Assembly (NCBI GenBank): GCA_015039465.1
Contig: MU130695.1
Span: forward strand, 574,666-638,665
DNA length: 64,000 nt
Source of the DNA: Phlegmacium glaucopus
Lineage: Eukaryota > Basidiomycota > Agaricomycetes > Agaricales > Cortinariaceae
Direction: 5' to 3'
A program made the translations under genes and the position numbers. Below are positions 1 to 64,000 of the stretch, in pieces. The notes under the pieces were generated by a model. The model was not told the DNA's origin and ran no database searches. It saw nothing but the letters and a program-made list of their open reading frames with translations. Position 1 is the stretch's first letter. Every line of letters starts with the position of its first letter.

Positions 1-538
1 ATAAAATTATATTCAATTATTCTAAACAGTCACACACAAGACTAGTAATAAAATAATAATAAAATAGTGATACATAAATATACTAGTATAATACTGGGGA
101 AGTAGGAAATAAGAAAACAAAATTGTGGGTGGTTTATATATCTTTTGGATGGCGCACAGACCATTGGTCACATGATCACAGATAAGCATGATTTCAAGCA
201 TATGGTGCTGGGTCAGGGTAGATTACATAAATTCCAAAAAAGGAAAATTTTTAAAGATGATAGAGAATTGTTTTAGGACCCTGAATATGTTTAAATTATA
301 TTAATAGCAGCTCTCCTTATGGAGAAAACTGCAAAATACTTTCCTGGACGCGGCGGTCAAAGATTTTCTAGCAAAATTCATAAATTCTAAGGGACTCCCA
401 GGGCCTCCTGATGTGATTTGGTCCAGATGGTCAATGCACCAGGATACACTAAAGGTGTCCTGAGAAAATGGGTGACACTCAAAACTTTACCTGTGCTGCT
501 CTAGGATGTCCTGAGGTGTCCTGGGGTGGTGTCCTGGG

Positions 539-814
539 GTGTCCTGGGATGTCCTGAGTAGTGATGTGATACTAACAAATTACCCAAGGCTACCTAGGGC
601 CAAAATCATTTTTCCTGATGTGGCCATTTCAGCTCGTTCAAAACACATCGATATTCGTCATCATTTTATCCGTTCTCATGTTTTAAATGGTTCTTTTTCG
701 ACTACTTGGATTCCTACGAGCGATATGCCTGCCGATATTTTTACTAAGCCTCTTCCTTTTCCTTTATTCAAACGTCATCGAGAGGTTCTTGGTCTTTCCA
801 CTCCTATTCCATGA
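539..814 (+). pseudogene. Ty1/copia polyprotein C-terminal fragment (RNase H end)
   Basis: About 60 C-terminal residues of a copia polyprotein survive (SKHIDIRHHFIRSHV, then SDMPADIFTKPLPF), the hallmark end of the copia RNase H region. They match almost residue for residue the longer fragment at 8330-9019. No reverse transcriptase or integrase remains upstream, and the preceding 500 bases carry no related coding sequence. A purine-rich tract and an LTR-like segment follow directly, so this is the 3' end of a decayed element. The first ~20 residues of the open frame are unrelated to copia and are probably not coding. Confidence 0.85.
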
Positions 815-877
815 TTTTCTTTATTCTTTCTTTCTATTTTTCTTACGTTTCATTTTCTATCCGACCTGATGGGGGTG

Positions 878-1204
878 TGTTGATGTGTGTCGTCAGGTCG
901 TCTATCACATCACGTGATATCCTTGTTAGTTTATTATCTACATTACTTCTTTTTCGCTCCTCAGTTGTCAACCATTACTTTCCGACACTGAGGCGTACAT
1001 TATCTTTTCCTTTTTACTCATACTGATGTATAACTAAAATCCTATCCTAGTACGCTCTACGCATCTAGGTAAATATATTAGTTGTCAACCATTACTTTCC
1101 GACACTGAGGCTACGCTCTACGCGTCTAGGTAAATATATCAGTTGTCAACCATTACTTTCCGACACTGAGGCTACGCTCTACACGTCTAGATCAAAGTCC
1201 ATCA
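878..1204 (+). mobile_element. LTR of copia element with internal direct repeats
   Basis: The segment starts TGTTGA just after the polypurine-like GATGGGGG and appears to end in CA. It shares its organisation with 9086-9349. A ~40-bp motif containing TTTCCGACACTGAGGC occurs three times (near 961, 1080 and 1140), separated by copies of a CTACGC..TCTAGGTAAATA motif. The outer ends were set by comparing the two copies and are good to a few bases. No partner 5' LTR is visible, so it is a relic. Confidence 0.7.
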
Positions 1205-1228
1205 CCAGCACCTACATGGATGGTTTTC

Positions 1229-1810
1229 TCAGTAGGTATCCCAGTATAGTGATAAATGATATAAACTCACTTGCTTTTGATTTTTCGGGAGCTGGTGTCC
1301 CCGGTTTGGATCCAACTGACAAGAAAGGTGAGTTCCCAAAAAAATAAGCAATAAGTAGCGAGGAAAAGCGGACTTACCGGTAAAATTGCTCTTGAAAAAG
1401 AGACAGGTCTTTGGGGAGGCGTTGTTCCCTTTAACCCTAGCTGACGGTTTTTTCACGCACTTTGATGCCACACGTCGTGCTGGTTCTTTGCCTTTGAGGC
1501 CTGGGAGTGGTTTTGCGATGATGGAAGGCAGTGTGTCATTGCTGTCACTTTCCTGATCCAATTCTGTGGTTCATTTGCGCTTCTTCAAGGTATCCGGCAA
1601 CAGCGGCTGCTCTTGGGTGCTCGGAGAGTGGCAAAACTCAATCTCCAATGCATCCTTGAGTGTCCCGTCGGCGTTGAGAGCAGGCGCATCTGGGTTAGAC
1701 ATAGGTTGAGAAAATTTTAATGGTATGGAGAGGTTTTCACCACAAAATTTTGAGCCATGGCAACGAAATTTTGAAACTACGCCATGCTGCCGCAGATGCC
1801 GTGCAAGCAT
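1229..1810 (-). pseudogene. Unrecognised protein remnant, probably transposon-associated
   Basis: Two adjacent minus-strand frames read as protein. One carries LGYLEDGPTVVDFAKI and then NADGTLKDALEIEF, ending in KKRK. The other is basic and Ser/Lys rich. I do not recognise a domain. The coding-like stretch is cut upstream by the foldback element at 1894-2243, so the locus is broken. It may be a decayed accessory protein of a DNA transposon, but that is a guess from context only. Confidence 0.3.
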
Positions 1811-1893
1811 TAATTGTCCCGAGGCGAAGCGATGTTGTGGCTTGATCTTTGCAAAGTCGACTACCGTGGGTCCATCCTCGAGATAGCCCAGTA

Positions 1894-2243
1894 CTTTACC
1901 CTCCCCCACACATTTCGAGCGGGTCTGAGCAGGTCCGAGCAAGTCCGAGCAGGTCCGAGCAATCCGAGCAAATTCCGACCAAATTCCGACCAAATTCCAA
2001 GCAATCCGACCAAATTCCGACCAACTTCTGACCTCATTTAGGGTTAGGTTAAGGTTTGGTTAGAGTCTATTTAGGGTTAGGATTAAGGTTTATTTAAGAG
2101 GTTAGGGCAGTATATTGATGCTAGGTGGTTATAATGAATTTGATGTAAAATTGGTCGGATTCTGCTCGGATTCTGCTCGGATTCTGCTCGGAGTTCGCTC
2201 GGACCCGCTCGGACCTGCTTGGAATGTGTGGGGGAGAGTAAAG
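1894..2243. mobile_element. Foldback/MITE-like element with ~21-bp terminal inverted repeats
   Basis: The left end CTTTACCCTCCCCCACACAT and the right end ATGTGTGGGGGAGAGTAAAG are inverted copies with one mismatch. Inside each end lie short tandem repeats of GTCCGAGCA / ATTCCGACCAA on the left, mirrored by TGCTCGGATTC on the right. The centre (about 2035-2110) contains TTAGGGTTAGG-like sequence. A CTC(G)AGATAGCC near-duplicate lies just outside each end (1878-1889 and 2246-2256) and may be target duplication. There is no coding capacity, so it would be non-autonomous. Confidence 0.7.
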
Positions 2244-2429
2244 ACCTCAGATAGCCGGCCAAATAAGACAGCATTTAGTGATGTGAACTTGACTGGTGGA
2301 TGACGCTTGTGAGTTGGGATTGATTGAACACGTCAGACGCTGCGGCTAGGCCAAGGGATTGTGGTACGCATGAGAGCACGCTTTTCATGGAGTTAGCAAA
2401 ATTGAATTAGTTGAGATGGAGATGCCTCA

Positions 2430-3404
2430 GTTATACTGACCTGTTCGATTGTGAAACCATAGATCTCGTTGCTCAGCTGCGAAAGAAGGATCCAACAGTA
2501 ACAGATCTCGTGTTACCCTATACATGACACGTTAGTAGGGGATCTACGAAAAGATGAAGCGACTTGCGAGGTGTTGGTAAAAGCATTGGCCCAGCTGTGT
2601 ACATGGTCTGTTCAACAATAACAGAATTGATATATGACGACACGAGACAAAAGTAGGAAAACTGACCTGCCAAGTTTTCGCCAACGGTTGGGAAATCGAG
2701 CACTGATTCCACACCAGCCTCACGGAGGATCCTTCAAAAATATAATTAGTAAAGCTGAAAATACACAGCCAAAATGACTCAAGCTAACATTGAATTCCCC
2801 ACTCCAGATAGCTCTAAGACCTTGGGGCTGCCTATTGCACCCGCTGACAATATGACTTCCCTCCTGACGTTGATCTCGTATGTTTGTCCATCGGATGCTT
2901 TATACTCCACGTGCTTGCAGAGGTGAAGGGGAGGGTGCCGCCCATAGGATACGAGTTATGGTGGAGTTAGTGAGGACCGTCGGTTGCCCAAGCGTTCTTG
3001 TGGTACTGTTCGATAAGCCCAGTTCAGAGTTGTAAAGGATTCTCCTGTTCCGATGAGACCTGGAATAAACACCTGATTATTCTGAGTAAAATGGATACGC
3101 GGAAGGGGGGTTAGGCCTACGTACCTCGGGAAGGTGTTCAACATTCGCCCCCACTTCCAACACGGCGACAGTGATCGAAGGATCTTCAGCAAGACGGCCT
3201 GCAACTGCCAATCCTCTTCGATTATCCATCAATCAAAAGCAAATCCTGAGCGAAAACAAGATCCACATACACGTTACCTCCGCCGATGACGATGAAGTCG
3301 TAGGTTGGAGTTTCTCTCAAGTCAGCAACAGCGCGAGTTGTGTTTGTTATCCATCCTAAGTTTAATAGGGTGAAAGGAAAGAGTGACAGGGGATAAAACA
3401 TCAT
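2430..3404 (-). pseudogene. GMC oxidoreductase remnant
   Basis: Minus-strand pieces match a flavin-dependent glucose-methanol-choline oxidoreductase (aryl-alcohol oxidase-like). The FAD-binding start is YDFIVIGGG, followed by GRLAEDPSITVAVLEVG and FTTLNWAYRTVPQ in other frames. Further on are VILSAGAIGSPKVLELSGVG (the second GMC signature) and REAGVESVLDFPTVGENL. Between roughly 2940 and 2915 about 150 expected residues are missing, and the C-terminal catalytic His region is absent. Some frame changes may be introns, but the internal deletion and truncation indicate a dead copy in a transposon-rich area. Confidence 0.75.
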
Positions 3405-3559
3405 TCTTAAAATCTGAGGAAGATGGAATCCTACCCTATATATGTTAAATATAAGTTACCACACGTATTTGGCACCATCGGGTCATATGGCTATACTGTC
3501 CAACCTAAGAAGATCATGTAATATGATTGAAGATTTAAAAAGTCAGGTAAAAGGAGAAA

Positions 3560-4240
3560 TCAACTATACAAAACATACCTGGGGCCCAAACGACGTCGTT
3601 TGGTATAGGCCTGCTGATTGTTCATCGGAGTCTTAGGGATGGTGGTAGGTGTCGTACATCCTGCGTGGTGTGTTTGATCGTCGACAATCATTGTCGTTAG
3701 CGCTGGTGATGCGACACAAGTACGGTGGCCGGGTACTGGTTGTTGAGTCAGTACTAGTGGATGAAGGAAGGTGGTGAAGGCGGTGCTGATGACGCTGGTG
3801 ACGCTGGTGGAAGGTGGTGCTGGTGACGCTGGTGACGCTGGTGGTTGAGGTTGTGAGTTATTTGACCTTGGTCTTTTGACGACCACGGATACCGACTGGT
3901 TGTCGTTCATATGGTTAGTGCAAAATATGTATTGAAAATCATGTACTTACCGTTTGACGACCACGGATAGAACCGTGGTCGTCGTTCATGCCACTGTGGC
4001 CGATGTGTTGTATAGGAGGCGCCAATGGGCGATAACGGGTTGGTGGTATCCTGGGGGTTGTATTATGTTGATTGTTGGTGTATTAGAAACTACATACTTA
4101 CTGTGATGACCACGGATAGTAACCGTCGTCCTTCATGCCACTGCGGCTGGCGATGATGGGTGAGACCAGGTGAGACCGTTTGAGTAAGGGTGAGTAAACA
4201 ATGATAAGCGTGAGCGCTTGACTGTTGATTCAAAATAATT
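3560..4240. repeat. Low-complexity and short direct repeats
   Basis: Runs of GACGCTGGTG repeat near 3780-3845. A unit containing GACCACGGATA with AACCG recurs near 3885, 3960 and 4110, followed by a GTCGTCxTTCATGCCACTG motif twice (3977 and 4127). A proline/serine-rich frame on the minus strand (3910-3560) is produced by this low complexity and I do not support it as a gene. Confidence 0.5.
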
Positions 4241-4329
4241 TCAATCTCCGACTCCAAAAATATCAGCGAAAGATTTTATTATTATAATATTAATATCTAA
4301 GTCAATTATTTTCAGAAAAATTAGAGAAA

Positions 4330-4500
4330 AATATGCACAGAAAGTTCGGTTCGAACCGGTTCGAACCCGGTTCTCAAAAATTTTGAAAGGGCCGAACCGC
4401 GAACTGGAACTGATGGTCCAAAGGCCTGAACCGGAACCGGACTGAACCGAACTTTCGGTTCAGTTCAGTTGGTTCCGGTTCTCCACATCAGTTCTGAACC
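4330..4500. repeat. GGTTCGAACC-type short inverted and direct repeats
   Basis: Dense overlapping copies of GGTTCGAACCGG, CCGGAACCGG and CGGTTCAGTTCAGTTGG form a locally palindromic block. In style (a non-coding core of ~8-12 bp repeats) it resembles the 1894-2243 foldback element. It sits at the break in the copia fragment that follows and may be the insertion that truncated it. Confidence 0.45.
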
Positions 4501-4504
4501 AAAC

Positions 4505-6893
4505 TTTGGTAGCCCTAGTAAAGTCAACCCCATCAATGTATTGTTTCGTCAAAGCATCTCTTGTAGCATCCATTCCAAGGTGCCCGAAATGTCAATGCCA
4601 AAGCGTCGAAGTAAGTTTAGACTTAGGAAAAGTAAAGGCGGAAAAAGAGGGAGGAATTTGGAGAGGGGTAGGATCTCAAACAAATTCAAGGTTAAGGAAG
4701 GATAAACGACGTATAACGGTTGCCGTAAAAGAGAAACCCGGTAGTATAGGGTCATTCAGAGGGTATGCGAGAGTTGTTGGAGCATCAGGATGAAACATGA
4801 CAATGATGCCATGTTCATTTAAAGCACCAACGGACAATAGATTTATGGGTGCGTCAGGAGCGTGAAGACATCCTCAAAGAGTGAATAAGACATATCGGTT
4901 CCGGTAAGGAACACAAAAAGACACATCTCCGGAGGCCATTGCAGAAAGAGACCCACAGTTTGCAGTACCAATTTCAACAGCGCCCGAAGTATTGTATGTG
5001 CGAAAGAGATTACGATCCCTAATGATGTAGTCCGTACAACCAGAATCAAGGCATGAATTAAATCGTTCCCCAAGAGAAAGGAAGGTGACATGATCGATAT
5101 CAGTTGAGGAAATAGCTGCAAAGGAATTAGGACGTTCATGCATAGGGTAGAGGTCACGGTGGATATTCTCATTTGAAGCAGTAACCAACGATACAGATAA
5201 TGTTGTGATAGAAGGTAATAAAGTTTGGTCATCAAGTGTATCAGGAGATGGTGACAAAAAAGACTAGGGATCGTGATCGCATGTCGTGGAATTCTCAGGT
5301 AAGTTAAAGGATTCATCCAAACTTGCCAATAGCATCGCAACAAATTTGCCCTTGTCCCGTTTATATGCCCCACGCTGTCCTTCCATCCTGCCGCCTGGAC
5401 TAAAGCAGGTAGGTCCTGAGTGACCTGTTCTTCCGCAGTTGCCACAAATCTGTACTGTAGCAGTAGTTCGTTCAGCAGCAGTGTTGCTAATAGATACGGC
5501 ATTGCTGGAACTGGTTTTCTGTGGAGGAGAGATTGTTGTTTGCGAGGTAGTCAAAGGACAGATCGTGGAGCATGATGAGCAGAGCGGAATATTGTTTCCA
5601 ATTCCAACACGTTCTCGGTGATCACGACAAATGCACCGTAATCTTGATCTCCGGCAGCAGTGATGCAGTTGGGTAAATCGGCGCGCAACGTGTTATAGGC
5701 AGGAACATGAAGTAGTCCACGCACAAACTGGCTGATACAAAGTTTTATGCTGAAAGGGAATTTGGCTGACTGAAGACGAGAGATCCCAGCGCACCATTTG
5801 GAGACATATTCCTGAACACGACCGGGAATGCAAACATTATTGCCAAGGGAATGCAAGAGTTCGGCACAGTCTGCGAAATTACAAGTCCCATAATAGCAGA
5901 CAAGAGTCTGGTGAATGTTAAGCGCTGTCCTTGCAACGGGATTGGGGGAAGAGAGCAGTCCTCGAGGAATGGAACCTATTTGTGATGTAAGGATGTGTTG
6001 AGCGGCATTATCGTCATCCCACCAGCGCGTCAGAGCTGTCAAATCTGCCGGTGTTGGAGAGACAGGGAGAATGGGTAATGGAACTGGTATATGATCCGGT
6101 CGTGATGGATCAAGAGCCTCGGAAGGATCCAGTATGTGCCCTATCAATCCATTCGCTCACAGCAACAACATCACAGCATCATCCCAGGCGAAAAAATCGA
6201 ACTTGTTTGTAAGAAGGGGAATATGGGAAACACTAGGTAATGATTTAGAAGAAGAAGCTAAAGACGAAGATGACGAGGGAGGGGGAAGACAATAGACATA
6301 TTGTACAGGAGCTGAAGTCTGATGTTGTATTGGTAAGTTATTGTTCATTGGATGATGATGTGAAGGTGCTGATGACGACGATAAAGGATGTGACGGAAGT
6401 TGAATGGATATTGGGTTGAATAAAGGGATGGGATATGTTGGTAAAGGTGGTTGAAAATAAGGTGGATTGTTCATTGGTGGATGTTTGTATTGTTTAGGTG
6501 GTACGGAAAAGCCAGGGTTATTATACGAGGAATGAACAGATGAAAAAGGGATATTATGTGAAAAATGTGTAAACGGAGAGGCTCAGACAAGTGATCTCTA
6601 TTGATGGGGATATGCGTAAGACGAGGCGAAAGTTGATTATATGCGTGGTTTGAATTTGGAATAAAGTGATAAGGAACTTCAGGAATTATATAAGGTAGTG
6701 AAGGACGTCCATTCGTAGAGGGGAAAAACAAAGTATCGGAATCAGATGCTATGACACGTGCCTGAGGTGAATGTATGCGAGGATCAATGAGTGTAGGCCA
6801 TTTGTTGCCATCAGAGACGCTGTCCTGGTAAAGGTTTCCTCCCCAGACATGTTGCTCATTCAGACCAGAAGGAGTCGGAGTGTTTAAGTTCAT
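4505..6893 (-). pseudogene. Ty1/copia gag-protease fragment (5' part of an element)
   Basis: Reading leftwards from the ATG at 6893: a proline/histidine-rich gag leader, a gag core (about 6150-5551, with RWWDDDNAAQHIL and VQEYVSKW), a CCHC zinc knuckle (CGNCGRTGHSGPTC, about 5440), an aspartic protease site (LDSGCTDYII, about 5040) and a GAG-pre-integrase segment (HFGHLGMDATRDAL, about 4580). Several frame changes separate these blocks. The element stops at about 4505, before integrase, RT and RNase H. It is in the opposite orientation to the two 3' copia ends at 539 and 8330, so it is a separate insertion. Confidence 0.85.
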
Positions 6894-8329
6894 TTTTGCC
6901 GATTATATGTGCAAAAATTTGTGCCGAAATTGCGTGTACAGTAATGCCAGGCGTGTTGACGATGAAGAGCGCACTCGAAGGTCGAATGAACTATAATAAA
7001 AACAGGAAAAATATTGAGTTGTCCTTTCCGGACACGTCTCTAAGGTCTAGCTCAGAACCGCTGATGTAACTGCACAGAGGTTGTTGAGAAAAGGTGTATT
7101 TTCAAGATTATAAATCTCTACTCAAAACAATCACTCAATCAATACTTTATACAATCTTAATAATGCAAGTTGGGTTTTCTAGAAAGTATAACCTTTCCAA
7201 TATTTTGAATTCACTTCAACTAAACACACACAACAACAATAATAATTTGGATCAATTAAAGGATGATCAAACTTGTAAAGTGGTTTTGCAATTTATGGCT
7301 TGCACCAACAATCAGTCAAAGAATTCCTAAGACTTTACTGATTGATTTACAATTTGTGTACACAAAAGTCCAAGACTTTGTTACAACTTCAACACAATTG
7401 CATACACAAGAAGACTCAAACTTCTGCTATGACTTTAACACAATTGCATACACAAGAAGCCCTCTTGCTTCTGCTATGACTTTAACACAACAACAACTTT
7501 TACAACAATTCAACAATTATTGCAACAAGTCAAACAACTCTGAGAAACTGATTTATTTTCAAGTCCACTACTCAAAGACAAGTGTTCTTGCTCAATGTCT
7601 AAGACAGTGAGCTGTACTAGGTTGCAAATGAGGGGGGGAAAGAAAGAATCCAATTTTCTGACTATTTACAAACCCTGGGAGGTATTTTATACATTTGAGA
7701 TATTTAAAAATAGATAATGTCCAAAAATAGATATACTGGTTCCTGGTACCCTTACTTTGGTTCTGGCACCATGTGCACTCATTGTTCCTGGAAACATAGG
7801 GGTTGTTCTATTTTTAGCCCCATGTTCCTAATTTTAGGTAGTTTCCACCCCTCTTGATGGGAACTGTGCCTATTGTGCCTGGAAACAATCTTTATGATTG
7901 TTCAGCACTCCCCCTATCCTTAATCATCATGATTCCCACACAATCACATGGTTCCACTATCTTGGTTATTCTGCTTCCACTGTTGCTAGGGCACCAACCT
8001 TCCCCTGAATATTTATTAATAATATTCTGTTGCTCCAAAATCACACCCCATGACATTTGCTAACCCAATATTGTTTATTTAACTTTTCCTGTGCCAAGTC
8101 TATAAGGATATTCATGGATTTATTGGTTTTAATCCAGACATGCAATTTGTAGTGTAACAAATGATAGTCTATTGACCACACTTATTAACTATATGCATTT
8201 AAGTCACACAGTAATAGGTCTAATCAGCAGTTGTAGGGTAGACAACTCTGATTCCCTTGTTTATTATCAGTTGTATTAACCAGTTATTGGTGCATTAATT
8301 AATATTTATGCTGAAATAATAGATAAAAA
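6894..8329. other. AT-rich intergenic/relic region
   Basis: No supportable gene. From 7390 to 7490 a CTGCTATGACTTTAACACAA motif with neighbouring CATACACAAGAAG is duplicated. The rest is AT-rich with scattered stops in all frames. The part next to 6893 should contain the leader or LTR of the minus-strand copia fragment, but I could not define its ends. Confidence 0.5.
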
Positions 8330-9019
8330 TTGCAAAAACCATGCTTATGCAGATTTAAATCATATCAACGTCCAGACCTCTCGTATTACGCTATGTGGCT
8401 TGGTCAATTCAATTCAAAGCCAACTCGTTTTCATTTCCTTGCTGCAAAGCACATCCTACGATATCTTGCCGGTACCAAAGATTTAGCCCTTTTACTAGGT
8501 TCACCTTCACCGTCTATTCCGGCAACCCTTTGTGCCTATATGCAGAACGTAGGCTGCTCTGATGCTGATTGGGCTTCAGATGCTGTGGATCGGAAGAGCA
8601 TATCAGGCTATTCTTTTTATTTTGAAGGATCTCTCATCTCATGGTCCGCAGTAAAACAAAAGTCTATCGCTCTTTCTTCGACTGAGGCCGAATATTATGC
8701 GATGACACACGCATTCAAGGAGGCGTTATGGCTGAAGGTTTTTCTTGCTCTTCTCAAGTTCCTGGTCCCTCATCCGTTCCCGATACTATCCGACAATCAA
8801 GCTGCTTGTTCACTTTCAAATTCACCAGCTATATCTGCACAATCAAAACACATCAATATTCGACACCATTTCATTCGTTCTCATGTCTCTGACGGTTCTT
8901 TTACGACCACTTGGATCCCTACAAATGACATGCCTGCCGATATTTTTACCAAACCCCTTCCATTTCCTTTATTCAAATGTCATCACGAGGTTCTTGGACT
9001 GTCTAATCCTCCTAAATGA
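8330..9019 (+). pseudogene. Ty1/copia reverse transcriptase/RNase H C-terminal fragment
   Basis: About 220 residues of the copia pol C-terminus, in one frame: RPDLSYYAMWLGQF, then AAKHILRYLAGTKDLAL, DADWASDAVDRKSISGYSF (RNase H active-site region), SSTEAEYYAMTHAFKEALWL, DNQAACSLSNSP and the terminal ADIFTKPLPF. Upstream RT motifs (YVDD) are missing, so this is a 5'-truncated copy. It is followed by a polypurine tract and LTR at 9086. The frame is still intact, which suggests recent decay. Confidence 0.9.
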
Positions 9020-9085
9020 TTTTTCCTTTCCTTCTTTACTTTTTTCCTATTTTTCTTTCATTCTCTATCCGACCTGATGGGGGTG

Positions 9086-9349
9086 TGTTGACCTAGTATA
9101 AGGTCAGGTCATCTTTAGATCATGTGACACTATCATTCATTTATTACATACTCTTTTTCATTTTTACTCCTCAGTTGTCAACTACTACTTTCCGACACTG
9201 AGGCGTACATTGTCCCTTCATTACCATACAGATGTATAGCTAACTCATATCCTAGTACGCTCTCTGCGTCTAGGTAAATACAATTAGTTGTCAACTACTA
9301 CTTTCCGACACTGAGGCTACGCTCTCTGCGTCTAGATCTAATCTCATCA
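9086..9349 (+). mobile_element. LTR of the second copia copy
   Basis: The segment begins TGTTGACC after GATGGGGG and ends in CA. It carries two copies of the TTTCCGACACTGAGGC motif where the 878-1204 copy carries three. Its right end abuts an unrelated LTR-like fragment (9350-9592) with no recognisable spacer. Confidence 0.7.
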
Positions 9350-9592
9350 GTATGTTTTCCCGCAGTTCGAATATCAACATAGTTTCCTCCTCCTAGTCTT
9401 CCTCTAAGTTACTGCAACTTCCAGTTCCACTCCGTTCTGTTCTTACTCCGAAATTAGGACACGAAGGTTTAGGGTAGCACAGCACATACACTGAGGCTAT
9501 AGTCCTTTCCCATTCTGTGGTTCCGTTCCGGTCAAACTCCATCCGATACTCTGGAATAGAGTTCTTGAACTTAACATCAAGTAAAGAATCTT
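9350..9592. mobile_element. Fragment of a second LTR-like family (same as the arms of 33140-34312)
   Basis: This segment, from CAGTTCGAATATCAAC to GAACTTAACA, is nearly identical to 34100-34312 and, inverted, to 33145-33360. The terminal TTAACA (inverted TGTTAA) fits an LTR end. It lies immediately downstream of the 3' end of the first GTPase gene; the second GTPase gene has the same repeat family just beyond its own 3' end. Confidence 0.65.
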
Positions 9593-9721
9593 CAAGTTAC
9601 AATTTCACTACAGTTCATTCCACAAATTACAATTACAAGCAAAGATATCAGCAATATTCCATGATTCCATTCTGAGCTCTTCTCAACTGCCCACATGATT
9701 GTTATTTCTGTGTCCGGTTCT

Positions 9722-12700
9722 TCACATAGAGAGGTGTGATGATTTGAGTTGAGTATTGGCTTCTTTCCATGCTATAAATCCCAATTAGTACTTGTGAACA
9801 AATAAAAAGAAGTGAATTGTAAAATCCATACATCTGAGCTGATTCAATGCAATCTGTACAGCCTCTTCAGCAAGCAATGCATGATTGACATGAGAGTCTT
9901 GGGAAAGATTTTCAAGTGCAGAAATATTTTCAACTGCTTTCTTGACAGAGGTGTCACAAGTTGATTGCTGGTACATTTGGACAGCTCCTCTCAGAGGATG
10001 ATTCTCACTTGGTGACTCTTTGTGAAGAAAGAAAGACAAGTGGCCAAGAATAGCTGCAACTAATAGAAAAAAGTAAATATAAAGTGTATGGAAAAGAAGC
10101 TTGAATTAGATACATGCCAATTGCACAGTATGTAGTTTCTTTTAAGCTGAGATTGGTAGATAGGCCAGAAAGCTTGAAATTTTGAAAAATGAAATTTGTC
10201 ACTCTTTGTATTGCCAATGACAAATACTCACAATGAATGACATGATCTTGGAGATGGAATCCTGTACATTGAAATTTATGAAAACTAAATAAAAAAGGTG
10301 AGTAAAGAGATGGAAATGATGCAAAAAAAAATCACCAAATGTTATTACAGATAGTTAAAAACAATATTAATACTTACCCTCTATAAATCATGATATTCCA
10401 TAAGTGAGCAGGAAAAAGGCAGATCACAAACTGTGTGTACATACAGTCTGTTGACAAATGTATGTCATGGAGTAAATGGTATGAAAAATAACATGTTCAA
10501 CATACATGCTGCCCAAAGAATATACCAGTTGGGTTAGCAACAATGTTGATATGATAAGTGCACTTACACTCTGTCCAAATACAGTGTAAGATGAATAGAA
10601 GACAAATGATTAATAATTATAGCTTTCTTGCACATACATCCTATCATCAAAGAGAGCAGACATCAATAAAGGAAGGTGACAAAATGATAAATATTTCTCT
10701 GTGCTTGCACTTACTCTCTGCAAGAAGAGTAAATTATAGTGAAGGCAGATCAAGATGGCCTTGCACTTACAAACTGTGAAATGAGTAAGCTGGAGTCAAG
10801 GCACATCAAAATAGTCTTGCACTGACCAACTGTAAAAAGTGTAAGGTAAAGTCAAGGCAGCATGCCTTGCACTTACTTTCTGTTGAAAGAGTAAGGCTAG
10901 AGTCAAGTCAGATCAAGATGGTCTTGCACTTACCCTCTGCCAAAAGATAAAGGTAGAGTCAAGGCAGATAAAGATGGTCTTGCACTTACATACTGTCAAA
11001 AAAGTAAGCTAGAGTCAAGCTATATCAAGATGGTCTTGCACTTACACCCTGTCAAAAGAGTAAGCTAAAGTCAAGGCAGATCAAGACAGTCTTACACTTA
11101 CTTCCTGTCAAAAGTGTAAGCTAGAGTGAAGGCAGATCAAGATGGTCTTGTACTGACCAACTGTCAAGAGAGTAAGCCACTGGCAGAGTCAAGGAAGATC
11201 AAGATGGAATTTCACATACAAACTATCAAGAGTAAGGTAGACTTAAGGTAGATCAAGATAGTCTTGCACTTACTTCCTGCCAAAAGAGTAAGCCAGATTC
11301 AGGGGCCAGGGCAGATCCAAATAGAGTTGCACTTACTCCCTGTTAAAAGGGTAAGCTATAGTCAAGGCCAATCAAAATATTGCACTTACATCCTCTCAAA
11401 TGGGTGAGCTAGAGTCAAGGCAGATCAATATGGTCTTGCACTTACCAGCTGTCAAAAGAGTAAGCTAGAGACAAGACAAATCAAGATGTCCTTGCACTTA
11501 CCAACTATGGAAAGAATAAGGTAGAGGAAAGGCGGATCAACATGCCTTGCACTTACCTTCTGTTAAAAGAGTAAACTAGAGTAGATTAAAATTGTCTTGC
11601 ACTTACTTTCTGTCAAAAAGGATAAGGTAGAGCCAAGACAGATCAAGATGGTCTTGCACTTACCATCTGTCAAAAGAGTAAGGTAGAGCCAATATAGATA
11701 AAGAGGGTCTTGGACTCGCCTGCTGTCAAAAGGTAAGCCAGAGGAGCCAAGGCTGATCTTGCTTACACTTACTCTCTGTTAAAAGAGTATGTTGGCATGT
11801 CAAGGCAGATCAAGATAGCTTGCACTTACATACTGCCAAAGAAATTAAGCTAGAGTCAAGGCAGATATGGATGGTCTTGCACTTACCTCCTGTTAAAAGA
11901 GTAAGCTAGACTCAAGGTATGTCAAGATTGCCTTGTGCTTACTTTCTGTCAAAAAAGTAAGCTAGACTCAAAGCAGATTGTGATGGTCTTGCACTTACTT
12001 CCTGTTAAAAAGTAAGCTAGAGTCAAGGCAAACCAAGATAGGCCTTGCACTTACTCCCTGTTGAAAAGGTAAACTAGAGTCAAGGCAAATACAGATCATC
12101 TTGCACTTACTCTCTGCCAAAAAAAAAAAAAGTAAGCTAGAGTAAGGTAGATCAAGATGGGCTTGCACTTACTCCCTGTCAAAAGGGTAAACTAGAGTCA
12201 AGGCAGACCATGACAGTGTTGAATGCACCTCCTGTCAACAGAGTAAGCTTGGCTCAGATCAGATCAAATGGCTTTTCACTGACCTCCTGCCAAAAGAGTA
12301 AACTAGAGTCAAGGCAGATCAAGATGGTTTTGGACTCACCACCTGTCAAAAGAGTAAGCTAGACACAAGGGAGATCAAGATAGCCATGCACTTACATGCT
12401 GTCAAAGAAACAAGCTAAAGTCAAGGCAAATCAAGACAACTGCGTACTTACTCCCTGTCACAGGAGTAAGCTGGAGTCAAGGCACACTAAGATAGTCTTG
12501 CACTGACCAACTGTCAAAAGATTAAGCTAGAGCCAAGGCAGATTAAAATAGTCTCATACTTACTGCCTGTTAAGAGAGTAAGCTAAAGTCAAGGCAGATC
12601 CAGATGGTCTTGCACTTACCCACTGTAAAAAGAGTAAGTTAAAGTCAAAGCAGATCAAGATAGTCTCACACTTACAGACTGTCAAAAGGGTAAGCTAGAC

Positions 12701-15178
12701 TCAAGGCAGATCAAGATGGTCTTGTACTGACCAACTGTCAAAAGAGTAAATTAGAGTCAAGGCAGATCATGGTGGTCTTGCACTCACTTCCTGCCAAAAA
12801 AGTAAGGTAGGGCCAAGGCAGGTCAAGATGATGTTGCACTTACTCCCTATCGAAGGAGTAAGCTATATTCAGAGCAGATCAAGATGGTCTTGCACTTACT
12901 CCCTGTCACAAGAGTAAGCTAGACTCAAGGCAGGTCAAGATGGTCTCATACTGACCAACTGTCAAAAGAGTAAGCTAGAGCCAAGGCAGATCAAGATGGT
13001 CTTGCACTTACCTGCTGTTAAAAATGTAAGCTAAAGTCAAGGCAGGTCAAGATGGCCTTGCACTTACAGACTGTCAAAAGGGTCAGCTAGACTCAAGGCA
13101 GATCAAGATGGTACTGACCACCTGTCAAAAGTGTCAACTAGAGTCAAGGTAGATTAAGACAGCCTTCACTTACTCCCTGTTAAAAGAGTAAGCTAGAGTC
13201 AGGGAAGATCAAGATGGTCTTGTACTGACCAACTGTCAACAGGGTAAGCTAGACTCAAGCCAGATCAAGATACTCTTGTACTTACATGCTGTCAAAAGAA
13301 TAAGCTAGAGTCAAGGCAGATCAAGGACAGTCTTGTACTTACTCCCTATCAAATGAGTAAGCTGGAGTCAAGGCACATCAAGATAGTCTTGCACTGACAG
13401 ACTGTCAAAAGAGTAAGGTAAAGCCAAGGTAGATTAAGATGGTCCTGCACTTACATCCTGTCAAAAGAGTAAGGTAGACTTAAGGCAGGCTACAATTGTC
13501 TTGCACTTACTCTCTGTGTCAAAAAAAGAAAAGGTAAGCTAGAGCCAGAGCAGATCAAGACAGTTTTGAACTTACATACTATCAAAAGAGCAAGATAGAG
13601 TCAAGCCAGATCAAGATGGCTTTGCACTTACCTCCTATTTAAAGAGTAAGCTAGAGCCAAGACAGATCATGATGGTCTTCCACTTACATACTGTCCAAAG
13701 AGTGAGCTAGGGTCATGATAGATAAAGATGGTCTTGTACTTACATACTGTCACAAGGGTAAGCTAGAGTCAAGGCAGATCAAGATGGTTTTTCACTTACA
13801 ATCTGTCAGAGAAAAGTGAGGTAATCAGCCAGATAATATAACAATGACTCTTTTTCTACATACTTCCTGTCAAAATATATTAGTCCAGTTTCTGATCCCT
13901 AAACACCCAAGATAACACTAGACAAATGAATCAGTTGACAATGGCTTATTTTGGTCTGACCAAATACATACTACAATTTGAGGAAAAAATCCCAGCACAG
14001 TTGCCATACAATCTCCCCCATCTCTTTTATTCTTAAAAATTTTCAACAGACTGGATTCTGTCTTATTTACAACACTAGGAATCATGTTAATAGGGTAAAT
14101 TTTAAAAATGATGGTTCCCAACCTTCTAATGCCATATACAACACACAACTCAACATTGTTTTCCTGTGTTGAAAGAAAGAGCTGTTGTAATTCTTCACTA
14201 GAGAGTGCAGCTGTTGTCTTTTCAATCAAGTCTTTACAATCAGCTCCAGGCTCATGCATCTCTACAGTACATAATTAGCCAAATAGTTATTAACAAGTAT
14301 AACACTTACTTCGAAACACAACATATGCCTTGGGTGGATATTTAAACTCTTCAAACCAGTGATGAACACTCTGTTCAAAATCAGTCCAAGCTTTTTGGGG
14401 AGCTTGTTGCATTGCCTCAGCCCTACTGTTACCTTCCTTCATGAGTTGCTTGATTTTAGGAATGTCAAGAGAGTCAGTCTTGGTCCACAAGACAATCACT
14501 GGTACTTCACAGAGTCATCTTTCATGGTAAAATATTGACAAGACAATACATACCAAGCCCTGTCCCATATTCATTGAAAAACTTCTTCTCTGCTGCAGTG
14601 ATTGGCCGGTCATCACTTGTTGGAATGCAGTACCTATTTCTCTGTGAGGAAAATTGTTCTCTAAAGGCGAGTACTAACACACCAGATTGCATGAAGTTGC
14701 TCATTCACGTTTGTTGCCTCCGAACGCCCCTTAATGAATTCCTGTACCAGCTCCAACTCCCTAACACCGCCAGCTTCAAAACCACGGGAATCGTGAAAGA
14801 TAAAACCAGGATTGCTCTCAAATATCATTTGATTCTCAATGTCATGTTGTCCACGCTAAGTGTGAGGATATTAGTTGAATGTAACCCAACATTGATACAT
14901 GAACCACTTACCGTCACGGATGGATCGAGGGCCGATGACTCGATCTGGGATCACGGACATGGATGTCAATATCAGATATGAAATTTCACCATATACCTCA
15001 CTTTTTTACCATCTGGATTGAAGATCACAGGTTCTCCCGTAGTGTTGCAGAGTCTTCGCAGGATTGTCGTCTTGCCCGCGTTGGCTCGCCCGATGATGAG
15101 GATACGGAATCGAGTAAACTTTGCTTCCAGTTCCTGAATCTTCTCAGCAGTGAGTTGGGGTTTCGATGAAGTAGACAT
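9722..15178 (-). CDS. MMR_HSR1-like P-loop GTPase, copy 1, with a 62-microexon array
   Basis: The N-terminal G domain is spread over small exons. ATG 15178 opens MSTSSKPQLTAEK and the P-loop GRANAGKTT; HDIENQM and HDSRGFEAGG (G3, about 14800) follow, then YCIPTSDDRPITAAEKKFF, IVLWTKTD (G4, about 14480) and MHEPGADCKDLI (about 14257). The conserved exon ending FFPQIV stops at 13972 on a codon boundary. It is followed by the array of 3-nt exons (10262-13971), a 30-nt exon starting DSISKIM (10261-10232), an LSGLSTNLSLK exon and a tail with HLSFFLHKESP and LLAEEAVQIAL. Each splice site is read by eye. The C-terminus is the weakest part: 9722 assumes a 60-nt last intron. The family is known to me as agaricomycete 'G domain' proteins of unknown role. 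The paralogue is at 35105-40917. Confidence 0.75.
10262..13971 (-). repeat. Tandem intron / single-codon-exon array, copy 1 (62 units)
   Basis: The unit is about 56 bp (range about 50-77). On the minus strand each unit is donor GTAAGTGCAAG, an internal GATCTGCCTTGACTC segment, CTTAC, then TCTTTTGACAG, and exactly three nucleotides before the next donor. I located 62 such triplets by hand with no gap in the series. Variant donors (about nine GTCAGT, several GTATGT, two GTGAGT, one GTGCAT, one GC-type GCGAGT) still keep the 3-nt spacing. The triplets comprise 23 different codons (GGA x8, TTG x7, GAA x5, TAT x5 and others) and no stop. Introns near the low-coordinate edge (10374-10700) are longer and not repeat-like, yet also enclose single triplets. 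Confidence 0.85.
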
Positions 15179-15690
15179 TGCGAAAGACGATCTCGCAGAT
15201 GTGAACGATGATAAGGTTGAGTGCACACGTTGGTACAATGTGACTGTCACCGATACGGCCCATAAATAACATGCCATCTGTCCTACATACCGCAGCTCCT
15301 TAGTAATAGTAAGCTGTGAGTACGCTCGCAAGGAGACGAAAAGCAGGAATTTTCTCTAGACTCGAAAATATCATTGTTGATATGCCGTCCGCTCAGGCTA
15401 TACGCAACCCCAGAGCCCCATAGTAGGCAGGCGCCGGGATGGACGAAACTTGACTGATAACATAGGTACGATGCTTGTTCGTTTTTACCCCAAAATGCTC
15501 CATGAAAAATACTTCTTATTTTAGTTATCGATGAAGGATGTCTAGAGTTCAGATGAATTGGCCTCAGCTTTTACAGATTACATCGAGATTGGTCCAAAGC
15601 AGAAAAAGTAAAACAAACTTTATCCACTGTTTCATGTTCATGAGTCGCTCATACACTCTTGTATATTCCATGTTGCCGCCGATAGTCATG
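15179..15690. other. Upstream region of GTPase copy 1
   Basis: No gene is supported. The first ~100 bases share similarity with the sequence upstream of copy 2 (around 40920-41000), so the duplicated segment included some 5' flank. I see no convincing core promoter motif. Confidence 0.4.
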
Positions 15691-16563
15691 GTCCCAGCGC
15701 GTATGGCACAGTAGTCTCCACATGCGTAGGGCGAATGATATCATCGCGTTCACGCGCATTAGTTGGAGGTAAGAACTGTAGCGGCTCCAGAATCTTTCCT
15801 TGACCCTAAATTATAATCAGAAAGCGTTCTATTTTAAAAGGGAAAAACAATGTCGACACCTCTAGGTCAAATTCCTCAAGTGCTGGCAAATTGGAAGCAA
15901 AATGAACGGAGGGGCATCAATTCCAGGCGCCGTTGATTTCGACGGTGGAACCGAGGCTGCTACGGAGTCAGAACCGAGAATGGCCTTGTCCTCCAAGTGT
16001 GCCATTAGTATTGATGGGTAGGGGAATGAGCGTCCTTGATAATAATTGTAGATGCAACGCTATCCCTCCGAATTTGTCCTTGTGTGCGATGAAAGGAACG
16101 GATATTCGAAGCTGCTGTCGGCTTTGAGAACATCCAGGCTATGGAGAAAGGAAATAGTTTCTTCCAGTTGGCGACTCAAGATAATCATAATTATCAGTTT
16201 GAGGACAACAGTCTCGAAGCATAGACAAAAGCTCGTACAAAACGTGCTTAAACCAGAATGAGGCTCCATAATGTCATCTGATTTTCGGTCATACCATGGG
16301 CCTGACGAACGAGGCACGAATATAGTAACTTACCAAGGTTTTGCACTATAGCTACTAGTAGTCTGCTAGTAGTGGTACAATAAAAAAAAGAGCAGAGTTT
16401 TGAGGCCTAGACAGCGGAGTCATCCACTGACCTCGGAAGCTTCCTCGAGTAAGACTCGGAACTGTACATTCGAATATATGAATACCTCGGGGGTATGTGC
16501 ATCGATCTCATCAATATCCTTCAAGTTACCTTTGAGTTTAAATTTGAGGTAGCGTTCTTCCAT
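15690..16563 (-). CDS. Possible small spliced gene, unrecognised
   Basis: A minus-strand ATG at 16563 opens a 132-nt exon (MEERYLKFKLKGNLKDIDEI, later VFIYSNVQFRVLLEEASE) that ends exactly at a GTCAGT donor. Downstream exon-like pieces follow: SAKPW before a GTAAGT, NLPALEEFDLE near 15870 and GQGKILEPLQFLPPTN near 15800, the last ending in a stop near 15690. I could not join all the pieces in frame. The NLPALEEFDLE piece recalls LRR/F-box proteins, which is weak. Treat it as a candidate only. Confidence 0.25.
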
Positions 16564-16660
16564 GGTTACCTTGAGGCGGTCCACCACCACCATCACATCG
16601 GGGTCGTGTTTCAGCTTCCTGAGAGACTATAAAAAAAACCTACGGTGGTTGAGTCACCAT

Positions 16661-18621
16661 ATGACAATGCTCTTGTTACTTCTCCTTCCTTTTGCTCTGA
16701 TATCCGCTCAGGATTTGAGTGTCCCAACAACGTGGAGGGTTCGAAGTTGCATAGCACATTTTGTCTTCTACTTGAACTCAACACTACTCCTTTTGTAGAA
16801 GCCCATCAACTCACGGCCTTTATCTGACCGCATATCGATCTCCCAGAAAGCCATTGATACCATCACTCCAGAATTGAACTCTAGCACTGGGCAATTCAAT
16901 GGTGAGTTCACTACGTTGACTTTCCATTGTGCAAGACGATCATCCTCACATTTGTTCCGTCTACTTGTACAGGTATAGGATATTGGCAATCTGGCAACGT
17001 CTGGTCAGCAATGGCGAACCAAGATTTCTTTGCTAAGACAACTGTGAACAAAGACCTTGTTCTAAATAACCTCAACATTGTTTTCAAAGATAACTTGAAT
17101 TATGACGCATTTGGGTGAGCCTATCAAATATTCTGTCAAGAAAACAACTATGTACTTACGCTCTTTTGCAGGGTAAGCAATCAAAGCTCTGTAATTGACA
17201 CCTGAACTAAGAAATACAATCCAGTTCAATGATGATGCGCTGTGTGTAACCTTCCTCTGGCGACGACGTTTCCTTTTTCATCTCACATATGCGGCTATGA
17301 ACAGGTGGTGGGCAACAGCAGCAGTATACGCTTACAGAGCCTATGGAGACCAGACAGCGCTCTCCCATGCCATCGCAACATGGAATCATGTAAATGAATT
17401 GTAAGACTCTGAAATTCTGAGATCTTTTTTATTTGCTCAAAGTGCATTCCTCAGCGTCATCACTGCTGCTCAAGCATCTGCCGGAACTCAGCCGCATAAA
17501 AACTTTACAATAGAAGGAACTTGCGGTGGAGGTGGGTTCTTGGTTCAATAGCATCTCTTTCTTTGACTGAATTCTCGATCTAGCCACGATGGCTGGTGGT
17601 GTATTCTGGGTGAGCTTTAGTTTACTACTTTCCACTTTTTCTCCCCCTGACACATGTGGTTCGATACGTAGCGACCCACTGCAAACGATCAGGCTGTCAA
17701 TTCGATCACAACTGGGTAAGTTACACCATTCGCTCAATATCAAGAAACGAGATCAAAACTTCAAACATGTCTTACAGCCTTTTCGTAACGTGAGCTCAAG
17801 CCAATTTTTATATTTGCATATCGTCATTCAAATATTGAAAAAGAATCTCGGCGTTCCTGGCTGAATCAACGGGACATTCAAAATATAAGGACGCTGCTCT
17901 TCTGAGTGCCAAATGGATCGAATCCCATAACATCAACGCAGATAACATTGTTTTGGATACCGTAAACAGTCATGACTGCACCAGATCTCCGGCTACTTGG
18001 TTACTCACTTATAACAGCGGAAAATACGTCGAGGGCTTGAGTGTGCTTTCTGACATAACCGGTGACTCTCATTGGAGGACCCTGTCTGTCCTTTTCAACT
18101 CAATCATCACTGGTGCCGTTTTAGCTGACGTTTGTTCTATGACACAGCACGGTCAACATTGTAGCAGCTGCTGTGAAATCTTCTGCTTGGCAAGGTACTG
18201 ATGGAATTATCACGGAAGGTTCGAGTCCTTCCAAGAACAATGACGGAGTAGGATTTAAAGGTATGATATCACTGTCCCATCTAAAAAAATCCCGTCCTCC
18301 CTAACGGTAAACAAAATCTTATTCAATAGCCATCTTTATCCGCGGTCTTTTGGAAGTATTTTCAAGAAATCCATCCAATGTCGAACTTGGCATACTACTA
18401 CGCAGTTACATTGATGTGCAAGTGAGTTGTTTTCCACACTAGTCTATCCTAGTACTACTTGACTAAAGTTCTCGTGTGCACAGTATAGCGCTCTTCTTGA
18501 TTTAGCTGCAAATGGAACCTCCTACTCTTCCGATTGGCATGGTCCCCCTCAGGCTTTCACAACTTGGGGCCAACTCTCTGCATTGGACGTCCTGGCTAGT
18601 GCCATAGTTGCAAACGACTGA
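16661..18621 (+). CDS. Secreted glycoside hydrolase family 76 (endo-alpha-1,6-mannanase type)
   Basis: The start at 16661 gives a signal peptide (MTMLLLLLPFALISAQ). Exons then give IGYWQSGNVWSAMANQDF, ALWWATAAVYAYRAYGD, FTIEGTCGGATMAGGVFW, YNSGKYVEGLSVLSDITGD, then SSWQGTDGIITEGS-type sequence and WGQLSALDVLASAI before TGA at 18621. These are typical of the GH76 (alpha/alpha)6 barrel. The adjacent acidic pair usually used for catalysis in GH76 was not pinned down here; the nearest candidate is the Asp-containing ALWWATAA exon start, which spans an intron. At least seven short introns are needed. Likely role: hydrolysis or remodelling of mannan outside the cell. It is convergent with the gene at 18731. 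Confidence 0.85.
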
Positions 18622-18730
18622 CCTCTCCCACCACGGAATGACAGAAACTTCGATAGACGTAGACGTCTATTCATTGCTACACAGAACAATTTGTTATTCA
18701 TTTAGCTATATAAAAACCATAATAATAGAC

Positions 18731-20029
18731 TTACGCAGCTTCAGGAGCACAAGCCTCGACCCAGACCAGACCGCCATCTTTTGCTGAAGGATCCATGACA
18801 CATGAGAAATGAGTGTATTCGTTCCGTATTGGATACTTCCGTAACCAGACTTTGAGATCATCAACAGTAACCGGTTCGACGTCTTTCATACGCCACAAAC
18901 GACAAAGACATTCTTTGCGCTCCATACTCTCTTCCACAATCCCTCGAGCTCCCGATACCTCAAGTAGACGTTCCTTGGCCAACATCTCTCGCCAATACTC
19001 GGGAGTCCATTCTTCCATACTTGCATCGTGGTTTGTAACGGCAAGGAATTGACTAGAAGTACGAATGACTGCGGACTTCAAGTCTTTTTCCACGATAAGA
19101 ACTTCTGAAGGCGTGCAGAAGGTGAGATAACACGAAGAGGTCTTCATTTTCTTCAACGTAAAAGCGAGTTCTTGTAGGGTAGGCACTGGCTTTGGAGAAA
19201 GAAGGATTTGTCGAAGTTCGCTGGCTATGGAGGGTTTCAGACCTAATAGAAGGAGTATATGATGTAGTCTGTTCTGGAAAGCGGATGACTCCGAATTTAT
19301 CCGTGCACGATAGTTTAAAGATATTGAAAGTCCTTCTCTATTTAAACATTCATATAACACATTAATTATAAAAACCACAAAAAAAAAGAAAGAAAGAGGT
19401 GTACTTACCTTACGCCTGTTAGAACCCCCAGATAACCCGCGTAAGTTACAGCTCTGTGAAAGCATCGTAAGCAATGAGGTATAACAAAAATCAGGTGAGG
19501 GGGAAGTCTTATCCTACCGCGCAACAATCTTTCCATTTACTAAGTATTCCGCTCGGATTATCATGTTGCGAAGAGGTTCCATCTCCCAATCCAGACCACG
19601 GAAATGCAGCATACCACTCCCAGATCCCACTTTCGCTCGTACTCCACCACTGACACAACCAGAGAAAAGATCCAAAAACGTGTTGTAAGCGACAACAAGA
19701 TGAATAGGTATCTTCGTAGCTTTCGATATCCCTCGAATTTCTTCCGTTTCTTCCTTTGAATATACCTTTCTTAACAAATGTCTCGCAAGAAATCCGTAGA
19801 AACGAGGAAAGGGCGTGCATGCCAAGAGGTCATCATATATTTTTGCCAGTTCAGCCATTTCGTCTTTGTAGTCGTTACAAATTTGAGCGTATCGTGATTC
19901 TGGTGGAAGGGAAAGGTCAATAGAGTAGAGTGGAGGATCCTCGGAGCCTGTTTGCCAACGAGGGCTCGGAGTTCTGGGAGGCGAGCCATATACGCTGGAA
20001 ATTGAAGAAGAAGGTGTGTTCCGAACCAT
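18731..20029 (-). CDS. NAAA/acid ceramidase-like Ntn amidohydrolase
   Basis: The ATG at 20029 opens a Ser/Pro-rich leader, then YAQICNDYKDEMAELAKIYDD, FLDLFSGCVSGGVRA (the Cys fits the autocatalytic N-terminal nucleophile of this class) and MLHFRGLDWEMEPLRNM (the 'GxxxHxRxLDW' block). The next exon gives AVTYAGYLGVLTGVR, then EGLSISLNYR and a C-terminal region ending SAKDGGLVWVEACAPEAA. This order matches N-acylethanolamine-hydrolysing acid amidase and acid ceramidase, which cleave amide bonds of lipids. No clear signal peptide is seen at the chosen start. The two internal introns (around 19490 and 19390) have good GT-AG sites. Confidence 0.8.
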
Positions 20030-20575
20030 GGTTGAGGCTGGCCGTGAAGTCGGGCGCTCCTGGAGTAGGTAACGTCGGTCAAGTTCAAGGAGGACTTCCT
20101 ACCTCAATGAATAATGCCGACCCTGAGTGCCACATTTCATGCGGGGCTGTAGCCTGAGGAGGCTGTGCTTGTCACCCCCCATCAAGCGCCAGTCAATCGA
20201 TTCCTTCCGCTTGGTCGCTCATCCGAAAAATAAGAGCACAACAGTAGTATTTGATTCTATTTACAGTTGGTACCAGGATCACTGCTGACTAGAAAAGTGA
20301 ATAATAGAAAGAGGAAAGAGGAAAGAAACAGAGAATGAAAGAAAGAAAAAGAGAGAGAGAGCGAGGAAAAAAAGACCAAAAAAAAAGACTACCAAATACA
20401 CATAATAGATGCCAGGTTGAGTAAATAATCCCGAAAATATGTTTTAAGAAAAAGAAATAAAAAGATTAATAGCAATAAAAACTTAAGCACCCAGTACCAA
20501 CAGATTAGGGATTGATCACGTTCTATTCACAAAGAAAAATAACAACAAAAAAAAAAGGAGAGTCAAAAGATGGGC

Positions 20576-23500
20576 CTATGGGATATCATAGGTTAAAGTA
20601 TAATTGTCCAGTTTAATGGCTTCATAAACGCGGAAGGTTCGAATATGAGTCGACTCGTTACTCGAAGCAACTGGTGGTGGTGGTGGCGGTGGTGGTGGTA
20701 TCAATGATCTAGGTGACGAAACAGTAGGACTTGGAAAAGTAGGATTTTTGGGTGTGACAGGTGTGTTCATCTGGCCATCGAGGGTGTTGTTACGTGGATC
20801 CGTTTCCGCTAGCCAAGTGAATCGATGACGGAACTGCCTGTAAAGATTTTTTTTTTCATTTCAGATTATTGTTACACATGTTTCAAAAGGACTCACGATT
20901 GTATCTCCAACATCGCTTCACGGCTATCGGAATTTGTCGACTCCGCAATGGAACGAGTAGATTCATGGTCCGAATCGTCACCCAATGATGCTGGTGGATT
21001 GAATCTATGTCGAAGGAAACTAAACGAAAATCAAAAATCAAAATTAGGGAACATGTGAAACCAACAAAAAAAAGATTTACCTTTCATATTCCCAAAGGGC
21101 TTCCGAAACAAATTCCTCATCAACTCTTTCATCCTCTGCTATCTCAATTGAATGTTGAGAAAGGATATTCTTGCAAGAAAGTAGCGTGCGTAGATGTTTG
21201 GAAGCATGGAGTTCAACTTCGGTACGATCCATAGGAATGAGAGTCGAAGGCAATAAAACAAGGCCAGGACATTGAGAAAGGTCATGAGGAGGAGGAGTAT
21301 ATTCCGACGACGCCGTGGAATCTGGTGGAGCTAGCACGAGGTTCATCGTTTTTACCTCTTGCGCTTCACCGAAAACTCTTTGCATCAACGAGAGGATGAA
21401 TTCGGAGGGATCTTTTTGAATATCGAATTTGTCAAGAAGCATGTGTTCAAATAACGCCTCCAAGTCTTCAGATATAATTAAAGCGCGGTTCCAAGCTTCA
21501 GGGCTTATGGGGAGGGTAACGTTGGAACGAGGTTGTTGTTGAACTGGCGTTATCTCTGGTGCCGCTCTTCTGCTCTTGTGACGATGTATAGTTGCAGTCT
21601 CGTCTTCAAGATCAAATTCATCTTCTTCCCTATATCTTCTATCTGAACCACGTTGTTCCAAAGTTGAGCCAAGACCAGGGTTAGCCACGAAGTCGCCATA
21701 GATGCTGAAAGTCGTAACCGTCGGGGAGAGGACGATCGAGAGCCTGGGCGGAAACGATTCGACAGTTTCGGCTATGGAGTTCGTATCATTCATCAGAGAA
21801 GACACTTTGCCATAAGGAAAGAACATCTGATCATCAATCAACTCCAAACGCCCGCCCGTCATCAACACACGACGGACTTCTTGAAGTACAAAACCCCAAG
21901 AATCCGAAGTGATACATAATGCAAGACATGACATCCTGACCAAATCAAAACTACCATTGCCAAACGGGAGTTGTTGTTTAAGACTATAAATAAAAAAAAG
22001 GTTTTTTTTTTTAGGAAAACATTCAATTGTTTGCGGTTTGTTTTTGTTTTGGGATATTATTACGCACAAGTTTCCTCGAACAAATCGGATATTCTCTCGT
22101 ACGCCATTTTCTGCGGCCCAGGGTAACATATTCCTTGATATGTCGACCATGTCATACCCAGTGACCATAGTTCCGTATTCTTTCCACGCGACAGCAGCTT
22201 CCAAAACCCAGTGCCTATAAATAACCGAGAGGGGGGATCAGGGATGAAATGAAATAATACAACCTCACACTTGAAGCTTACCCTTGTCCACAACCAAGAT
22301 CAAGAACCGAAGAAGGGGGAGCATGCCTATAATCATGGAAACTGGGTGAACCCGTGGGATTAAGTCGCGATAGGAGTTCGCCTGTAAGTCGATCGCTAAA
22401 ATAAACGCCTGTTCAGAAAGCATTCAATTCGAAAAGCAAAAAAGACCCCTAACTTGTCAAGTAGGACCGAATTGTACGGATCTAACGGATAACTCCCACT
22501 TCTCGTCTTTACCCTTCTCATCTCTCTACGCCCGGTAAATCTGGAGCTTGATGGGATTTGCTCTTCCCGGAGATGCACATGTTCGGACGATGATGTCTCC
22601 GAATCCGAAACCATGTAGCTGGGTCCAGGAGAAAGATTTGGCGTCTTAACCTTTTTCTTCTTCTTGAACAGTAGCTCCATGATCCGCGTGCGCCCCCTAG
22701 GTTGGTCGGTATCTCTACCTCTTGACGAGTAGTTGGAATTTTTAGAGGGTCTGGATGATGCCTTGGGTTGAGCTCGAGATCGGGAACTAGGAAAGACGAA
22801 TGCATCTGCGCCAGGCGCTTTACGTATGCTCATACGTTCATAGTCATCACTAAGCACGGCAATACTTTCCGTGTCGAGCAAAGTTTCCGGATAGTTGGAT
22901 TGGTATACAGGTGATGACGGGGCTGTTGCAAAGCCCATCTGACCATTTGGGGATGGTACATCAAGCGTAATACGGGAGTTTGCTTGTGGAACTTTCCCTG
23001 GACGTAGCCTGCTCTTCGACCTGAGCTGTGAGTTCGTGATCTTTGAAGAAACTTTGGGACGCGCTACTGAGCGAGAACCTGGAAAGACGAAATTAGGGGA
23101 TGGGGGTGGAGGTGGAGGTCGCGAATCTCCAGTAGACGTTGAATAAGTGCCTGAGTTGCCAGATAAAATTGAGACAGCAGCTGAATCACCGAGCGCTTCG
23201 CGTGAGGTACCAATAGGACTAGGAATTGTATTGTATGAAGTTCGAACGCCCGGGTAGTTTCGATAAGGAAGTCTGCTTTCGGAATGAATAGGAGATAAGG
23301 TGGCTGACATAGGTGGCGAAAGACCAGAGGTAGATTGAGATGGATATGGATATGGATATGGATATGGATATGGATGTTGATAACGGTGGCTTTGATAGTC
23401 TCCGCGTGGGGGAACAAGGCTCCTGGTACTAGTTTGAAAAGATTGGCGGCCATATGGATAGTGGGAATATGTGGAGCTGTAATCTGGGAGGTCAGTTGGA

Positions 23501-24202
23501 GTTGGCGAATGACGTCCCGACCGAAACGGGGGTGATGAAGAAGGTGGTGGCGAGTACGGAACCGCTACCGGGTGGCCGGGCCAGTACCTAGTGGGCGATG
23601 GTGGAGGATAACTTGGGGGACAAGGTAGCTCAGCCTGAGGCGCTTGCTCCGCGTATGACACTAATACCTTTGCAGGGGAAGGTCGCTTTGGAGAAGGTCG
23701 CTTTGGAGACTGAAGCTTCGGATTTGGAAGTGGAGGTAGTGGTTGGTATGTCACATCTAAGTGAAAATGTTCAGGCAATATAACGAAGGAGTGAGAGTAA
23801 TTAATGCGTACCCTGTCGTGTATCGAGTCGTAGTTGTGGTTGGCGGGATTTACGAATGTTGTTGTCATAAGGAGATGTGGGAGTATATGGTGATACCACC
23901 TGGATCGGCTGACTTGAGACAATCTTTTTGGGTTTGGTATAGCTGGGCTCTGGAGGAGGAGGAGGGGAGAAGTAAGTATATTCTGGAGATGCGAGAGTTT
24001 GAGGAAATTCATTTGAAAGATCCAACCGTCTAGGGTAGGCTGAAGATTCGTGGATAGTGGTAATATGGGTAAGATTTTTGACGCGTAATGGGGGGGGATT
24101 CGAAATTGCTCGAGTTCGAGTAGTAGAGGTGAAAGCTCTGGCTGGACTTTTTGGAAGAGGGTCTTGCAGACGCTTTCGTGCGGCCGCCGTCCTGGAAGAC
24201 AT
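20576..24202 (-). CDS. SAM-dependent methyltransferase with long disordered N-terminus
   Basis: The first ~570 residues (ATG 24202: MSSRTAAARKRLQDPLPKSP) are Ser/Pro/Tyr rich with repeats such as KRPSPKRPSP and an alternating YP run. A class I methyltransferase domain follows: SSVLDLGCGQG (motif I, about 22310), GYDMVDISRNMLPWAAENG, LPFGNGSFDLVRMSCLAL and LQEVRRVLMTGGRLELIDDQ. The C-terminus is an acidic linker and a conserved tail (EALFEHMLLDKFDIQKDPSEF, then FRVYEAIKLDNYTL) before the stop at 20576, with a PPPPPPPP run. The architecture resembles fungal proteins annotated as type 11 methyltransferases; the substrate is unknown. Introns lie near 23770, 22400, 22240, 22010, 21050 and 20870. 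Confidence 0.8.
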
Positions 24203-26244
24203 ATCGCTAGATAATTGTATAACGTAGCACTCGAGATCTCAGGTCTTTTTAGGGGCTTAGACTGGTCGTATTTGAGGGGAGGAGTCAAGACCAGAATTTT
24301 TGCCACCAAGCAAGAAGAATGGAGGACATTTCTGAAGCAACCGAATAAGAATATGCCAAACATATATAGACTTGGACAGCTCTCTTGTCGTGTGGTGGTA
24401 ATACAAATCTTTTCCAAACCAGGCAAGTGCTTATCGACGATGTTCCCAAGTATAAACTACCCCTATTTCTATACGCTCGGAGATTCGCGGCTAACATTTC
24501 TCACAATAATATATCATTTCAAATTACCGAGGACGCAGGCGGTCAGGTCAACCCAACGTCGAGTACGTTCGATGGCGATTCGACAATGTATTAATTCCTT
24601 TTCATCAAATGATGTAGCATCATAAAGCATACGTACATGCGGTGCATCGGCCTTATTTTTCGTACTGGCACAGGATTGTCAGGGCCTGGAACTCCAGCAA
24701 CAAAATTAGATCCTCAACTTCCTTCCAAACTTGAACTAGTGAATCTGGACATTTTAACTAAATCTACAGGTTTGAAGTTTTTGTTCTTGTTACTGACAAT
24801 GACACTCCACATCATGATCCGAGCTTAACAGATCTAACATTGGCTTACTACCACTCATCAAATGATGTTAGTCTTACTTTGTTTTAGAGTTTTCTTTGGC
24901 AATACAGGTTCGATGCTGTGCTTTCTCATGTAAGGGATTTAATAGGATTTAATGTGCTCCTATGTGGCGCCGGAGTGGACGGCGCGCAAAGGGACTTTGC
25001 CCTGACTTTGTCAGAAAGTATAAATCTATATAATATCCTGTGTTCCTTTATCGTATATCTGGAAAAAACATACGCAAGTAAAGTACGTGGCCGCAGTGTA
25101 TCCGGGTCGTCCTGGAAAGGCTAATCATACTATCATAGTATGTAGATCCGGACATGTAGGAACGGTCAATGTCATTTTACGGCATTTTCCGTACCCTTGC
25201 CTCTAATTCCCATTTCAGGATTGGTTATACAAGTCTGAAGGGTTACCAGACCAGAATTCTAGGGTTGATAAGTAGCATTCCAATATGCATCAATAATGAT
25301 AAGTAGCATTCCGATACTTATGCATATGAACGGGGGACTAAATTTTCTCAGAATGATTTTCGTGTTATATACAAATCTCAGACAGTGGCGATATGCGGGA
25401 ATTTTGCTAAACACTGAACAGTCATGTGGAATACTTGAGGATATTGCCGAAGCCGGCTTTCAACCGGCTCTAAGCCTCCATCCGCTCGGATAGCGGCTTT
25501 GAGCGGAGCCGTAGCAACATCTCAGCGCACTTGAGAAAAAAAAAGTCAACGATCCTCAAATGGACTCTCCAACTTGCAAGGACGAGAGAATACAACAAGG
25601 TATCAAATATAATCAGTCCGAAGCCCACGAGGCCTCGAGGCGGTACGTGAAATTAAATACAAGTATCAGTACTAGTACAAGTCTAGAGCTTATATTACAT
25701 GAATTCCCATCCTATTGCCACTGGATAGTTTTAAGAAGCAACGTTTAGTACAAGTCGTGGATTCATTTGCCTTCGATCTTATTCGAGGACGTTGATGATG
25801 ATGTATGATGCATCAACATAGTATCGACATTCATCGAATATTTCATCAAATGTTACATCACTGGTCTACTGCTTGCTTACTGCGCTGTGTCACATCATTT
25901 AGGAAGCGGTGACGAATACCCCGTACATCAAAGCTTGGGCCTCCTAGCATCAAACATGCTTGACATCGCTATTCGAAGGCCAAAAAATGAGTGATGGGTT
26001 GATACAATGGAGGAGCTGACGCAACTGGAACCCTGAAACGGAGATGGACGGGTGGATTTCACGCTTTATCTCTACAAACCCCATTTAGTGTATTTTACAT
26101 AACGTAATACTTGGCAGCTGTGTACCTGAGTAGTGGTCTGTCAGTCCTTTGGCTTATCTTTGCTCACCCCAATATTATATAATGCCAGAACCGAGTTTAC
26201 CCATACACTCCTTATCTCTTTCCTCTTCTTCTCCAGTAGTAGAT
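24203..26244. other. Intergenic region
   Basis: About 2 kb without a supportable gene. Short frames have no recognisable content. A small GC-rich block at about 25440-25515 has near-palindromic motifs (GCCGGCTTTCAACCGGC and AGCGGCTTTGAGCGGAGCC). The last ~150 bases before 26245 include a pyrimidine-rich stretch (CTTATCTCTTTCCTCTTC), a common feature upstream of fungal starts. Confidence 0.6.
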
Positions 26245-28291
26245 ATGGTGAATATCACCTATGACGCTTGTGAGTCCCTCCTCCCCCCCTAAAAAATTAG
26301 CGTCTAATAATCTCTATAACCTCTCTAGCTGGGTCGCTCAACTGGTTCGATGCTAACGCTTCCCCACCAGCAACAGTAGTCTATAATCCCGGCGATATTG
26401 CCTGGGTATTAGCCTCAACTGCTCTCGTATGGATCATGATACCAGGTGTTGGCTTTTTCTACTCTGGATTACTCAGGTGCGTATCATAGAACCACCTAAG
26501 ATCATTATTTGACGCCTCCCCCACTTAAAGGCGGAAAAATGCTCTGTCAATGATATATCTGAGCATGATGACAGTCGCAGTAGTTTCATTCCAGGTGCGT
26601 TCTATTTAATACTATGCGATACACCATAATTCTGAGAAACTATTCAAATTATTCTCTTAGTGGTTCTTCTGGGGTTTCTCTTTGGCTTTCAGCGACACCG
26701 CAAGCCTTTTCATTGGTGATCTCAGTATGTTCTCACTTTATATAGTAATGGCTCCACACCTCATGACTGCCCCCGTTTAGGATATTTTGGACTGAAAGGA
26801 GTCCTCGAACATGAATCCATTGGAAGTCCAAAAGTTCCATCCATCGTTTTCTGCGTTTACCAACTCATGTTCGCAGCCATCACGTATGATTATTTTTAAT
26901 TTTTAATTAAAAAAATAAATTACCCTGATCACTGATCATTAACACAGACCTATGCTGGCTGTCGGCGCTTTTGCTGAACGTGCCCACCTCGGTCCACTCC
27001 TTTTCTTCGTTTTCTGTTGGTCAACACTTGTATATGACCCCATCGCTTGCTGGACGTGGAACTCCAAAGGTTGGTCCTTCGTCCATGGAAGTTATGATTT
27101 CGCCGGAGGAACCCCCGTGCATATTTCATCGGGGACCGCTGCTCTTGCTATTTCTATTTATCTCGGCAAGCGACGTGGTTATGGTACTGAAGCGTTGGCT
27201 TATAAGCCACACAATACTACTTATGTTATTCTTGGGACTATTTTCCTATGGTTTGGATGGTTTGGTGAGTTTTTCAACAATCTGTCCCCAACTGTCGGAA
27301 AAAAAAAACTGAATAAATGATTAAACTTATATAGGATTCAACGGTGGATCTGCTCTTGCTGCGAACCTACGAGCTGCACAAGCATGCATTGTCACCAACT
27401 TGGCTGCTAGCGTTGGTGGATTGACTTGGATGCTTTGGGTAATAATTCATTCAATTCTTTTCCATTCATAGAACTAACCTGTGGGGCGTGGGTATATAGG
27501 ATTATCGCATTGAGCGAAAATGGTCTGCTGTCGGTTTTTGTTCCGGAGCTATTGCCGGGCTTGTTGCTATAACTCCAGGATCAGGTTTCGTTGGCTCCCG
27601 TGGGTTATCAATCCCCTTTCTCACATCTAATCATCTTAATAACCTCCGTTGATTTTTTTTTCCACAGCTGCTGCTGTCCTGTTCGGCGTTATGGCGGGTA
27701 CCATATGCAATTTCGCAACCCAACTCAAGTTCTTTGCAGGTTACGATGATTCTTTGGACGTGAGTATTTTTTTTCCTGAATCCCTTGTTTTAAATCTTTA
27801 CATATATATATTCTCCAGATCTTCGCTTCTCACGCTATTGGAGGTGTGGTCGGAAACCTCTTGACCGCCATCTTCGCCCAAAAGAGCGTGGCTGGCTTTG
27901 ATGGCTTCACAGTCATCCCTGGTGGTTGGTTAGACCGCCACTTTATCCAACTAGCATGGCACGTCGCAGATTCAGCTGCCGGTCTTTCCTACTCCTTCGT
28001 AATGACGGTAAATTACTTTTTTTTTTTCTCATGCAAAAGAAAAAACCCTATTTCTCACCGTCCGATGTCCCTTTGTTTTTCCAGACTATTATTCTCTGGA
28101 TCATGCATTTCATCCCAGGACTACGACTTCGTGTACCAGAAGAATCCGAAATGATCGGTATCGATGAATGCGAGATGGGAGAATTCGCATACGATTACGT
28201 CGGCTTGGAAACCGAACTCAAGCCAGTAATCCGTGAGGCCCCTCAAACTTATCAAATCCATGAAGGAGAAGGGAAGGAAGGCTCTATATAG
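26245..28291 (+). CDS. Ammonium transporter, Mep/Amt family
   Basis: The start at 26245 (MVNITYDA) is followed after an early intron by GSLNWFDANA, then [37 protein letters not shown] (Amt signature, TM1), FQWFFWGFSLAFS, RAHLGPLLFFVFCWSTLVYDP, GGTPVHISSGTAALA, FLWFGWFGFNGGSALAANLR, GAIAGLVAITPGSGFV, the FASHAIGGVVGNLLTAIFA block and a cytosolic tail ending GKEGSI. His residues in the pore blocks (VHISSG and SHAIGG) are present. The gene has about eight introns of 50-70 nt. It imports ammonium across the plasma membrane. No frameshift is seen. Confidence 0.95.
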
Positions 28292-28761
28292 TTGATATTT
28301 TTGTGTGTGTGTGTCTTTTTTTTTAAATAATAATTTTTTTTTATCTAGTTTAAAGTTTCTTCTTCTCCCCCCTCCCTCCCCCTTCGTCTTATTTCGTCCC
28401 CCGGAGTCCCATAAATACCTTGTATATGTTATTCAATATAGTTACACGTTTTAGCACTACGTACGTTAGACCATATACGAGTACTGCTGTTTTTTGCGGA
28501 ATATTGGCCTGCACCTAAACTAGTGTATAAAACATATAGGACATTGTTTAAACGGAAAATGGTGGCTACAGTAATACATTGGTTCCCACAGAAAGGACAT
28601 TTTTCTGTTTAAAAAAAAGGATACAGAAAAATAAATAAAACGTATGATTCCATATTGACGGTGATAACGCTACTTAGTGAAATTATACAAAGCAAAACAT
28701 TTTCAAAGCAAGTTATAACCAAAATCCGACGATTAACTTAAATAGCCTTGAAGTAGGAAAA

Positions 28762-31700
28762 CTAAATCACTAGCGGTAACGGTGCCGCATCGCGCACCGT
28801 CATCTGATGGCACACAGCAATCAATGGCCATAGGTTGCTAGCAGCAATACTTGACATCGGTTGTCCAAACCTAGGAAAAAAGACGGAAAAATCAATACAT
28901 ACACCCCTCCCCAAAAGAAAAAGAATAACTAGGAATCAATAAAAAATCCACTCACACATCCATTCCTTCATCATCCTCCAACCCTCTCTTTCTCAACACA
29001 AAACTCTGATCTACGGAAAGGATGTGATCCATTTCTGGACCTGCCAAGTGTGGATTGACAACTACCCCATGAACCGTCAGGAGAATACCCCCTCCGGTAG
29101 TAGAAGACAATGGAACGACATCATAGTCCACCGTCCGCGGAACACCACGAGGACAAAAGCTGTGAGGACCCAACTCGAGTAACCTATTCACGATCTGGGA
29201 TCCACCTTTTTGAATAGCTGATATCGAGCCTGACGAGCATGAAAACCAAACCAAAAACAATACATAGAAAAGTCACTCACGTGACACATTCAACCCCTCT
29301 CTACTTTCAGGAGCGAACAGTCCCGCCATTGAGAAAGAAGGCTCTTGAACATGATGAACACGACACGAGAACAAAGCGTTCTTTGCATATGCGGCCTCCA
29401 ATTTTAGACGGTCCACGTCGAATAACTGTAAATACCTGGAAAGGAGAAGAAAGAGGGTGAGCGGCCATAAGTTAGGCACCCCTATAGTTTTCTTCGAGAG
29501 AAACGGGTGGCTGACCGTTGAAGGAACTGAGTGGCAAGCCCTTCAATAGCGGCCGTATCCTCTTCAGACACTGAAGGCTCGTCATCTTCGTCTTCTTCAT
29601 CTTCGTGACCGGCGTGAAGTTGAGAGTCTTCTATGACTTTGGCCAGACGAGACTTTGATACCGGATTGTTGGGTTCTTCAGGAGTTCCATGGAGTAGCAA
29701 GTTGACGACTAGTTCAGCATCTGGATCTGTAGCGTTACCGCAATCTTCATCTTTCAATAGAGAAGCTCTCGTTTCTTGGACTTTTACTTCGTGGGTGTCC
29801 CAAAGACGTAATGATGGCGGTGTCGGCGTACGGCTTTTGGAAGCTCCTGGAGTCGACGTCTGTTGTGTAGCTGTGGGCAATGGTTGTGGGATAGGCAACG
29901 CATGACTCGGTGCAGGTTCATGAAGAATTTGCCTACGTCGAGGACTGGGAAGAGACGGACGAGGACGTGTCATATTCGGCTTTTCTTGCAGAGGAATGTC
30001 ATCCTGGCGAGAGTCGACATGAATCTGGTCTTTCATTGGATGTCCGTCCACCGCAGGCGGACTTGTCGAAAACGGCTTAGCAGAATCGGATGTTAGAGGA
30101 GTAGAATCTTGTACAGAGGATGATGTTGTAGGTTGATTTCTTCGAAGAGGATGAACAGGTTTGAACAGCATCCGCCGCACTGGCTTTGGGGGCTGGGTTG
30201 GTGTCGGTGTGTCTACGTCCATAGGAGACGTTTTTTGTTGGACGGAGGTGAGGGTAGTGAGCGGCTCCGCATCTCCAAGGACAGGTTCATGTGGGTTGTC
30301 AGCGTCGCGCTCGACCTCTGGATCGAAGCATATCAGCTCCGAAGTATTCAACAGAGAAATGGCGGACGTTGGTAGACGGCTGCTGTGATCGAGGGAAGAC
30401 GTCGGTGTCGGAGAGGACGACATTCTGATTGGCATCGTTGGTGATCCAACCATCTCGATTTGAGTTGCCCCATGTTGTACCTGAGTGTTTTCAAGGGAGT
30501 GTCGAGGGCGTTTGAATTCGTTCGGCTCTGATGCTTTACGGTTGGTATTAATACCGTTTTTAAGACTAGACTCCCTCGAGTGTTGATCGACACTCTGTCG
30601 TTTCCGTTTGGGACTCGGATTCCCCGAGGTTTGGTGGTTGAGTTGATGTGCACGTTTAATGGCTGATGCAAGGTCCGGAAAATCTGGGAGTAAGGTGTCG
30701 GACCAAACAGGAACTTTACTCTCCCTGTAAGAAACAAAATAAGATAGGCAGCGAAGTTCGACGAAATGGCCTACCAATCGATTGCAAGCCCATCATCCCT
30801 AATGATGATTTAGACTTGGTATATAGAATTGGGAGAATACGGGTAAGGCGTACCTGAAGTGTGTCTTGATCTTTTTCAATCTAAGACGTGACAACTCTTG
30901 CGTCTTCTCTTTAATAAACGCCTTCCTGGATTCTTTGAAACCTGAAGACGATTTTTTGCAAGGTTCTGTGATGGGATAGAACTTGCATGAACTTGTGATC
31001 AAGCTACGTTCCATGCGAAGGGAAGGTGATGGGGTGGGTTCTTGCTTTATCGATGACGTTTCTGCGAGGATATTTGGTTTGGTGGGTGAAACGGACTCCG
31101 TTTTTACTTGCACAGGTGGTTCCAATGGATGTAGAGTAGTGATGGGTGCAGAATTGCCAAATCGTCGATGGCGTCCTGGCAATAGCGGTTTATTGGGTTT
31201 CGGTGGAATAGACTCGGCAATGAGTGAGTGATGCTTGATAGACTGGGACTGAGACATCGCCGGGTCCTCATTTCGTCCGGAATTTGAAACATGTGTAGGC
31301 TGGCGTTCAATCTTCCTTCGCTTTAATGCCGATGGTGGAAGCTTTGGGGAAGGTGATCTTGAACGGTGCAGCCAATCATAACCATCGGCCACTTGGCATT
31401 CTGAAGATGAAGGCGCAGAAAGAGGTCGTACGTGGACCGCATCCTTATCCGGTGGTAACTTGTAATGAGGTTCGGTTTGAGGCTGTGGGCTCTCTCGTGT
31501 GACGTGTGAATCTGGTATCGAAGGCTGGGTCGGTTTTATTTGGGGTGATGGTAGAGGTGATGGGGAATTCGAGAGTGATGATGCCTGAGGTATATGGTAC
31601 TCAATGTCAGGTAATGTCACTATAGGTGGCACAGAGGCATGATGAGTGGACTGCTGAACGTTGTTTGTGTGTCTCTGGTTTGAGTTATGGCCACCTTGAT

Positions 31701-31944
31701 GGGACTGGGAATTGCCTCTTCCCCTCCATGAACGATTGCCTCTGATGCCATATTGTGTCCAGCGTCCACTATGGCTGCCCCGTTGTGTTTCAGAGCCTCG
31801 GTAATTGCCCTTCCATGTACTACCGATCTGTGGTGGAAGCCCACGTCTGCGCTTGTAAATCGTCTCGTTGGGCTGAGCGTCTTCAGCATGTGAAGCTGGT
31901 GTCGCTGTGGAAGATGTGGCTACACCATACTGACTTCTCAACAT
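28762..31944 (-). CDS. Large disordered protein with C-terminal NTF2-like domain
   Basis: ATG 31944 starts MLRSQYGVATSS. Most of the first ~760 residues are low-complexity Ser/Pro/Gln/Arg, including an RG-rich patch (GNRSWRGRGNSQSHQGG) and an acidic run (EDEEDEDDE). Near 29560 it enters an ordered domain: AAIEGLATQFLQR, YLQLFDVDRLKLEAAYAKNA and LFSCRVH, resembling the NTF2-like domain of Mex67/NXF proteins. The tail VVNPHLAGPEMDHILSVDQSF and SSIAASNLWPLIAVCHQM ends at TAG 28762. No LRR block as in Mex67 is visible, so it is not Mex67 itself. An RNA-binding or export-related role is inferred only from the RG and NTF2-like parts. Confidence 0.65.
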
Positions 31945-32110
31945 CCCTATAACATCTCTGGAGATATAAGTGCGATCCCAAGTATTCGAAGTGCGGATAC
32001 CGTACTTTTGCCAATGATGCTGTGGCTAAGTTGTGCCGTATTATGTAACGAGCTAATAAGCGCCAGACAATTACAAGGCTATCTGACTAATCCTGGACCA
32101 CATCACGATT
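31945..32110. other. Short intergenic spacer
   Basis: This is the upstream region of the NTF2-domain gene. No feature was identified. Confidence 0.4.
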
Positions 32111-32400
32111 AGTACCGTGACTGGTCTTTGCACTACAAGACTGCGTATATTCATGTTGTCACCTTATTCTCAGAGGGAACCACTTCTAACAGTTTATTTT
32201 GGCTCAGATACAACTCGTACTATCATTCCACAAGTTACAAATACAAGCAAAAATATCCCATGATTCAATTCTGAGCTCTTCTCCACTGCCCATATATATT
32301 CTGTTTTTGGTTTTTGGTTTTTGGTTCTTCACATAGAGAGGTGAATATGATTTGAGTTGAGTATTGGCTTATTTCCTTGCTATAGAATTAATAAGTGCAT
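32110..32400 (-). pseudogene. Relic third copy of the GTPase 3' end
   Basis: This segment is collinear and highly similar to 34910-35330, the 3' end and downstream flank of GTPase copy 2. Shared landmarks are GACTGGTCTTTGCACT, CCACTTCTAACA, TTGGCTCAGATACAACT, ATCCCATGATTC, TCTGAGCTCTTC, GGTTCTTCACATAGAGAGG and GAGTTGAGTATTGGCTTA. Similarity stops at about 32390. The G domain and any microexon array are missing, so it is a 3' fragment. Confidence 0.75.
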
Positions 32401-32700
32401 TGGGACTGTTAGACTACTGCTATGAGGCATTGTTCCTTCACCCTCGTCTTGCCATCAACATCATACGAAAAGATTGTGCCTTGGGGCGCAAATACCCTCT
32501 TCAAATCACCATCAATGCCCAATATTTCCTTGTTATCAAGTGACAAAGAAATAAAGACATAAAGAGAGAAGCAGGAAAGTTCAATAATGATATTGACAGT
32601 GATGATGGTGCTGAATAAATAAATAAATTGTACATACATGCACATGTAACAAAGGCTGAATACAAAAATAAATTGTATATACATACACATATGACATTGA
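32401..32700 (-). pseudogene. Exon-like segment of unknown origin next to the GTPase relic
   Basis: A minus-strand exon-like piece runs from a possible acceptor near 32530 (EILGIDGDLKRVFAPQGT, then IFSYDVDGKTRVKEQCL) to a stop near 32410. It reads like real protein but matches nothing I recognise. It is directly upstream, in the same orientation, of the GTPase 3' relic. Upstream of it are two near copies of ATGTATGTACAATTTATT / ATGTATATACAATTTATT. Confidence 0.3.
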
Positions 32701-32749
32701 TATAATTAAACAACAAGTATCAGCTATAACTTCCTTGAAATTCACAAAA

Positions 32750-32890
32750 GTCTGGTAAAAGTCTGGTCATTTTTCTACATCCACCAGACTTTTACTGGAC
32801 TCTGACCAGACTCAGGCTTTTACCAGAATTTTACCAGACTCTGGTTGAGTCTGGTGGAGTCCAGCTGGACAATGTGGGGGACTGTAAAAT
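32750..32890. mobile_element. Half of a foldback element related in style to 1894-2243
   Basis: Dense short repeats (AGTCTGGTAAAA, GACTTTTAC, ACCAGACTC) end in ACAATGTGGGGGACTGTAAA. This resembles the right terminus of the 1894-2243 element (AATGTGTGGGGGAGAGTAAA). No matching left terminus was found, so one end is lost or diverged. Confidence 0.5.
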
Positions 32891-33139
32891 ACACACTTTC
32901 CTGTACTGTTCTTTGACCAACATCACAAATTGTCAGGGGATACTCAGTCCCCCATCAGACTGGCTGAATGCAACCATCCCAAAACCAAAACCAAAACCTA
33001 AATTAAAACCCAAATTCAAAGTTTGGCCAAACCAGTCCCAAGTTGGCACCCAAACCCAACTCTGAACTGAACCTAACCACCTTCATTTATTTTAATATCA
33101 TATCTGTTAGGGGACAGTTGCAAGGATAATCCAAGCAAC

Positions 33140-34312
33140 TAAGCCTTACAGTGTTAAGTTCAGGAACTCTATTCCAGAGTATTGGACAGAGTTTGATCAG
33201 AACGGAACCACGGAACAGATAAGGACTTCAGCCTCAGCGTATATGCTGTGCTACCCTAAACCTTCGTGTCCTAATTTCGGAGTAAGAACAGAACAGAGTG
33301 GAACCAGAAGTCACAGGGACTTAGAGGAACAATAAGAGGGGGAAACTATGTTGATATTCAAACTAAGGAAAACATACAAGTTTCAAGTACTTAAATAATA
33401 AAAGGAATAGCAACTGAAATATAAAGGATAAATATAAAGTGCTGCATTCTGCTCCTGGAAGGTCCTGCATTCTTGGGTGAATAATCCATAGCGGGTGTGA
33501 TGACTGATAGTGGGAAAGTGATGACAAAGAAATAGTTGTTATGTCGAAGATGTGGTAATGGGTTTGGAGTAATGTCAGAAGAGCTGGAATGATATGGAGA
33601 AGTCTTGGAGTTGGATGTAGGAAGAGTAGATCTGGAAACAAGGGAAGGTACTGGAATGGAGTATGGAGTACCAGAGACAACTCCAATGGAGCTGGACTGG
33701 AGTCACATATAATGGAATGTGACATGCAGTCACACTTCTTGTTACATTCTGTTATACCTGACTCTGGTCCAGCTCCATCGGAGTTGTCTCTGGTACTCCA
33801 TACTCTGTTCCAGTACCTTCCCTTGTTTCCAGTTCTACTCCTCCTACGTCCAACTCCAAGACTTCTCCGTATCATTCTAGCTCTTCCAACAATACTCCAA
33901 ACCCATTACCACACCTTTGCCATAACAACTATTTCTTTGTCATCACTTTCCCATTATCAGTCAGCACACCCGCTATGGATTATTCACCCAAGAATGCAGG
34001 ACTTTCCGGGAGCAGAACACAGCACTTTATATTTGACCTTTGTATTTCAGTTGCAATTCTTTTTATTATTTAAGTACTTGAAACTTGTATGTTTTCCTCA
34101 GTTCGAATATCAACCTAGTTTCCTCCTCCTATTCTTCCTCTAAGTTCCCGCAACTTCCGGTTCCACTCCGTTCTGTTCTTACTCCGAAATTAGGACATGA
34201 AGGTTTAGGGTAGCACAGCACATACTCTGAGGCTAGAGTCCTTTTCCATTCTGTGGTTCCATTCCAATCAAACTCTGTCCGATACTCCGGAATAGAGTTT
34301 CCAAACTTAACA
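33140..34312. repeat. 1.17-kb palindrome of LTR-like arms
   Basis: 33145-33725 and 33735-34312 are inverted copies over nearly their full length. The outer ends are GTTAAGTTCAGGAACTCTATTCC and its inverse, GGAATAGAGTTTCCAAACTTAAC. Two opposing open frames (33875-33363 minus, 33589-34143 plus) are the same sequence read from each arm and are not genes. TGTTAA..TTAACA termini suggest two LTR copies head to head. A third copy of the arm end is at 9350-9592. Confidence 0.8.
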
Positions 34313-35104
34313 CTTCTTGAGGAACCCCATAAGCATTGTTATTGACCAAGGTGCAGAACCACTAACCACTTATACTAAATGTACATGGTCTGTGCACTCA
34401 TTTGTACTTATGTATGTAGTGATAAGGATCAGCCATGAGTAATACTAAACTACTATAGCTAACCAGGCTCATGACTAAGGCATAATGACTAAGACTACAG
34501 GACTAGGTCTGGGAGATGGGTAAGGGTAGGTGCTAGGTAGTAAGCTTGTGATGGGACATCACATGGTGACAGAGGGTGTAGGGTGTGTGCTGGAGGTCAG
34601 AGTGATAGCATAGGGTAATCATATGATGGGTGAGATTGATGGTGATGGTGATGCTATGCGTAGACTGGGAGGCATAGAGTGGGACTAAAGGGAAGTCCCC
34701 TTACAATATCACTTTTATTTTTTTATTTTCCATAACTCCATTATCTTTGTATTAGCATTTAAATACACCTTCACCTTAGCAGGGATCTTATCCTTTCCTC
34801 TTTGGATCCCCTGCTAGGTGAGTTATCTGTAATTAGTAACTTGTAATACAATTAATTTATGGATCCCCTGCTAGTCTGACTGGCAGATTCGAAGGAAAAT
34901 CAATTTTTTTGACTGGTCTTTGCACTGTATATGTACATTTATGTTGTCACCTTATTCTTGGAACCACTTCTAACAATTTTTTTGGCTCAGATACAACTTG
35001 ATAATCTTGTATTACTACCACCCCAATGCAATTTCTGCTTTATCCTCCCCTACAATATGTAGGCCAGGCTGTGTTACGCTTGGTTACACTTTAACAAAGA
35101 TTCT
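34313..35104. other. Non-coding flank downstream of GTPase copy 2
   Basis: No gene is supported. The part from about 34905 to 35104 is the flank duplicated at 32110-32220. A GGATCCCCTGCTAG motif occurs twice (about 34803 and 34861). The G-rich stretch 34490-34690 is low complexity. Confidence 0.5.
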
Positions 35105-38100
35105 TCAAATTACAATTTCACTATCATTCAGATTCATTCCACAAGTTACAAATACAAGCAAAGATATCCCATGATTCCATTCTGAGCTCTTCTGCCCATC
35201 AACTGCCCATATAATATTTTTTCTGTTTTTGGTTTTTGGTTCTTCACATAGAGAGGTCAGAGGTGTGATGATTTGGGTTGAGCATTGGCTTATTTTCTTG
35301 CTATAGTTCCAAATTAGCAAGTGCTTGTCAACAAATGAAAAGGAATGAATTGTAAAATCCATACATATGAGATTATTCAATGCAATTTGTACAGCCTCTT
35401 CAGCTAAAAATGCACTATTGGCATAAGGACCTTGGGAAAGATTTTCAACTGCTTCCTTGACAGAGGTGTCACAAGTTGATTGCTGGTAAAGTTGGACAGC
35501 TCTTTCCAAAGAGTCAGTTTCACTTGGGGATTCTTTGTGAAGAAAGAAAGACAAGTGGCCAAGAATAGCTGCAACTAATAGAAAAAAGTCAATATAGAGA
35601 GACTAGAGTATGAAAAAAGGTTGAATCAGATGCATACCAATTGCACAGTATATAGTTTCTTTTAAGTTGATGTTGGTAAACAGGCCAGTAAGCTTGAAAT
35701 TTTGAAAAATGAAATTTGCCATTTTTGGTATTTCCAGAGAGAAGATACTCACAATGAATGACATGATTTTGGAGATGGAATCCTGTACATTGAAAGTCAT
35801 GAAAACTGAATAAAAGAGAAAGAGTGAGTATAGAGATTAAAATGATATAAAAAAAATCACCAAATGTTATTACAGGCAGTAAAAAACAATATTAAGAGCA
35901 ACTGTAATACTTACCCTCTGTAAATAATGGTATTCCATAAGTAAGCAGAGAAAAGACAGATCACAAACTGTTTTCACATACAGTCTGTTGATAGATGTAT
36001 GTAATATAGTAAATGATAGATATAATGTCTTGAACATACATGCTGCCCAAAGAACAATGCCAATTAGGTTAGTAATAATAATAATAATATGATCTGTGCA
36101 CTTACATACTGTCCAAATAAATTGCAACATTAGTAAAAACAATGGTGATTAAATTGTAGCTCTCTTGCATACTTCCTGTCATCAGACACAAGAAAGCAGA
36201 CATCAATAAAGGTAAAGACTTCTCTGTGCTTGCACTTACTCTCTGCCAAAAGAGTAAACTAGAATCAAGACAGATCAAGATGGTCTTGCATCTACCAACT
36301 GTCAAGATAGATAGTAAGCTACAGTCAAGGCAGATCAAAATAGTCTTGCACTTACAGCCTTTCAAAAGAGTAAGCTAGACTAGTAGTAGAGTCAAGGTGG
36401 ATCAAGAAGTTCTTGCACTTACCAACTGTTAAAAGAGTAAGCCAGAGTCAAGGCAGATCAAAACAGTCTTGCACTTACCAACTATCAAAAGAGTAAGCTA
36501 GAGTCAGCAGACCAAGACAGTCTTGCACTTACAATCTGTCAAAAGTGTGAGCTAGAGTCAAGGCAGATGAAAATGGCCTGGCACTTACCAACTGCCAAAG
36601 GAGTAAGCTAAATTTAAGTAAGATCAGGATGGCCTTGTACTTACCTCCTGTTAAAAGAGTAAGCTAGAGTAAATGCAGCTCACAATGGTCTTCCACTTAC
36701 ATCCTGTCAAAAGGGTAAGATAGAGTAGAGGCAGATCAAGACAGTCTTGCACTTACACTCTGTGAAAAGAGTAAGCTAGAGTCAAGGCAGATCAAGGTCA
36801 TCTTGCACTTACATCCTGTCAAAAGAGTAAGCTGGAGTCAAAGCAGATCAAGATGGTCTTGTACTTACCAACTGTCAAAAGAGTAAGCTAGAGTGAAGGC
36901 AGTTCAAGACTGTCTTGCACTTACACCCTGTCAAAGAGGAAGCTAGGGTCCAGGAAAATCAAGATGATCTTGCACTTACAGCCTGTCAAAAAAGTAAGCT
37001 ATAGTCAAAGCATATGTATCAAGATAGTCTTGCACTTACAGCCTGGAAAGAGAGTAAGGTGTAGTCAAAGGCAGATCAAGATGGCCTTGCACTTACCAAC
37101 TGTCAAAACAGTAAGCCAAAGACAAAGCAGATCAAGAGAGCCTTGCACTTACCAACTGTCGAAGGACTAAGCTGTAGTCAAGGCAGATCAAAATGGTCTT
37201 GCACTTACTTCCTGTGAAAGGAGTAAGATAGAGTCAAGACAAATTGAAATGGTTGTGCACTTACCTCCTGTTAAAGGAGTAAGCTAAAGCCAAGGCAGAT
37301 TAAGATGGTCTTGCACTCACATCCTGTTAAAAAAGCTGAAATTGAGGCAGATCAAGATGTCTTGCACTTACTGTCTGTCAAAAGAGTAAGCTAGATTCAA
37401 AGCAAATCAAGATGGTCCTTCACTTACTCTCTGTCAAGAGAGTAAGCCAAGGTCAATGTAGATCAAGATGAACTTGCACATACTAACTGTTTAAAGAGTA
37501 AGCTAGAGTCAAAGTAGATGAAAAGGGCCTTGTACTTACCAACTGTCAAAGAAGTAAGCTAGAGTCAAGGCAAATTAAGATGGTTTTGCATTTACCTCCT
37601 GTAAAAAGGGTAAGCTAGAGTCAAGGCACATCATGGTCTTGTACTTACATCCTGTAAAAAGAGTAAGCTAGTCAAAGCAAATCAAGATGGTCCTGCACTT
37701 ACTCTCTGTCAAAATAATAAGCTAAAGTCAAGACAGATGAAGATGGTCCTGCACTTACTGCCTATCAAAAGACTAAACTAAACCCAAGGCAGATCAAGAT
37801 GGTCTTGCACTTACTCTCTGTCAAAAGATTAAGCTAGACTTGAGGCAGGTCAGTCTTGCACTTACCAACTGTCAAAGAGTAAGCTAGAGTCAAGTCAGAT
37901 CAGGATGGTCTTGCACTTACTCTCTGTCAAAAGAGTAGGCTAGAGTCCAAGCAGATCAAGATGGTCTTGCACTTACATCCTGTCAAAAGAGTAAGCAAGA
38001 ATAAAGGCAGATCAAGAATGGTATTTCAATTACTCTCTATCAGAAGCGTAAGCTAGAATCAAGACAGATGGAGATGGACTTGCACACACCTTCTGTCAAA

Positions 38101-40917
38101 ACAGTTAGCTGGGGCAGATCAAGATGGACTTGCACATACTAACTATCAGAAGAGTAAGTTAGAGTCAATTGCAGATTTAAGAGGGTCTTGGACTTACTGC
38201 CTGTCAAAGAAGTAAGCTAGAGTCAAGGCAGATCAAGATGCTCTTGCACTTACTCTCTGTCAAAATAGTAAGCTAAAGTAAAGGTAGATCAAGACAGTCT
38301 TATACTTACAATCTGTCAAAAGAGTAAGCTAGAGTCAAGGCAAATAAAAATGGTATTGCATTTACCAACTGTCAAAATAATAAGCTACAGTCAAAGCAGA
38401 TAAAGACAGTCCTATACTTACACTCTGTCAAAGGAATAAACTAGGATAAAGGCAGATTAAGATGGTCTAGCACTTACTCTCTGTCAAAGGAGTAAGCTAG
38501 AGTCAAGGCAGATCAAGATGGTCTTGCATTTACCATCTGTTAGGAGTGAGCTAGAGTCAAGGTAGATTGAGATGGCTTTGCACTTACTAACTGTCAAAGG
38601 AGTAAGTTGGGGCCAAGGCACCATGAGGATGGTCTTGCACTTACCTCCTGTCAAAGGAGTAAGCTAGAGTCAAGGACAAATTGAGTCTTGCACTTACTCT
38701 CTGCCAAAGGAGTAAGCTAGAGCTAAGACAGATCAAGATGATCTTGTGCTTACTCTCTGTCAAAAGACTAGGCTTAGGTCAAAGCAGATCAAGATGGTCT
38801 TGTGTTTACCTCCTGTCAAAAGAGTAAGCTGGAGTCAAGGCAGATCAAAATTGTCTAAGCTTGCACTTACATTCTGTTTAAAGAGTAAGCTGGGGCAGAT
38901 CAAGATAGTCTTGCACTTACCATCTGTTATGACAATAAGCTAGAGTCAAGACAGGTTAAGATGGCCTTGCACTTACTGCCTATCAAAGGAGTAAGGTAGA
39001 GTCAAGGCAGATCAAGATGGTCTTTCCCTTACTCTCTGTCAAAAGAGTAAGCTAGAGTAAAAGCAGATCAAGATGCTCTTGCACTTACTATCTGTTAAAG
39101 GAGTGAGCTAGAGTCAAGGCAGGTGAAGTTGGTCTTGCACTTACCAACTGTCAAAAGAGTAAGTAGAGTTGACACAGATCAAGATGATTGTGCACTTACA
39201 TCCTGTCAAAAGAGTAAGCTAGAGTCAAGGCACATCCAGATGTCTTTCACTTACATTCTATCACAAGAGTAAGATAGAGTCAAGGCAGATCATGATGGTC
39301 TTGCACTTACCATCTGTTATAAGAGTAAGCTAGAGTCAAGGCAAATTGGGATGGTCTTGCACTTACATCCTGTCAAAGAGTAAGCTAGAGTTAAGGTGGA
39401 ACAATGGTCTTGCACTTACATCCTGTCAAAAGAGTAAGCTAGAGTCAAGGCAGATCAAGAAACTCTTGCACTTACCAACTGTAAAAATAGTAAGCTAGCA
39501 TCAAGCAGATCAAAATGGTCCTGCACTTACAACCTATCAGAGAAAGTGAGGTAAGCAGCCATATAATATAATGAATTGTTCTTCCATACACACTGTTATA
39601 AAATATATATTAGTCCAGTTTTTGAGCACTAAATGCCTAAGACAACACTCTACACAGGTCAATCAGTTGTCAGTGGCTTATTGTAGTGTGATCAATACAT
39701 ACTACAATGTGTGGAAAATATCCCAGCACAATTGCCATATAATCTACCCCATCTCTTTTATTCTTCTTGAAATATTTCAAGAGACTGGATTCTGCCTTAT
39801 TTACACTTCTAGGTCTCATGTTAATGTGTTAAATTTAAAAGATGATGGTTGCCCACCTTTTAACTCCATATGCAACACATAACTCAACATTGTTTTTCTG
39901 TGTTGAAAGAAGGAGCTGTTGTAATTCTTCACTAGAGAGTGCAGCTGTTGTTTTTTCAATCAAGTCTTTACAATCAGCCCCAGGCTCATGCATTTCTACA
40001 TCACATAATTAACCAAATAGCTATTAATAAGTATAACACTTACTTCGAAACACAACATATGCCTTGGGTGGATATTTAAACTCTTCAAACCGCGGATGAA
40101 TACTCTGTTCAAAATCAGTCCAAGCTCTTTCGGGAGCTTGTTGCATTGACTCAGCCCTACTGTTACCTTCCTTCATGAGTTGCTTGATTTTAGCAACATC
40201 AAGAGAGTCAGTCTTAGTCCACAAGACAATCACCGGTACTTCACAAAGTCATCCCTCATGATAAGATATTGATAAGATAAGCACATACCAAGCCCTGTCC
40301 CACATTCACTGAAGAACTTCTTCTCCGCTGCAGTGATTGGCCGGTCATCGCTTGTTGGAATGCAGTACCTATTTCTCTGTGAAAAAATTGTTCTCTAAAG
40401 GCGAGTACTAACATTACCAGATTGCATGAAGTTGCTCCTTCACATTTTTTGCCCTCGAACGCTCCTTAATGAATTCCTGTACCAACTTCAACTCCTGAGC
40501 ACCGCCAGCTTCAAAACCACGGGAATCATGAAAAATAAAACCAGGGTTGCTCTCAAATATCATTTGATTCTCAATATCATGCTCTCCACGCTACAGTGTG
40601 AGGATATTAATTGGACATAGTAGCCCAATATTAATGCATGAACCACTTACCTTCATGGATGGATCAAGTGCCGACGACTCGATCTGGGATCATGGGTATG
40701 GATGTCAATATCTGGCATTAACTTTATCCATATAATTCACCTTCCTACCGTCTGGACTGAAGATCATAGGTTCTCCTGTAGCGTTGCAGAGCCTTCGCAG
40801 GATTGTGGTCTTGCCCGCGTTGGCTCGGCCGACCATGAGGATACGGAATTGAGTAAACCTTGCTTGCAGTTTCCGAATCTGCTCAGTAGTGAGTTGAGAT
40901 TTCGACGAAGTAGACAT
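35105..40917 (-). CDS. MMR_HSR1-like P-loop GTPase, copy 2, with a 66-microexon array
   Basis: Paralogue of the 9722-15178 gene with the same exon order: MSTSSKSQLTTEQ and P-loop GRANAGKTT (40917 down), HDSRGFEAGG (about 40530), YCIPTSDDRPITAAEKKFF, IVLWTKTD (about 40220), an MHEPGADCKDLI-type exon, then VNKAESSLLKYF to GYFPHIV, ending at 39703 on a codon boundary. The array follows (35783-39702), then DSISKIMSFI (35782-35753), KLTGLFTNINLKE, HLSFFLHKESP and LAEEAVQIALNN. A contiguous frame continues to a stop at 35105 (WAVDGQKSSEWNHGISL) if the last potential intron is retained. Splicing it by the copy 1 model instead gives an early stop, so the exact end is uncertain. No inactivating lesion is seen in the G domain. 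Confidence 0.75.
35783..39702 (-). repeat. Tandem intron / single-codon-exon array, copy 2 (66 units)
   Basis: Same unit as in copy 1: a ~53-nt intron plus a 3-nt exon, period about 56 bp. I counted 66 triplets by hand without a gap. They use 22 different codons: TTG x12, AGA x11, GAT x8, GAG x5, then TTA, GCT, GCA and ATG x3 each, and rarer ones. No triplet is a stop. Leu, Arg, Asp, Glu and Ala dominate. The six triplets at the low-coordinate end (AGA GAA TAT CAT ACT AGG) align with copy 1 (AGA GAT AGT CAT ACT AGG); the middle and start do not align. Confidence 0.85.
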
Positions 40918-42335
40918 TGCGAAAGACACTGCGAAAGACACTCTTGTAGATGTTAGCGACAAGGTTGGGCACAGACAGCCGACCGTCAGTCAAGGCACTA
41001 CATTGTGACTGTCACTAGGGCCCACTCAAGGAACGGGAACTTGAATCCTTCTGCTTTGGTGAAAGGTGAGGAGAATTATTATAATCCTACTTATCACAGA
41101 ACAAAAGTTGTTGAACGGTGGAGAACATTAGAGGGTGAGCAAAGGGTGAGAGACCATCACGGTGATCAAAAAAATCTAAAGATAACCTACAGGTTGCTTG
41201 CAGGCGACGAAAATCACACAGGAATTTTCTCTGGACTCGAAAGTTCAGAGCATCCCTTCTCGCAATATCGTTGATATGGCGCCCACTCAGGCTATACTAA
41301 CAACCCCAGAGCCCCATGGTTGAGCCTAACGCCGCGACCAGAAGTGGACAAGACCCCTGGGCCGACTTGTTCGTTTTTATTTATCAATCAAACCTGAGGC
41401 CTGAGGGGTGTCTAGAGTTCAGATGAAGTCCCAGCTTTTACAACTCTTCAATTTCAATCAAAGAATATATTGCGTAAAATCCAAATTTCTTTAATTCTTA
41501 TATCGTCGTCATCTGAGTCGGCAGCGCTCTGAACCCCTCACCTCAAGCTCCTGTAACCCATACTTTCATGTCCACCCAGTCTGACTTGTGGAGGCGACCG
41601 GCAAAATGTGGCCTTCAGGAAAAAATCTGTAAGTGTTCAACGTCAACGTTCAACCTTAACACATGTCATGCATCAACATTGGTATAATTACTCAATTATC
41701 GTCGTCGATCAGAGCGCACATGAACTCCAATTCTCCGCTTCGGTTTCCGGCGCTTTGGTGACCTTGCTCCTGTAGCCCTCCTGGATGAAAATCGCACGCC
41801 CTCGCCCGATTCCACCACCCAAATCTGACTCGAAGCAGGGCTGGTGAGGGCGAAGCCTTCATAAATTCCAAGTTGGGTGCCGTTAGCATCAGTAGTTTCA
41901 CAATAAACTTGAATTTGAACAGATTTTTTTCCGCGGGGGTGGGCCGCGGGAAGTAGTGCCAGCTATTGAACCAAAATCAGGTCAAGGAGTCGAAGGGTGA
42001 GTCGAAGGATATGTTATTGCAATGAATGAATGACTACACTGAAAGGTTAGACGCGACGACGCGCGCTCAGGTGTCATTAACGCCGACGCCACAAACACAG
42101 TTTGCTGATACGCAGACACGCACGTTGAGAAACCGTAGTTACAATTTGCGGTTGCGCATCCACACGAAATCAAAAAGTCAATCAATCGGATGGGAATGTT
42201 CTGAACACCAATGCGTTAAATCCCAGTACATCACAACCAGCCTCATACCAAGTGCTAAATCCGAGATGGGTGAAATGAACAGTGGAAGCTGAGAGACGAG
42301 GTCTCTAGTCGCTGCGCGTGCGACACCCGCTACTA
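40918..42335. other. Intergenic region upstream of GTPase copy 2
   Basis: No gene is supported. The first ~80 bases contain a short duplicated motif (TGCGAAAGACA twice near 40918-40940) and similarity to the copy 1 upstream flank. Short frames between 41000 and 42300 have no recognisable protein content. Confidence 0.5.
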
Positions 42336-43250
42336 CTACTTCGGTGGTGGTGGGGAGTTTGCATCAAGATCAAGTGGGAGTGGTAATCCAGTTGGATATA
42401 CGGCCATGATAAAGTCGATGCTCCATTCTAGACCTTCGCTTCTATCATGAACCACTGCTTCAGCATCTGTATCATCCATTTCGATGACAGCTTCGATGGA
42501 TTCTATAATGAATAGTGTCAATATAATAAAAAGCTCCCTATTGCTTGGGGACCGAGACCGAATAGAGACGCGACGTATTGAATAACGTTCCAGTCGTACC
42601 CGTTCTTCCTCTCCAGTTTGTTGTAGGTACTTTAGGGGCGTGCATTAGTTCAGTGCAAAAGAACGACAACTTGAAGTAATATTATATTGTAACACGTGAA
42701 TGCATAATGAAGTACACTTGAATCAATTCGGGCCCCTACAAGGACTGGATAGTAACAACCTGATCAGTTTCTGCACATAGCATTAGCCACAGTTTGGAGA
42801 ACCACAGAACAGTAGACTGTAACGTACCAACGGATTTGATCTCACTAGATTTAATACTCTTGAAAGATTCGAGAAACTGCTCTGGAATAGTGGCAGAGAA
42901 CCCCTATATCAGAAATAGTAAATCAACTTGAAACGAAAGGTCGACTTTGCGCAGAGGAGCAGCTTTACATTAATAAAGCCTGATTCCCAGAAGCGATCTT
43001 TCACGGTTCCGCCTATGAGATAAGATAAGGTTAATATTTGTGAAACTTTCCTCGTCTCAAATTTGAGCCCAACGAAACCCGTCCTTACCATTGTCAACTA
43101 CATCCTCAGCGTATTTCTCAACCTGCTCTTTGGAAACATCGTCTTGGAAAACAATAATGACTGCTTGGCTTCTAATGAAACATTGGGTAGTTCAATGATA
43201 TTCTGACCCACGGGTCATAGGAAACAGGACCCGACTTACTGTGAAGACAT
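42336..43250 (-). CDS. Proteinase inhibitor I9 family protein (POIA1-like)
   Basis: The start at 43250 (MSS) leads through a short intron to QAVIIVFQDDVSKEQVEKYA, EDVVDNGGTVKDRFWESGF, INVKGFSATIPEQFLESFKS and SIEAVIEMDDTDAEAV. This is the whole I9 fold (the subtilisin propeptide fold; the family includes Pleurotus proteinase A inhibitor 1). The core is the usual ~75-80 residues; about 35 extra C-terminal residues (LEWSIDFIMAVYPTGLPLPL, ending PPPPK) are unusual. No signal peptide is present, which fits an intracellular inhibitor or chaperone of a subtilase. At least four introns are needed. The gene is bounded by stop TAG at 42336. Confidence 0.75.
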
Positions 43251-43539
43251 ATTATAGGTAATCTCTGTCGTTCGGGGTACTTTCTAGGTGTTAAGGAAAC
43301 GTTGGATGATGTGGTACAGATGGAAGCCTGACTAAGTGCTGCGCCTCTTATATCTCATCGCATTGACAATTATCTGATAAGTCACTATCTGATCGGAACT
43401 TCAGTCATCCCGGCCCCACATCTTCCTGACACCACAACAAAGAAGCGTACAATTTCCTAAAAAAAGAACAGAGTACCCGAATATATGTATACGATTGAAA
43501 GAATCATACCCCCTCAAAAACTTTTACAAAAAATCCAAC

Positions 43540-46500
43540 TTACGCGACATCAAACCCACCAACTGCACGAATACCCTCAACCAAACGTCGATATTCTCGT
43601 AACAGTTCTCCTACTTCCGAAAGACGTAGATCATCTGGGGTGCATTCAATAAACCGTTTCTTTGGCGGTGCCAAACGTAGCTGTAATGGTGACGATGATG
43701 ACGCTAATGGAGGACTTGGAGGACCGACCCGTGGGTTGACAGCGGCTGCTTGGGCGTTCCGAAGGAGAAGGGAAGATCTCGGTGAGCCAGGAGGCGATGT
43801 CTATCACGGAAAAAGTAGGTGTAAGATTTCGTTATCTCTAGTCTTCCAAAGTCACACACGTACTTTGGACGCAGCAAGGGCGGATACAGAGGCCAGCCGA
43901 TCCGATAAACTCTTTCTCGTTCTCGGTCTAACCGTTTTCCTACTCTTGCCGTCTCTTTCCTTTCCTGCACTGAGCATATTTTCGAAACTGCGTATGCTCC
44001 TAGCATCACCAGCCCCAGAAACAGCTTCCGGAATATTACTATCTCCTTCATCGCCACTATCGCTTTCTTCATCACCAGTTGGCCCGTTTTCAGACCTATC
44101 ATCCGTCTCTTCGTCGTCATCTTGACTCCCATCGTGCCAAGATGCCTTGGACCTCAAAGACGATGGCCTAGAAACCGTGATCAGCTGCTGACCGGACTCT
44201 TCCCCTGTCGAACGAGCACGTGCAGCACCACCTATCGGTAACGATGCAGCAAGACTGGCGATCGAAAACCCACTCTCTCGCCTATTAAGCAAACCAAAAC
44301 CCCCTGGTTTCATGTGTTCAGTGGTCTCAATTCCTGGTGACAATTTATTCCCAGTCGGAATCGGAATGGCGCTACTCGGCATGAAAGACCTCAAAATGCC
44401 GAAAGAAGAATCGACCACTCCACTGATGACTTTATTAGCAGAATCAGCAATCGCATCGACGTGTTGCTCAACACGGCCGCGAAGGCCACCATCCACTGGT
44501 ACTAACGGAGTTTCCGAGGTAAGTGGACTCCTCGTCAATGGAATCGGAGTCAGATCAGCCGTACTACATGAAAGATCAGAGTTTGACTAGATAAAATTTG
44601 ACATTTGGCAATAACGAACCTTGTCACTTTCTCGCTATCTCCCAATCCCAATGCAGCCATATCGACGTTTTCCAAAAACTCAGCAACGGCCATCAAGTTG
44701 ATTAAACAATAACTTTCCTCTCCTCCAACAGATTGATTCCTAAAGCGTTGCGTAAATAGGAGGTTGGATACAAGACGTGGAGGGTTGCATTTGACAACAG
44801 AGAATATGATCAAGGGCAGGAGAACGTCACCAGACACAATCGTGGGTTCTTTCGGTAATGAAGTGGCAGCTACCTCAGGTGATGATGCTTCTGAAGAAGA
44901 GACCGTGGTGCTGAGAACGAGAGGTGGGGGTAAATGCTTGATTCTAGATGAAGGTGAATTACTTTCGGGCGGCGGCGAAAGGACGGCTTCTGGAGAAAGT
45001 TGAAATGAGGAGACGGGTGGTGGCACAGCTAAACTAGATATTTCGGGGATGATTTCTGATGGTGGGGGAACTTGTATTAGTGCAGAAGGTAGGGCCGTGA
45101 CATTGACCTCCAGCTCAGCTGGTACGATGGTCGGTTTCGCAGTTTCAGGTCCATTGTCGAGGTCTTCTTCATACTTAGCGTCATTCTCAGATATCAAACG
45201 AATAGGAGGTAATTTAGATAACCCATCTTGTGCATGTTAAAGATCAGGATTCCGCGCGGAATCAAATAATCAATGAGGCAACTTACCCACTACAAGTTTA
45301 TGAGCTGCAACAAGCATTGCCGCCTTGTCTCCTGGACTTTGACAGGCATCCAAGCCGGTTAACACTTGAGGTGGAGATGAGCAACATTACATGGGCAATG
45401 AGAACAGTAGTTAGAGAAAAAAACTCACTATCACCACAAGCCTTGACCACATGATCCAGTTCCCCCTCATTGACAACTCCGCCTACCTCGATACCAAGAT
45501 GCCCAAGACCCAAATCCAACAAATTGAGCGCTGCAACCCGACTTGACAATGCCTCATCGTGGGAAGCATCATCAGTCGTAGGCTGCATAAATAATCTGTA
45601 CCAAAAGTTAATATCTCGTATGAAAAAAAAAAAAAACAGAAACAAGCCAAAAAACGAACGAACCGGTCATAGAATAAGGATGTGATCGTACGCTCCACTG
45701 CCTCCATAATCTCTCGTACCCTCGTCTCACTTTCCATCATCTCATGTTCACGTTGTTCCCTTTCCTTATCATCTTCTCCATCTGATTCCGGATATTTCTC
45801 GCTCTGTTTCGATAAAAACGGTACTCCTCCAACCCTCATATCTTGTTCCAAACACAAGTAGAAATCTTGTAACCTTTCGGCAGCTTCGTCTGGATTTTCT
45901 GCAATTGGGTTTACAAGATATCTGATAGAATTGGTCTCCTTGTCAGGCCTTTTCTTCAAAACAGAACTGCTGGATGGGGCTTTGACGAAAGGATACCATG
46001 TAGCGGTCATATCTTGTACTCGCTCAACGATCCAACCAGGCATTGGAATGCTGCCTAAGGACGCGGTAGCATTCAAAGCTGCTTCCAATTCCGCCTTCAA
46101 GATCTTGTTCATTTCCCCTCCAATTTCCTCGCGAACGATTCTACGATCAATGGTAAAAGCAGAAACCTCAACAGGAGCATGAGAGTCTTGTGCTGAGTCG
46201 ACACTATGAAGAGATGCTGGGGGAGAGGCGGAAACTGGTGGGGTTGATGACTTGACATAATTACTGCCGCCGAAGAGCGAAGCAAATGTATTCGTTAGGC
46301 GTGAAGGCGCTGCTGTGCTACTTGCAGTGGTGGTTGGGCGGTTATTGAGTCGAGGAGGTAGTGGCGGCTTTGCCGCCGATTGAGAACGAGGTGGGAGCAC
46401 AATTGAAGCAACATACGAGGGAACTATATATTGCGGATAGGTGATATCAGGAAATGACATGGGTAGAGGAGGCAAGAGGGAAAATGTAGATGATTTTGTA

Positions 46501-47277
46501 GCAGGGTTGAGGAGGTCTTGGAAGAGTTTCGATGTAGGGTGAATGGTAGAGCGGAAAGTCAATGTTTCGCTGAGGAAACATGGTGATGAGTTTCAATCCC
46601 ATAAATTGAGAGATAACACACTCATTAAGGGTTCCACGAAGACCAGATAGAGTGACGATCTGAGCATTATTCCGTGAAGAACCTTCGCACAGTACAACAT
46701 GATCTTTCACAAACTCAGCCGTGATCTTCTCGTGAATAAGTGCAGGTTCTAAGGGAAGCAATAACGTCGCCTTTACTCATAGAAGGTCGAATCAATGAGA
46801 ATTTCAAGCATAAGAAACGATACAAGGACATGCCTTGCTAGAAGTAATCGCGCTGTAGATCTCCGTCCACTCTTCAGAATAATCGCAATCTAAAACTAAT
46901 TTTTCAAGGATCGACCATCCAAGTGACCCGCTATCCAAACCAATATTTTGCGCAGCTGCTTTCAAGTGCATAAGCTGAAGTTTACTTGTGGCATCCCCTT
47001 GGTGTTGTTGAACAGATGGTGGGTGGGCTGTAGCCGTAGTCGCTGATGTAGGCGCGACGCGTTGTCGAGGCGTATACGGAACATATTTGGGGTTTCCATT
47101 GACACTGAGGGTAGCACCACTCCCAGAAATGGCCCCAGAATCTGAGGGCGCTGGAGAAGCTGGTCCAGGCGACGAAAGTGGGTGTGCCTCATGGGCAGCT
47201 GCCGCTTGTTGTAGCCTTGACCCAGATGTTCGTCCTATAGAGATCGCAGGAAAATCGTTCTCTCGCTTTGAGGTCAT
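43540..47277 (-). CDS. VPS9-domain guanine nucleotide exchange factor
   Basis: ATG 47277 (MTSKRENDFPAISIG) opens a long, partly disordered protein. Ordered helical blocks occur (ILEKLVLDCDYSEEWTEIYS, IREIMEAVERTITSLFYDR, then HDEALSSRVAALNLLDLGLG). The VPS9 core is at 44860-44650: DVLLPLIIFSVVKCNPPRLV, SNLLFTQRFRN and GGEESYCLINLMAVAEFLEN, including the conserved Asp and Pro and the 'Y..N...A..FI' helix. A disordered acidic/serine-rich region and a conserved C-terminal helix (LRLSEVGELLREYRRLVEGI) end at TAA 43540. VPS9 domains activate Rab5-type GTPases on endosomes. The long layout is more like Muk1-type than the short CUE-ending Vps9. Confidence 0.85.
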
Positions 47278-47638
47278 GGTGGCTTGTTAGATGAGGTTCT
47301 ATAGTCCGAGAAGTTTAATAATGTGGTTCTTGGCTCCAGAATGTCCGTCCTCACCGTGAAAAGCGGTTAATATAGATAATGATGACCTATCCTACCCTTG
47401 GACTAGGTTTTCTGTCTGCATTCGCTGATTGTCAGCAAGAGAATAATATGCCAGCTCAACGCCCAACGATGAGCAAGATCCCGATAGGTATAGTATACAT
47501 ACATAGGCCAACCCTGGCCGTTGTAACAGGGCTGATGTCACAGCTATTTTCCTTCAGCCTTGATCCACAACAATTCAAGGGCCTCATAATAATACAGGTT
47601 TTGGCTCATAACTAGTGTTCTATGTTCCCTTCACAACC

Positions 47639-48631
47639 ATGAACGTTGATATTCAATCCATCAGGAAACCTAAACCTAGCTATGAGGGACGTAACGGCTT
47701 TATAGAAGGACCAACAGAACCGGAACAAATCAACAGCTCAAACTTGTACGACGCTCTCAACCACCATCGTAGAGCTCTATACGTTATAAATCATAAAAAA
47801 TCCCCAATTCCAACGTACGTTTCATTATTTTTTTCAATCCCAAAGGAAGTTAAATATTTTTGGTCAGTCTAGAAGAAATGAAAACAGAAATAGATAAACC
47901 AGACGATGATTTAGGTCATATCAAAGAACGTATCAAGGCTTTGCAAGAGGACCATCTAAAAGATCTTGAAAGACTGTATTCATTTCATGCTCAAGACTAC
48001 AAAGAAGAAGTAATGGATCGATATCTGTCCCAAGAAGAAGGCCAAGGAGGAGAAAGTGACGGTAGGAATCTGACGCCAGCTGAAATAAGGTTCCAGGTAA
48101 GTAAACCTCTTCCTCATTTGCAAGCATTCAACCCTACATTTAATTATTTTTTTCCAGCAAATTTATAACGATGGCTTGAAGGATCAAGCTATCGAGATCG
48201 AATGGCAAGATGATTACGAAGCAATTCGATATACCTACATTTCCCAACTTCTAGCACTAGTAAAGCAACGAAACGAGGTCGAAACTCGACAAGAAGAGAT
48301 CCGCAAACGACGCGAGCAGATGTTTCCTATCTCCTTTGACGACTTCAAGGGGAAAGCAAAAGATATTCAGCTTCGAGCTGCTCGTTTCCTTGTGGCAGAT
48401 AGCGCAAAACAAGAAAAGATGATTTCCGAGTTCAATTGGGCGTGGCGGCAAGTACAACCGCTCAAAGATATTTTCGCCAAAGATGTAAATATTTCTTTTG
48501 CATTTCATAACCTCATTTCGTATCTAAATGTATTGCTCTAGCAAGTGTTTGCGGGACATGTACGGGCTATGGTCCTTTCAGAGAAATCTGTAAGAGACCC
48601 AAGGATATCAAAGGTGTCGGGCGCAGGTTGA
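47639..48631 (+). CDS. Uncharacterised charged, helical protein
   Basis: ATG 47639 (MNVDIQSIRKPKPSYEGRNG) with exons giving LYDALNHHRRALYVINHKKS, EEMKTEIDKPDDDLGHIKER, IKALQEDHLKDLERLYSFHA, QIYNDGLKDQAIEIEWQDDY, VETRQEEIRKRREQMFPISF, ISEFNWAWRQVQPLKDIFAKD and a final exon ending GHVRAMVLSEKSVRDPRIS before TGA at 48631. Highly charged long helices suggest a coiled-coil protein of about 270 residues. I do not recognise a family. It is divergent from the VPS9 gene across a ~360-bp shared upstream region. Confidence 0.65.
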
Positions 48632-48657
48632 GGTCGCAAATGCCATAGCATTATTAC

Positions 48658-48924
48658 TCATTTCTCTTCTATACATATGTAATGTTTAATATTATTCCCA
48701 ATATTCAAGGCCCTTTTGGTCATTGTTTCGGCCATACCAAATAACGAGCGAACATAACGCCTGGATTCTGGAACGTCAAATACACTCGAGCGAGCACTGT
48801 CATGCGGCATAGGTTTGTCGTCGTAAGGTAGCGGCTCCAAGGAGGTTTCAGTTGGGAAACCATAAGTGATATATAAATTCTTTTTCAGATCCTCGTGGTT
48901 GCATTCTATCTGCCATATGTACAT
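48658..48924 (-). CDS. Short unrecognised ORF, possible terminal exon
   Basis: The frame runs through NHEPSSSSTSSSQEIY, then IWQIECNHEDLKKNLYITYG, ARSSVFDVPESRRYVRSLFG and MAETMTKRALNIGNNIK to a stop at 48658. An AG acceptor near 48997 would open it further. It is tail to tail with the gene ending at 48631. It could be the last exon of an unresolved minus-strand gene between 48.6 and 49.2 kb. No family was recognised. Confidence 0.35.
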   Translation of the reverse strand: MYIWQIECNHEDLKKNLYITYGFPTETSLEPLPYDDKPMPHDSARSSVFDVPESRRYVRSLFGMAETMTKRALNIGNNIKHYICIEEK

Positions 48925-49182
48925 ATAAATTTCTTGTGAGCTACTTGTAGAGGAAGAAGAGGGTTCATGATTAGGGGCCGGAGAACAGTGGAACTAAATT
49001 TAAATTGCGTTTAAAAACGGTGGAACTTTGTGACAAAAAAAATCGCTCTCCCTTGTGCAACCATCCTAGAGTTTCTGATCTTTGTTAAAGCTAGAACCGT
49101 GGGCCAATTCAGCGCGTTCCATCTAAAAGGCTACACTTTTGTCATTTTTCATCATTGACCGTGTTTCTAGTGCAGAAGCGGC

Positions 49183-50423
49183 CTATAAAATAATGGTCGG
49201 GCACAGATCCTTGCGTGATGGGTTGTCTCGTCTTACAAACATCAAGGCAGACCCTTCCAGTGATACAAAACGGTCCCCTGATAATAATATACGATTAGAA
49301 TCACTTTTAAACACAATGAAAGATTGTATACACACTGTGCTGTTCTCTTTTTGCACAAGCTTTCGATTGACGAGAGCTATGAGACATTTGTTCACTCTGG
49401 CTTGGTTAAGGTCAGGCGGTGCGATTAAATCCGTCACTTTCCCGGACCAAAGTCAGAGAAATATTGTAGGGGCGTTTTTTTTACAGAGAAGTAGCGGCTC
49501 ACATTTTAAAGCCTGGTTGGGCGAATACATAAGACCCTCAATAACTGATTCCATGTTTCGACGAAGGCCCTGGATAAATGCGATCAATACAAGAGATTAC
49601 AGTCTAGACCATTGTAAATCCAACAAACCGGATCGCTACCCCGAAACTCCAAAGGTAAACATGCGATTATCCGTTCGGCTTCAATCTGATCGCATAGGAA
49701 ATGTTGTAGCTCAGATCTCAGGGCCCTACATAATACAACCGGAGAAAGCTTACACTTCGCTCCTTCTTCTCTTTAGTGGTTAATTTTGCTTTTGGACCTT
49801 TCTTTTTAGTTGTAGAGGTGGACTTGTTCGACGAGATTCCAGTGGTTGTAGTAACGTTTCCCGCAAAAGTGGTATCCGTATCTGATACAATTGTCTTATC
49901 AGCAGCCATGGCCGCAGCCATCTGCACTTCATGGGTTTTAGCCGCGTTTTGAGCTTTCAAAGCTTCCATCGCTGCGATTGCGTCCCGTTCTGTCATGAAG
50001 TATGTAATTTAGTATATCAGAAAGGAAAAAAAGGAGAGGCAGGGTTACTCACCTGCACGTCTTTTCGCAAGGGTGAAAGAAGCATCTGTCGGTGCCTGTG
50101 GTCCGCTTTGTCGTTAGCAAACCACAACCCTCGATCGATGAGCACACCTGTGGCCAATCAGTCGTTAAGGCGTTCATATTCATTATGTATAGCCAACTAG
50201 CGAAAGATTCGTTGAAAGTTGCCAGAGAGTCGCTGAGATTCTTTAAGCCTTGAATATTTGTCTGCAACGCTTCTGTTTCGTCCAGGAATTCGGACAGTGC
50301 TGGTTCAAGGAACCCAAGCCCATGGGGTGCATCAGGATAAGCTCCAGAACGTGATAGTCGAAAGAGAGATCCTTGAGAGACGCGGCGTAGTGGGGTTCTA
50401 TGAGGGGTTTGAGTTGGAGGCAT
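49183..50423 (-). CDS. DAM1: DASH complex subunit Dam1
   Basis: ATG 50423 leads to TPLRRVSQGSLFRLSRS, GLGFLEPALSEFLDETEALQ, TNIQGLKNLSDSLATFNESF and WLYIMNMNALTTDWPQ, then APTDASFTLAKRRA, a Lys/Thr linker and KLTTKEKKERS. That core is diagnostic of Dam1, the microtubule-ring subunit that couples kinetochores to spindle microtubules. Short exons in matching phase continue: IEAERIIACLPLEFRGSDP, GLRRNMESVIEGLM, TDLIAPPDLNQARVNKCLIA and a last piece DRFVSLEGSALM. The C-terminal exons were joined by eye; 49183 is the best stop but less sure than the start. A 214-residue plus-strand open frame over 49139-49783 is antisense to these exons. Confidence 0.8.
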
Positions 50424-50743
50424 ATCTGGTCATGTGATACTATGATTGTTTGTAATCTGATCATTGTCACAGGAGTTTGTAATACCCCTCCTGCCACAAG
50501 TTAGCTGCTTAAAAAATTTCAGTCATTCTCAAGTCCTATAGAAACATGGCTGTCAGAATTTTAAGGAAGGGGAGCTTTTTTGAACGAGGGTTGCCAATAC
50601 GTTTGATTGCCCAGGTCTAATCCGATCGGGTATTATGGTCACGAGCAAACGTCATACAAGAACCATGACCATTTGTCAGCTCGTGGGTCCAAGATACACT
50701 GAAAAGGTATGCTCGTTGGTAAGACTGACGAGATGGCTCTGTC

Positions 50744-51839
50744 ATGTTGGCTAAAACCTATCTCTTCATTCACATCGCCTTGATACCGCTCTATATAAGC
50801 CTCGCGATTTACCTCAATCTTCTCCCCCCAACAATCTCAGACAATCTGTCGTCACTTGCCAGACTTGCAAGAGCCAACCTCCAGTCTCAGTTTCTCAAAT
50901 CCACTCTCACTGCATTCAATAATATGACTTCTGAGTCAATCAAATTCGTTCCTCGTAAGAGTGAAGAACGCGGAAATGCTGATCATGGATGGTTAAAGAC
51001 CTTCCATACTTTTTCTTTTGCATCGTACGTTCGTCTTTTCATGTTGTTTTGAATCGCATTCTAAACCTTTCCGTATCCAGGTACCAAGAGAGCAAACATG
51101 AGCAGTTTGGGTCTTTGCGTGTCATCAATGAGGATCGTGTAGCTCCCAGTACTGGGTTTGGTACTCATTCTCATCGAGAATTTGAAATATTCTCTTACGT
51201 CGTTGCTGGAGAGCTTGAACAGTTCGTTATTACTTTTCTGCTGTATTTTATTTTTATAGACTAATCATAACTTCCTACAGCAAAGACTCCATGGGCAACA
51301 CTGAGATCCTACGACGTGGCGACCTTCAACTCACTTCCGCCGGCACTGGTATCTCTCACTCGGAAAAAGCACATGGACCCAAGCAAGTCCACTTCCTACA
51401 AATCTGGTCTCTTCCTTCCACTTCCCGGCTCCAACCCAAATACTTCACTCGTCACTTCAATGATGAGGAGAAAACCGATAAATGGGCTAGGATCGTCGCA
51501 CCTGTCGGTGCTGACGGTGTTCTTGCTGTCCGAGAGGGTGAAGGACCGGCCCCAGTACAAAGCCCCCTGACCCTTTACGCAACTCTTCTGGGACAGAACA
51601 AGTCGCTGAGCAGACCTCTCGCTGGCAAGAAGGGATACATCCATGTCGTTCAAACAAGCGGGTATAATGAGGGACAATCCAAAGGAGCTAGCATCAAGAT
51701 TGCCTCAAAAGGCGGAGAAGAGTTGACTCTGGGTGAGGGTGATGGGGCGTATATTTTTGTTGGAGATGCCGGAAACTCCTTTGAAGTTGAAAACGTTGGT
51801 GACCGTGTTGCGGAGATTCTTGTCTTTGATTTAGATTGA
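50744..51839 (+). CDS. Pirin (cupin family protein)
   Basis: The pirin body starts at the internal Met at 50924 (MTSESIKFVPRKSEERGNAD). It carries HGWLKTFHTFSFASY, GTHSHREFEIFSYVVAGELEH (metal-binding His/Glu set: HxHxxxE), RGDLQLTSAGTGISHSEKA and VHFLQIWSLPS, ending ILVFDLD at 51839. Pirins are Fe-binding bicupins linked to transcription or quercetinase activity. Two introns occur (about 51025 and 51225). From the upstream in-frame ATG at 50744 there is a 60-residue hydrophobic extension (FIHIALIPLYISLAIYLNLL) that could be a membrane anchor or targeting peptide. Confidence 0.9.
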
Positions 51840-52022
51840 TTATATTTTATAAATACTCCTACTGCTAGCACTCTGTATTGTATCTATGTAATTACTATTA
51901 GATGTAAATATGCTTGACCCGAGTCCGTTTCTCGGGTGTCTTTGCAGCCCCAACCAGTAAAAACTGATTTGCGATGCACATCGATGATCGCGAACTCGTA
52001 AAGGATTGCAACCACTCTCTTA

Positions 52023-52622
52023 TCACTGCTTCGAGCCACCCATACCATGCCTAAGACGACCTTGAGTGGCAAGCTGCCAACTCTCTTGTCGACTGTGAAG
52101 ACTCTTGAGCAATTTGAAGAATACATTCCGGATCTCGGGCATAAACGTTTCCAAAACCTCCGGCGAAGGGTCTTCAGCAAGACAGCGTTCAAGCACAACA
52201 CGCAAATCTCCCGGTATCGAATGAACATCACTATACGGGTTTCAGAAACCGTTTAGCATGCTCCTTGCATTATAATAATCTATACATTACCTCATATCGA
52301 TTTTATGCTGTGCAAAGGCATTGATAGTGAGGTTGAGCTCAGTGCCAATCTTCACATACACGTCACTGACATCGCCTTCCGTGGCTTGTTCAACACTCCA
52401 AAGACGTAGAACTTCTTGAAGTCGTTTTGTTGAAAGTAGGAGGTTTTGGACAGTACTGGGAACTTCATCGGGGCTTCTCTGGAAATTAAATGATCAATCG
52501 GTGTGAATGACCGTCCGTCTATACATTTGACTTACTGAACGGTGATCCTGGTTCATTCTTGTATTGGACGTAGGCGAAGATGGGGACGAATAAGTAACAG
52601 CAGGTGTGTGGTATGTAGTCAT
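52023..52622 (-). CDS. Bud6/AIP3 N-terminal domain protein, short
   Basis: ATG 52622 (MTTYHTPAVTYSSPSS) leads to PSTVQNLLLSTKRLQEVLRL, WSVEQATEGDVSDVYVKIGT, ELNLTINAFAQHKIDMSDVH, SIPGDLRVVLERCLAEDPS and VLETFMPEIRNVFFKLLKSL. This matches the N-terminal domain of the actin-interacting polarity factor Bud6. Full Bud6 proteins continue for several hundred residues of formin-binding coiled coil; here the frame ends soon after SRQESWQLATQG at 52023. A GTATGG donor near the end could add about 40 residues from 52010-51884, but no coiled-coil region is found in the window. Confidence 0.6.
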
Positions 52623-53320
52623 TTTCCAGAGACGACTGTAAGTTATCAAAGCGCTGGCGAGACTTGGGTCAGAAATCGAGGTTCAAGTCAGGACTCAGAC
52701 CGTAATATAGATACGCCTATGGCAGGTTAACGTTATGTGGTTTGTTCGTCCGACTCTCGAGACTATATAGCTTTGCCTTTTCGTTGTCAGGGTCGCTGGT
52801 AATTCCAATCAACTCAGGGTAACTCTATAAAAAATTCACGCATCTACCCCCTCTAATCCATAAATTATTTCTAACTGGACAGCAATAATAATAGCCACCC
52901 AGCAACAATGGTACGGAGTGGTACCGTGATTGTTCCGCTGTCTCGACGATGACGGTTCACACATGTAAAGGTAGTATGCATATATATGATAAATAATGGC
53001 AGTGCGGGGGATGTGGAATCATCATGATGGTCCTCAGCGCTTGCTTAAGACTCGACTTGCACTCGGAGTGATAAGATTTAATTTAATAAACGATGGCGCT
53101 GCGATTCTGAGCCTCGTGAATAGAAGGCTATCTGCAACCATTGAATACTCGCATTCCCCAGGCTGGGTGCAAATGTGGACCAGACAACTAGACATCAGAC
53201 ATGTTTAAAGGGTAGACGAGCTCTACTATGGAAACGTCATCCGTGTACTTGTTGCTAATTCTTCCATCTGCCAGTGTGATCAGAACCGGGTAAATAGACT
53301 ATTTAAACAACAGTAACGAC

Positions 53321-55324
53321 TCACATTTTAACAGTTTTATCACGGCCACCACTTACAACCTTATCAGCTACAAAATCAACACAATAAACCTCGTCTGTAT
53401 GTCCCGGCAAATCAACCTTGATCTTGTAAGTCTTCAAATCCCAAATCTGATCACCAAAACGTCAAAAAACCATAACGTCATCGTAGACGAAAAAAAAATG
53501 ACCGACCTTTAGAGTATTGTCCTTACTCGCACTTACCAACATTCTCCCATCCGCGCTCCACGCCAACCGATACACGGCTCCAACGTGTCCGCGGAGAGTA
53601 GCAATAAATTTCCCAGTACGGCCTTCCCATATACGTACACTATTATCCCAAGCCGCCGACGCTGCCCATCTCCCATCGGGTGAAAATGCGACATGTGATA
53701 TTTGCCGTTGATGGCCAGTTAAACGAGCCACTGGTTTAGTAATAGAATGTTGACCAGAAGACGAGGGGGACGACGAGGGGAACGGTGACCAGAGAAAGAG
53801 GGTATGATCATCCGAGCCAGAAATGAGTAGCTCAGGTGTGGTATGTAGAAGAGTGTCGTATCGTGCTTTTGCTAATATTTGTGCTGGCAAAACGCTAATC
53901 AGTAAATCATGGTAAAATAATCATGACAAGTCATGTAGTACTACCTTCCTCATCTGATGCTGGTTTTTTACCAGTATGGTCGAATGGTCCTGTCCGCAGA
54001 ACAAAATCGGTGTTCAAAGTTAGAGTCGTCACCCAGTGTGCATGTTCTTTTAACGTATGTAGCGGTCGACCCTGCACGAACGTCATTAGCAACAGATATT
54101 GTAAACTGACACCAATCTCACCTGCTCTGCATCCCATATCCTCACTGTACGATCACTGCTTGCGGTGTACAGAACGCCATGAAGACCACCTGCGCCGCCC
54201 CACTTCACGACATTAACACTGGCCGAATGACCCCCAAGCGTGTATTCCGTCCGTCGAGTGAGCGTTGACCATACACGAACAGTACCGTCTTTTGAAGACG
54301 AGGCTAGTCGTGGTGACGACGGATTTCTATGATTAAAGATCAGTATCCATACAGGTCCGCTAACGCTTCCAGAGGCCAACGTACATATGAATTGGCTCCC
54401 ATGACAGCGATGTTATCCATTTTGAGTGACCTTTCAAGGCTTCTCCGATGGACTGGCCAGTCTTCGGATCCCATAATCGCACCTATGATGAGAATTAGAT
54501 TATGGAATTTAGAAAACCAAATAATCGAAGAGCCGAACGTACATGCCCATCATGGCCTCCCGTTGCTAATTTTCTCTCCATTGCTTCCCATTCTACGCAA
54601 AGCACCCAACCTTTGTGACCAGAGAGTACATGTGAAGGAGTCTCTGTATCAAGATCCCATAGACGTGCGTTTGTATCTCCGGAGCCAGTCGCAAGCAGAC
54701 GTCCTGTAGGAGAAAATGAAGCACAGAGGATAGGCGATATATGTCCTGAATTTCAACATGTTAGGAATCTTCTAGAGTCGCTGGAATGATAAAGTAAACA
54801 TACCAGAGAGTGTTGAGGAACATCTTGTCGCTGGACGGACACGGAAAACACTCTGAGGCGAGCAATGCACGACAATAACGTCTTCTGGAGTGAAGTCACC
54901 AGTTGGGTGGTCTAGAACATCAGCCTCGAGTGATTTTGAAATAACAATTCTAGTCGGTGCACCCGGCGGTGCATTTTTATCTTCAGGAAGGTTCACATGG
55001 AACGAAAAAGGAACTGGGTCTTCATCCTGAACACATAAGACTAATCAGTTCAAGGGAATGATTTATCTTTTTTCAGGAAATGAAGTTCAAAAACGATGTT
55101 TCGAAAAACAAACATACCTGGGTGCCAAGCTTATTAACGAGGGCTTCTAAACCTTCTCTAGAAACATTTGCAGGCAAGCTGACTGCTGGCGCAAGTGACC
55201 TCCCATCATCTTCTGAAACGAAGTGAACGATTACATTGGATGTTGGTTTAGGTGACTCTGGATCAGGTTGTGGTACACCGTGATACACCTTTTGACGTTT
55301 TGGGGGTGGAAGGAGAGTCGCCAT
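53321..55324 (-). CDS. RSA4: Notchless/Rsa4 WD40 ribosome-assembly factor
   Basis: ATG 55324 (MATLLPPPKRQKVYHG) is followed by the NLE ubiquitin-like N-domain (VIVHFVSEDDGRSLAPAVSL, LEALVNKLGTQ, DEDPVPFSFHVN). A series of WD40 blades follows: CASFSPTGRLLATGSGD, SGHKGWVLCVEWEAMERKLA, RLASSSKDGTVRVWSTLTR, LYTASSDRTVRIWDAEQGRP, LLISGSDDHTLFLWSPF, WAASAAWDNSVRIWEGRTGK and a last VVSGGRDKTVKM ending at TGA 53321. Rsa4/NLE docks the AAA ATPase Rea1 on pre-60S particles in the nucleus. The gene has about seven introns. It is intact and full length for the family (about 510 residues). Confidence 0.92.
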
Positions 55325-56086
55325 TGATCTAATCGAGGTATAAAAATCTAAGAATCAATCAGTAGAGTGTACAGTGTAAGTACTCGTCCTAAAAAATATT
55401 TGTTTGGCAAAGTTCCCCTGTCCAAATAAACGGAAGCAATTCGGTAATGGTATACGAGTCCTATTTATAGGACTTGTTCTTTTACTGACTGGGCGCCCGA
55501 AGCCCAAGCCTGAAGGGTTCGGACGATGAGTTCTTCAACCACGTCAGAATCAACGTCCAAGGTCGGACGAGAGCGGCGACGGTAGGGGTTTGCGGTCAGG
55601 ATAGACCTCTTTCAAAACCTAAACCGAAGAAGGAGGTTGATGTTCAAGTTGGAATACACGTAGTAAGACTTGAATAATTTGAATACAAGTTATAAGATAC
55701 TTACGGCTGTTAATAACCAGTCAAAAGATCGGCCAGTCGCTTGAAGCCGGCCACGCGGTATGACCTTGAGAGTATTGTGAACGTTGATAAGAGACAGGAC
55801 GCGACTAGTCTCTCGCTGTCTCTCGTAGACAGCTTCGATATATGTGATGTGACATGAATTATGGATCACGATATAGGACGCGACACGGTGGTAACTTTTT
55901 CTGATTCCATTAGGAACATGAAAATTAAAATGTGATTTTAGCTTAGACGTAAACCATAAGTTGGTTCAAAACAGAAAACCCTAATAGTTGCATTGAGCCA
56001 CGCCTATGATTTGCTTTACAGGTTTACTATGCAGACCCTCCTATGCAGACCCTCCACGCTCCACCCCCCACACACCACTCTTTCAT
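55325..56086. other. Intergenic region
   Basis: No gene is supported. A 35-base segment containing TTTGAATACAAGTTATAAGA and TACTTACGGCTGTTAAT (about 55678-55712) recurs at 58374-58408 and marks a dispersed repeat. Confidence 0.5.
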
Positions 56087-56781
56087 TCAAGCAACCGGAA
56101 CCTGTTTCACTACAAACGGTGGCTTCTGGCTCGCTGAAGCCGAGATATGGATCCGGAACTTCGCAGGTTGGCCATCCTTATCCTTCCCTTGGAAGATGGA
56201 TGTAGACTGGATGTGCCCGCCTTCCTCGGTTGCTGCATCGTAGGCATCCTTAGGATTGCTGGATTCGACGACTGCAGCTTTGTAGGAGCCTAAAGATGGG
56301 TTTGTCCAGCCCTGTACTCCCATACAGCAAAAGATGAGCTATTCTGAAATCTCACAACAGCACTTGCTCACCAGTGAGAAATCATAGTAATGCTGGTCGT
56401 CCAGCGATAGACGGAAAGTCGTGCCGCCCGTCACACCTGTGGGGGCAAAATCGTCATTGCAGCAGGAGAACACGAGCTGGTTGAATGGGTCAAAGCTGTG
56501 TGGCGCGTCCCAGTAGCGGCCCGAGTTAAAGTAAGTGGCTTGGTAAAGGACTGTGAACTGGGTCTCATTCTTGAGGGAGCACTGGAGCCAGCGGAACTTG
56601 TCCTCGAGCTCTTTTGGGGCAGAGGGGATGAGCATATCGGCAACCTGGGACATCATTCAAACGTATCCGGGCACAAGTGTGGGGGGAATGAGAGATAGCA
56701 TACCTCCTTTATCTTCTTTATGAGCTCAGCCCCAGTGGTGATGATTCCAATGATTTCAATGATGCCTTCGGCTTCGGCCAT
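56087..56781 (-). CDS. Small acidic protein, uncharacterised
   Basis: ATG 56781 (MAEAEGIIEIIGIITTGAEL) with exons giving VADMLIPSAPKELEDKFRW, TVLYQATYFNSGRYWDAPHS, FNQLVFSCCNDD, GGTTFRLSLDDQHYYDFSLG, then WTNPSLGSYKAAVVESSNPK, DKDGQPAKFRIHISASAS and the stop at 56087. This is about 190 residues of beta-rich sequence after a helical start, with no signal peptide. It has the look of agaricomycete lineage-specific proteins, but I cannot name a family. Introns are at about 56700 and 56350. Confidence 0.65.
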
Positions 56782-57560
56782 GGTAAAGTATTGATTTCAA
56801 TAGTCGCAGATGATGTGGTGGATTGATGCCGCTCTGTACGTTGTCTTCAGCCTTTTATACCTGGGTGGCACAGCTGTTTTTGGCTCACCATGGATGCGTA
56901 CTCTGCGACAGGGCAAGGGAAATGAAAAGATAAGATACATTATGTGCAGCCTACAAATCTTTGCCGTACGATTTGAATTTCTGGGGCTTCTTTTTTGCTG
57001 CAGGGGCACTAGAAACTATTCTAAATTCCAGAGGACAGGCCGTCAATGTGTCTTGCAAATGTGACCTAAGGCTGGGTTAGATTGCTATTGGGATATATTA
57101 GTAATCTGAGATTGCCAAGGTTCTAGTAACGTACAGAGGAGGGAAAGTCTAGAGAAAGTATCTAACATGTTAGATGCGCCGGATACATACGCCGCCTCAA
57201 GGAAGCTTACCATGCTGGTTGTTTGAGTTTCTGAGTAGCAGACGGATTTTCGTTCAAATTTCGAGAGACATTCAAGTTCAGTACTGTTACCTGGGCACGT
57301 GAGGTAACGTCATTGTGACATACATATGTTGAACCAGCCTCAAGCAACTGTGCTGCAGTGGAATACCCATATCACTGCAAGTCCCTTTAGTCGATTCAGA
57401 TACTTACCCGGTTAATCTGATTTTTTCTCCAATTAGAATCCGCCGGGCACCCTCAGTCAGACTCACACGGATGTACCCGAACATTCCAAGGTAATAAATA
57501 CCATTCACATCTTGTTCACATCATTCTTCACAATCATTGATTCATTCAGAACCACTCAGG
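56782..57560. other. Intergenic region
   Basis: Nothing supportable. Short frames on both strands lack recognisable content. Confidence 0.5.
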
Positions 57561-57569
57561 TTACTCAGA

Positions 57570-58260
57570 TGGAAGCCGTTCTTCATGCCTTTTGAGAGCA
57601 GATAGACCCCGGATTCTCCCACAACTACACGAAACTGCAGCCAAATGCAAGCCAAACGATTTTCACCCGTTGTAAATTCTTGTATTTCCTATTCACCCAT
57701 TGGAAATTCACCCTCGCCGGGACCAAACAATTCTTTTCACTTGAACCGTCAAATGTCAGCCTCTGCTTCCATTCGAGTCTCGCAAAGCTCCTCGTGCATT
57801 TTGAGAGCCGATAGACACCGGATTCTTCTAGACCGGTGACCGATCCCTCTAAGAGGCGATGCCAAACACCTCATTCTATGGCTGGTTACGAGTCTAGGGT
57901 TCTCCCACAATTATATGGAACTGCAGCCAAAGCAAGCCAAACGTCTTTCATCCACTGTAAATTCTTGTGTTTCCTATTCACCTATTGGAAATTCATTCTC
58001 GCCGGGACCAAACAATCTTTTTCACTCGAACTGACACATGTCAACCTCTGCTTCCACTCGAGTCCTGCAAAGCTCCTCATGCCTTTTGAGAGCAGATAGA
58101 GCCTGGGTTCTCCTACAATTATACGAAACTGCAGCCAAACATCTTTCATCCACTGTAAATTCTTATATTTCCTATTCACTCTCTCCGGGACCAAACAATT
58201 CTTCTCAGTTGAATTGTCAGCCTCTGCTTCCATTCGAGTCTTGCAAAGCTTTTCGCTTCG
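57570..58260. repeat. Three imperfect direct repeats of about 180-290 bp
   Basis: A block recurs starting near 57590, 57870 and 58090: AGAGCxGATAGA, then GAAACTGCAGCCAAA, AAATTCTTxTATTTCCTATT, GGGACCAAACAATTCTT and GTCAGCCTCTGCTTCCATTC. The third copy is shortened and the second carries an internal addition. Short frames across it repeat too but show no gene-like start or end. Confidence 0.75.
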
Positions 58261-58985
58261 ACACGCTATTCTGGACAAAAAAGACCCCATGAAGTTGTTG
58301 GAATGTGCGCTAATTGCAACTTTGCAAGACCATGCAAAGTGTCCATTTGCGCGTATTAAGACCTTAAATAATTTGAATACAAGTTATAAGATACTTACGG
58401 CTGTTAATTTACTTGCGAAACGGTGCCGCGTACAAGAGCTCAGCGCTCACACCTGTAAATCCCCCGTGTTATTTATTCAGGATATGTAATATAAATCTCG
58501 CAGGGTTACACAAAAATTGATATCTAACATGTTAGTAACCGTTGCGAACTAAGCTGTGGATGCTCCATTTTCCCCGTCTATCGACCCATTTAGAAGGCTC
58601 AGCCTTTCCATGTGCCGGAATATTCACGCCAGGCCCAGCGCAATCAACATTGTGATGAGTACCTTGAGTTAACAATGTCAAGAGAGGACTGAGAGGTCAA
58701 GTAGATGGACCATCTTGAAAGGTCGTCGTCGGAGTTAATGACTTTTTTCTTCAAGACTCGAAAGCACCATTGCAGTGAAATCAGGAGAGATTTTTTTATT
58801 TTTTTGAGACCACCTCTCACCGATCTCATCAGCGATCAGTGTTGCCGGAATATCTCATGACTCCCCTCCTTGTGAGATATGTTAAAACATGTTATTATTC
58901 AAATTCACTTCGTAGCCAAAACGTTAGCTTACTACAAGGCATCTTCCAGGGACCACTCGGGATAATTGATCAACCATGTATAGCT

Positions 58986-61010
58986 TCAACTGATCTTATC
59001 TTTCCTCTTCCTGAACAAAACTGCCGCTGATCCATTCGCCAGGTTTTCTGTCACAAACCAAGACTCCGTTGGTTGCTCCCCCTTCCCCAATTTGATATCA
59101 TAATTCATCAGAACATGTGTCATCATGACTTTCATAACGACGACGGTGAAGAACCTGCCCGGACTGTTGAGGAAACAAAGAATTAACCATAGAAAACCCT
59201 GGGTTAGTTGTGATTCATATATATACATATATATTATTACTAACCACATATGCCTTCCTACTCCGAAAGGAAGATAGTCTTGCGAGGCTGTAACCATTTG
59301 GGAACTTGGACCTTTATCCATGGTCACGAACCGGAAGCCTTGAAAAGTTTTTGCTTCTGGATATATTGCCTCATCAAGATGTGTAGAATGTGCTGCAATG
59401 GCGATCCTTGCCCCAACTGGAACACAAGTACCATCTGAAAAGGTAAAAGGCTTAAGAACCCGTCGATATGCTGCTGCTAAAAGAAATTACTTCAGCACTG
59501 GTAACCCCAAGTTGTGAAAAAAAGAAATCATACCGGCGCTGAGACCACTTAATCTCTGTGATTCCTTCAGGAAGCTGTCAAGTTTATTCATTCCGCCCAT
59601 AGCTTGCTTCGTCCACCCTTCCTCCAATATAACAGCTTCCATTTCTTCTCGTAGCGGCTCTATGTACTCGGTATGAGCAGCGAGATGAAACAAGGCTTGC
59701 GTAAAGCTCTGTGAAAATTATATCTCGGTCAGGTGTTCATTCGTCGTGAGTTTAAAGTAGGTGAATTACTGTAGTGGTGGTATAAACGGAGCCAAAATTC
59801 AACATGAGAAGATGAAACGCTATGTGTTCCAACTTCATCTCATCTGTGTCGCCATCTACTTCGGCCATGAACCATGACAGCAAATCTTCCTAAATTAATA
59901 CTGCTCGTTAGCCCACAGACTTGGTGAAATAAAACAGCTCACAGGCTTTCCAGGATAGTTTCTCCCATACAGCTGAATGTTTCTCCAGCGCTCCTCCACA
60001 AGAGGCCTGATAAAGAAAATTATACGTTTCATCGACAAAGTTACATTCGCGAATGGCAATCCGACGAATCTTCCTCAAATTTCAGGAACACAGCAGTTCA
60101 ACAAGTCCAATGATATGATTCTCACCGTTGTAGAAATGGTGGGAAAAGCCTAATAACGGATGCTGCTTTACTTATATCCATAGCAAACATTGTATTAAGC
60201 GATTGGTAATCGGACTCTCGACCTGAAGAGTGTGAACTTTCGTAGTCCATATATTTATAGATGTGGGACTCACATAACGGAAGTCCAACGAAGAGACGGT
60301 GTGCTACACGACTCACGACCTCAAGGGTCATATCTAGTGCACCAAATCTCTGCCATTCTACGAAAATATAAATACGTTATTCAAGATGGGATACAAACGA
60401 AACGCATACCTTCGCTGGGAAGGACAATTTTTTCAGAGAAAGCTATGTCCACCTCATCACGAAGGTCGGCGAATGAGTCATTTAACTCCCTTGTAAGTTG
60501 ATTCTGAACGATTGGAATGTGAAATTGGCTTCTTCTGATTCTAGGTTCAAGTGCGTGGAGTGCCTGTAGGGGGGTTTAACATCGCATTTTATTTAGCGTT
60601 TGGGTTGGTTGATCAAAAAATTATACCTCGTCAATCGCAGTTTCGATTGTCAGAACATCTTCTGGTGCTTTCCGGATATCTTCGATATGTTTTGGCCCAC
60701 TAACAATGATCGTCCATGATCCGAAGTCCGCTATTCTGAAAAGACCGTTCCGGTACTATTTGATATTAGGAAGTCAGGTCACTCAGTAGAAGAACCTGGA
60801 ATCAACCTTCCGATAGCCCTCTTGGAATATACTTTGACTGTCGAATAAGAGGCGGAAAGCACCAACATATGACAGCAAAGGTGCGGATGGCCCTATGGCA
60901 GGAATTGCCCGTACGTTGCCTGACGCCCCCAGCCATGACCTCGCCAACAGAAGGAATGATATAAACATCAAAAGCATTGCGATGCTAGTCAAGCTCAGAT
61001 GGTAAAACAT
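58986..61010 (-). CDS. Cytochrome P450 monooxygenase
   Basis: ATG 61010 begins a membrane anchor (MFYHLSLTSIAMLLMFISFL, LLARSW), then IPAIGPSAPLLSYVGAFRLL. Later exons give FGSWTIIVSGPKHIEDI, LDMTLEVVSRVAHRLFVGLP, LSWFMAEVDGDTDEMKLEHIA with HLLMLNFGSVYTTTT (I-helix, T-rich), FLKESQRLSGL (ExxR), PFTFSDGTCVPVGARIAI and the haem loop YLPFGVGRHMCPGRFF, ending at TGA 58986. The motif style (FGVGRHxCPGRFF) is close to the ent-kaurene-oxidase-like class common in basidiomycete secondary metabolism. About nine introns. It lies within 1 kb of the UstYa-like gene. Confidence 0.9.
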
Positions 61011-61884
61011 TTTAGAAAACCCGAGGGAGCAACGCAAAGTAAAAAGATGTTTCCTTTCTTTTGCGATATGGAAGGAATGATTGCAATGAGGACGTATGCT
61101 GGCAAAACGTTGCAGATATCAATATCTGGACAATAGAAACCATGTTCTGTCAGTAAATTGATCAGCACTCCAACAATGCATGGCCGGCGGCGTTGGCCGC
61201 CTCACTGACACTGACAGGCTGGCCGGGCGTTTTATAACATTGACCGGTCTGACCTGCCTGCCTAGTCACGAGGGAAGAGACGACCCTCATTTGATCCCAT
61301 TAAGAACTTCCAAAAAACGTTGACCATGAGATAGAAGGCTGGACATCATCCAATTTAGTGCTGTTCCAACTTCCGACCCGGCTTGGCCCGAGGCAGTAAC
61401 TTGAAATCTCGATTCTGCTTCAAACCAACTTCAAACCACAGTGGAATATTAGAGATACTAAAGATAATGGTTACACCATCGATAACGTCGACATGAATGT
61501 GATCCGGATGCTGGACACTTTTGCGGCAACTTTCATGAGTCCATAGCTTCCGATTTACTGGCGGAAAGGTAACTCTAACATTTCATCACATTACGATGGA
61601 GCTCCGATATAACAGCTTACTCTGGAGCTCTGTACCCACCTGTTGTGCCTCGCGGAGATCTACGTGGCTCTCATTTTTCATGGTTTATTTAGGTCAAACT
61701 CCGGCTGTGGGTGGACGCCCAGCCAGTGACGACGGAGATGACAATGGCGAGAATCATTGAAACTGCCTACATAATAAGTTCTTCGTAAGTCACATCGATG
61801 TATCGTTTACATGAACAACCAGCGCAAAGCGTAACCGCCATCCCTCGGAGATACGCATGCGCAACAGCTAAACGCTGAGACCAA
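61011..61884. other. Intergenic region between P450 and UstYa-like gene
   Basis: Upstream region of the P450; the UstYa-like gene ends at its far side. No gene is supported. GC-rich blocks near 61180-61260 (GGCCGGCGGCGTTGGCCGCC) are the only notable composition change. Confidence 0.5.
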
Positions 61885-62937
61885 TCAACTAATCACTGGA
61901 GGCGTCGGCAGATCATCCTCAATGAACAACTGCGTATCTATCCATTTCTGAATCCGCCGCTCCAGTGCCCAATCACGCAATTTGTCGAAATTTCGACATG
62001 AATGCGCCTGGGTGCTATGTCCCACAACCGCCGACAATTCGTTGTCCCACTGCCAGACATTCACGGAAATGTCAGCATTACACCTGTTAATTATCGCTCA
62101 TCAGATCAAATCATCTGAAGACTGTGGGTCCAGGTCTTACATTAGGGATTGGCGTACCGAATCGACGCAATGTGATACATGCTCCTCATCTAGATCAGTG
62201 TCCTTGATGTAGTACTCTCGGTGGAGAGCACGCCTAACAGTATTCTATTGTCTGTTAGTTCGAATAAAAATACACATACAATATAACCTGGACTGACGAG
62301 ACAGTGAAGTTGGTGGAAAACATCAAGTTCTGCAATATAATAACCTGGTTGGTCCTTGATGGGATATGTCTTGTTCGGGAGAAGGATGGCTTCGCTTCGT
62401 GTGATCTTCAGTATTGTATCTAGAGGCGCATTACTTGGAGTAAGCACAAGCAATCAAGTACATAGAACTAACGGTTATAAAGCATTCCCCAAGCTCTGTC
62501 AACGTCGTCTGAAAGGCCTTGATAGATAGTTTTGTCGGTCCGTCCAACAGTAAATGTTTTCACCTCGTGTTCTAAAGCGACCTGAGCAGGTGCTGGAACG
62601 AAGCGTCAGCTACTAACCAACTTCAGCAAACCGCTTGGACGATGGAACACCTACAATACAGCAGCGGGCGATCACTATATGGGCACATACATATCGTCTT
62701 GGTGTTGTGAGAGCTTGCGAACATGGATACGACAAGAGCGACAGCCTGAATCAGGATGACGAAGAGAAGCACCACTTCCCGCAAAGCCAGCCCGTAGTAT
62801 GTGGTCCTAGATTTATTCTGCGTAGAACATTCTTCTGAGGAGGACGGGTTCGAAACAAGAGGGAGGTATACAGTAGATTCGTGGCCCATTGGTATATCGG
62901 GGCGGAGACGAGAGTCGAGAGGAGAGGGCTGCTTCAT
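61885..62937 (-). CDS. UstYa-family (DUF3328) oxidase-like protein
   Basis: ATG 62937 (MKQPSPLDSRLRPDIPMG) gives a cytosolic leader, then one transmembrane helix (EVVLLFVILIQAVALVVSMF). The luminal part has VKTFTVGRTDKTIYQGLSDD, VDRAWGMLYN, YYIAELDVFHQLHCL and, after an intron, ALHREYYIKDTDLDEEHVSH, CVDSVRQSLM and CNADISVNVWQW, ending at TGA 61885. The two HxxHC motifs (HQLHC and HVSHC) are the defining UstYa pair. Family members carry out oxidative cyclisation or modification in ustiloxin, cyclochlorotine and related pathways. The gene is divergent from the small repeat-peptide gene at 63580 and close to a P450. Confidence 0.88.
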
Positions 62938-63579
62938 ATTTTCTTGGTGTGACAAATGATCCAATAAAAGCAGTCCGCTGATCATTTGAAATGACTTTAG
63001 ACTTTGTACTATCTCATGGATGAGTATGTACCGAGACATCGTGTAGTAAATAACACCCGAGTGATATGCATCATGCAAAGTTGTGCAACAAGTCAAACTG
63101 AATCTCCGCGTTGTCCCCACCGTCTGCAAAATTGCTTCAATTCAACCAACAATAGAATAAATATAATCCGAAAATACCTAAGAAAACGAGAGCATAATTG
63201 CGTGATCTGTAAATCCGGCAGCACGGGCTTCAACATGCCGATGTGGTTGACGCCCAATGGTAAGGTGATAAGCGGTGCATAAACAGTACATCCAAGCTTG
63301 TTATCATGTGCATCTCCAACGCATTTCGTGTGCGGTGCATGTCTAGCTGTCGAGCAGCCCATTCACGGTACAAAACGACAGTCAGCAGATCCATTTAATT
63401 ACAAAAATACCGTAACAGCAGATCAGTCATTAAATGTTACCACGGAAGAGCTGCGGCCGTCGCCCTGAGTCCAGAGCGTGCTCATAAAATTTCCAGCCTC
63501 TGTCACAACCTCAAATACCGACGCGATAGTGAGTTATAAGGGTTCTTTTCCCCAGTCAACTCTGTGTTAACAACTCACC
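62938..63579. promoter_or_regulatory. Divergent upstream region shared by the UstYa-like and repeat-peptide genes
   Basis: 640 bp without a supportable gene. GTTATAAG at about 63534, some 45 bases before the peptide-gene ATG, is a plausible TATA-like element, and the ATG sits in a good context (CTCACCATGA). The head-to-head arrangement would allow co-regulation. Confidence 0.4.
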
Positions 63580-63960
63580 ATGAAATTTGCATTACTTTCT
63601 TCGCTCGCTTTAGTTGCTTGCCTCGTTCACGCTACTCCCGTTCAACTTCCACGCGTGGTAAGCGCAATTGAACACTTCGTATAGAACAACATTCAAAGGA
63701 CTCACTTCCTACCCAAATACCAGCTTTCTGCCCGTGAAGTCGATCTCGACGTTTCTAACGGCGGCCCTGAGTCGATTTGGGTTCGCCAAGATCCTGAATT
63801 AGCCTTGGTCGGCCGTGAAGTAGATCTCGACGTTTCTATCGCAAACGGCCCTACCTTTTGGGCTCGCCGTAACCCTGAATCAGCCTTGGTTGGCCCGGAG
63901 ATCTATGTTATTACTTCTAGTGTGCTTCGCTTCGGTAGGAAGAGGGCTTGTTCTGTATAG
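63580..63960 (+). CDS. Secreted repeat peptide, candidate RiPP precursor
   Basis: ATG 63580 gives a clear signal peptide (MKFALLSSLALVACLVHA, then TPVQLPRV). One intron (63658-63723, GTAAGC..CCAG) follows. The mature part has two near-identical repeats that start REVDLDVS, pass through NGGPESIW or ANGPTFW, then VRQDP or ARRNP, and end in ELALVG or SALVG. A third divergent unit starts PEIYVITSS, and the protein ends GRKRACSV. Total about 105 residues. Basic pairs (RR, RKR) are possible Kex2 sites. The arrangement of signal peptide plus repeated segments with variable cores resembles fungal dikaritin precursors, and the neighbours are UstYa and P450. It is not certain that it is modified; a plain secreted protein is the alternative. 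Confidence 0.7.
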
Positions 63961-64000
63961 GGTAATTCCTGGTTTGGTCCAATAATAACGTCTTGAACTA

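Follow-up and report, generated by a model that had tools for sequence, protein, structure and literature searches.

The window analysed here, a 64,000-nt stretch of the Phlegmacium glaucopus genome, contains on its minus strand two GTPase genes, each with a tandem array of predicted single-codon exons followed by an exon encoding DSISKIMSFI (Table 1). In the first gene, exons 1-6 join to a stop-free frame of 316 amino acids that ends with FFPQIV in phase 0. The peptides GRANAGKTT, DSRG and TKTD, which we take to be the G1, G3 and G4 motifs, all lie in this joined frame, and identify the product as a TRAFAC-type P-loop GTPase. MMR_HSR1 was the sole match to the 316-residue part that passed its cutoff (22.6 bits against 21.9), the STAND NTPase entry nSTAND_NTPase5 scoring far below its own cutoff with an E value of 0.08, and no WD-repeat match was found in this part or in the C-terminus of the first gene. 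The 59-residue peptide of exon 1 matches the genome 80 times. Ranked by E value, the best 47 of these 80 are 64-100% identical to it, some of them covering no more than part of the query. The C-terminal part of the gene resembles the C-terminus of the deposited gene model P0136.

Read on the gene strand from 13971 to 10262, the first array consists of 62 units, in each of which three bases stand between the preceding AG and the following GT or GC. The units fit the pattern CAG-NNN-GTAAGT and start in phase 0 after the GTPase exons, and the joined codons include the run GAAATTTATTATGAGTATAGAGATTCTGGA. A splice-chain search in which exon length was free from 0 to 30 returned 58 of the 62 units as 3-nt exons. 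The other four (13513 AGA, 12231 GAG, 11722 CAG and 10717 AGA) were added by eye, and two of them have weak or GC donors (GTGCAT for 12231 GAG and GCGAGT for 11722 CAG). TRF reported a 56-bp period for the first array (55.2 copies, 10704-13799) and 56.6 copies for the second (36387-39530). The original prediction of consecutive 3-nt exons within a GTPase gene thus holds at this position, where all 62 units are present and both flanking exons are in phase 0; its count of 62 one-codon exons stands, whereas its count of 62 introns does not, as 62 exons imply 63 introns.

Table 1. Predicted features of the two GTPase genes (positions in the window)
Feature	Position	Strand	Remarks
GTPase exon 1	15002..15178	-	ATG; G1 motif GRANAGKTT
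GTPase exon 2	14912..14944	-	in-frame join; splice sites inferred
GTPase exon 3	14683..14855	-	G3 motif DSRG; in-frame join
GTPase exon 4	14554..14633	-	in-frame join
GTPase exon 5	14310..14504	-	G4 motif TKTD; in-frame join
Exon 6	13972..14261	-	phase 0 end FFPQIV at first array donor
First array, 62 single-codon exons and 63 introns (mostly ~53 nt)	10262..13971	-	58 by chain, 4 by eye
Predicted peptide of first array	codons 13866-13864 GAA ... 10380-10378 AGG		EIYYEYRDSGHLGVSQLGGELSWALGHVEEGRGEKEYRQMKKLLDGEFLEGYRKLFRDSHTR
Exon DSISKIMSFI after first array	10232..10261	-	phase 0, in frame
C-terminal coding part	9827..10058	-	LAAILGHLSFFLHKES...IALNQLR; approximate exon ends, without the last exon and stop
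Second GTPase gene, exon 1	40741..40917	-	peptide match at C237:615406-615582
Second array, 66 chained 3-nt exons	35915..39592	-	TRF and chain; peptide CVLDDMNDLIRAMNERRELMRSLIRALKRDRLRARDELLRTDEELLAAGLDSDELILLALREYHTR
Second gene, exon DSISKIMSFI	35753..35782	-	by eye, after array

A genome-wide family with 3-nt spacing

Arrays with 53-nt introns occur at at least 40 loci of the P. glaucopus genome, and at least 8 further loci carry a 73-nt intron repeat that is visibly different from the 53-nt repeat. We read 30 arrays on 21 contigs, 23 from the 53-nt family and 7 from the 73-nt family. An assembly artefact is ruled out by this number of arrays and contigs and by the two different intron repeats. 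In the 53-nt family, 22 of the 23 arrays have GTPase sequence beside them in the stretches examined. No GTPase match was found within the 10 kb examined around the 9-unit array L011, and the loci L018 and L019 have a match to the 3' flank alone, with no array of at least 8 units and no GTPase match.

With exon length left free, 852 of 876 chained exons in 20 arrays are 3 nt long. Among the 24 that are not, 10 are the 30-nt exon that follows the array, and a counterpart of DSISKIMSFI was recovered after 10 of the 20 arrays. The spacing is also seen in the genome as a whole, in which the pattern GTAAGT-N40..70-CAG-Nx-GTAAGT occurs 1081 times with N3, 9 times with N4 and 7 times with N6, against 79, 11 and 11 occurrences, respectively, of the backward-read control patterns. 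The 73-nt subfamily keeps the 3-nt spacing despite its different repeated intron. The branch-like CTTAC site and the intron length of about 53 nt, both part of the original prediction, recur in the chained arrays: of 856 introns, 72.7% have CTNAC between 30 and 9 nt ahead of the acceptor (12.1% with shuffled interiors), and the median chained intron is 53 nt long.

Coding constraint on the triplets

The triplets of the 53-nt family contain one stop codon in 1066, where 80.2 would be expected (23 arrays) and the lowest count in 2000 column shuffles was 59, which strongly supports the reading of the units as one-codon exons. Those of the 73-nt family contain one in 135, against 15.6 expected (7 arrays). 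When the triplets of 20 arrays are joined, stops number 1/852, 51/832 and 118/832 in frames 0, 1 and 2, respectively; in the 73-nt family the frame control is weak, because frame 1 is also free of stops (0/128). The two stops found are a TAG in L028, whose exon 1 looks frame-shifted, and a TGA in L039. C is almost absent from the third codon position (2/1066 in the 53-nt family and 2/135 in the 73-nt family), as is G in the 73-nt family (1/135), which is unexpected in ordinary coding sequence. On the stop and frame tests, the reading of the whole array as a non-coding repeat was rejected. As the codons avoid stops and also vary far more than the repeats around them, the array is predicted to be spliced so as to give a hypervariable peptide segment.

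Codons vary more than the introns between them

One identical 73-nt intron recurs in 57 units that carry 21 different codons. Differences amount to 15/39 in the codons but 2/949 in the introns of L035, and to 38/69 against 15/1679 in L031, and among 162 pairs of units with identical 53-nt introns the codon is shared in 22%, against 5.7% at random. However, codon change does not always exceed intron change. A block duplication in L012 has kept 4/6 codons at 8/261 intron differences, and runs inside L017 have kept 22/35 codons, mostly GGA; the pairwise codon-to-intron ratio is just 6 in L037 and 10 in L040. Residue classes are unequal between arrays (chi-square p 1e-8, 18 arrays).

In the 73-nt family there is no signature of stepwise point mutation, neighbouring codons being no more alike than shuffled ones (P 0.23), and in the 53-nt family it is slight (84/832 identical neighbours against 56.5 when shuffled). 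Among pairs with identical introns whose codons differ by one base, 15/367 changes are synonymous, the pairs being non-independent. No shared peptide was seen by eye between the bodies of paralogous arrays, whose last few residues are alike. At L036, which has one intron copy, the sequence just 3' of the copy looks foreign; given that sequence, the locus was treated as an interrupted array and not as an ancestral one-unit seed.

Related proteins and gene models

Transcript-like proteins, probably from other fungi, have segments at the array position that are about 30-75 residues long and unlike one another. P0142 and P0147, two proteins from short contigs, share 84% identity as far as a WFPH motif and 31% over the next 60 residues, and for P0244 and P0245 the corresponding values are 81% and 43%. 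In an AlphaFold model of P0142 the GTPase and helical domains are confident, and the segment at the array position is mostly below a pLDDT of 50.

P0136 contains 20 of the 24 codons of L030 in order; the four that it omits all have non-standard donors, and it includes one with a GTAGGT donor. The model is chimaeric, skipping exons 5-6 of L030 and continuing in the L029 gene, and may therefore be an ab initio model; its second half joins FPQIV directly to DSISKIM. The deposited model P0122 reads into the first array intron, and intron sequence is likewise included in P0124, which comes from a short contig. Counts by eye gave about 9-12 residues at the array position in four Suillus models, where P0201, P0244 and P0245, which are similar transcript-like proteins, have about 30-43. 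Gene finders thus seem to leave the array-encoded segment out, and a hypervariable class of fungal proteins may consequently be unannotated. The ends of the Suillus models P0263, P0283, P0292 and P0314 consist of stretches or repeats like VSVLILLRARPMLIEVIAHSSQ and look like translated introns.

Discussion

Dozens of paralogous GTPase genes in this genome very probably carry arrays of one-codon exons, predicted to be spliced, whose variable peptide would link the GTPase domain to a C-terminal helical domain and would likely form a recognition surface. At the level of sequence, the case for this reading is the combination of 3-nt phase-0 units, near-absent stops, two intron repeats with one layout, and codons that are unlike at identical introns. 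What goes beyond the original prediction is a genome-wide family, the hypervariability of codons relative to introns, and related transcript-like proteins that vary at the same place. In this genome the GTPase-array family is a large one, and the related transcript-like proteins suggest that it extends more widely among mushroom-forming fungi.

We propose that the ordinary spliceosome would remove each intron by intron definition, and a single codon could therefore suffice as an exon. Since all units have a length of 3 nt and lie in phase 0, the frame survives whenever one of them is gained, lost, swapped or skipped. Such an array would act as a frame-proof cassette and generator of peptide diversity, in which repeat amplification would give new positions and fast codon change new residues. 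By analogy, the product may plausibly serve self/non-self or partner recognition, coupled to the GTPase switch. It is conceivable, though we put it forward tentatively, that receptors are diversified one codon or exon at a time, with introns that would be copied intact as a scaffold, an exon-aimed process that would rewrite or replace the codons, and a hypervariable spliced recognition peptide on the GTPase, possibly with added combinatorial skipping of codons. If true, such codon rewriting would amount to an antigen-receptor-like generator at single-residue resolution.

A related but rather unlikely possibility is that combinatorial alternative splicing is the main purpose of the arrays, each transcript using a different subset of codons and each gene giving very many isoforms. 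Any subset would indeed be in frame, donor strength varies, the codons missing from P0136 are those with non-standard donors, and both intron-reading (P0124) and array-skipped (P0136) forms occur among the database proteins. However, P0136 is possibly an ab initio model, and the germline differences among paralogous arrays already give great diversity by themselves.

It is unlikely that gene conversion has homogenised the introns while purifying selection has held old codons that are not fast-changing. Identical 73-nt introns on several contigs would fit such a process, but the homogeneity reaches up to the codon edges, the places at which short conversion tracts would be expected to act least; splice-site constraint is a confounder here. 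Moreover, a comparison of 23 arrays gave between-array runs of at least 4 alike introns only for L025/L028 and L025/L030 (exon 5 identity of 96.9% and 95.4%, respectively), and these runs agree at 0 or 1 codon position each. The introns of the 53-nt family are also diverse, yet at 4-5 differences their codons are close to random.

We consider it improbable that young intron copies were placed between older, pre-existing codons in the manner of introner-like elements. Introns that are 100% identical next to different codons do look as though the intron alone had been copied, and introner-like elements are known in fungi (PMC4457414). Such insertions, however, would require a phase-0 hit at each and every codon boundary of the arrays in dozens of genes. 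They would also leave the scarcity of third-base C in both families, and of G in the 73-nt family, unaccounted for, as well as the lack of a common peptide, by eye, in the bodies of paralogous arrays. The matches listed for the 73-nt intron (about 150 of 224) all lie on 8 contigs that also hold an exon-1 GTPase match (the surroundings of C164:637 kb being outside the check for an adjacent GTPase), either in arrays or, in the case of C249, as one copy next to a family gene; given these locations, a dispersed introner is not favoured.

Finally, a minisatellite within one long intron, excised as a single piece or by recursive splicing, its splice-like motifs a by-product of the repeat consensus, is hardly credible: tandem repeats are common in introns and P0136 joins FPQIV to DSISKIM, but nothing would lead a non-coding repeat to be poor in stops in just one frame or to hold an exact 3-nt splice-site spacing in two different repeats, and related transcript-like proteins have long segments at the array position.

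If the arrays are spliced as predicted, they represent a bulk use of single-codon exons, dozens in tandem, that would show how far exon definition and intron definition can be pushed. They would also be a diversity generator whose frame survives both recombination at unit boundaries and exon skipping. The contrast between codons and introns makes codon diversification, whether targeted or selected, directly testable.

Comparison with known systems

We know of no microexon array in IRG/dynamin-like GTPases. A fold search gave fold similarity to this group (PDB 4lv8, 9n2q), whose G domain has helical parts on its N- and C-terminal sides, at about 10% identity with a poor (high) rmsd. When just the GTPase domain is considered, chains of EngB and septin come close, and the IRG, EngB, septin and dynamin-like chains lie close to one another. 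Among the matches listed in open-access PMC, with subscription papers and preprints outside the scope, no precedent was found for tandem single-codon exons. Isolated 3-nt exons are described for homothorax (PMC7392893) and lipS of Dactylellina (PMC5639578), with one or two per gene, in contrast to the dozens in tandem seen here.

The micro-exon genes of schistosomes, which encode highly variable proteins from exons of 3-81 bp in series (PMC10526429), resemble the arrays in having a series of exons a few codons long. According to that source, however, their exons vary in length, their introns reach 5 kb and their proteins are secreted, whereas the exons here are uniformly 3 nt and the introns have a median of 53 nt; tandem identical introns with single hypervariable codons go unmentioned in its abstract. 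Introner-like elements, as described in PMC4457414, share with the arrays the multiplication of alike spliceosomal introns, but they insert in various genes, whereas the arrays are head-to-tail, at one position and in one family.

The hnwd (het-d/e/r) WD-repeat genes of Podospora form an allorecognition multigene family whose repeats are kept alike by concerted evolution, both inside one gene and among paralogs; a few codons of each repeat are under diversifying selection, and the repeat number is unstable (PMC1805685, PMC2873952). Like them, the arrays combine alike tandem repeats and hypervariable codons in a fungal multigene family, the likeness being one of hypervariability. However, the hnwd repeat is a coding WD40 repeat, whereas here it is the intron that repeats and the entire one-codon exon that varies.

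Results

The first P-loop GTPase gene of the window runs through six exons that join into 316 stop-free codons, ending with FFPQIV exactly on a codon boundary. Beyond it lies an array of intron-like repeats with a 56-bp period and the unit layout TTTTGACAG|NNN|GTAAGTGCAAG. Chaining of splice sites by dynamic programming, with exon length left free (0–30), chose 58 three-nucleotide exons here, and four units were added by eye. This gives 62 candidate one-codon exons, the number of the original prediction, with phase 0 at both flanks: the exon that follows (DSISKIMSFI) also starts in phase 0. Just downstream of this gene is an open reading frame that looks, by eye, like the RNase H end of a polyprotein of the Ty1/copia type. 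Two places of the window share similar stretches, perhaps element ends.

Features of the window
Feature	Position	Strand	Remark
First GTPase gene	10.2-15.2 kb	minus	includes first array
Its six exons	15178-15002, 14944-14912, 14855-14683, 14633-14554, 14504-14310, 14261-13972	minus	
First-array units added by eye	13513, 12231, 11722, 10717		
Second array	39592-35915		66 chained codons
RNase H-like ORF	8330-9019	plus	
Similar stretches	1051-1190, about 9164-9340		ACTTTCCGACACTGAGGC and TACGCTCT...GCGTCTAG
ORF	51291-51839	plus	pirin-type look, by eye

With the array 3′ end as query, the matches listed fall in at least 37 distinct places of the same genome, the window's two included. Further arrays lie on contigs C65, C145 (626 kb) and C11 and at loci L029 and L034, giving at least 40 loci with 53-nt-type arrays; at L018 and L019, two of the 37 places, no array of eight or more units was found. 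A GTPase match adjoins 22 of the 23 arrays read in this family (20 plus L029, L030 and L034), and none was found within the 10 kb fetched around L011 (9 units). A more distant GTPase subfamily, one deposited member of which (P0128) shows 51% identity over 85% of the query, has the identical layout with a different intron of 73 nt, nearly uniform across units in several loci. Seven such arrays were read (L031, L035, L037–L041), plus one interrupted copy, L036 (C249), which is down to a single 73-nt intron followed by foreign-looking sequence. In Suillus, the gene models P0263, P0283, P0292 and P0314 carry VSVLILLRARPMLIEVIAHSSQ-like stretches at their ends (twice in P0283) that look like translated GT...CAG introns; Boletales may thus have a third family of these introns.

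The triplets avoid stops. Only one occurs among the 1066 triplets of the 53-nt family (23 arrays), against 80.2 expected from within-array column composition and a minimum of 59 in 2000 column shuffles; when repeated codons within an array are counted a single time, the expectation is 25.0 stops among 419. The joined exons of 20 arrays contain 1/852, 51/832 and 118/832 stops in the three frames, and the single TAG belongs to L028, where exon 1 splits between frames. The 73-nt family has one stop (a TGA in L039) in 135 triplets versus 15.6 expected; its frames 1 and 2 hold 0/128 and 16/128, so that frame 1 gives no contrast there. Genome-wide, GTAAGT-N40..70-CAG-Nx-GTAAGT matches 1081, 9 and 7 times for x = 3, 4 and 6, and its backward-read versions 79, 11 and 11 times. 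Chained exons of other lengths number 24, namely 10 post-array exons and 14 others, which include five 9-nt and two 6-nt exons; some may reflect alternative acceptors.

C is scarce as the third codon base (2/1066 and 2/135 in the 53-nt and 73-nt families), as is G in the 73-nt family (1/135). The scarcity of C could come from CpG loss at NNC|GT or from a splicing preference, and synonymous NNT codons stay available despite it. Paralogs differ in composition: glycine fills 22 of 63 codons in the L017 array, and L013 is among the acidic/aromatic arrays. In the 53-nt family, TTG is enriched before GTCAGT donors (6/14) and GGA before GTGAGT donors (12/25), so some units have spread together with their codon.

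Codons differ far more than the introns between them. Relative to the consensus, intron and codon differences are 2/949 and 15/39 in L035, 15/1679 and 38/69 in L031, and 8/365 and 7/15 in L038, with a milder contrast in L037 (47/949 and 13/39). One identical 73-nt intron is common to 57 units with 21 different codons, TGA included. Among 162 pairs of 53-nt units with identical introns, the 5′ codon is the same in 22% (36% in the 73 within-array pairs), against 5.7% at random, and sharing falls near random by 4–5 intron differences; equal rates would predict identical codons nearly always. Neighbouring codons of the 73-nt family showed no extra likeness over shuffled ones, as if whole codons had been replaced.

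However, some observations run counter to fast codon change. A block duplication in L012 keeps 4/6 codons with 8/261 intron differences, within-array runs of glycine-rich L017 keep 22/35, the sole such run in L030 keeps 2/5, and adjacent codons of the 53-nt family resemble each other slightly more than shuffled codons do. Between arrays, 21 runs of at least four similar introns (14 L025/L028, 7 L025/L030) each have 0 or 1 codon in common; because L025 holds many similar introns, these runs overlap and do not demonstrate orthology. No such runs were found between L015/L016, L012/L014 or W1/L010, pairs with exon 5 identity of 94–96%.

Homologues on short contigs are uninterrupted across the positions of five introns of the window gene and, given contig and protein length, are probably transcripts. 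Their WFPH/WFPQ motif is the counterpart of FFPQIV. By eye, P0142, P0201, P0244 and P0245 have about 30–75 residues of skewed composition directly after it and run on into the C-terminal domain; P0147, P0168 and P0133 have skewed segments and end soon afterwards. Among the nine proteins of short contigs that extend 18 or more residues past the motif, P0183 runs into an intron-like stretch and P0172 is ambiguous. Identity drops beyond the motif, from 84% to 31% (first 60 residues) for P0142 versus P0147 and from 81% to 43% for P0244 versus P0245. The Suillus models P0219, P0242, P0243 and P0246 have about 9–12 residues at this position. The deposited P. glaucopus model P0136 holds KIEEEEKYDWEYSLREYYQV, the L030 array KIEEEDEKYDWEYRSLREYEFYQV less four codons, whose donors are GTAGTA, GTAACT, GCAAGT and GTAGGT; as a codon with GTAGGT is also included and the model is chimaeric, P0136 is weak evidence.

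Discussion

The arrays combine a constant layout and phase, avoidance of stops, and a contrast between variable codons and more uniform introns. We propose that each short intron would be spliced by intron definition and that the joined codons would be translated, the segment diversifying through gain and loss of units and fast codon change. Codon diversity may stem either from a targeted mutational process or from selection among ordinary mutations.

Isolated 3-nt exons and the micro-exon genes of schistosomes are among the matches listed in the open-access PMC literature; tandem single-codon exons were not found among these. In the fungal hnwd genes, repeats evolve in concert while interaction codons diversify (PMC1805685, PMC2873952). 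By analogy with this combination, the segments encoded by the arrays may serve in recognition.
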